DNA from: Tannerellaceae bacterium
GTDB taxonomy: Bacteria; Bacteroidota; Bacteroidia; Bacteroidales; Tannerellaceae
Reading direction: 5' to 3'
Assembly (NCBI GenBank): GCA_031285925.1
Contig: JAITVG010000229.1
Coordinates: 1-35,400, forward strand
DNA: 35,400 nucleotides
A model generated the notes under the pieces. The model was not told where the DNA came from. It made no database searches and worked only from the letters and a program-made list of their open reading frames with translations. Positions 1-35,400 of this stretch are shown here, one piece after another. Every line of letters begins with the position of its first letter. The stretch's first letter is position 1. The position numbers and the translations under genes were made by a program.

Positions 1-63
1 TATTCATCTATCAAATTCACGTTAAATAAATTAAAAATCATCTTTTCTCCAATAGAAACTCCT

Positions 64-71
64 TATCTTTG
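64..71 (+). promoter_or_regulatory. Bacteroidetes-type -7 promoter element
   Basis: TATCTTTG matches the Bacteroidetes -7 consensus TAnnTTTG exactly. No clear -33 TTTG is visible at the usual distance. Transcription would start only a few bases downstream, close to the ATG codons at 78 and 87, so the first transcript may be leaderless or nearly so. It probably drives the metal operon at 78-3176. Confidence 0.6.
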
Positions 72-77
72 CGAAAG

Positions 78-521
78 ATGAAGAAGATGTATACATATTT
101 ATTTGTTACGCTGATGGCCATTCTGGTATTTTACGGAGGGGCGGGAGTAAATATTGCGTCTTTTTGTTGCCAGGACTGCCGGTCGGAAGGATTGGAAGTA
201 TTAGCCGGCGATAAATGTTGCGAGATACACGGGCATAGCCATGAATTGGAACATGAAACGATAGAGCATGCTGATGTTTCCTTAAGTCATTCCAATGAGA
301 TGTGCTGCCGTATGAGCCGGATTTCTTTCGATTGGGGATTTGAAAAAGTTTCCGTCGAAAGTCCTCAACCTGTTACTTTAGATCTGCTGACCGATGACGG
401 GATATCAACTATATCCGTAATTCCGCTTCCTGTCGTTAAAGAAATAATGCCCGTAATACCTAAAGGGCCTCCACTCCCGCCCAGGGATTATCTTTCTACT
501 CTTACCACTCTTTTAATTTAA
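78..521 (+). CDS. small exported Cys/His-rich protein, putative metal binding
   Basis: No named family is recognised. The 147-residue product opens with a signal peptide or membrane anchor (roughly residues 1-27, MKKMYTYLFVTLMAILVFYG). It then has a metal-ligand-rich stretch: Cys30, Cys31, Cys34, Cys47, Cys48, then His51, 53, 55, 59, 64 and 71, then Cys76 and Cys77. The C-terminal half is Pro/Leu-rich and has no obvious domain. A TTG at 69 lies in frame but inside the -7 element, so I chose ATG 78; ATG 87 is also possible. It is followed by a TonB-dependent receptor and an HMA protein, so a role as periplasmic metal chaperone, sensor or sequestering protein for the same uptake system is inferred. 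The family and the metal are unknown. Confidence 0.75.
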   Translation: MKKMYTYLFVTLMAILVFYGGAGVNIASFCCQDCRSEGLEVLAGDKCCEIHGHSHELEHETIEHADVSLSHSNEMCCRMSRISFDWGFEKVSVESPQPVTLDLLTDDGISTISVIPLPVVKEIMPVIPKGPPLPPRDYLSTLTTLLI

Positions 522-623
522 CTTCCGTACAGTTTTGTAAGCCGTCGGCTTATAAAAGCTATGTCGTTTCTATAATGAACGCATGGCCCATAGAAAACAG
601 AAGTTAAATTCAGAAGAAAAAAA

Positions 624-2828
624 ATGTTGAAACAATTATATTTATGGATAGCCGGCTGTATCTTTTGCGCTTCACCCGCTTTGGCGGATGGAACAATTAA
701 AGGATATGTGCTGGATGAAGCCGAACAACCTGTTATCGGAGCAAATGTATATTGGGAAGGAACGCAAGAAGGAACTGCTTCCGATATCAATGGCTATTTT
801 GAACTGGAACAGAAAGAAAATACCCGCCGGTTGGCCGTTAGTTATATCGGATATGCAACTTCTGTGACAACGGTTGCAGATATGAGTACGCCTGTACGCA
901 TTATCCTGAAAGGAGAAATAGAACTGGAAGAGGTGCTTGTCAGTGAACGCCGGATGGGGACGATCGCATCGCGTACCAGCGTGTTGCAAACGCAAAAGAT
1001 CACTTTCGACGAGATTTGCCGGGCAGCCTGCTGCAACCTGGCGGAAAGTTTTGAAACAAATCCTTCAGTAGATGTATCTTATGCCGACGCAGCTACAGGA
1101 GCGCGCCAGATTAAATTATTGGGACTGTCGGGTACTTACGTACAGATGCTTACCGAGAATTATCCCAACTTCCGGGGTGCGGCATCGCTTTACGGTCTGG
1201 ACTATGTGCCCGGTGCATGGATGGAAAGTATTCAGGTATCCAAAGGGACGTCTTCCGTGAAAAACGGATACGAAGCCTTGGCCGGACAAATCAACGTGGA
1301 ATTTTAGAAACCTCCTACGGCGGATATATTTTCCGCAAACGCTTTTCTTAGCGATGCCGGACGTTACGAGGGAAACGCGGACGCCTCTTGGCATATCAAC
1401 GACAAAGTTTCGACCGGTCTGCTGGTTCACTATTCGAACGACAGTGAGCAACACGACGGCAACGACGACGGCTTCCTGGATATGCCCCTAAAGGAACAGG
1501 TGAATTTAATGAACCGCTGGTATCATATCACCAACAAATACGTCGCCCAGTATGGCGCTCGCTACCTGCATGAAAACCGTACGGGCGGACAGCTGACTAA
1601 ACTTCCGGATCCCTATCAGATCAAGTTTCGGACAAACCGTGTGGAAGGATATACCAAACAAGCATATATAATCGATCCCGACAAGGTGGAAAGCGCCGCG
1701 TTGATACTGTCCGGCTCCTATCACGAACAGCAGTCGATGTACGACCGTACACCATATAATGTATATCAGAACAACGTCTATGCAAGTTTGCTGTATGAAA
1801 AGGAATTTACACCGATGCATAGCCTAAGCACGGGATTGAGCCTGAATTACGACGGCTTCAATGAAAACCTGGTACAGTCTGCGCAGCGGCAACTCTACGA
1901 CCGTACGGAAGTTGTCCCCGGCGCCTACGTGCAATACACCCTGAACCTGAACGACAAACTCATCCTGCTTACCGGAATACGCGCGGATTACAGTTCCCTG
2001 TACGATTTCTTCGTTACTCCCCGCGTACATTTAAAGTACAATCCGACCGAATGGTTGCATGTCCGGGCTTCCGCAGGTAAGGGATTCCGTACACCCAATG
2101 TACTGGCGGAAAACAATTACCTGCTTTCCAGCAGCCGGAAGATGAAAATCGCCGACAATCTCGATCAGGAAGAAGCATGGAACACCGGTGTTAATCTATC
2201 CTTTTATATTCCGTTGTTTGGAAAGGAACTCACATTGAACGGAGAATGGTATTACACGAATTTTCTGAAACAGGTAGTCGTAGATATGGACAGCGACCCG
2301 CACGCCGTGCGCTTTTATAACCTGGCCGGGAAATCATATTCTAACAGCTATCAGGTGGAAGCTACCTACCCCTTCTTCAGGGGATTCACTCTCACGGCGG
2401 CCTACCGCTATACCGATGCGCAAACGGACTACAACACTGCGGAAGGCCTTAAAAGATTGAAGAAACCCTTGCTCAACGACTACAAGGGATTGATTACGGC
2501 CTCTTACCAAACACCGCTGAAGAAATGGCAATTCGACCTGACCGGCCAGTTCAACGGCGGCGGACGGATGCCGACTCCCGATAAGGCAAGCCCGCTATGG
2601 AATAATACTTTTGAATCCCATCAGGTATGGAATGCCCAAGTCACGAAGTACTTCCGTAAATGGTCGGTATATGTCGGTTCCGAAAACATGTTTAATTACA
2701 CGCAACCCAATCCGGTCATCGACGCAGCCACTCCACGTAGCGGCAATTTCGACGGCACAATGGTCTGGGGACCGGTTCACGGAAGGAAGATCTATATCGG
2801 TCTGCGTTTTAATATCCAACGTTTATAA
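624..2828 (+). pseudogene. TonB-dependent receptor, interrupted by one in-frame amber codon
   Basis: This is an outer-membrane TonB-dependent receptor of about 734 codons. It has a signal peptide (MLKQLYLWIAGCIFCASPAL), a carboxypeptidase-regulatory-like domain around residues 22-105 (GTIKGYVLDEAEQPVIGANV), a plug domain, and a 22-stranded barrel ending in an aromatic-rich tail. The plug carries an unusual Cys cluster (CRAACCN). Codon 228 (1305-1307) is TAG. The same reading frame continues without any shift or gap (KPPTADIFSANAFLSDAGRY and onward) through the barrel to 2828, so only one base separates it from an intact gene. In related receptors this site is normally Lys, in a VEFKKP-like sequence. 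The ATG at 1482 is just an internal Met, not a second gene. The neighbours (Cys/His-rich protein, HMA protein) point to metal or metallophore import. Without suppression the product stops inside the plug and would be non-functional. Confidence 0.85.
1305..1307 (+). other. in-frame TAG inside the TonB receptor
   Basis: The TAG follows codons for VEF and is followed in frame by AAA CCT CCT ACG. A single A-to-T change from AAG (Lys) would produce it. TAG also ends ordinary genes in this window (3174-3176, 13036-13038, 25785-25787), so general reassignment of TAG is not supported. Confidence 0.9.
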
Positions 2829-2861
2829 ATAATAATTATTCACCATTTAATTCAAACAGTT

Positions 2862-3176
2862 ATGAAACGAGTTATTTTAGTTATGATGTGCGCACTTTGC
2901 GCTTTTTCCTTCACTTATGCCCAAGATGCAAAAGAGAAGAAGAACAACAAGAAAACAGTGACTTTCGCAATCGAAGGTATGCACTGCGCGGATTGTGTGA
3001 AAAAGATAGAAAAGAACATCGCATTCGAAAAGGGAGTAACCGACCTTAAATGCGATCTGCCGACTAAAAAGGCGGAAGTAACCTACCGCGCGGACAAAAC
3101 GACGGAAGATAAAATCGCCGCCGCTTTTCAAAAGATCGGTATGGAAGCAACTGCGGTGAAAGGCGAAAGCAAGTAG
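2862..3176 (+). CDS. exported heavy-metal-associated (HMA) domain protein
   Basis: The 104-residue protein has a signal peptide (MKRVILVMMCALCAFSFTYA), a short Lys-rich linker, and one HMA ferredoxin-like fold from about residue 31 to the end. The metal site is GMHCADC with Cys42 and Cys45, the CxxC pair that binds soft metals in MerP and copper chaperones. It lies 33 bp after the receptor, in the same operon. The likely role is to pick up metal (Cu or Hg type) in the periplasm after TonB-dependent import, or to detoxify it. The domain call is strong; the metal is inference. The gene ends in TAG. Confidence 0.9.
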   Translation: MKRVILVMMCALCAFSFTYAQDAKEKKNNKKTVTFAIEGMHCADCVKKIEKNIAFEKGVTDLKCDLPTKKAEVTYRADKTTEDKIAAAFQKIGMEATAVKGESK

Positions 3177-3178
3177 AA

Positions 3179-3220
3179 AAAATCATCTAATTGCCTTTGC
3201 AAAACCATTTAGATGATTTT
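3179..3220. terminator. hairpin between convergent operons
   Basis: A perfect 12-bp inverted repeat, AAAATCATCTAA (3179-3190) and TTAGATGATTTT (3209-3220), encloses an 18-base loop. It sits directly after the HMA stop and before the end of the oppositely oriented tubulin operon. It could end transcription from either side because both flanks are A/T runs. Confidence 0.5.
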
Positions 3221-3285
3221 AAAAATCATTTAGATGGTTTTGGAAAGGCATTTAGACAATTTTCGGAAAACATTTAGATGGATTA
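3206..3285. repeat. four imperfect 15-bp repeats with 21-22 bp period
   Basis: Units resembling CATTTAGATGGTTTT start at 3206, 3227, 3249 and 3271. The spacing of 21-22 bp equals two helical turns. The first unit forms the right arm of the hairpin at 3179-3220. The last runs into the stop codon of the minus-strand gene ending at 3283. The role is unknown; reiterated terminator arms or a protein-binding array are both possible. Confidence 0.6.
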
Positions 3286-4128
3286 TCCGTTCAACAATTT
3301 ATACTCTTCTTCCTCTGATGGGGGGATCAGATCTTCAGGCAAATCGGATACACCGAAATTCTTATAATCGGTCAGCAGATTGCCTGCATCTTTTTCGGCT
3401 TCGGTCTTTTCAACCATCTGGGTTTCCATGCCTTCGGCCGCTTCATGTATATCTTCGGCAATAAATATGTACTTGCCGTACCATTTATTAAAGGTGTCGG
3501 CGTCCAATTCCATTTCAGTCATCAATAAATCACGAACGGCCGGTTCCAACGCTTCGGCAGCAATAGCGCTTTGACGAGCGGCGCTATACTTGCGCATCGT
3601 GGTTTGCCATTCTTTTCTCAATTCGGGAATTTCTTTTATCCCCTGCCCGATAACATGAGGCCCCAAGTCTTTTACGGGTTTGATATAAGAAAAGGCTTTC
3701 AATCCCAAATTGGGAAGCGCCAAAGCCGCAGTTGCCGTTTGCAAGCTAAGCGCAGTAGCGTCCAGCGCAATTTGCGTGCCGATAAGGACAGCATGTGCCG
3801 CCTGCCACCGTCCCATACCTTCGCTCAGAAATTTATTGCCGACCGAATCGATCATGCACTTCAAAAGATAGTCTTTACCTCCTGCGGAAAAAGCAACTTC
3901 CCGGTATTGATACGTTGCAAGATCGGATCTGTAAGTCGAAATCAAGTTATACAGCGAATCGCAGGACGACAGGTAGGCATCGATGTCTTTATCACCCGAC
4001 GGCTTCGGCATTTCCCATACAAACGTCTTTTCCTTCTTACTTTTTTTCTGGGCGACCACAGACTCCGGAAATACAAGTAACAATCCTAATACTGCCGCAA
4101 AGGCAACTAATACATGTTTAGTTCTCAT
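3283..4128 (-). CDS. exported helical protein of the tubulin-like operon (last gene)
   Basis: No family is recognised. The 281-residue product has a signal peptide (MRTKHVLVAFAAVLGLLLVF, ending about VVAQ) and a mostly helical body with an Ala/Leu-rich middle (about residues 110-150). The tail is acidic and contains a Glu run near the end. An upstream in-frame ATG at 4167 would add 13 residues before the signal peptide and overlap the previous gene; the ATG at 4128 gives a normal signal peptide and a 31-bp gap, so I chose it. It is the seventh and last gene of the operon. The product should be periplasmic or outer-membrane associated. Confidence 0.8.
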   Translation of the reverse strand: MRTKHVLVAFAAVLGLLLVFPESVVAQKKSKKEKTFVWEMPKPSGDKDIDAYLSSCDSLYNLISTYRSDLATYQYREVAFSAGGKDYLLKCMIDSVGNKFLSEGMGRWQAAHAVLIGTQIALDATALSLQTATAALALPNLGLKAFSYIKPVKDLGPHVIGQGIKEIPELRKEWQTTMRKYSAARQSAIAAEALEPAVRDLLMTEMELDADTFNKWYGKYIFIAEDIHEAAEGMETQMVEKTEAEKDAGNLLTDYKNFGVSDLPEDLIPPSEEEEYKLLNG

Positions 4129-4159
4129 AATTGATATTGTTTTAATTGTTAATAAAATA

Positions 4160-5533
4160 TTATTCAAATACTATTTCTGTCGTTGTACTGCTGATGGCAT
4201 ACGATTCTTTGTCGCCAAAAAAATAAAGGTAAGCCGGTGGCGCAGTTTCAAAAACCAGACGGAACGAACCGTCATCGCGCGTAAGCCCCAACGGTTCATC
4301 CTTTTTATTTGTCTTCGGCTTCTTTTCCGTAGCCGATGCGTAAATCGGGATTCCTCCCCCACCGGGATGTTTACCGGTGATTACCTGATACTGCACCAAT
4401 ACGGTGTCTTCCTTCATATTCAGCGGATGATTATCCAGTTTTGTGTCTAATGTTGTAATACGTTCGGCATATATCGACGCGCCGGGTGCGTATTCCAACA
4501 CCTTTTGATAAGCGCGGATAGCTCCACGCAAGTAGACAAATACACTATCGGCTGTAAATCCTTCTTCGCGTTCAATTCTTGCTCCTTGCCTTTCGAACTT
4601 TTCGGCATAAAACAGAAATCTGCGCGCCGAACTCATTTTACCCAATCGTTCTTCCAGTTCGCCTCTTCGATCTATCGGACAATTCACATGGCTCCGCGCG
4701 TCCTCCCAGGCATTGGCGGCCGCGAAAAAGTCGGATTCGTTTTCTTTGGCCACCGCTTTGGCCACCACCTCATCGAATGAGAGTTCTTTCTCGATTACCT
4801 TCACATTGCTTACAACCGTATAACTATACGATTTCTTATATTCCAAATCCCCTCCCAGGTCAATGGGAATAGCCGTGCGGTTATCTACCTTTATATTGAA
4901 TACCGGATGTTTTACAAAAGTGGTTGTCGGCATTGCCTCATCAAGCGAGAAGGCGATACTGTATTCCGTCAGTACGCCGTCCCGGTTTATCGAAGCCGTC
5001 ATATTCGTCCCGTTCATTGTCACAGCCTCTCCGTTCGAGAAGCAGACGGCGCCGTTGCATTCAATGGTAAGCTTCTGTACTTCGGACAAGAATGTCACTT
5101 TGGCCGCTTTTGATTCGGGATACACGCGGTCGCCATTCCTTTCGATCGTGAGGAAGTTTTCGTTAAACGTACCCACATAGGCTTTCCCTTCCCACAGCGT
5201 GAGCTTCGCCTCTTCCTGTCCTGCCGGTAAACGGAGTATCAGCGTTGTTTTAATAAACTCATCTTCATAATCTTCAGGGAAAGCATAATCAATCGTGTAA
5301 CAGAATGTCCCGTCCTCCGCCGCTGTTTTTACGCCCTCTTCTTCTCCCGAACTATGCTGCATGGTCATTTTATCGCTATTGGAATAAACGATAATCTTCA
5401 CCCGGCCGGGAGCAACAGTGATTGCCGGATCTTCCTTAAAGTCGATAAACGTGGTTCTTTGCGCATGTGCATCCATCCCTGCTACCCCTGTGAGGAGTAT
5501 CAATAATACAATATGAAATATCTGTTGCATCAT
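4160..5533 (-). CDS. exported protein with TPR-like helices and a C-terminal carboxypeptidase-regulatory-like domain
   Basis: The 457-residue protein has a signal peptide cleaved about AHAQ. The N-terminal half (about 25-240) is beta-rich. A helical segment (about 250-370), with FFAAANAWEDAR and YLRGAIRAYQKVLEYAP, resembles TPR-type repeats. The C-terminal part (about 375-457) carries GIPIYAS and LTRDDGSFRLVFETAPP, the pattern of a carboxypeptidase-regulatory-like beta-sandwich. It lies 10 bp after the preceding gene. A scaffold role in the periplasm is inferred from its modular, non-enzymatic composition. No catalytic motif is seen. I do not recognise the full-length family. Confidence 0.8.
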   Translation of the reverse strand: MMQQIFHIVLLILLTGVAGMDAHAQRTTFIDFKEDPAITVAPGRVKIIVYSNSDKMTMQHSSGEEEGVKTAAEDGTFCYTIDYAFPEDYEDEFIKTTLILRLPAGQEEAKLTLWEGKAYVGTFNENFLTIERNGDRVYPESKAAKVTFLSEVQKLTIECNGAVCFSNGEAVTMNGTNMTASINRDGVLTEYSIAFSLDEAMPTTTFVKHPVFNIKVDNRTAIPIDLGGDLEYKKSYSYTVVSNVKVIEKELSFDEVVAKAVAKENESDFFAAANAWEDARSHVNCPIDRRGELEERLGKMSSARRFLFYAEKFERQGARIEREEGFTADSVFVYLRGAIRAYQKVLEYAPGASIYAERITTLDTKLDNHPLNMKEDTVLVQYQVITGKHPGGGGIPIYASATEKKPKTNKKDEPLGLTRDDGSFRLVFETAPPAYLYFFGDKESYAISSTTTEIVFE

Positions 5534-5543
5534 ACGATCAGAT

Positions 5544-6545
5544 TTACAAGTCGATTACAAAATCACCCGTAGTGAAGATTTCTTCCTTAGCGATTTCTTC
5601 CGTACGGTTGCTGTTCATCCAGCGCGGTTGCCAGGTACGCACATGAATCTGCACCTCATCTTTGTTGCGAAAATCCCATAGCATAAACAGATAGCCGTCA
5701 TCACTGTATCCACTGCTATTCGCGTAAAGCTGATGCACCGTCACTCCATAAAAGCCTTCCATCTTCGGATTCGGATGCTTGACAACCTTAACTTCATCAA
5801 AATTCACATTGATCCATTTGTTTACGGCAAAGCTGCGTTTCAGGTTGGCAATGTATTCCTGCTTGCCCTGCTTCTTGTAAGTTACCTTATCGTATGTAAC
5901 TCCCGCTCCGTCGGTCTTCTTCACTTTAGTCACCACTCCGGTGATGATCAAAGCGTCCTCGCTGAATATGTTTTCCAAAAACACGATGTCTTCTTCATTG
6001 TAGGCCGTGCGAAACTGCTCTACGTAGGAAAGTATCTCCTGCCGGCGGGCTACTTCCGTCACTGTCTTTCCCTTTTTCATCACGTCCTGATAGATCGTGG
6101 TACTTAATGTAAAATTCAAACGTTCAATCTTTCCGTTCGCATCATAATTGATCACAGCTTCCTGGTAATTATCATCCAATGTTTCTCCCATCGGTTTAAT
6201 GATCAACGGGATCCGGCGTACCTGATAGCCACTGCCGTTATTGAGGCACGACTGAAGCACTTCCGATTCGTTGCAATAGAAATGTGTATTCTCCCATAGC
6301 GCATTCAAGCCCCGTTCGGCTGTTTCGGAGAGTTCCATGAGTGCCAGATTCAAGGCTCTGTTTTCCTTAAATGCCCGGTTGATTTCCGTAAGCAATCTGC
6401 CGGTAGACATTTCTATTTTAGCCTTCAATCCTGCATTATACAAACCATCAACGATTTCCAGTTTAACGTCATCCTGGGCTTGAACGGGAAGTGCTATCAG
6501 TGCTATTGCAACTGCCAGCACCCAACTTAAAATAGTTCTTTCCAT
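5544..6545 (-). CDS. exported protein with an NTF2/SnoaL-like C-terminal region
   Basis: The 333-residue protein starts with a signal peptide (MERTILSWVLAVAIALIALP, cleaved about VQAQ). The N-terminal part (about 25-160) is of unknown type. Residues about 165-320 resemble an NTF2-like cone. A first helix is followed by YNEEDIVFLENIFSEDALII, and the last strands include DDGYLFMLWDFRNKDEVQIH and VRTWQP. NTF2-like folds usually bind small molecules or mediate dimerisation, and no catalytic residue can be assigned here. It is the fifth gene of the operon, 43 bp after the previous stop. Periplasmic location is predicted. Confidence 0.8.
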   Translation of the reverse strand: MERTILSWVLAVAIALIALPVQAQDDVKLEIVDGLYNAGLKAKIEMSTGRLLTEINRAFKENRALNLALMELSETAERGLNALWENTHFYCNESEVLQSCLNNGSGYQVRRIPLIIKPMGETLDDNYQEAVINYDANGKIERLNFTLSTTIYQDVMKKGKTVTEVARRQEILSYVEQFRTAYNEEDIVFLENIFSEDALIITGVVTKVKKTDGAGVTYDKVTYKKQGKQEYIANLKRSFAVNKWINVNFDEVKVVKHPNPKMEGFYGVTVHQLYANSSGYSDDGYLFMLWDFRNKDEVQIHVRTWQPRWMNSNRTEEIAKEEIFTTGDFVIDL

Positions 6546-6588
6546 TATCTTATCTTTTTACCTGTTAATTATTCAGTAACTATCTTTC

Positions 6589-7593
6589 TCATTTTATTCC
6601 TGTTTTCTTTTCGGGGGTTGTATTTTCCCCATTCAGTTCGCCAAACAGTGATGAGATATTGTGTGTAGGGACAAACAGGGTGATGTCGCCTGCTATGGTA
6701 CCTTTCTTTTCGCCCAAAAGCGCGTAAGGCACCTCAACATTCATCACATGATTATATTTCAACACCGTGTTTACGGCAAACACATACGCTTTCACACAGT
6801 CGGTATCCAATGCTTCAATGCCTGCATACAGCCTGCAACCACGAACTTCCGCATACTTTATCCACGAACGCAGCGGAACCGTAAACCGATCCTTTTTCAA
6901 TCCGTACCGGCGAACCGTAAGATCGACCGACAGATCACAATCCATCTCTCCGGAGAGCAGAAGGTTGAACACACTCTCCGCCGGATGATCCTTGCTGAAC
7001 ACCAACCGTTTGTTGCCCTTCACTTCTTCATAGTAAAGATGATTGTTGATTTCTTCCATATAATAGGCATCGCCTGTTTTCATATAATAACCGCTTGCCA
7101 ATTTCTTCAGTTCTCCGCCTGCAAGCGGCACCGACGGTTCCACATATCGTAATGTCGAGAGTTCCGAAACAAATGCATTTTCCAGCTCTTTCAGGTTCAT
7201 TCCGGTCAGCAACCGGCACGAAGCCGGGAAAGAAAGTTCGATCAGCAGCAGCGATTCATTCGCAAACGATACGGTATAACGGTTTTCCCTCTCGGAGAAG
7301 TTCATGGCTGTCTGTTCGTCGATAAGGTTCAAATGATGCAGACCGCCTTGAAGAATCCGTACATCGTCGCGTTCCATCCTTGATTTCCTTTCGGCAGCCG
7401 GCATGCTTTGGAGTTGAGTCAGGTAGCGTTCCGTAAAGTCGTAGGCCACAAGGGCATAAGGAATATCGGAAGAAACGGAAACTACCGACTCGCGGAGTTT
7501 TCCGGTTCCCCAATTTCCTGTTTGCTGTCCCCAAGCAATGAACGGGAACAGCAAAAGGAGCATACGGACAGTCTGAATAGCCGGCTTCCTCAT
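6589..7593 (-). CDS. exported protein of unknown function, translationally coupled
   Basis: No family is recognised. The 334-residue product has a signal peptide (MRKPAIQTVRMLLLLFPFIA, cleaved about WGQQ). The rest is a mixed alpha/beta body without transmembrane segments. Its ATG overlaps the stop of the upstream gene by one base (TAATG at 7595-7591), which implies translational coupling and matched stoichiometry with the membrane protein encoded just before it. The tail is polar (ENTTPEKKTGIK). A periplasmic partner of the membrane-anchored Ig-like/MORN-like protein is a reasonable inference. Confidence 0.8.
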   Translation of the reverse strand: MRKPAIQTVRMLLLLFPFIAWGQQTGNWGTGKLRESVVSVSSDIPYALVAYDFTERYLTQLQSMPAAERKSRMERDDVRILQGGLHHLNLIDEQTAMNFSERENRYTVSFANESLLLIELSFPASCRLLTGMNLKELENAFVSELSTLRYVEPSVPLAGGELKKLASGYYMKTGDAYYMEEINNHLYYEEVKGNKRLVFSKDHPAESVFNLLLSGEMDCDLSVDLTVRRYGLKKDRFTVPLRSWIKYAEVRGCRLYAGIEALDTDCVKAYVFAVNTVLKYNHVMNVEVPYALLGEKKGTIAGDITLFVPTHNISSLFGELNGENTTPEKKTGIK

Positions 7594-8450
7594 TACGGAA
7601 TGATCACTTCTTTATTTCCATCGCTCTTATACCACGTACCGGTAGTGAGATGACCGTCCTCAAAGATACCAATCACCTTTTCGCCTGCTTTCGCTTCGCG
7701 CTTCTTCACATCGCGCGGTTCGATGATATGTGTGGTTTTAAATGTAAGCACTCCGTTATCATCGTTCATCAAGCCATTCTTCATGCGTCCTTTGTAGACG
7801 GCATAACCCAGGTCTTTGGTTATGATGCCGTTGCTATCGCCTCCATTACCGCCATTACCACTTTCAGATACAACAACTTCTATTTCAGCTTTTGTCTGTG
7901 AACGGTCTGCCACGGCTGCGATAATGGCTTTACCTGCTGCAAGCGCTGTAACGATACCATCCTGTGATACCGTAGCCACCGCTTCATTATCCGATTTCCA
8001 TACAATGGATTCATTCGCATTAGCGGGATGGCAATTGATATTCAACTGTTTCGTTTCATCCTTTTTCAGTTTCATATCCTGTGCCGTTTCCATAAATGTT
8101 ATGTCGGTTATATTTATTTTAGCTACGTTAATGGGATCCCCTCCCGGTTTCGGAGGAGGAGGTGGAGGAGAAGGAGGGTCACCACCCATAAACATAAAAC
8201 CGACCGCTCCGCCTCCCAAAATCACCACGGCCGCAATGATCCCGAATATCAGTTTCATGTTCGCACCTTTTTTAGGTGGAGGAACCATACGTAACGGTTC
8301 TTTACACTCTTCGCATACGAAATCCTGCGCAGCCCTTACAGCCTGTACTTCCTTACTTTCAAACTTCGGGCAGGGTTTTCCCTCTCCGTCTTTGTCTCGA
8401 TTGGTGCAGATACCATATTTGTATCTGTCGTGTTCACTCGATCTTGCCAT
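7593..8450 (-). CDS. zinc-ribbon / transmembrane / Ig-like (Big2) / MORN-like protein
   Basis: The 285-residue protein has four parts. Residues 1-50 contain Cys15, Cys27, Cys46 and Cys49 (last pair CEEC), a likely cytoplasmic zinc ribbon. Residues about 66-88 form one transmembrane helix (LIFGIIAAVVILGGGAVGF). Residues 92-102 are a proline-rich linker. Residues about 113-194 match the bacterial Ig-like group 2 pattern (IVWKSDNEAVATVSQDGIVT). After a Gly/Asn linker, residues 215-238 (YKGRMKNGLMNDDNGVLTF) and about 261-278 (GIFEDGHLTTGTWYKSDG) resemble MORN repeats. There is no N-terminal signal, so the zinc ribbon should face the cytoplasm and the Ig/MORN part the periplasm. The gene starts 7 bp after the tubulin-like gene. 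This topology makes it the natural bridge between that GTPase and the exported proteins. Confidence 0.85.
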   Translation of the reverse strand: MARSSEHDRYKYGICTNRDKDGEGKPCPKFESKEVQAVRAAQDFVCEECKEPLRMVPPPKKGANMKLIFGIIAAVVILGGGAVGFMFMGGDPPSPPPPPPKPGGDPINVAKINITDITFMETAQDMKLKKDETKQLNINCHPANANESIVWKSDNEAVATVSQDGIVTALAAGKAIIAAVADRSQTKAEIEVVVSESGNGGNGGDSNGIITKDLGYAVYKGRMKNGLMNDDNGVLTFKTTHIIEPRDVKKREAKAGEKVIGIFEDGHLTTGTWYKSDGNKEVIIP

Positions 8451-8457
8451 AACTATT

Positions 8458-11400
8458 TTATCTCTTGTTTATTAATTCGATTGCTTTCGTTGCTTCCGTA
8501 GCATATTGCTGATACTTGGCCGATGTCGGGCTTGCACATTCCCTGCTTACATATTCACGCATCACTACTTTCACCGCTTCCACCATAGCTGAACGTTCGC
8601 TCATCTTCAAATCCGGATTTTTAAGGAGTGCGTCTACCTTTTCCTTGATGGTATCGAGCACTTCTTCCGTCAGCTCCTCGCTGGTGAGTATATCCGTAAA
8701 CCGGGGAGCGATGAGTGTTACTATCTCGGAGCCAAACATATCGGTCGTCACAATACACCAACCCTTTTCTTCACGCATATTTTCGCGAATAGCCAAAACA
8801 TTGTTGGCGACAGCTATAAACAGATAAGGAATAAACTCTTGCGGTGAAATCCTCCTTTCGCCCATCAATTCAGGCAAATCTGTTCCGTCGCCTTCGCTGT
8901 GGAGCAGGATACGGGCTTCTCTGGCTTCGGTTTCGTTCCTGTTGTTCACCATGTCGTTGTAGGCACGATCATAGTAAGGCAACCAGGAGATGGCACGCAT
9001 TGGGAAGCAGCAACGAACGGAAACGATTGTAATCTCATTCATTCGCGAGCCGGATGTGTCAAACTGAATGATACTGCCCGGCGTTGCATTACCAAAAGCT
9101 CCCCGGAAGGCCGATTTTAGTCTATCGGCAAATACTTTGAGCGACTCGTTTCCCTCGTCCGCAGGCATCGATACAAGAATCGTCTTGCGATTGATGGATT
9201 CGGGCTGAGCCACCGGATTGGGATTATTATTCAATGCTTTCGACAGTTCTCCATCATCGAGTTTCAGGAACGTGCCGCTCTTTTTAATAACATCATTAGC
9301 AAAATTGCGTATATCTGTTTCGGTGAGCAGCACTTTCTGCAATTGTTGCAGTACGTTCAGTCCCAATATTTTGTCATGCTGATAGTCTTGATCATGCTTT
9401 TCGCGCACTCTCGGGCTAAGCTCGGTATCGAAGATATCGAAAATGACATCATCGTTCGTTGTGTCCGCCAATTCACTGAAGTGCGCATACGTGCGATTAC
9501 CGGCAATAGCTTTACGGATATTTCCTGCCCATGTTTCCTGCTGGTTCTTGTCCAAAATAAGCGCCTGTTCTATTTTTAGCATCTTCTCATCTTCGCTCAC
9601 TTCAACAATAGCGCCCGACAAATCAGCTATTCCTTTCGTATTCTTATTACGGTCGGCAATGCGTTTCTCGGCAGCGTCCATCGATACAAGCAATACGCCG
9701 ATGAACCGGCTGACTTCCGCACTAAACTCTTCAAACACTGCACGAAGCTTGCCCAGCAACTTGCCTTCAAATTCGTAAGCCACTCGCTGAGTGCGCAGCG
9801 TATAGAGGTCTTTCATAATCAACTGATGGTCGGAATACAGACGGGGCGACTTCCCTGTAGCGCGTTGCAGCAACGACAAGTTGTTGAAGTCGTAATTGTT
9901 AGCGTCGGCATCGCCTTTATTCAAACTAATCCTTTCGTCTACTCCGGCAATATCCGCTTCTATCCGGTCCTTGCGATTCCTGATATAAGTCAGCACCGTA
10001 TTACAGATGTTCAGTAAATCTTCCAGCGAGAGAAAACCTTCATACCACTTCGTATACAGATCCCTTTCTATACGTTCTATAATATACCGTGCCTGTTCTC
10101 TCAGCAATTGGTCATTCCCTTTGTCCTGATAGTAAGGTTCAACTCCCTGCCTGTTGCGAAATGCAGTATTATACGTTTCGGCACAGTGATTTTCAAGGAA
10201 CCGCAACGGTTCCGGATCTACCCCCCTAGCGGCATCATAAGAGTAATCGTTAGTGATCTCACTCCAAAAAGTTTCTATCCTGCTGCAATATCTGTCGGTA
10301 TCAAATATTCTTTCTTCCAGCATCAGGTGGCTGTCGTCGAGCCTCCATTCGCGCAGATTCCTATCATTAATATACAATTCGCGATAGTCTTTGCGGGCAG
10401 ATTCCTTCACGAATCCAAAGTCTTCTTTGAAATTGTTGTATTGCATCTGAAGCAATACACGTTCGCCGATGGTGTAGGTGATATGTTCCAGTATACGCTT
10501 TTCCGGATAGATGATGCGCTTGATACCAAACGTACTGATGGCTTTGGTGCGGGCGCGTTCTTTGTCGTTGCCTCTTAACTTTTCGCTGTATTCTACACAG
10601 AAATCGTTAATGTTTTCCAGGCTGAAAGAGCGCAGGAAGCCGTCTGTCGTACCATTCTTTTCTTCGAGGAAAAGACGGAAATACACCGTATCCGCCAACA
10701 GTTGGGGAAGCTCCGTAAACGAATTAACCACTACTCCGTTTTCATTGACGTTGGAATAAAGCATCAATCCGAACTGTTTGTTGGGAGTGATATTTAAGTT
10801 TACATGTTCGTCGCCGCGAATAACATCCGAAGGCAAGAAACGACCGACATTGAGTGCGCTCAACTCCCTCAGTGCCGCATAGCCGTTCTGATGATAACGT
10901 CCGGCCTGGCATCCTGCCGGAATATCCAGCTCGGGCACCATGGCGTAGACCATAATATTGGCATGTCTATAAGCTTCTTGCGCACGGGTTTGTGCAATGA
11001 CGTCAATGATTGAACCCGAACCTGTTCCACCCGCCAATCCGGTGAAGATATGAATATTGAGGCTATCATTGTTTGTAATATCCCTTACCTTATCATATTG
11101 TCCTCTAAGAGCAGCGAGATAACTGTTGCAATTGGCAGCAAACAGGATACGTCCGGCACGGCGTTTCTGCCCGGCAGCGGCTCCTACCTCGCCCAGTGTA
11201 TTTTTCATCGAAGCGCCATTTCTCACGATAGTCTTCAGGCCGGGGAAACTGGAAACATTGTCCAATATCTGCTTCAAGTCTACCGTCTTAATATCTACAA
11301 ACTCGCTTTCCGTGAATGAGGCATCCTTGCCCATCACCCGGAATGAAGGATCGCCGGGTGCCATCATCTCACGTGTAGAGTCCACGTATACAAAGCCGAT

Positions 11401-11535
11401 AGCCAGCTTTGCACGGTCGTCATCGTTTGGAAACTCCTGAAAAATACGCTTGCGGATAGCTTTCAGCACTTTGCCGCCTGTACCGCCTAAACCTACCAGA
11501 ATGTGGTTTGGGTTGGTGAGATCTAATCTGTCCAT
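8458..11535 (-). CDS. giant tubulin/FtsZ-like GTPase (Tubulin_2-type)
   Basis: The 1025-residue cytoplasmic protein has no signal or membrane helix. Its first 320 residues carry tubulin-superfamily nucleotide motifs in order: GLGGTGGK at 15-22 (T1-like), VDST at 51-54, GAAAGQKRRAGR at 118-129 (T3-like), GLAGGTGSGS at 166-175 (the tubulin signature/T4 loop), and NGYAALREL from Asn217 (guanine-contact helix). A T7-like catalytic segment is uncertain; ENINDF at 307-312 is the closest candidate. The remaining 700 residues are largely helical and charged, with no family I can name. FtsZ is about 320-480 residues, so this is much larger; it resembles the Pfam tubulin-like family I recall as Tubulin_2 (PF13809). 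It is the second gene of the operon. Polymerisation and a scaffold or force role are inferred. It is not the cell-division FtsZ. Confidence 0.88.
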   Translation of the reverse strand: MDRLDLTNPNHILVGLGGTGGKVLKAIRKRIFQEFPNDDDRAKLAIGFVYVDSTREMMAPGDPSFRVMGKDASFTESEFVDIKTVDLKQILDNVSSFPGLKTIVRNGASMKNTLGEVGAAAGQKRRAGRILFAANCNSYLAALRGQYDKVRDITNNDSLNIHIFTGLAGGTGSGSIIDVIAQTRAQEAYRHANIMVYAMVPELDIPAGCQAGRYHQNGYAALRELSALNVGRFLPSDVIRGDEHVNLNITPNKQFGLMLYSNVNENGVVVNSFTELPQLLADTVYFRLFLEEKNGTTDGFLRSFSLENINDFCVEYSEKLRGNDKERARTKAISTFGIKRIIYPEKRILEHITYTIGERVLLQMQYNNFKEDFGFVKESARKDYRELYINDRNLREWRLDDSHLMLEERIFDTDRYCSRIETFWSEITNDYSYDAARGVDPEPLRFLENHCAETYNTAFRNRQGVEPYYQDKGNDQLLREQARYIIERIERDLYTKWYEGFLSLEDLLNICNTVLTYIRNRKDRIEADIAGVDERISLNKGDADANNYDFNNLSLLQRATGKSPRLYSDHQLIMKDLYTLRTQRVAYEFEGKLLGKLRAVFEEFSAEVSRFIGVLLVSMDAAEKRIADRNKNTKGIADLSGAIVEVSEDEKMLKIEQALILDKNQQETWAGNIRKAIAGNRTYAHFSELADTTNDDVIFDIFDTELSPRVREKHDQDYQHDKILGLNVLQQLQKVLLTETDIRNFANDVIKKSGTFLKLDDGELSKALNNNPNPVAQPESINRKTILVSMPADEGNESLKVFADRLKSAFRGAFGNATPGSIIQFDTSGSRMNEITIVSVRCCFPMRAISWLPYYDRAYNDMVNNRNETEAREARILLHSEGDGTDLPELMGERRISPQEFIPYLFIAVANNVLAIRENMREEKGWCIVTTDMFGSEIVTLIAPRFTDILTSEELTEEVLDTIKEKVDALLKNPDLKMSERSAMVEAVKVVMREYVSRECASPTSAKYQQYATEATKAIELINKR

Positions 11536-11565
11536 AATACTATTTATTTAATTGTTAATTATTAA

Positions 11566-12144
11566 TTATATCCTGCGATGCGCCCGCGGACGGACATGTG
11601 CACCGTTACTCCGGCGCGGTGAAGAAACTGCCGGTCGCTGCCCTCTGTTCCTGCCGCCTCCGCCATTTGCCGCAGCATCCAATGCCACTACGCCCGCAAA
11701 ACATACAATGATCCCACCCAGCGCCCATGCAGCATGCCGCCACATAAACCGGTTGATGGCGCTGCTGATGCAGGTCAATAAAAAGGTTTTCATGTCGGTT
11801 CCCTGCATTTGCGCGGTGATAAATTCGTCGGCTGCGGTGGCCGCTATCTCTTTCAGGTAGGGTTTCAGAAAAGTATATTCATCGACAAGATCGCTCCAAT
11901 CGGTTGCCCTGCCGACAGTTGCGCTCAGCACTTCCATGTCGGTCAGCATACTTTTAGCCCTTGCGCCGCCGATGATAGCCGCAAAATGGAACGAAAGGAA
12001 GATGAAAAGGAAAATGCCTGCCAATCCTGTTTGCCAAACAGGCATCTTTGTTAAAGCGTTTATTAAAAAGGCGGCAAGGCCGGCAACTAATATCCCGGCC
12101 AATATGCCCCAAAAAAGCGCTGCTGCAAAACCAAAAAACATCAT
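11566..12144 (-). CDS. multi-pass membrane protein, first gene of the tubulin-like operon
   Basis: The 192-residue protein has two hydrophobic segments near the N-terminus (about 1-27 and 36-60). A soluble helical middle (about 65-125) follows, then a third segment (about 136-158, WALGGIIVCFAGVVALDAAA), then a Gly-rich and strongly basic tail (RNRGQRPAVSSPRRSNGAHV). A GTG two codons upstream (12150) is possible, but the ATG at 12144 follows a GGGAGG stretch and is preferred. It ends 30 bp before the tubulin-like gene. The basic tail could contact the GTPase, the membrane surface or nucleic acid. The family is not recognised. Confidence 0.8.
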   Translation of the reverse strand: MMFFGFAAALFWGILAGILVAGLAAFLINALTKMPVWQTGLAGIFLFIFLSFHFAAIIGGARAKSMLTDMEVLSATVGRATDWSDLVDEYTFLKPYLKEIAATAADEFITAQMQGTDMKTFLLTCISSAINRFMWRHAAWALGGIIVCFAGVVALDAAANGGGGRNRGQRPAVSSPRRSNGAHVRPRAHRRI

Positions 12145-12173
12145 AACCACCCTCCCTGCCTAACTTTTAGTTT

Positions 12174-12181
12174 CAAATATG
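12174..12181 (-). promoter_or_regulatory. candidate -7 element for the tubulin-like operon
   Basis: On the minus strand CATATTTG matches TAnnTTTG at seven of eight positions. It ends 29 bases before the ATG at 12144. No convincing -33 element was seen. It is the only close match near the start of the seven-gene operon. Confidence 0.4.
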
Positions 12182-12612
12182 GCACCGGCGTATTGCACAG
12201 CGGAGGCTGTACCATGCTTGGAGCAGGCAAAACACAGCACACTTTACAGGGTTGTAAAGCGCAAAAAATAAGGAATAAAATAAATAATAAGGGGATACTT
12301 ATACTACCTCTCTCTCTCTAAGAAATAACCGGAACAAACCAACACAAGAGTGTTAATTAATCCCAATTTAAAGAAGTAGTTTGTGCCGGACAGATACATA
12401 ACTATTGTGTATTACTCTTTTGAAAAGCAAAGAAAGTGAATAATTCGGAATTTCGGAATACTGATTATGAAAAAATATTATCTGCGGGGCAAAAAAGCAC
12501 GATTATACCTGTTTTTCCATGCAGTGAGTGACTACATGGCCGATTAGCCTAACACACGCGCACACAAGATATTACGTAATGTTAAAAAGTGTTTCTATAT
12601 ATAGTACGCGCT

Positions 12613-12652
12613 CGTAGTACCTATACAACGGCGCCGTAGTATAGGTAGTACG
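12613..12652. repeat. 40-bp near-perfect palindrome
   Basis: The arms are CGTAGTACCTATAC (12613-12626) and GTATAGGTAGTACG (12639-12652), matching at 13 of 14 positions. The centre contains ACGGCGCCGT, itself a perfect palindrome. It could be extruded as a cruciform or bound by a dimeric protein. There is no U-tract, so a simple terminator is unlikely. Confidence 0.7.
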
Positions 12653-12670
12653 AAGAAATAGTATATATAG

Positions 12671-12992
12671 CCTGTATTATTCATTCTCTCTTTATTTCAG
12701 CGAGTGTAGCGAGTGGCCGCAGGCCTGTCTTTTGCCGTCATGCTTTAGCTGACGGTTAATTATTTCCGGCTTCAAAGCCGGTTCCTCTGTGGGTTTCAAC
12801 CCCTTTACAAGATTAAACACAGAGGCACGGAGAGCATGTTGTGAACCGGAGAACACGGAGTTTTGCGTGCCATGGCACGCCTCTGTGTCCTTTCAACTTT
12901 GTGTCCCCGTGTCCTCCGCGTTGAATTGACAGCAAAAGACAGACCTGCGGCCACGAGCTACGCTCGCTGAAAAAGAGTATGAATAATGCAGG
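12671..12992. repeat. MITE-like nested inverted-repeat element, about 322 bp
   Basis: The ends are CCTGTATTATTCAT (12671-12684) and ATGAATAATGCAGG (12979-12992), inverted at 13 of 14 positions. The inverted similarity extends about 65 bp inward, to near 12739 and 12928, and includes GTGGCCGCAGG and its complement. No coding capacity is present. The element is flanked by 12-bp direct repeats TAGTATATATAG (12659-12670 and 13008-13019), not immediately adjacent on the right side. A related arm starts with CCTGCATTATTCAT at 25788. It is a dispersed, non-autonomous repeat, perhaps MITE-like or a large extragenic palindrome. A role as transcription terminator for the methyltransferase gene is also possible. 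Confidence 0.65.
12818..12887. repeat. inner CACAGAGGC hairpin of the repeat element
   Basis: CACAGAGGC (12818-12826) pairs with GCCTCTGTG (12879-12887), and a perfect 16-bp palindrome GCGTGCCATGGCACGC lies at 12865-12880. The AAACACAGAGGCA core recurs in the hairpin at 18626-18712, so the core is dispersed independently of the outer arms. Confidence 0.6.
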
Positions 12993-13035
12993 ATAGAAGG
13001 CTGTAGTTAGTATATATAGAACTACTCTGACTACT

Positions 13036-13800
13036 CTAACTACTTGACAATCTTCTTCTGAACTCGGCGCATACGATGGCTGTCGCCATCGCTACGTTCA
13101 ACGACTCCGAGGTGTCTTTCCCTGCAGGATAGTCGGGGATGAATAGCTTTTCGTTCACCAGCGAGGCTATGGCCGGGCGTATTCCGTTCCCTTCGTTTCC
13201 CATAACGATAAATCCGTTCGGGGAAAGTTCCCGGTGATACATGTTGTCGCCTTCCGGGAATGTGCCGTACACGGGAATGCCGGCTTCTTTCTGTTTGGTC
13301 AGATAAGGCTCCGGATCGGTGTAATGCACTTTCACTCGCGCCAAACTTCCCATCGTGGCCTGCACCACTTTGGGATTGAAAACATCCGCCGTGTCCGGGC
13401 TGCAAACAATGTGTTCGATGCCAAACCAGTCCGCCGCGCGTATGATCGTGCCCAGATTACCGGGATCCTGCACGCCGTCGAGAACAAGAACCAGTTGGTT
13501 CTCCGGAGATATATCGCCGATCGGCCATTGGGGTTGCCTGAACACGGCGATCACATCCTGCGGGTTCTTCAATAAACTTGCCTTCCGGATGTCTTCCTCG
13601 TCGGCAATCAGAAGTTCGCGTGCCGGAATATTTCCCTGCGTCGCCATCCAGGACGGTTTGGCGATGATCAATTCGCTGTCGAAAGCGTACAGCATATCTG
13701 CAACGAGCTTATTGCCTTCCGCGATAAAAACGCCATCTTCGTTGCGGCACTTCTTGCTGTCCAGCGAGCGGATATATTTTAATTTGTTCTTACTGACCAT
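13036..13800 (-). CDS. SpoU/TrmH-family RNA 2'-O-methyltransferase
   Basis: The 254-residue protein is a SPOUT-class methyltransferase that uses S-adenosylmethionine to methylate a ribose 2'-OH in rRNA or tRNA. The N-terminal substrate-binding domain (about 1-95) contains FIAEGNKLVADML. The trefoil-knot catalytic domain has motif 1 DGVQDPGNLGTIIRAADWFG (from about 109), motif 2 VMGNEGNGI (about 199-207) and motif 3 SLNVAMATAIVCAEFRR near the C-terminus. The length is normal for the RlmB/TrmH group. The exact target RNA cannot be read from sequence. It is divergent from tamL and has its own promoter (13826-13833). Confidence 0.93.
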   Translation of the reverse strand: MVSKNKLKYIRSLDSKKCRNEDGVFIAEGNKLVADMLYAFDSELIIAKPSWMATQGNIPARELLIADEEDIRKASLLKNPQDVIAVFRQPQWPIGDISPENQLVLVLDGVQDPGNLGTIIRAADWFGIEHIVCSPDTADVFNPKVVQATMGSLARVKVHYTDPEPYLTKQKEAGIPVYGTFPEGDNMYHRELSPNGFIVMGNEGNGIRPAIASLVNEKLFIPDYPAGKDTSESLNVAMATAIVCAEFRRRLSSS

Positions 13801-13825
13801 ATTGCGTTTCTCATTATTTCAAAAA

Positions 13826-13833
13826 CAAAATTA
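13826..13833 (-). promoter_or_regulatory. -7 element for the RNA methyltransferase gene
   Basis: On the minus strand TAATTTTG matches TAnnTTTG exactly, 25 bases before the ATG at 13800. A TTG lies 18 bases further upstream on the same strand and can serve as the -33 element. Confidence 0.6.
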
Positions 13834-13855
13834 GGGGATTTAATTTTAATTCAAG

Positions 13856-13871
13856 TACATTTGCAAATGTA
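13856..13871. promoter_or_regulatory. 16-bp palindrome containing back-to-back -7 elements, upstream of tamL
   Basis: TACATTTGCAAATGTA is a perfect 16-bp palindrome. Each half, read on its own strand, is TACATTTG, an exact TAnnTTTG match. The plus-strand copy would start transcription within about 10-20 bases of the tamL ATG at 13881, giving a very short leader. The dyad could also be an operator. Confidence 0.55.
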
Positions 13872-13880
13872 AATGAAAGT

Positions 13881-16223
13881 ATGATGAAGGTTCTCCCGCG
13901 TATCGTTTGCTTGGCTGTATTCCTGATTGTGTCGGCTTCTTGCACTACAACAAAGTTCGTGGAAGACGATCATTACCTGCTGGATAAGGTCGTTATAGAA
14001 TCCGACAACGTTGATTTCAGCACTTCCGAATTGAACTCATATATACGCCAGCAACCCAATTTCAAACTGTTCGGCCTGGTAAAATGGCAGTTGTATGTCT
14101 ACAACTGGTCGGGGCGCAACGAAAATAACTGGTTCAATAAACAGTTGAGAAGGATAGGGGAAGCTCCCGTGATCCTCGATTCCCTGATGGTGGAGCAGTC
14201 GCAAACGGAGTTAAGGCGTTTTCTTCTCAATAAAGGATATATTAACGCGGATGTTTCTTCGTCGGTCGATACTGCCCGGAGAAAGAAAGCGGCAGTTACT
14301 TACCGCGTCATATCCAACGAACCCTACCGGATAGGAAACTACAACTCGAAGTTGGATGACAGCCGCATCGACAGTATCGCTCACCTGACCCCGCGCAGAA
14401 GGTCGGCATTGGCCGGCGCTTTTCGTTCCGCACAGCAAAATCTTACGCCTCTGGTCAGAGAAGGGAATTTATTCGACAGGGATGTGCTCGATGAAGAAAG
14501 GCAACGGATCACTTCCCTGTTGCGGCGCAGGGGATACTACGCCTTTAACCGTGATTACCTGGGCTATTTGGCCGACAGTACGCGTAGCCGGCATTTGGTG
14601 GATGTCGATATGCAATTGAAGCCTTTCCGCAGATTCAATCCGGACGGTTCCGCCACGGAAGAACCTCACCGGCAATACTATATAAATAATGTATCCATAC
14701 TGACCGACTATAACGTGATGGACGACAATTCAAGCACGCGCTTTATTCCGACAGATACGGTAAAAAACAACGCGCTGACTATTATCTACGGGCAGAGCGG
14801 AAGGACTTTGCGCCCCGGCATATTGCGCGATGCGGTCTATCTTTCATCGGGGCAACTGTATAATGAACGAAATGTGGAACAAACCTATTCCGCACTTACG
14901 TCATTGCGGGCACTGAAAAACGTAGGCCTGCGCTTTACCGAATATGAGGAGAACGACACCTTAAAGCTGGATTGTGTCATACAGACTTCTTTTTCCCAAC
15001 CGCAAAGTGTCGGTTTCGATGTGGAGGGAACGAACAATGCCGGCGATTTGGGATTCGCTTCCGGTCTGACTTATCAGCATCGCAACCTGTTCAGAGGCGG
15101 CGAGGTGTTTTCGGCACGCATACGCGGGGCTTATGAATCGCTGGGCGGTTCGGACAGTTATTGGGAATACGGCGGAGAGGCTTCCGTTTTGTTTCCCCGT
15201 TTTCTTTTCCCGTTCCTTGATTACGACTTCAAGCGAAGTTTGAGGGCTTCCACGGAATTGCGCCTGAGCTACAACAAGCAGGATCGCCCGGAGTATGAGC
15301 GTTCTATTTTCTCCGGATCATGGAACTACATCTGGCAGGACAGGAGCAATGTGCTGGCGCGCCACACGTTGAAATTGCTGGATGTGGATTATGTTTTACT
15401 TCCCTCTATCGATCCGGGATTTAAGAACAGCCTTCCCGAAGCTCTTCTGCGGTATAATTACACGAACCAGTTTATTGTTTCCACCGGATATATCTATTCG
15501 TTTAATAATTATTCCTCGCAAAATCGGATGCGAAATACACATTCTCTGCGTGTTTCCGTAGAAACGGCAGGAAATGTACTGTATGCCTTATCCAATCTGA
15601 CAAAAGCATCGAAAGACGCGAACGGGCGTTACAGTTTATTCGGCACGAACTACTCGCAGTTTGTAAAGGGGGATATTGATGCAGGCCGCGGAATTGTGCT
15701 GGACAACCGGAGCCGTCTGGCTTTTCACATAGGAGTAGGCGTAGGCACGCCTTATGGAAACGCGGAGATGCTGCCTTTCGAGCGGCGTTACTTTTCAGGA
15801 GGGGCGAACAGTGTGCGCGGTTGGTCTGTTCGCGAACTCGGGCCGGGAAGCATGGCGGTTACCGACACCACAAGTTTTGCCTATCAGGTAGGCGATGTCC
15901 GCTTGGATATGAATGTGGAGTATCGCACGAAACTGTTTTGGAAATTCGAGTTGGCCGCCTACATCGACGCCGGTAACATCTGGACGATCCGGCCTTATAC
16001 CGACCAGCCCGACGGCAACTTCGATTTCTCACGCTTTTATAAAGAGATAGCCGTATCCTACGGATTGGGATTGCGCCTGGACTTCGATTTCTTCCTGCTC
16101 CGTTTCGACACCGGCTTCAAAGCCTATAATCCGCAGGAACGGGGAAGCAGGCGATGGGCTGTCGCCCACCCCAACTTCGGAAAGAACTTTGCCTGGCATT
16201 TTGCCGTCGGTTACCCGTTCTGA
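13881..16223 (+). CDS. tamL: TamL-like BamA/Omp85-family outer-membrane lipoprotein
   Basis: The 780-residue protein starts with a lipoprotein signal (lipobox LIVSASC, lipid Cys21). POTRA-type periplasmic repeats follow over about residues 30-380, then a 16-stranded barrel ending with aromatic Phe (HFAVGYPF). The motif RYFSGGANSVRGWSVRELGP contains the conserved lumen-loop VRG of the Omp85 family. In Bacteroidetes the lipidated version of this family is TamL, which works with TamB in outer-membrane assembly or lipid transport. No tamB gene is adjacent here. The barrel family is certain; assignment to TamL over another Omp85 paralogue rests on the lipobox. ATG 13884 is an equally good start. 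Confidence 0.85.
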   Translation: MMKVLPRIVCLAVFLIVSASCTTTKFVEDDHYLLDKVVIESDNVDFSTSELNSYIRQQPNFKLFGLVKWQLYVYNWSGRNENNWFNKQLRRIGEAPVILDSLMVEQSQTELRRFLLNKGYINADVSSSVDTARRKKAAVTYRVISNEPYRIGNYNSKLDDSRIDSIAHLTPRRRSALAGAFRSAQQNLTPLVREGNLFDRDVLDEERQRITSLLRRRGYYAFNRDYLGYLADSTRSRHLVDVDMQLKPFRRFNPDGSATEEPHRQYYINNVSILTDYNVMDDNSSTRFIPTDTVKNNALTIIYGQSGRTLRPGILRDAVYLSSGQLYNERNVEQTYSALTSLRALKNVGLRFTEYEENDTLKLDCVIQTSFSQPQSVGFDVEGTNNAGDLGFASGLTYQHRNLFRGGEVFSARIRGAYESLGGSDSYWEYGGEASVLFPRFLFPFLDYDFKRSLRASTELRLSYNKQDRPEYERSIFSGSWNYIWQDRSNVLARHTLKLLDVDYVLLPSIDPGFKNSLPEALLRYNYTNQFIVSTGYIYSFNNYSSQNRMRNTHSLRVSVETAGNVLYALSNLTKASKDANGRYSLFGTNYSQFVKGDIDAGRGIVLDNRSRLAFHIGVGVGTPYGNAEMLPFERRYFSGGANSVRGWSVRELGPGSMAVTDTTSFAYQVGDVRLDMNVEYRTKLFWKFELAAYIDAGNIWTIRPYTDQPDGNFDFSRFYKEIAVSYGLGLRLDFDFFLLRFDTGFKAYNPQERGSRRWAVAHPNFGKNFAWHFAVGYPF

Positions 16224-16240
16224 CAGCAGGGATTTTTACC

Positions 16241-17896
16241 CTACTTCCTATCCTTGTCGCGTATTTCCACCCGCCGTATTTTTCCGCTGATCGTCTTCGG
16301 AAGTTCGTCCACGAACTCGATTACGCGCGGGTATTTGTACGGGGCGGTTACTTTCTTCACATGACTTTGAAGTTCCTTTACCAACTCTTCGCCGGCCTTG
16401 TCTTTGTATTCTTTCGACAGGATAATCGTTGCTTTCACGATTTGCCCGCGGATTTCATCCGGAACACCCGTAATGGCACATTCCACAACCGCCGGATGTG
16501 TCATCAGTGCACTTTCTACTTCAAACGGGCCGATACGGTAGCCGGAGCTTTTAATCACATCGTCCGTGCGACCGACAAACCAGAAATATCCGTCCTCATC
16601 GCGCCATGCCACGTCGCCGGTATGGTAGATGCCGTCGTAACAGGTAGCGTCCGTCAGCGCCTTGTCGCGATAATATTCCTTGAACAGTCCGAGAGGACGC
16701 CCGTTGGAATAGCGCACTACGATCTCGCCCTGCTCACCGTCTTCTGCCGGAGTACCGTCGCCCCGGAGCAGATCTACATCGTACTGCGGATTGACCTTGC
16801 CCATCGAACCCGGTTTCGGTTCAGTCCAGGGGAAAGTACATACGGTCAGGGTCGTTTCGGTCTGCCCGAAACCTTCCATCAGCTTGATCCCCGTCAATTT
16901 AAGAAAAGCCTCGAACACCGCCGGGTTCAGCGCTTCGCCGGCAATCGTGCAGTATTTCAGCGACGAAAGGTCGTACTTCGTCAGGTCTTCCCGTATCAGG
17001 AAGCGGAAGATCGTCGGGGGAGCGCAAAGAGAGGTGATGCCATATTCCTGTATCATCTGTAACATGTCTGCCGGATTGAATTTCTCATGGTCGTAAACGA
17101 ATACGGTTGCCCCGGCAATCCATTGCCCGTAGAGTTTTCCCCACACGGCTTTTCCCCATCCGGTATCGGCAATGGTCAGATGAAGGCTGTCTGAATGCAG
17201 GTTGTGCCAGTAGCTTCCGGTGGTGATATGCGCCAGAGGATAAGTGAAATCGTGCGCCACCATCTTGGGATTGCCCGTCGTGCCGGAAGTGAAATACATA
17301 AGTGAAATATCCTCATTCGTATTCACATTTTCCGGACGGGAGAAAGGCTGTGCGCTTTCGATCCCTTTATGAAAGTCGTTGAACCCTTCGGGTATTTCCG
17401 GGCCGATGGAAACCAATTGTGTTACAGTCGGCGATTCCGGCATTGCTTCCGTCACTTGCCGGGTAACGTTTTCTTCGCCCACGCAGACAATCATCTTTAT
17501 GTCCGCCGCATTGTTGCGGTATACAATATCTTTTTTAGTAAGCAAATGCGTGGCCGGAATAACGACAGCCCCAAGTTTATGCAGGGCAATTATCGAAAAC
17601 CAGAACTCATACCGGCGTTTCAGCACAAGCATCACCATGTCGCCCTTCCCGATGCCCAGCGAGCGGAAGTAGGAAGCAGTCCGGTCGGAATACTTTTTTA
17701 TATCCGCGAAAGAGAAATCTATATGTTCCCCCCGGTCGTTTGTCCAGCAGAGTGCCCGCTTGTCCGGGTCTTTTTCCGCCCATGCGTCTACCACGTCGTA
17801 TGCGTAATTGAAGTTTTCGGGAATATTTACTTTGAAATTAGCTGCGAAATCGTCCTGCGAAGCGAACGTTGTACGGTTTAAAAATCTATCTAACAT
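16241..17896 (-). CDS. AMP-forming acyl-CoA synthetase
   Basis: The 551-residue enzyme belongs to the ANL superfamily: it activates a carboxylic acid with ATP and transfers it to CoA. Motif A3/P-loop YFTSGTTGNPK is at 201-211. Motif A5 is FGQTETT. The hinge region includes HTGDVAWRDEDGYFWFVGR, followed by DDVIKSSGYRIGPFEVESAL, and the catalytic lysine is in LPKTISGKIRR close to the C-terminus. The length is typical of short- or medium-chain (ACSM-like) synthetases; the substrate cannot be fixed from sequence. It starts 4 bp after the XRE-cupin regulator stop, so the two are co-transcribed. It ends convergently 17 bp from tamL. Confidence 0.92.
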   Translation of the reverse strand: MLDRFLNRTTFASQDDFAANFKVNIPENFNYAYDVVDAWAEKDPDKRALCWTNDRGEHIDFSFADIKKYSDRTASYFRSLGIGKGDMVMLVLKRRYEFWFSIIALHKLGAVVIPATHLLTKKDIVYRNNAADIKMIVCVGEENVTRQVTEAMPESPTVTQLVSIGPEIPEGFNDFHKGIESAQPFSRPENVNTNEDISLMYFTSGTTGNPKMVAHDFTYPLAHITTGSYWHNLHSDSLHLTIADTGWGKAVWGKLYGQWIAGATVFVYDHEKFNPADMLQMIQEYGITSLCAPPTIFRFLIREDLTKYDLSSLKYCTIAGEALNPAVFEAFLKLTGIKLMEGFGQTETTLTVCTFPWTEPKPGSMGKVNPQYDVDLLRGDGTPAEDGEQGEIVVRYSNGRPLGLFKEYYRDKALTDATCYDGIYHTGDVAWRDEDGYFWFVGRTDDVIKSSGYRIGPFEVESALMTHPAVVECAITGVPDEIRGQIVKATIILSKEYKDKAGEELVKELQSHVKKVTAPYKYPRVIEFVDELPKTISGKIRRVEIRDKDRK

Positions 17897-17900
17897 ATTA

Positions 17901-18455
17901 TTATAGTATGATTGCTAAAAATTTAACTTCCTGACTGTCCAAAGCCTTCATCCCGTGAGGCAGTTCCGAATTGAAATAGATGCTGTCGCCGGCTTCCAGT
18001 ATCAGGTCTTTCCCGCTGATCTGCAACAGCAGCCGGCCGCTGATCACCATATTATATTCCTGTCCCTGATGTGAATTGAGATTTACAGGCTCGCCCTCGG
18101 GCTTGGGATGTACGGTCACCAAGAACGGATCGGCCTTTCGCCCGGCAAAACCTGCCGCAAGCGACTGATATTTGTAGGCTTTGGTACGTTCCACCGCGAT
18201 ACCTTTCCCGCGGCGGGTAATAAAATAAGAACTCATTTTAGGCTCGTTGCCAAACATTAACGTGGTCAGTTCCACACCAAAAGCCTGCGATATCCGGTGC
18301 AGGATACTTACGGAAATATCAACCGTACCGCTTTCCATCTTCAAGTATTCTTCCTTACTCAGATGCGCTTCGCGCGCCATCTCTTCCGGAGATAATTCCA
18401 ATGCGTCGCGCAATCCGGCAAGGCGATCGGCAATCTGTTTAATCTGTTCGTTCAT
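17901..18455 (-). CDS. XRE-family regulator with C-terminal cupin
   Basis: The 184-residue protein has an N-terminal helix-turn-helix (about residues 6-65, including SPEEMAREAHLSKEEYLKME). A C-terminal cupin beta-barrel (about 105-184) carries NLNSHQGQEYNMVISGRLLL and an LEAGDSIYFNSELPHGM segment, where the His/Glu positions can hold a metal or ligand. It is the first gene of a two-gene operon with the acyl-CoA synthetase and probably senses a related metabolite or acyl compound. The DNA-binding plus cupin architecture is clear; the ligand is unknown. Confidence 0.92.
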   Translation of the reverse strand: MNEQIKQIADRLAGLRDALELSPEEMAREAHLSKEEYLKMESGTVDISVSILHRISQAFGVELTTLMFGNEPKMSSYFITRRGKGIAVERTKAYKYQSLAAGFAGRKADPFLVTVHPKPEGEPVNLNSHQGQEYNMVISGRLLLQISGKDLILEAGDSIYFNSELPHGMKALDSQEVKFLAIIL

Positions 18456-18491
18456 TTGCAGTGATTTATTATATTAATAATTTTCCAAGCA

Positions 18492-18499
18492 CAAATATA
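18492..18499 (-). promoter_or_regulatory. -7 element for the XRE-cupin/acyl-CoA synthetase operon
   Basis: On the minus strand TATATTTG matches TAnnTTTG exactly, 36 bases before the ATG at 18455. A TTG lies 15 bases further upstream, slightly too close for a typical -33 element. Confidence 0.6.
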
Positions 18500-18625
18500 G
18501 AATAAAGATTCTTTCAATTTTTCACCTCTCCTTTCAATCCGCCGGATCTACCCGGAAATTTTAACTAAAACAACAGCATGAATGCCTGCCTTTTTCCCGC
18601 TTTTTTCTCGCCTGCTTACAATTTG

Positions 18626-18712
18626 AAACACAGAGGCAAAGAGATACGTTTTTTTTATTATTCTGATAATGAGCAAAATAAAAAATTCCGTATCCGCTGT
18701 GCCTCTGTGTTT
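18626..18712. repeat. long hairpin of the CACAGAGGC family
   Basis: AAACACAGAGGC (18626-18637) is a perfect inverted repeat of GCCTCTGTGTTT (18701-18712). Pairing continues inward with GATACG and CGTATC. The same AAACACAGAGGCA core occurs at about 12815-12827, so this is a second copy of a dispersed palindromic sequence. Confidence 0.65.
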
Positions 18713-18853
18713 AATCCCCCTCTTCACGGAGTAAAAAATGAAAAGCCGGCAAAAAAAGAGCGAAAAAGAAGCTTTTCCACCCTGTTTTTTGCCTTTCGGC
18801 GCCTAAAAAAAACGAAAAATGAAAAAAAGCGTAACTGCGGATGCCGGAAGGCT

Positions 18854-18971
18854 GTTAAACAGCGTGAATCCGTTGTTTAACGCACCCTCCCCTGCCGTTA
18901 AACAGCGAGAAGTATCGGAGTGTACACAGGGATTTGCCGCGTTTAACAACTTTTTCGGCCGTGCTTAACAC
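18854..18971. repeat. cluster of GTTAAAC / GTTTAAC words
   Basis: GTTAAACAGCG occurs exactly twice (18854-18864 and 18897-18907). Inverted GTTTAAC occurs at 18875-18881 and 18941-18947, with a variant GCTTAAC at 18963-18969. The alternating orientation makes several possible small dyads. A protein-binding cluster or decayed repeat is possible. Confidence 0.45.
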
Positions 18972-19040
18972 GGAGGTCTTTTTGCCTGCGCCGGAGAAAT
19001 CGAAAACGGAGATTTACGTGCCGATAGAATAGCAACCGGC

Positions 19041-19685
19041 TTACTTCGACCACTCTAAGTAGTCATCGAACGTACGCTGTTCAAAGTTTGGAATAACAGT
19101 ATGCACCCTGTCTTTCAGCGTTTCCGCGGGATTACTTGTAGAAAGCCCTATCACGCGCATACCGGCTGCATTGCCTGCCGCTATTCCGGCAAAGGAATCT
19201 TCAAACACGAGGCATTGACCGGGAGATACTCCCAGGTCGGAAGCGGCAAGCAGGTAGCACATCGGGGCGGGCTTTCCTGCGGTAATCCTGTCGGCCGTAA
19301 CTACCGTATCGAACAATTCCTTCATTTCGTACATCTCAAAAGCGCGCTCGATCTTCCATTGGGCGGAACTTGTAACCAGTCCCACCACTACACCTTCCGA
19401 ACGGATCAATTTCAGGAACTCGAATGAACCCGGCATCAGCGGCATGGGCATAATCCGCTCGAACGCTTCGGCTTCCCGCCTTACTCTTTGTTGAAATTCC
19501 TCCGGATAAACGGAAAACCATTCCTGCATGATATGCTCCATGGTAGTTCCCTTTATCAAATCTGCAAAATCGGGAATGTCCAGACCGTAGCGCTCAACAG
19601 CTTCGTTCCAATACACGTCGTAGACCGGTTCCGTATCTACAATTACACCATCGAAATCAAATAGTGCGATTTTCCTGTTTTCCAT
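19041..19685 (-). CDS. HAD-superfamily phosphatase / beta-phosphoglucomutase-like
   Basis: The 214-residue protein has HAD motif I FDFDGVIVDTEP (nucleophile Asp10, acid Asp12), motif II in LVTSSAQWKIERAF, motif III lysine in ITAGKPAP, and motif IV in LVFEDSFAGIAAG. The helical cap between motifs I and II (about 15-80) places it in the subfamily of beta-phosphoglucomutases and phosphoglycolate or sugar-phosphate phosphatases. The frame is open for 31 more codons upstream (to 19778), but MENRKIALFDFDG at 19685 is the natural start because motif I normally lies within the first 15 residues. The substrate is unknown. Confidence 0.9.
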   Translation of the reverse strand: MENRKIALFDFDGVIVDTEPVYDVYWNEAVERYGLDIPDFADLIKGTTMEHIMQEWFSVYPEEFQQRVRREAEAFERIMPMPLMPGSFEFLKLIRSEGVVVGLVTSSAQWKIERAFEMYEMKELFDTVVTADRITAGKPAPMCYLLAASDLGVSPGQCLVFEDSFAGIAAGNAAGMRVIGLSTSNPAETLKDRVHTVIPNFEQRTFDDYLEWSK

Positions 19686-19752
19686 TATCTTTTTCTGTAT
19701 GAATTCAGGGGCGAAGTTAAGGCGAAATATTAAACTGAGAAAAATTAGAAGC

Positions 19753-19768
19753 TTTTTATCTAAGTTTG
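19753..19768 (+). promoter_or_regulatory. first copy of a duplicated 16-bp promoter sequence
   Basis: TTTTTATCTAAGTTTG contains TAAGTTTG (19761-19768), an exact TAnnTTTG match. The identical 16-mer recurs at 19929-19944. A 9-bp inverted repeat TAGTCTTCA / TGAAGACTA (19770-19778 and 19793-19801) lies just downstream and may be an operator or attenuator arm. Confidence 0.45.
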
Positions 19769-19806
19769 TAGTCTTCATTGAAAACTAAAAAATTGAAGAC
19801 TAAATT

Positions 19807-19983
19807 ATGAAGACTATCCAAACAGATTTGCAGAGTGGCCTGATTATTCCGGGCGAATATGAGTCCGGCACCTTCCGATTTCTCTACAAAACTTTGATTT
19901 TCTTATCCGACGCGCTTATAAATCGCTATTTTTATCTAAGTTTGCCGGATACCATTCAAGAGAAGAAAGATGAAAAAGATTAA
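19807..19983 (+). CDS. possible small protein, 58 residues
   Basis: A frame starts at ATG 19807, 39 bases after an exact -7 element, and runs 58 codons to TAA at 19981-19983 (MKTIQTDLQSGLIIPGEYES and onward, ending EKKDEKD). It overlaps the next gene start by 14 bases. A central hydrophobic segment around FLYKTLIFLSDALI is short. It contains the second promoter copy, so it may be only a chance frame. No family is recognised. Confidence 0.25.
   Translation: MKTIQTDLQSGLIIPGEYESGTFRFLYKTLIFLSDALINRYFYLSLPDTIQEKKDEKD
19929..19944 (+). promoter_or_regulatory. second copy of the 16-bp promoter sequence
   Basis: The same TTTTTATCTAAGTTTG ends 25 bases before the ATG at 19970. It is the likely promoter of the four-gene run from 19970 to 23879. 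Confidence 0.6.
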
Positions 19984-20191
19984 TATCACAAGTTTTGTGT
20001 TACTGGCTTATCTGATTGTGATGAGTGTGATCGGCTGGCCGGGAAGAATCGGCGCCAAGTTGGCGTACAGCGATTATTATTGTATGATCGGCGCCACTTT
20101 GCTTGTTATCGTGTTGTTGCGTCTGGTTCAAATCCGGCGTTTGAAAGTGAGAAAAAAAGAAAAAGAAAATAACAACAGTTATGAACATTAA
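19970..20191 (+). CDS. small two-helix membrane protein
   Basis: The 73-residue protein has two transmembrane segments (about 7-24, SFVLLAYLIVMSVIGW, and 36-52, YYCMIGATLLVIVLLRLV). A charged cytoplasmic tail follows (RRLKVRKKEKENNN). Its last 11 bases overlap the start of the Smr gene (ATGAACATTAA at 20181-20191), so the two are translationally coupled. No function is known to me; conserved linkage with the Smr protein would be informative. Confidence 0.75.
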   Translation: MKKINITSFVLLAYLIVMSVIGWPGRIGAKLAYSDYYCMIGATLLVIVLLRLVQIRRLKVRKKEKENNNSYEH

Positions 20192-21230
20192 AACAGGCGA
20201 TAAAGTCCGGTTCCTTAATTCTGTCGGCGGAGGAATCGTTCGCAGCTTCAGAGGGAAAGATCAGGTTTTGATTGAGGATGAAGACGGTTTTGAAATACCG
20301 GCGCTGATCCGGGAGTGCGTGGTGATAGAAGAAAACACGTCGCAGGTACAAAAGAAAAAACAGGCGCCGCCACAGCCTCCTGTCGCTGTCGCACCGCCCG
20401 AACCGAAAGAATTGCCCGTAGTGGAAACCCCCGAAGGAGAACGATTGAATGTATCGCTGGCCTTTCTGCCGGTCGATCCCAAAACTTTTACGCAAAGCGG
20501 CTATGAAGCCTACCTAATCAACGACAGCAACTACTTCCTGTTCTACAACTACATGAACCGCCGGCATAACAGCTGGTACAGCCGCTCCAGTGGAACCGTC
20601 GAACCCAATACGCGCATATTCATGGAAGAGTTCGGCAAGGAGGATTTGAATGAACTGGAAAGGATATGTATTCAGTTTATTGCCTTCAAGAAAGATAAGC
20701 CTTATTCGCTGAAGAATGCGGTTTCCGTGGAGTTGCAACCGGACACGGTCAAGTTTTATAAAATCCATTGCTTCACGGCCAATGATTTCTTTGATGAAGA
20801 CGCACTGGTATTTCCGGTAGTGCGCAACGATATTCCCGAAAGGGAGTTGTTGGTCTCCGCCGCCGATATTCAGGAAGCGATGCTGCAAAAAGCAAAGGCC
20901 GACCGCACAATGCCCCGCCCTGTTCAAAAAAAGAAACAGCCGGACAACCCGGTCGTAGAAGTGGATTTGCACATCAACCAACTGTTGGACACGACCGCCG
21001 GCATGAGCAATTCCGACATGCTCAACTACCAGTTGGATAAATTCCGCGAAACCCTCTCCGCCTGCGCTTCGCGAAAAGGGCAAAAGATCGTTTTCATCCA
21101 CGGGAAGGGCGACGGAGTGCTGCGCAAGGCGATCGAAACCGAATTGAAAACAACGTACAGGAATTATTCTTACCAGGATGCCTCCTTCCGTGAATACGGA
21201 TTCGGGGCGACGATGGTGACGATCAGATAA
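20181..21230 (+). CDS. DUF2027 protein with C-terminal Smr domain
   Basis: The 349-residue protein has an N-terminal beta-rich region (about 1-50, TGDKVRFLNSVGGGIVRSF). A Pro-rich linker covers about 55-80, and a DUF2027-type middle domain about 85-245. The C-terminal Smr domain (about 255-349) has the VDLHI opening and HGKGDGVLRKA from His307. Smr domains are nicking or RNA/ribosome-associated nucleases in MutS2 and related proteins. The TGX-like loop (HGKGDG) is present; catalytic competence is inference. It overlaps the upstream small membrane-protein gene by 11 bases and is one base from the CYTH gene. Confidence 0.9.
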   Translation: MNIKTGDKVRFLNSVGGGIVRSFRGKDQVLIEDEDGFEIPALIRECVVIEENTSQVQKKKQAPPQPPVAVAPPEPKELPVVETPEGERLNVSLAFLPVDPKTFTQSGYEAYLINDSNYFLFYNYMNRRHNSWYSRSSGTVEPNTRIFMEEFGKEDLNELERICIQFIAFKKDKPYSLKNAVSVELQPDTVKFYKIHCFTANDFFDEDALVFPVVRNDIPERELLVSAADIQEAMLQKAKADRTMPRPVQKKKQPDNPVVEVDLHINQLLDTTAGMSNSDMLNYQLDKFRETLSACASRKGQKIVFIHGKGDGVLRKAIETELKTTYRNYSYQDASFREYGFGATMVTIR

Positions 21231-21231
21231 C

Positions 21232-21702
21232 ATGAAGGAAATCGAACGAAAATTTCTGGTAACGGGGGACTTCCGCGAAAATATGCTCCAATCGGAGCGC
21301 TTCGTGCAAGGGTATATTTGTGCCCAACCGGAGAAAACCGTGCGTGTACGCATGGCCGGGCGCAAAGGATTTCTTACGATCAAAGGGGCTTCCGACGAAA
21401 AGGGATTGAGCCGGTTTGAATTTGAAAGGGAAATCTCGCCGGGCGAAGCCGAAGAACTGTTCAAACTATGCGAACCCGGCATGATCGAAAAAGTGAGACA
21501 CCAGGTAAAAGAAGGAAACCACGTCTGGGAAGTCGATATATTCCACGGAGCAAATGAAGGCCTGGTATTGGCCGAAATCGAACTGCAATCCGAGGACGAA
21601 TCTTTTGAATTGCCCGCCTGGATCGGTAAAGAAGTGACGGGCGACAGGAGGTACTACAATTCAATGCTTGCCAAACATCCTTTTTCTCTCCGAAAAGAAT
21701 AA
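21232..21702 (+). CDS. CYTH-domain triphosphate hydrolase-like protein
   Basis: The 156-residue protein begins MKEIERKFLV, the ExExK signature of CYTH enzymes that bind metal and triphosphate in a tunnel of beta-strands. Further strands contain VRVRMAGRKGFLTIKG, FEFEREIS, VWEVDIFHG and LAEIELQSEDE, the charged residues expected to line the tunnel. Known relatives are inorganic tripolyphosphatases, thiamine triphosphatases and class IV adenylate cyclases. The short length and bacterial context favour triphosphatase. Its ATG is one base after the Smr stop. Confidence 0.92.
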   Translation: MKEIERKFLVTGDFRENMLQSERFVQGYICAQPEKTVRVRMAGRKGFLTIKGASDEKGLSRFEFEREISPGEAEELFKLCEPGMIEKVRHQVKEGNHVWEVDIFHGANEGLVLAEIELQSEDESFELPAWIGKEVTGDRRYYNSMLAKHPFSLRKE

Positions 21703-21719
21703 AAAAACAATACATAACC

Positions 21720-23879
21720 ATGAAGAAAATCATTTTATTACTCGCCGCAGCAATCCTTTCACTGCCTGTCGCAGCCGACGAAGGCATGTGGATGCTGTCC
21801 CTGCTTAAACAGCAAAAGTATGCCGACATGCAACGCCTCGGCCTGAACCTGAGCGCGGAAGACCTTTACAGTCCTGACGCTTCTTCGCTGAAGGACGCCG
21901 TTGTTCATTTCGACGGGGGATGCACCGCAGAGGTCGTTTCGTCTGCCGGCCTGCTCCTTACCAACCATCATTGCGGGTACGATCAGATCCAGCAACACAG
22001 CACGGTGGAAAACGATTATCTGACCAACGGCTTTTGGGCAACTTCCCGCGAGAAGGAATTGCCTAATCCGGGATTGGCCGTCACCTTCATCGAAGCGATA
22101 GACGACGTGACGGACTATGTGAAGAAAGAACTGGAAAAGGATACCGATCCGAACAGCATGAATTATCTCTCCCCGCTTTATCTTAACAACCTGGCCAAAG
22201 CAAAGGCGGGAGAAGCCTTTTTGCAGAACAATCCGGGAATGTCGGTCGAGATTCGCGCGTTCTATGGCGGCAATCAATATTATATGTTCACGAAAAAAAC
22301 CTATTCTGACGTCCGTTTGGTGGGCGCTCCGCCTTCTTCCATCGGTAAATTCGGCGCGGATACCGACAACTGGACATGGCCTCGCCACACGGGCGATTTC
22401 TCCGTGTTCCGTATTTACGCCGACGCCAACGGCAATCCTGCCCCGTATGCCGAAACCAACGTACCTTTGCATCCGAAGAAATGGTTGAAAATATCGCTGA
22501 AGGGAGTGGGGGAGAATGATTTTGCCATGATGATAGGCTTCCCGGGGGCGACAAAGAAGTATTACACCTCATGGGAAGTTGAAGAACGGCGCAACATTGA
22601 TAACGCAGTGCGCATAAATATGCGCGAACTTCGCCAGCGCGTTATGCTCGACGAAATGTTGAAGGATCCCGAAATACGCATCCGCTATTCCGCGAAATAC
22701 GCCGCCTCGACCAATGCTTACAAGAATGCCATCGGAAGCAACTGGGCGATCGACAAGAGAAACTTCGAGCAGGTGAAAAGAGAAGAACAGGAACATTTGG
22801 CGGCCTGGGCAAAAGCCGCCGGAAAGACGGAATATCCGGACGCCCTGAAGGCGATGGAGAAGATAGTGAGCGACCGCAAAGACCTCCGCTACCGGCTGTG
22901 GATGTTGGACGAAGGCATCATGCGCAGCATTGAGTTTGCACAAGCCCCGGTTAAAACGGATGACTTGGCCGAAGCGATAAAAAACAAAGACAAAACGGAG
23001 CTGAGCAAGCAGTTGGCAGTTCCGGAAACGGCTTATCGCCGGTTTGCCGATAAGGATTATTCGCCGGAGGTGGATAAAAAGATCGCGAAAGCGATGCTTG
23101 CGGAGTACCGCAGATTAATTCCCGCCACATCCCAACCGGCTTATTTTGCCGAAATAGATAAACGTTTCAAAGGCAATACCGATCTATTTATCGATCACCT
23201 GTTCGACAATTCCATCTACGGAAGCGACGCCAACTTCAACCGCTTCAAGAGCCGTCCGTCGGTCAAAGCACTGAAAGAAGACCCCATGATCCTGTTTGCG
23301 CAATCCATAGCAGAAGAATATAAGGCATTGAATCAGGCCTTGCAGGGTTTCAACGCCGCTTATGCCAGCGCCCATCGCTCCTACGTGAAAGGCTTGCTGG
23401 AAATGGAAAAGGGAAAAATGAACTTCCCCGATGCCAATTCAACCATGCGCCTCACTTATGGCCAGGTAAAGGGATATGCACCCCGCGACGCCGTTTACTA
23501 CAACGCGCAAACAACGCTGGAAGGCGTAATGGAAAAGGAAGATCCGGAGAATTGGGAATTTGTAGTGCCCGAAAAGCTGAAAGAACTGTACCGCGCCAAA
23601 GATTTCGGTCGCTATCAAACGGCCGACGGCCGGATGCCCGTGGCATTTGCGGCAACAACACACTCCACAGGCGGCAATTCGGGAAGCCCGGTGTTGAACG
23701 CCGACGGCGAACTTGTCGGCATTAACTTCGACCGCAACTGGGAAGGTGTAGGCGGAGATATCCAATACCTCCCCGACTATCAGCGAAGCATCATCGTGGA
23801 TATCCGCTACGTACTGTTCATTATGGACAAATATGCCGGGGCAGGCTATTTGCTGAATGAAATGGAATTGGTGGAATAA
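21720..23879 (+). CDS. S46-family dipeptidyl-peptidase, DPP11-like (Asp/Glu-specific)
   Basis: The 719-residue serine exopeptidase has a signal peptide (MKKIILLLAAAILSLPVAAD). The triad reads His84 in LLTNHHCGYDQ, Asp226 in PRHTGDFSVF and Ser654 in GGNSGSPV. The residue 18 positions after the serine is Arg672 (INFDRNWEG). In this family, as I recall it, Arg at this place marks DPP11 (Asp/Glu at P1) while Gly marks DPP7 (hydrophobic P1). It should release dipeptides in the periplasm for peptide-fermenting growth. It lies 17 bp after the CYTH gene and is followed by the 42-bp repeat array. Confidence 0.93.
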   Translation: MKKIILLLAAAILSLPVAADEGMWMLSLLKQQKYADMQRLGLNLSAEDLYSPDASSLKDAVVHFDGGCTAEVVSSAGLLLTNHHCGYDQIQQHSTVENDYLTNGFWATSREKELPNPGLAVTFIEAIDDVTDYVKKELEKDTDPNSMNYLSPLYLNNLAKAKAGEAFLQNNPGMSVEIRAFYGGNQYYMFTKKTYSDVRLVGAPPSSIGKFGADTDNWTWPRHTGDFSVFRIYADANGNPAPYAETNVPLHPKKWLKISLKGVGENDFAMMIGFPGATKKYYTSWEVEERRNIDNAVRINMRELRQRVMLDEMLKDPEIRIRYSAKYAASTNAYKNAIGSNWAIDKRNFEQVKREEQEHLAAWAKAAGKTEYPDALKAMEKIVSDRKDLRYRLWMLDEGIMRSIEFAQAPVKTDDLAEAIKNKDKTELSKQLAVPETAYRRFADKDYSPEVDKKIAKAMLAEYRRLIPATSQPAYFAEIDKRFKGNTDLFIDHLFDNSIYGSDANFNRFKSRPSVKALKEDPMILFAQSIAEEYKALNQALQGFNAAYASAHRSYVKGLLEMEKGKMNFPDANSTMRLTYGQVKGYAPRDAVYYNAQTTLEGVMEKEDPENWEFVVPEKLKELYRAKDFGRYQTADGRMPVAFAATTHSTGGNSGSPVLNADGELVGINFDRNWEGVGGDIQYLPDYQRSIIVDIRYVLFIMDKYAGAGYLLNEMELVE

Positions 23880-23910
23880 ATACAGGGGAAAAAAGGGCTG
23901 ACACTACTTG

Positions 23911-24094
23911 CAGCCCGGGCTGCAACCTGTTCCGAGGCCTCGGAAATACTTTCAGCCCGGGCTGCAACCTGTTTCGAGGCTTCGGAAGTACTTTCAGCCC
24001 GGGCTGCAACCTGTTTCGAGGCTTCGGAAGTACTTTCAGCCCGGGCTGAAACCTGTTTCGAGGCCTCGGAAGTACTTTCGCCCCGGGGCGAAAG
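23911..24094 (+). repeat. tandem 42-bp palindromic repeat, four copies plus a variant
   Basis: Units start at 23911, 23953, 23995 and 24037, with a fifth partial one at 24079; the period is exactly 42 bp. Each starts with the 12-bp palindrome CAGCCCGGGCTG. In the fifth copy this becomes CGCCCCGGGGCG, still a perfect palindrome, and extends to CTTTCGCCCC/GGGGCGAAAG. A second dyad, TTCCGAGGCCTCGGAA (23930-23945), is perfect in copy 1; in copies 2-4 changes leave G-U pairs in plus-strand RNA. There are no unique spacers, so it is not CRISPR. It lies 31 bases after the DPP11-like stop, where a 3' UTR would be. Confidence 0.85.
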
Positions 24095-24134
24095 ATGTTA
24101 TTTAATTTTTTTCTACCTCTCCATTATAATCGGA

Positions 24135-24142
24135 AATATTTG
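24135..24142 (+). promoter_or_regulatory. weak -7 candidate for the oxidoreductase gene
   Basis: AATATTTG matches TAnnTTTG at seven of eight positions, about 98 bases upstream of the ATG at 24240. It is the best match in the region between the repeat array and the gene. Confidence 0.3.
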
Positions 24143-24239
24143 CGTTCCTTTATAGTCTGAAAAGCCTGCCGGGAGCGAAACAAAGCGGATGCTCTTCTTT
24201 TTTGCCCGAACAAAATATACTTACTTAATATATTCTCAC

Positions 24240-25787
24240 ATGGAAAATAAAAAACAGTCTTTAAAAATGAGCCGTCGTGCGTTCCTTTCTACCACTGCGG
24301 CAATAGGGGCTTTTACGATTGTCCCCAACCACGTGTTTGCTGCCGGGAAGAAAGGCATGGTGGCGCCCAGTGATAAAATCCGCATGGTGCATATCGGCTG
24401 CGGCACGGAGGGGCTTTCCGAACTCGATGCGTTGCTGAAAGCTCCCGCCATCGAAATCGTAGGAGTGGCCGACCCCAACCGTGAAAGCTACGATTATATT
24501 CACTGGAGCGAAAACGGTTTGCGCAACCAGATGCGCAGCCTGATCGGCGAACCCGGATGGAAAGAGGGCATCAAGGGGATTCCCGGAGGGCGGAATGTGA
24601 TGAAAGAGGTAGTGGAGATATATTATCGCAAAAACCGCCCGAACTACAAGGGCACGATCCGGGCAATGGAAGATTATCGCGAATTGCTGGATGAGATGAA
24701 AGATGTGGATGCCGTAAAGATCATGTCGCCCGACCATCAGCACGCCTATCAGGCACTGGATTGTATTGCCCGCGGCAAACATGTCATCATGCACAAACCG
24801 CTGGGCAATAAAATGACCGAGGCCATGAAGGTGGTAGATGCCGCACGCGCCTCGAAGCTCTCTACCCACATGATGGCCTACAATGCGTTTGGCGACGGCA
24901 ATATGGATCAGATCAAAAAGTGGATCGACGCCGGAGCGATCGGCAAACTCCGTGAAATACACAACTGGAGCAACCGCCCCGTATGGCCGCAATATCCGCT
25001 TGTCCCAACCGATACGCCTCCTGTTCCCGACGGGTTCAACTGGAATTTGTGGTTAGGCCCGGCAGAGATGCGTCCTTACAATCCCCAATATACCCATGCC
25101 ACTTTCCGCGGCTGGTACGAATTTGGTGCAGGCGCTATTGCCGACATGGGTTATTACAGCCTCTGGTCAGTGTTCGATGCCCTGAAGCTGGATTCGGCCA
25201 TATCGGTAAGCACCCGCTTCTCGCGCGTGGTAGGATTGAGAAACAACGTGCCTTCAACAATCATCAATGACTATTCATACCCGATGGCCGCCGCCTACCG
25301 TTTTGAAGTGCCCTGCAAAGACGGCTCGGGTTCGATCATCCTTCAGTGGCACGACGGCGGCATGAAACCCCAGCGTCCCGAAGGATATGAAGAAGACGAC
25401 CTGCCCATCGAAGGCATGATGTTCATTGGCGACAAAGGCGCTATCGTATCGGGATTCCTCAAGGAAGACCCCCGCATCGTAGGCGCTCGTGCGAAAGATT
25501 ATGCCGGTATTAAAGGCCACCCAATGCCCGAACATCCCCGCAGTGCGCTGCCCGACGGCACCGAGCGCTGGTTGCAGCAATGGATAGACGGCTGCCGGGG
25601 GAAGGGCAAAGGCCCCGGTTCGTTCGAATATGCCAAAGAAGTGAACGAAACATTCAATCTGGGATCGGTATCGCTGATGAGCAACGGTAAGAAACTGATA
25701 TACGACCCCAAAACTCGCCGGATCACCAACGATGAGAATGCAAACCGCTTATTGACACGCAACATTCGCAACGGGTGGGAGATGTAG
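24240..25787 (+). CDS. exported Gfo/Idh/MocA-family oxidoreductase
   Basis: The 515-residue NAD(P)-dependent sugar dehydrogenase family protein carries a Tat-like twin-arginine signal (SRRAFLSTTAAIGAFTIVP), so it is probably exported or membrane-anchored. The Rossmann region starts about residue 48 (VHIGCGTEGLSELDALL) with VGVADPN at its second strand. The usual EKP motif is HKP here (185-187, MHKPLGNK): the Lys is kept but Glu is replaced by His. The C-terminal beta-sheet domain carries FNWNLWLGPAEMRPYNPQ. An ORF extension to 24189 is ignored because the signal peptide begins at MENKKQ. It is probably functionally paired with the TIM-barrel protein at 30194. Confidence 0.9.
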   Translation: MENKKQSLKMSRRAFLSTTAAIGAFTIVPNHVFAAGKKGMVAPSDKIRMVHIGCGTEGLSELDALLKAPAIEIVGVADPNRESYDYIHWSENGLRNQMRSLIGEPGWKEGIKGIPGGRNVMKEVVEIYYRKNRPNYKGTIRAMEDYRELLDEMKDVDAVKIMSPDHQHAYQALDCIARGKHVIMHKPLGNKMTEAMKVVDAARASKLSTHMMAYNAFGDGNMDQIKKWIDAGAIGKLREIHNWSNRPVWPQYPLVPTDTPPVPDGFNWNLWLGPAEMRPYNPQYTHATFRGWYEFGAGAIADMGYYSLWSVFDALKLDSAISVSTRFSRVVGLRNNVPSTIINDYSYPMAAAYRFEVPCKDGSGSIILQWHDGGMKPQRPEGYEEDDLPIEGMMFIGDKGAIVSGFLKEDPRIVGARAKDYAGIKGHPMPEHPRSALPDGTERWLQQWIDGCRGKGKGPGSFEYAKEVNETFNLGSVSLMSNGKKLIYDPKTRRITNDENANRLLTRNIRNGWEM

Positions 25788-25844
25788 CCTGCATTATTCA
25801 TACTGAATTAGCGAGCGCAGCGAATGGTTTCAGGCCTGTCTTTT
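25788..25844. repeat. single arm of the MITE-like repeat
   Basis: The arm starts with CCTGCATTATTCAT, identical to the terminal repeat at 12979-12992 in inverse. Matching blocks include TTAGCGAGCGCAGCGA and GGCCTGTCTTTT, as in 12675-12735. It begins at the first base after the oxidoreductase stop and ends before the hairpin at 25849. No second arm follows, so this copy is partial. Confidence 0.6.
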
Positions 25845-25848
25845 AATT

Positions 25849-25899
25849 AGGGCTGAAAGCACGAAACCGTATATCTCCGTGTTTCGTGCTTTCAGCCCT
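25849..25899 (+). terminator. strong 19-bp stem, probable terminator
   Basis: AGGGCTGAAAGCACGAAAC (25849-25867) and GTTTCGTGCTTTCAGCCCT (25881-25899) are perfect complements with a 13-base loop, followed by CCTTTTA. It closes the oxidoreductase transcript at the left edge of the AT-rich island. Confidence 0.75.
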
Positions 25900-25952
25900 C
25901 CTTTTATCCCCGTATATAGCCTCAAAAGGCACGGTTGTTTTTTTCTGATACT

Positions 25953-26029
25953 TCGGCAAAATAGTTCACATACCCCTTTAATTTCTATGATATTTCTTTA
26001 TAACTTGCTGCGGTTTATATGTAGAGTTG
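25953..26029 (+). repeat. leader direct repeat, copy 1
   Basis: About 77 bases upstream of the first island lipoprotein are roughly 85% identical to 27459-27535. Shared blocks include AATAGTTCAC, ATTTCTATGATATTT and TTTATAACTTGCTGCGGTT. The leader was duplicated with the genes behind it. Confidence 0.8.
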
Positions 26030-26075
26030 GCCGGAAAGAGAAATATCATTGTCAAATACATAAATTATATGCCTT

Positions 26076-26600
26076 ATGAAAACAAACATTTTAAAAGTTG
26101 CTGCAATCATGATAATGTTAGCAGGAGAATTTGCTTGCACAAACAATGAAGATACGGATGAAAATAACATGGTTTCAATCAAAATCCAATGTAATTCTAC
26201 AAACGTTGTTGATCCCAATATTGCATCATTTGCACTTCCTGGTATCGTCGATGCAGTATGCACTGAACACCTACCATATCCTAATTATGGTGGAATTCCG
26301 GAAGCATGGAGTCCTCACTTATGGACTATATATTTGGTTTTATCAAAAGGAACTGATCGCACCAAGCTTGCTCCAATCATTACCTTGGCGCCAAACGTAA
26401 AAATCACACCAGTATCAGGTATGGTGTGTGATTTCACCAATCCGGTAGAATGGATTCTAATTGCACCGGATGGATCAACAGTCAATTATCAGGCTACAGT
26501 TTTTGTTATAGGTGATCCTTATCGGCATATAGAGTATGATAATGATGGAAATCAGATTATTACAGTAATTTATCCGGATGATCCACATTATCCATATTAA
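26076..26600 (+). CDS. island paralogue A: exported lipoprotein with one DUF5018-like domain
   Basis: The 174-residue protein has a lipoprotein signal (IMLAGEFAC, lipid Cys about 21). An acidic stretch follows (TNNEDTDENN), as expected for surface-exported Bacteroidetes lipoproteins. One beta-sandwich domain covers about residues 48-145. Its hallmarks are EHLPYPNYGG, EAWSPHLW, SKGTDRTKLAPIITLAP, DFTNPVEWILIAPDGSTVNY, shared by all four island genes. The tail is acidic and Tyr/Pro-rich. DUF5018-like is my recollection of the family. It forms a pair with gene B 27 bp downstream. Function is unknown; surface adhesion or glycan binding is possible. Confidence 0.8.
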   Translation: MKTNILKVAAIMIMLAGEFACTNNEDTDENNMVSIKIQCNSTNVVDPNIASFALPGIVDAVCTEHLPYPNYGGIPEAWSPHLWTIYLVLSKGTDRTKLAPIITLAPNVKITPVSGMVCDFTNPVEWILIAPDGSTVNYQATVFVIGDPYRHIEYDNDGNQIITVIYPDDPHYPY

Positions 26601-26627
26601 TTGAACAAGCAAAGCAAATAAAACAAT

Positions 26628-27446
26628 ATGAAATCACAAATTTTAAAATTCATCGCGATTATAGCTGTCTTGACAACAGGAAGTTTTTTCTCATCGGCGC
26701 AAAACAGCGAAACAGCCTTGTCTTCGGTTAATAATTTTGTGTCCTCATCAACCGCATTTGCAATTGATAAAAACATCATATCATTTGAAGTTGCCAACCT
26801 TGTTGATAAAATAATCTATGAACACACGCCGTATTCTAATTATGGTGGAATCCCGGAAGCATGGAGCCCTCACTTCTGGACAATAACACTGATTATGGCC
26901 AAAGGGACTGATGTTACCTCTCTTACCCCAGTCATCACTTTGGCACCCGGCGCTACCATAACATTGAAACATGTCGGTGTACAGGATTTCTCGCAACAGG
27001 TTGAATATACCGTAATTTGCGAGGATGGTTCAACCGTCACTTATTTATTTAGGGCTTATACACAAGAAAACACACGTGCAATAGGCTCAATTATAGTAAA
27101 TAAATCTCCCATTGGCGGGGGATTGACTTCTAATATTGGAATTACGTATTATGATGACAGGAATCACTTTTCGTGTAATGCAAGTCCCAACCCGGGATAT
27201 AGGTTCGAACGCTGGTATGTTAATGGTTCGCCAAAAGGGACTAATGTGCGCTTTAGTGATAAAATCCCTTTGATTAATGGAACAGGCACGCTCACCGCAG
27301 TATTCGCTCCTATAATATATTATACGGTTAGCATCTTTAGCAACGACACAAATAAAGGAACAGTATTTGGAGGAGGTACGGTCGTTGCTGGTGGAAGCTT
27401 ACACCTTTCCGCAACGCCTAGATCAGGATACGCATTTGATGGATGA
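26628..27446 (+). pseudogene. island paralogue B: truncated secreted multi-domain protein
   Basis: The 272 residues have a signal peptide ending about FFSSAQ. The shared beta-sandwich domain (about 45-145) is followed by one InlB-B-repeat-like domain (about 148-225). The first half of a second such repeat (YTVSIFSNDTNKGTVFGGGT and following) ends abruptly at FDG. The paralogue D continues GWYLNGVKVSG at this point, where the Trp codon TGG is TGA here. Immediately after, the sequence becomes leader copy 2 (27459). So roughly 300 residues including the C-terminal sorting domain are missing. It may still be translated as a short exported protein. Confidence 0.75.
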
Positions 27447-27458
27447 TATCAATACCTA

Positions 27459-27535
27459 TCGACAAAAATAGTTCACTTTCCCTTTGATTTCTATGATATT
27501 TATTTATAACTTGCTGCGGTTAATATGTGAAGTTG
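27459..27535 (+). repeat. leader direct repeat, copy 2
   Basis: It is about 85% identical to 25953-26029. It begins 12 bases after the truncated stop of gene B, marking the duplication junction. Confidence 0.8.
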
Positions 27536-27748
27536 CTTGAGAATCGCTTGTGGTATGCTTTACAAAGCATAAACCCACTAATTGGCGCACGGCCAACTTG
27601 CAGATATTCAGATTATTGTAAGTATTTGAACTATTTATATAATAAAGTATGAAGACAAACAAACCAACTGCACATTTCCGGCAGGTACAACAAGGTTGTA
27701 ACCGGCAGGCAACGGTTAGGGTTCCGTTGATGTCAAAAAAAAACGGGG
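27536..27748. other. 213-bp insertion that splits leader copy 2
   Basis: In copy 1 the leader runs on from 26029 to GAGAAATATCATTGTCAAA (26038-26056) after only 8 bases. In copy 2 the equivalent GAGAAATACATTGTCAAA starts at 27749. The 213 extra bases contain the palindrome TATGCTTTACAAAGCATA (27554-27571), a TTGGC/GCCAA hairpin (27580-27594), a CCGGCAGG direct repeat, and a 33-codon open stretch. No terminal inverted repeat is obvious. A small mobile or non-coding element is suspected. Confidence 0.5.
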
Positions 27749-27792
27749 GAGAAATACATTGTCAAACAAATGATATGAAATGGATTTGTTAA
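27649..27792 (+). CDS. possible 47-residue ORF in the insertion
   Basis: ATG 27649 to TAA 27790-27792 encodes 47 residues starting MKTNKPTAHFRQVQQGCNRQ. The first 33 codons lie in the inserted sequence and the rest in old leader DNA, so the C-terminus is accidental. No family is recognised. It may be a relic of the element that inserted here. Confidence 0.2.
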   Translation: MKTNKPTAHFRQVQQGCNRQATVRVPLMSKKNGGEIHCQTNDMKWIC

Positions 27793-27830
27793 GCAACAGT
27801 AAGTAACTATAAACATAAAAAATTGGACTT

Positions 27831-28367
27831 ATGAATTTACAGACATTTAAACTCGTAGCGCTTATGGTGCTTATTTCAGGATGCTTTTCCTGTACAAACG
27901 ATTTGGATGATCCTACTCCTCCAGTGGAAGGAACTTTTCCACTGGAAAAATTCGATGTAATAAACCCGGGGGAAAAATCATCTTCATTTGCGATTGACAC
28001 TAATGTGGTTTCATTCGCGGTTCCTAATACTGTTAGGGCAACAGCATATGAACATCTCCCGATACCCGGTTATGGAGGCCCAAATGCATGGAGTCCTCAC
28101 TATTGGAGAATACATCTGTTTATGGCAGAAGGTACCGATATTACCTCTCTTGCTCCAATTGTAACTTTGGCGCCCGGTGTAACCATAACGAAAATAGAGT
28201 GGGGATATCACAAAGAACCGGGTTTCCCGGAATCGGAACAGGTTAATTATACCGGAATTACTGATGTCGGTGTACAAGATTTTTCTAAGCCGGTTCATTA
28301 TACTGTAATTAAATCGGATGGCTCAACTATAACCTACAAGTTTTTGGCAATTACAATAAGTGATTAA
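27831..28367 (+). CDS. island paralogue C: exported lipoprotein with one DUF5018-like domain
   Basis: The 178-residue protein is the duplicate of A. It has a lipoprotein signal (LMVLISGCFSC; Cys18 or Cys21) followed by an acidic TNDLDD stretch. The shared domain has YEHLPIPGYGG, AWSPHYWRI, EGTDITSLAPIVTLAPGVTI and SKPVHYTVIKSDGSTITY. Relative to A it has an insertion of about 20 residues before the VQDFSKPV strand (EWGYHKEPGFPESEQVNYTG). Gene D follows after 51 bp. It is predicted to be surface- or periplasm-exposed. Confidence 0.8.
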   Translation: MNLQTFKLVALMVLISGCFSCTNDLDDPTPPVEGTFPLEKFDVINPGEKSSSFAIDTNVVSFAVPNTVRATAYEHLPIPGYGGPNAWSPHYWRIHLFMAEGTDITSLAPIVTLAPGVTITKIEWGYHKEPGFPESEQVNYTGITDVGVQDFSKPVHYTVIKSDGSTITYKFLAITISD

Positions 28368-28418
28368 ACTATTTTTCAAAGATAACTGAACAAAACAACA
28401 GTAATAAAACCACTAAAA

Positions 28419-30107
28419 ATGAAGCCGCAATTTATTAAATTCGTAGCATTTATAGCGCTTTTAACAGGGAGTTTTTCTCTCTCGGCTCAAAGACTCAATC
28501 CTTCATTCGCTATTGATGAAAACATCACCTCATTTGAGGTCGCCAATCTCGCCGATAAAATAGTATACGAACATCTCCCGAAACCTGGTTATGGAGGGCT
28601 AAATGCATTCAGTCCTCACCACTGGAGAATAACGCTGATTATGGAAGAAGGCACCGATGTTACTGCCCTTTCTCCAATCATTACATTGGCTCCCGGGGCA
28701 ACCATAACGTCGGTGCATGCTCGTGTACAGGATTTTTCACAGCAAGTTGATTATACCGTAATTGCAGAGGATGGATCTACGGTTACCTATAAGGTTTCGG
28801 CTTATGCACAAAAACAAACGCGGGCAAGTCAAACAATTATTATACTCTGTAGTCCTCCTTCCGGGGGAACTACGAATCCTGCGGAAGGAATTTTTCATTA
28901 TCATGATGACATGATTCCCTTTGTTTGTATGGCATATCCCGCTAATGCATATCGGTTCGACTCTTGGGAAATTCATGGTCAGAGGCATGATACTTCCCTG
29001 AGCAATCCATTCTATGGACGTTTACCAGGCTATCATGTTACCTTCTATGCTATATTTGAACCTGCCGTACAAAATACATATACAGTGATTGTCCAAAGTG
29101 AAGACACAAATAGAGGCACAGTATCCGGCGGTGGAACCTGCTATCAGGGCGGCACTGTATCTGTTTCAGCATCACCTAAAGCCGGATGGAAATTTGAGGG
29201 ATGGTATTTAAACGGGGTAAAAGTATCCGGATCGGCAAGTTTCAATTATACTCCATCTGCATCTTGTACTTTAATTGCTAAATTCAGTTCACTCCCTATC
29301 TCTCCCTCCCTCTCCGGCCCTTCACTTGTCTTGAACAGCGGCAGTACATACACTTTAACCGGAGGCAGCGGAGGAACCGTAACTTGGACATACAGTTCAA
29401 ACCTGCGAATGCGAAGTAGCAGTAACACTTCTATTACCGTTGAATCGTTATCAACCAGTGCTGGTACCGGATGGATCCAGGCCTCGGTTGGCGGTATTTC
29501 TACTCCGCGTTATGAAGTTTGGGTGGGCAAGCCGGTTATCACAGGAATATTCGGAGAAACACTTATTACACATCCGGAAGAATACGGTTTTTATTACTAT
29601 GCGCAATACAACGAAAAGGCTTCTATTACAAGCTTCGATTGGGTATTTATGCAGGGGATTGACCCAACATTTTGGAGTAGTACTTCAAAGAGCTGGATTT
29701 ACAACTTTATCGATGATGGCAGTTACCAGCTATGTGTACGTGCTACCAACGCAAACGGAACCGGAAATTATTATCCTATCTCAATCACCGTAGACTTTCC
29801 CGGCATGAGTCCATCACCGCCATCCGCCTACCGTATATCTCAAGATCCCGCATCCAATGAATTGACTGTAACCCCGGATACGTCGGTTTCGCAATTAGCT
29901 CCTCTTTCGCCTTCAAGTGGAGCAGCGAGCAATTATACGGTTTACCTGTATAACGCCGGCGGAGCAGTTGTGAAGCAGGCTGTTTCACAGCAAGGCGGGG
30001 AAGTGCGGCTCGATGTGTCGGGATTACCCAATGGAATTTATTATTTGTTGATAGATACCGGCGACGGTTCCAAACCGGAATCGCATAAGATTATTATCAA
30101 TCATTGA
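28419..30107 (+). CDS. island paralogue D: secreted multi-domain protein with T9SS-type C-terminal sorting domain
   Basis: The 562-residue protein has a signal peptide ending LSAQ and the shared DUF5018-like domain (about 35-130). Two InlB-B-repeat-like domains follow (about 135-216 and 217-290, with GWKFEGWYLNGVKVSG). Then come two beta-sandwich/PKD-like regions (about 295-480; FIDDGSYQLCVRATNANGTG). The last 60 residues (NYTVYLYNAGGAVVKQ, DVSGLPNGIYYLLIDTGDG, KIIINH) match the type A sorting domain used by the type IX secretion system. It is therefore predicted to be exported to the cell surface. It is the intact counterpart of B and forms a pair with C. No enzymatic motif is seen. Confidence 0.85.
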   Translation: MKPQFIKFVAFIALLTGSFSLSAQRLNPSFAIDENITSFEVANLADKIVYEHLPKPGYGGLNAFSPHHWRITLIMEEGTDVTALSPIITLAPGATITSVHARVQDFSQQVDYTVIAEDGSTVTYKVSAYAQKQTRASQTIIILCSPPSGGTTNPAEGIFHYHDDMIPFVCMAYPANAYRFDSWEIHGQRHDTSLSNPFYGRLPGYHVTFYAIFEPAVQNTYTVIVQSEDTNRGTVSGGGTCYQGGTVSVSASPKAGWKFEGWYLNGVKVSGSASFNYTPSASCTLIAKFSSLPISPSLSGPSLVLNSGSTYTLTGGSGGTVTWTYSSNLRMRSSSNTSITVESLSTSAGTGWIQASVGGISTPRYEVWVGKPVITGIFGETLITHPEEYGFYYYAQYNEKASITSFDWVFMQGIDPTFWSSTSKSWIYNFIDDGSYQLCVRATNANGTGNYYPISITVDFPGMSPSPPSAYRISQDPASNELTVTPDTSVSQLAPLSPSSGAASNYTVYLYNAGGAVVKQAVSQQGGEVRLDVSGLPNGIYYLLIDTGDGSKPESHKIIINH

Positions 30108-30193
30108 TGCTCTCTTTTGGGGAGGTTGATGGGGCTACCCATAATGTTCTGAAGAGACAATAGTAATAATTATATATAAAACAATAATTTAAT

Positions 30194-31177
30194 ATGACAA
30201 CAAGACGTAACTTTCTTCGTAATTCGGTGCTGGGCGCAGCCGCTGTGGTTGCTTCAACCCCCGCCGCAAACAGGGCAATGGCCGCAACGGCGGCAGTAAA
30301 CAGGGGAGCTTTCAAGCCATTGCGCATTTCCATGCTTTCCTACTCGTTCCACGGACTGGTAAAGGCCGGCATGATGGATATTTTCCACTTTTTTGAAACC
30401 TGCAAATACCGTTACGGCCTGGATGCCGCCGACTTGTGGACAGGCATGTTTACCGGCACGGAAGATGATTTCATCGACAAAGTGTATTCCGCTCTCGAAG
30501 ACCGCCAGCTGGTGGTTCCGAATATTGCCGTCGACGGCGCACATATCATGCACGCCGGCGGCGACGATCCGAAAGAACTTCGTGCCAGGCAAGACCGCTA
30601 TATGCAGATCGGCAAGCGATTGGGTGTTGGTTTTATTCGCTTCGACGCAGGCCCTTACATGCTTAACGGGCGCAAGGAAGAAGACGGTTGGACGAATGAA
30701 GAGTTCGATTTCATCGTGAAACGCTACAAGGAGTTGGCGCAGGTTGCTTACGACTACGGATTTAAGGTAGGCGCCGAAAACCACTGGGGGCCGGAAGCCT
30801 ATTGGAGCCATACGGAAAAACTGATCAAGGCCGTCGATCATCCCGGTTTCGCTATCTGTATGCACTTTGGCGGATGGCGCGGCACGCCCGCCGAAAATAT
30901 TGCCGCTGAAAAGGCCGCAGCCAAATATGTTGCCCACACCCATATCCCGTGGGATACGTGCGAAGATCCGAATTTACCCAAACGCCTGTCGGTCTTGCGC
31001 GAAGCCGGCTATGAGGGTTATTACAGCGTTGAGCAACATTCGGCGCAAAACGAATACAACCTGGTTGAAGCCCAGTTGGGAAGAGTGACGGCTGTGCTCA
31101 CCAGTTGGAACCGCGGCCGCGACGGCGAACTGTATCCTCCCCGCTCCGAAGACCCGAACAAGCAAGTGCCCTGGTAA
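30194..31177 (+). CDS. exported sugar phosphate isomerase/epimerase-like TIM-barrel protein
   Basis: The 327-residue protein starts with a Tat-type signal (TTRRNFLRNSVLGAAAVVAS, cleaved about AMAA). It is a xylose-isomerase-like TIM barrel (AP endonuclease 2 family). Metal-ligand candidates lie at strand ends: VGAENHWGP, CMHFGG, AHTHIPWD and YYSVEQHS. The substrate is unknown, but exported Gfo/Idh oxidoreductases and such barrels commonly sit together in Bacteroidetes and are thought to remodel sugars. Here the partner gene at 24240 is separated by the paralogue island, which suggests later insertion. Confidence 0.88.
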   Translation: MTTRRNFLRNSVLGAAAVVASTPAANRAMAATAAVNRGAFKPLRISMLSYSFHGLVKAGMMDIFHFFETCKYRYGLDAADLWTGMFTGTEDDFIDKVYSALEDRQLVVPNIAVDGAHIMHAGGDDPKELRARQDRYMQIGKRLGVGFIRFDAGPYMLNGRKEEDGWTNEEFDFIVKRYKELAQVAYDYGFKVGAENHWGPEAYWSHTEKLIKAVDHPGFAICMHFGGWRGTPAENIAAEKAAAKYVAHTHIPWDTCEDPNLPKRLSVLREAGYEGYYSVEQHSAQNEYNLVEAQLGRVTAVLTSWNRGRDGELYPPRSEDPNKQVPW

Positions 31178-31208
31178 TCGTATTATTCCTGAAAAAAAGA
31201 AGCTGAAT

Positions 31209-31222
31209 TGCATATTTATTCA
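31209..31222 (+). promoter_or_regulatory. ARG-box-like operator, upstream copy
   Basis: The reverse complement, TGAATAAATATGCA, matches the E. coli ARG-box half-palindrome TGAATwwwwATTCA at 13 of 14 positions. It lies just upstream of the argR -7 element. Confidence 0.45.
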
Positions 31223-31233
31223 ATCGCTTCCTG

Positions 31234-31241
31234 TATATTTG
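31234..31241 (+). promoter_or_regulatory. -7 element for argR
   Basis: TATATTTG matches TAnnTTTG exactly and ends 26 bases before the argR ATG. A TTG at 31208-31210 could serve as the -33 element with a 23-base spacer. Confidence 0.65.
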
Positions 31242-31251
31242 CACCCGGTTT

Positions 31252-31265
31252 TGCATAAATATACA
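31252..31265 (+). promoter_or_regulatory. ARG-box-like operator, downstream copy
   Basis: TGCATAAATATACA matches TGAATwwwwATTCA at 12 of 14 positions. It ends two bases before the argR ATG, 43 bases from the upstream copy, which is about four helical turns. The pair would let an ArgR hexamer block the promoter. Confidence 0.45.
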
Positions 31266-31267
31266 TA

Positions 31268-31717
31268 ATGAACGGTAAAAAGGAACGGTTGGAGGCTATC
31301 CGCCAAATTATACGGAAGGAGATGGTCGGTAATCAGGAAGAACTGCTCAACAAACTGAATGAGAATGGTTTTTCCACTACCCAGGCTACGCTTTCGCGCG
31401 ATATTAAGCAGCTTAATATCGTCAAAATCGCCGGCAGCGGAGGCAACTATGTGTATCGCCTGCCCGATTCCACCCTGTTAATACAATCGAAAGGGGAACA
31501 GGCAAGTCATCCCGGAATAGAATTTTCGGGTAATCTGGCTGTGCTTAAAACACGTCCGGGCTATGCCATGGGGATTGCTTCGGACATAGATTCCCATGCC
31601 TCCAACCAAATACTTGCTACCATTGCCGGTGACGACACGATACTTGTCATTCCGCGCGATGGCGTTTCCCGAAATGAGGTAGTGGAGGCGTTGAAACGGT
31701 TTAGTAGCAATCGATAA
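31268..31717 (+). CDS. argR: arginine repressor
   Basis: The 149-residue protein matches the ArgR family. The N-terminal winged helix contains [20 protein letters not shown] (about residues 27-46). The C-terminal hexamerisation and arginine-binding domain (about 80-149) contains [10 protein letters not shown] and [12 protein letters not shown]. It senses arginine and represses biosynthesis. It is the first gene of argR-GNAT-argG-argC-argD, and ARG-box-like dyads flank its own promoter, so autoregulation is likely. Confidence 0.95.
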
Positions 31718-31732
31718 TTGATAATTGACAAG

Positions 31733-32299
31733 ATGGAAGAAAAGATTGAGATAGACGTAATGGTAGCCGATGCCTCGCATGAGGTATACGTGGACGAGAT
31801 TCTGGACACGATCGAGGCGGCGGCCAAAGTGCGAGGCACAGGTATTGCCAGGCGTACGCATGATTATCTGGCAACAAAGATGAAAGAAGGCAAGGCGATA
31901 ATCGCTTTGGCCGGAGAAGACTTTGCCGGATTTACTTACATTGAATCCTGGGGAAACAAACAATATGTGGCTACTTCCGGTTTGATCGTGCCCGAAAAGT
32001 TTCGCCATCAGGGAATCGCCAAGCGGGTAAAGGAAGCCTCCTTCGCGTTAGCCCGGCTGCGATGGCCGAAAGCGAAGATATTCAGCCTGACTTCCGGTGG
32101 AGCAGTGATGAAGATGAATACGGAACTTGGATATCTTCCGGTCACGTTCAATGAACTGACGGATGATGAAGCCTTCTGGCGCGGATGCGAAGGCTGCGTC
32201 AATCACGACGTGCTGATTCGTACCGGACGTAAATACTGCATTTGCACGGCCATGCTGTTCGACCCGAACGATCCGCACCGTGCCGGAAAAACAAAATAA
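31733..32299 (+). CDS. GNAT acyltransferase, candidate glutamate N-acyltransferase of the arginine pathway
   Basis: The 188-residue protein has a GNAT fold. The acyl-CoA pyrophosphate loop is FRHQGIAKRV (about 90-99), followed by a strand (KIFSLTS) and helix (AVMKMNTELGY). An unusual Cys-rich C-terminus follows (CEGCVNHD and KYCIC). It sits inside the arginine operon where the first pathway step, glutamate N-acylation, is otherwise missing. In Bacteroides the arginine pathway runs through succinylated intermediates, and from memory a GNAT at this locus was linked to that step. The function is inferred, not proven. A TTG at 31718 is an alternative start but the ATG is preferred. Confidence 0.85.
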   Translation: MEEKIEIDVMVADASHEVYVDEILDTIEAAAKVRGTGIARRTHDYLATKMKEGKAIIALAGEDFAGFTYIESWGNKQYVATSGLIVPEKFRHQGIAKRVKEASFALARLRWPKAKIFSLTSGGAVMKMNTELGYLPVTFNELTDDEAFWRGCEGCVNHDVLIRTGRKYCICTAMLFDPNDPHRAGKTK

Positions 32300-32323
32300 A
32301 CAATTAATAAACTGCATAAGGAC

Positions 32324-33526
32324 ATGAAAAAGAAAGTTGTTTTAGCATTCAGTGGAGGCTTGGATACCTCTTTCTGCGCTATGTATCTATCCAAAGAGAA
32401 AGGTTATGAAGTATATACCGCCCTGGCCAACACCGGCGGTTTTACGGACAAGGAATGTAAGGCGATCGAAGAAAGAGCGTACAAACTGGGAGCGGCGAAA
32501 CACGTGACGATCAACGTCGAACAGGAATACTACGACAGGAGTATCAGGTACATGGTATTCGGAAACGTGCTGCGCAACGGAACTTATCCCATTTCGGTAA
32601 GCTCTGAACGTATTTTTCAGGCACTTGCCATTATTGACTACGCAAAGGGAATCGGAGCGCAAGCCGTTGCGCATGGAAGCACGGGCGCCGGAAACGATCA
32701 GGTTCGCTTCGACCTTACTTTCGAGGTGATAGCTCCGAATATAGAGATTATTACTCCAACCCGCGACATGAACCTGAGCCGTGAATACGAAATCAACTAC
32801 CTGAAGGAACACGGCTACGAAGCCGACTTTGTGAAAATGGAATATTCCATCAACAAGGGACTTTGGGGAACCAGTGTCGGCGGAAAAGAAACACTGCACT
32901 CCAACCAAACATTACCCGAAACCGCTTATCCTTCCCAACTGGAAGCCGAAGAAGAAATCGAAGAAGACATGTTCATCGACTTCGAGAAAGGCGAGATCAC
33001 AGGTGTAAACGGCGAGAGGTTTGAAAGCCCTGTGGATGCGATCCGTAAAGTGGAAGAACTGGGCAATCGCTGGGCGATCGGACGCGACATGCACGTGGGC
33101 GACACGATCATCGGAATAAAAGGACGTGTAGGTTTTGAAGCTGCCGGCCCGCTTCTGATCATCAACGCGCACAAGATGCTGGAAAAGCACACCCTGACCA
33201 AATGGCAACAGTACTGGAAAGATCAGATCGGAAACTGGTACGGCATGTTTCTGCATGAAGCGCAATATCTCGAACCGGTCATGCGCGATATGGAAGCGTT
33301 CCTTGAAAGCAGCCAGCGCAATGTGACCGGGCGCGTAATCATCACGTTGCGCCCTTACACATACACACTGGTCGGCGTGGAAAGCGATCACGACCTGATG
33401 AAAAGTGATTTCGGCGTATACGGTGAAGAGCAAAAAGCGTGGACGGCCGACGACGTGAAAGGCTTTACGCGAATTCTGGGCAATCAAATGAAGATATATT
33501 ATAATGTGAACGGCGAAGAGAATTAA
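32324..33526 (+). CDS. argG: argininosuccinate synthase
   Basis: The 400-residue enzyme joins citrulline and aspartate with ATP. The PP-loop is VVLAFSGGLDTSFCAMYLS (residues 4-22). Further signatures are AHGSTGAGNDQVRFDLTF and SINKGLWGTSVGGKE, diagnostic of the family. The length is normal. It lies 24 bp after the GNAT gene and 18 bp before argC. Confidence 0.96.
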   Translation: MKKKVVLAFSGGLDTSFCAMYLSKEKGYEVYTALANTGGFTDKECKAIEERAYKLGAAKHVTINVEQEYYDRSIRYMVFGNVLRNGTYPISVSSERIFQALAIIDYAKGIGAQAVAHGSTGAGNDQVRFDLTFEVIAPNIEIITPTRDMNLSREYEINYLKEHGYEADFVKMEYSINKGLWGTSVGGKETLHSNQTLPETAYPSQLEAEEEIEEDMFIDFEKGEITGVNGERFESPVDAIRKVEELGNRWAIGRDMHVGDTIIGIKGRVGFEAAGPLLIINAHKMLEKHTLTKWQQYWKDQIGNWYGMFLHEAQYLEPVMRDMEAFLESSQRNVTGRVIITLRPYTYTLVGVESDHDLMKSDFGVYGEEQKAWTADDVKGFTRILGNQMKIYYNVNGEEN

Positions 33527-33544
33527 CTCAATTAGTGAAATATT

Positions 33545-34513
33545 ATGATACGTACAGGGATCATTGGCGGTGCAGGATATACGGCGGGTGAATTGATTCG
33601 CCTGCTGATTAATCACCCCGATGCGGAAATTGTATTTGTAAACAGCAGCAGCAACGCCGGCAACAGGATTGCGGACGTACATGGCGGGCTGTTCGGAGAA
33701 ACTGATCTTGTATTTACAAGTGAACTGCCTTTTGATCAGATAGACCTCCTGTTTCTATGTTCGGCGCACGGGGACTCAAAGGTATTCATGGAGAGCCATG
33801 CCATTCCCGAACATGTTAAAGTAATCGATTTGAGTACGGATTACCGGATAAAGAGCGATACGCATGAATTTATCTACGGACTTCCGGAACTGAACCGCCG
33901 GGCGATATGCAAATCCAGATATGTCGCCAATCCGGGATGCTTCGCCACCTGTATTCAATTGGGAGTACTCCCGCTGGCCAAGCATCTGATGCTAAATTCG
34001 GAGTTGCACGTAAACGCAATCACAGGCTCTACGGGCGCCGGCGTAAAACCCTCTTCAACCACTCATTTCAGTTGGAGAAACGATAACATATCCATATACA
34101 AACCATTCACGCACCAGCATCTGGAAGAAATCGGCCAAAGCCTGCACCAGTTGCAGAACAGTTTCAACAGCCGCATCAACTTCATTCCTGTACGCGGAAA
34201 CTTCTCCCGCGGCATTTTTGCCACGATATACACGGACTGCAAGGTGAGCCTGAGTGAAATCACCCGCATCTACGAAGAATACTACGACGACCATTCGTTC
34301 ACTTTCATCACGGACAGGAATCCGGACATGAAGCAAGTAGTCAATACGAACAAATGCCTCATCCATCTGGAGAAACATGGCGACAAACTATTAATCATCT
34401 CCATGATCGACAATCTGCTGAAAGGTGCAAGCGGGCAGGCCGTCCACAACATGAACCTGCTGTTCGGCCTGGAAGAAAAAGTAGGACTGCACTTAAAACC
34501 CACAGGGTTTTAA
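33545..34513 (+). CDS. argC: N-acyl-gamma-glutamyl-phosphate reductase
   Basis: The 322-residue NADPH-dependent reductase catalyses the third step of ornithine synthesis. The Rossmann start is MIRTGIIGGAGYTAGELIRL. The catalytic Cys132 lies in VANPGCFATCIQLGVLPL. The C-terminal NLLKGASGQAVHNMNL is typical of the family. In this lineage the acyl group may be succinyl rather than acetyl. It is the fourth gene of the operon. Confidence 0.95.
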   Translation: MIRTGIIGGAGYTAGELIRLLINHPDAEIVFVNSSSNAGNRIADVHGGLFGETDLVFTSELPFDQIDLLFLCSAHGDSKVFMESHAIPEHVKVIDLSTDYRIKSDTHEFIYGLPELNRRAICKSRYVANPGCFATCIQLGVLPLAKHLMLNSELHVNAITGSTGAGVKPSSTTHFSWRNDNISIYKPFTHQHLEEIGQSLHQLQNSFNSRINFIPVRGNFSRGIFATIYTDCKVSLSEITRIYEEYYDDHSFTFITDRNPDMKQVVNTNKCLIHLEKHGDKLLIISMIDNLLKGASGQAVHNMNLLFGLEEKVGLHLKPTGF

Positions 34514-34540
34514 GTAATTAACAATAAATAATTATCAATA

Positions 34541-35400
34541 ATGCAATTATTCGACGTATACCCTCTATTCAATATAGAAATAGTAAAAGGCCTCGGATGC
34601 AAAGTCTGGGACACGGATGGGACAGAATACCTTGACCTGTATGGCGGACATGCCGTCATATCGGTTGGGCACAGCCACCCCGTTTATGTAAAGGCCATCA
34701 CCGAACAGGTGAACAAACTCGGCTTCTATTCCAATTCAGTCATTAACCACCTCCAGCAGCTACTTGCAGACAAACTTGGCAAAGCCTGCGGATACGACGA
34801 CTATTCGCTTTTCCTTATCAATTCGGGAGCCGAAGCCAATGAAAATGCACTGAAACTTGCCTCTTTTCACAACGGAAAGAAACGGGTATTGGCCTTTGAA
34901 CACGCATTCCACGGACGTACTTCCGCCGCAGTGCGGGTGACCGATAACCCGAAGATCATCGCTCCCGTCAATGAAGACCTGGCCGTAACCTATCTCCCTC
35001 TGAACGACGCCGAAGCCGTGGAAGCGGAATTAAAGAAAGGGGATGTTTCTTCCGTAATCATCGAAGGTATACAGGGAGTAGGCGGTATCCAATTGCCCAA
35101 AGATTCATTCATGCAGGATTTGCGCGCCCTGTGCACCCGCTATGAAGCCTGCCTGATCTTGGACGAAATTCAATCGGGCTATGGAAGAAGCGGAAAGTTC
35201 TTCGCCCATCAATATGCCGGCATCAAACCGGATCTAATTACGGTAGCCAAAGGAATCGGCAACGGATTCCCGGTGAGCGGACTGCTGATCAGCCCGATGT
35301 TTAAGCCTGTCTACGGCATGTTGGGCACCACATTCGGCGGAAACCACCTGGCCTGCGCCGCCGCAATTGCCGTGCTGGACATATTCGAAGAAGAAAAACT
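34541..35400 (+). CDS. argD: acylornithine aminotransferase, partial at the window edge
   Basis: The frame is open from ATG 34541 to the end of the window (286 codons visible), so the C-terminus is missing. It is a class III PLP aminotransferase: INSGAEANENALKLA is the phosphate-binding region, LDEIQSGYGRSGKFFAHQY holds the conserved Asp208, and VAKGIGNGFPVSG contains the Schiff-base Lys237. FEHAFHGRTSAA is also typical. It transaminates N-acyl-ornithine/glutamate semialdehyde, the fourth step of the pathway. The start lies 27 bp after argC. Confidence 0.93.
   Translation, partial: MQLFDVYPLFNIEIVKGLGCKVWDTDGTEYLDLYGGHAVISVGHSHPVYVKAITEQVNKLGFYSNSVINHLQQLLADKLGKACGYDDYSLFLINSGAEANENALKLASFHNGKKRVLAFEHAFHGRTSAAVRVTDNPKIIAPVNEDLAVTYLPLNDAEAVEAELKKGDVSSVIIEGIQGVGGIQLPKDSFMQDLRALCTRYEACLILDEIQSGYGRSGKFFAHQYAGIKPDLITVAKGIGNGFPVSGLLISPMFKPVYGMLGTTFGGNHLACAAAIAVLDIFEEEK

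Follow-up and report, generated by a model that had tools for sequence, protein, structure and literature searches.

The FtsZl1 family was described by Makarova and Koonin in 2010 (PMC2875224) as proteins that begin with an FtsZ-like domain, contain a coiled coil and have a mainly helical C-terminal part; a sequence from Bacteroides caccae was part of their alignment. In that work the elements after loop T4 were unrecognisable and the segment T6-H7 was not identifiable, and the missing recognisable T7 loop of FtsZl1 is already published. The authors suggested that FtsZl1 proteins form filaments perhaps by a novel mechanism, or form none, and three options were set out in the review section of the paper. 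A reviewer there remarked that a link was missing between a cytoplasmic FtsZ-like protein and periplasmic or outer-membrane products (PMC2875224). In a 2023 study, FtsZl1 sequences served solely as an outgroup (PMC9871819). A literature search limited to papers available without subscription found no experimental study of any FtsZl1 member. Since 2010 FtsZl1 has counted as the branch of the FtsZ-tubulin superfamily that has diverged furthest, with its filament-forming elements unassigned.

The locus presented here lies in a window of 35,400 nucleotides, the whole stretch of DNA analysed (contig JAITVG010000229.1, positions 1 to 35,400, assembly GCA_031285925.1), from a gut-type Bacteroidales, a Tannerellaceae bacterium. 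Its tubulin-like protein resembles FtsZl1 as described (PMC2875224) in the FtsZ-like N-terminus, coiled coil and mostly helical C-terminus, in loops T1 and T4, in the unrecognisable T7 and in the presence of a canonical FtsZ alongside. Unlike in that description, predicted models allow T6, H7, H8, S7 and a split activation domain to be assigned. The operon differs as well: it has no vWA protein, kinase or P-loop GTPase and instead encodes a Cys-rich/TM linker and secreted proteins. To the 2010 account we add a residue-level confirmation that T7 is missing, an invariant EN-x(5,6)-E segment, the split-domain reading and a conserved envelope operon.

Family membership and the GTP-binding loops

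A sequence-only reading of this DNA had placed a tubulin-like protein at 8458-11535. The reading frame is real and its coordinates are right; it is encoded on the minus strand, and stops abound on the plus strand across 8458-11535. The protein and its nucleotide-binding loops are as follows.

8458..11535, minus strand: Tubulin_2 / FtsZl1 protein of 1025 amino acid residues (P0001), PF13809, E=3.1e-55
11470..11493, minus strand: T1 loop GLGGTGGK, residues 15-22; G15, G17, G18, G20 and G21 invariant in 19 sequences
11149..11175, minus strand: T3-like loop AGQKRRAGR, residues 121-129; Q123, R125, G128 and R129 invariant; paired with FtsZ T3 by hhalign
11011..11040, minus strand: T4 signature GLAGGTGSGS, residues 166-175; G166, L167 and G169-G174 invariant
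10741..10755, minus strand: T6-like segment SNVNE, residues 261-265; N262, N264 and E265 invariant; between S6 (256-260) and H7 (275-288) in the model

The Pfam Tubulin_2 match covers residues 12-360 and reaches 188.3 bits against a curated cut-off of 27, so the motifs are not there by chance. The profile of ordinary Tubulin/FtsZ, PF00091, gave 20.9 bits, under its cut-off of 33, and a sequence search of the PDB matched no chain. The two features that mark the family in sequence, a glycine-rich T1 and a T4 of the GGGTG(S/T)G type, are both present and conserved in 19 homologues; the FtsZ-like N-terminus, coiled coil and mostly helical C-terminal part are present in the AlphaFold2 secondary structure. 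The membership in FtsZl1 (Pfam Tubulin_2; labelled in RefSeq as 'tubulin-like doman-containing protein') is secure, and the protein is not FtsZ.

The source genome (2.8 Mb, 80% complete) contains one Tubulin_2 gene and a separate canonical FtsZ (L096) of 425 residues with the T7 loop NLDFAD. Since the genome carries its own FtsZ, the window protein is not the division protein. The two have in common the GTP-binding fold with T1, T3 and T4, whereas the T7 loop and the length of about 425 residues belong to FtsZ only. The window protein had been called three times larger than FtsZ; measured against the FtsZ of the same genome the ratio is about 2.4.

Loops T1, T3, T4 and T5 and the T6-like SNxNE are kept in all 19 aligned close members. 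The invariant residues include N10 and H11 together with the five glycines of the T1 region, and P201 and E202 in T5. The positions reported earlier for T1, T3, T4 and the segment ENINDF (307-312) are exact. That reading had described a GTP site with an atypical catalytic loop, to be abandoned if the signature glycines were not conserved or if a conserved standard T7 loop lay elsewhere. The glycines are invariant in the 19 homologues, the most distant of which have about 22-25% identity, and the 19-member alignment has no such T7 loop; the description therefore holds. GTP binding by the window protein is well supported by this conservation, and the GTP-binding half, judged from the sequences, is intact and under selection.

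Comparison of the window gene with that of Bacteroides sp. GM023 (L012) gave pN 0.097 and pS 0.742. The dN/dS is about 0.03, with synonymous sites close to saturation. In less diverged pairs the dN/dS was 0.10 (L049-L050) and 0.055 (L050-L051). The C-terminal 385 residues are likewise constrained. In the comparison with L012 pN is lowest (0.043) for the segment 261-345, which contains T6, H7, EN and S7. This segment is again the lowest in the comparison with L050 (0.073 against 0.137 overall), though not in the two closer pairs (L049-L050, L050-L051). A degenerate protein that is losing its GTPase function, as its GTPase-dead paralogues in the clade might suggest, is hardly credible in view of the strong purifying selection along the whole length and the GTP loops, which are all intact.

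The T7 position and the predicted fold

The motif NxDxx[D/E] is absent between H7 and S7, and also from T6 to S7, in all 19 aligned members. This confirms the earlier remark that a canonical T7 loop is not evident, the FtsZ of the same genome having a regular one. The corresponding part of the chain contains the following features.

10645..10671, minus strand: T7 slot between H7 and H8, residues 289-297; frequency of the commonest residue 0.40 on average, none invariant
10612..10617, minus strand: invariant E307-N308, the start of ENINDF; EN-x(5,6)-E in every member with an intact T4
10591..10593, minus strand: E315, an acid 7 residues past N308 (6 in the other subgroup), conserved across members

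The segment ENINDF had been named as the only T7 candidate, and residues 300-320 as the place to look for conservation. E307-N308 is invariant and the following acid is conserved, which bears out part of the suggestion, but residues 309-312 (INDF) vary among the 19 members. The loop length differs between subgroups, and the MAFFT columns split the conserved acid for this reason. The position of the segment also speaks against its being T7. In the model of P0001 helices H7 and H8 span residues 275-288 and 298-304, and in the model of a second member, L052, residues 285-303 and 310-317; in both the EN pair is found at or just past the end of H8. Our first reading, in which EN..E was the T7 loop itself, was dropped for this reason. 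Both models would put EN one element beyond the T7 position, in an H7-S7 loop of low confidence; the placement relative to T7 and the geometry of EN..E are tentative because residues 309-328 of P0001 mostly have pLDDT <50. A profile alignment with Bacteroidales FtsZ, made to find T7, was sensible only over T3-T4 and otherwise noise (E=5.6e-4).

The protein might still form an ordinary dynamic polymer of the FtsZ/tubulin type, its T7 having diverged too far to be seen and catalysis being performed by an acid in the H7-H8 slot. The order S6-T6-H7-H8-S7 of both models is in line with this, as are the 16 of the 19 members whose slot contains one acid or more, and such a polymer is among the three options of Makarova and Koonin (PMC2875224). 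However, no residue of the slot is invariant, and acids are missing from it altogether in L045, L054 and L048, three members whose GTP loops are perfect. We consider such a polymer rather unlikely.

Relatives that have lost T4 provide a comparison for the EN segment. The paralogue L054:10427-12586 (minus strand, 719 residues) keeps T1 and has lost T4, and L045:1326-2456 (minus strand, 376 residues) has degenerate T1 and T4 and lacks the C-terminal half; each is located in the same neighbourhood as an intact gene. Stand-alone proteins of about 655 residues occur in one genus (L077:9329-11416 and L078:9357-11339 of genomes G805 and G867; also G104 and G199). They retain S7 and the coiled-coil part without T1 and T4, and a thymidine-kinase-like gene adjoins them in L077 and L078. 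EN..E is lost along with T4 in all three kinds of paralogue, while the S7-P-E/D motif is retained in those of L054, L077 and L078. These sequences may serve as a small natural control linking EN..E to nucleotide function, as a correlation over few lineages. The paralogues of L054 and L045 are possible GTPase-dead partners of the intact protein.

A separate branch of Tubulin_2 proteins (L027:6884-10279, L029:7035-10658, L123:7935-11579, L124:7959-11258) has the motif (D)FAxxKRSVxxN directly past H7, with KRG in L027. It resembles the FtsZ T7 sequence 'DFADVRTV' with the second catalytic Asp changed to N, Q or P. L123 is an Azospirillum plasmid and L124 a cyanobacterial plasmid.

The AlphaFold2 model of P0001, built with 18 sequences, has a pLDDT of 83.6 and a pTM of 0.65, and that of L052 84.7 and 0.69; most of the alignment is common to both, and the models are not fully independent. 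The best PDB matches found by Foldseek are tubulins for P0001 and tubulins, BtubA, CetZ and TubZ for L052, with probability 1.00 and E about 1e-5 in both cases and TM values normalised to the target of 0.34-0.49. The matches cover the GTPase half of the fold; the second half is assigned solely from the order of elements. Both models run through S6, T6, H7, a short loop, H8, EN, a loose loop, S7 and a helix. Then come about 400 residues, largely helical and including two long coiled-coil helices, before S8-H10-S9-S10 and a C-terminal alpha/beta region. The parts after the loose loop are listed below.

10441..10539, minus strand: S7 strand FGIKRIIYPE and next helix, residues 333-365; R340, P344 and E345 invariant; from the model
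9646..10026, minus strand: long coiled-coil helices, residues 504-630 (helices 504-551 and 562-630), inside the insert 366-780; pLDDT mostly >90; likewise in L052
9007..9192, minus strand: S8-H10-S9-S10, residues 782-843 (strand 782-791, helix 797-814, strands 821-829 and 834-843); from the model
8461..9000, minus strand: C-terminal alpha/beta region, residues 846-1025; from the model; under purifying selection

In the L052 model S8-H10-S9-S10 correspond to strand 787-795, helix 803-815 and strands 823-826 and 831-839. The tubulin activation domain has its elements in the order S7-H9-S8-H10-S9-S10. From this order, and from DSSP strands that need partners, we infer that the activation domain is present and split by the insert. 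This is the natural reading of the models, and it corresponds to option (i) of Makarova and Koonin (PMC2875224). The 700 C-terminal residues that had been left unassigned can now be read, on the models, as split activation domain, coiled-coil insert and C-terminal domain. The structural comparison with FtsZ, TubZ and CetZ proposed earlier gave tubulin-fold matches, and the models would place ENINDF beyond the T7 position. Tubulin, BtubA, CetZ and TubZ are the closest solved folds and agree with the order S7-H9-S8-H10-S9-S10 as assigned here, whereas the window protein has 12-14% identity to them, an insert of about 400 residues between H9 and S8, and no T7 acids.

The insert also bears on the question of whether filaments are formed at all. 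A GTP switch that does not polymerise, with the GTP/GDP state alone governing the coiled-coil arm and its partners, is option (iii) of the 2010 paper (PMC2875224), and it would fit the absence of a canonical T7 and a large insert in the activation domain that could block the filament interface. However, every characterised member of the superfamily polymerises according to Makarova and Koonin (PMC2875224), and full conservation of T1-T6 suits a nucleotide pocket between subunits. This explanation is unlikely in our estimate.

The gene neighbourhood and a possible role

The gene order [5]-tubulin-[1]-[3]-[4]-[2]-[6]-[8/11/12], on one strand, is found in about 16 Bacteroidales loci, some of them cut by contig ends. 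The spacing between neighbouring genes of the window operon is short (about 30, 7, -1, 43, 10 and 31 bases), and the genes are these.

11566..12150, minus strand: gene [5], a small protein predicted to have three TM segments; it lies upstream of the tubulin gene at a distance of 30 bases; same place in at least nine loci
7593..8450, minus strand: gene [1], N-terminal Cys-rich (zinc-ribbon-like) part, one TM segment (67-85, within about 53-89) and an extracytoplasmic part
6589..7593, minus strand: gene [3], signal-peptide protein without a Pfam match
5544..6545, minus strand: gene [2], signal-peptide protein with a weak NTF2-like (Cds6_C) match under the cut-off
4160..5533, minus strand: gene [6], signal-peptide protein
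3283..4167, minus strand: gene [8], signal-peptide protein that probably starts at the ATG at 4128

The signal peptides of genes [3], [4], [2], [6] and [8] are signal-peptide-like starts recognised from hydropathy by script and not by SignalP. The window lacks gene [4], which 14 other loci have, and [3] and [2] are separated there by 44 bases (6545-6589); the gene was not found elsewhere in the source genome, a weak negative from a single incomplete assembly. The usual but non-defining partners of FtsZl1 (vWA protein, kinase, P-loop GTPase, OmpA) were not detected with Pfam in the window operon. An anti-phage defence system was considered and rejected, the seven operon genes of the window and gene [4] giving no PADLOC match; an AriA/PtuA-like ATPase beside L012 is not conserved in the other loci.

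In all loci of the close family, gene [1] is found directly or nearly directly downstream of the tubulin gene, and its extracytoplasmic part in the window contains a Big_2 Ig-like domain (Pfam E=2.9e-15). In the distant loci L025 (Paraburkholderia) and L026 a Cys-rich/TM protein also adjoins the tubulin gene, with a periplasmic part of TPR or PBP+OmpA; an OmpA-containing partner is thus present in the distant member L026. Gene [1] and these counterparts would offer the cytoplasmic tubulin-like protein a physical connection with the periplasm, and they speak to the question of the 2010 reviewer about cytoplasm and periplasm. By its genetic context, the conserved gene set appears to link the cell interior with the outer envelope.

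These observations are consistent with a GTP-gated coiled-coil scaffold on the inner membrane, signalling through the adaptor encoded by gene [1] to secreted partners, a proposal to which we give an even chance of being correct. GTP in the T1-T6 pocket would drive head-to-tail contact of subunits, as dimers or short filaments, and the insert between S7/H9 and S8 would project as a stalk. The zinc-ribbon/TM protein would relay the state of assembly through the membrane to those operon products that are periplasmic or secreted. Any hydrolysis would be slow or rely on acids outside the T7 pair, for which the invariant segment E307-N308...E315 is the best candidate. The assembly, the slow hydrolysis and the adaptor role of gene [1] are what we infer from the sequences, models and gene order. 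A more specific version is improbable as a whole: that the T7 acids are replaced by a trans-acting E-N-x(5,6)-E beyond H8, that the stalk emerges within the activation domain, that the GTP-driven inner-membrane scaffold signals across the envelope via the zinc-ribbon/TM adaptor, and that some relatives pair an active protein with a GTPase-dead paralogue. The three options left open in 2010 become directly testable, with residues E307, N308 and E315 singled out and the GTPase-dead paralogues as natural controls.

In the Azospirillum locus L123 the Tubulin_2 gene is found among caspase-family, OmpA, DUF4384 and PEGA genes.

Distribution of the family

The Tubulin_2 family is patchy. Among 125 genomes from the GTDB family to which the window belongs, 13 have a member. 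At the order level the full-length profile matched 13 of 393 genomes, five of the 13 over an inner stretch only, and in a sample of the phylum a member was present in nine of 396. Within the genus of the window G712 has the gene, while G193, G711 and G713 do not. The G712 member (L047) has just 36% identity to the window protein, against 82% for that of Bacteroides sp. GM023 (L012) and 67% for that of Parabacteroides acidifaciens (L013). A search of genome contigs with the protein alone found only two named relatives. The sequence identity is at odds with taxonomy and the flanking genes vary between loci; horizontal transfer would be the simplest reading of this distribution.

Two scans of viral contigs and a phage collection had no match to the window protein, so there is no sign of a phage tubulin. 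One plasmid relative was found, on a Paraburkholderia megaplasmid replicon of 1.1 Mb. Plasmid segregation of the TubZ type was rejected on the grounds of this single large replicon and the lack of a partner of that kind.

One family member, L074:7935-11063, contains a single in-frame TAG in an operon that otherwise looks intact, and may be a pseudogene or an assembly error. A second FtsZ gene is present in two relatives of the window's genus (L092 and L108 of G712, and G713), with the T7 sequence NRDFRD in L108. Elsewhere in the window, four consecutive plus-strand reading frames at 26076-30107 encode related proteins of 174, 272, 178 and 562 residues, which are secreted or lipoprotein-like and have a common N-terminal stretch, FAID.NI.SFEVANL.
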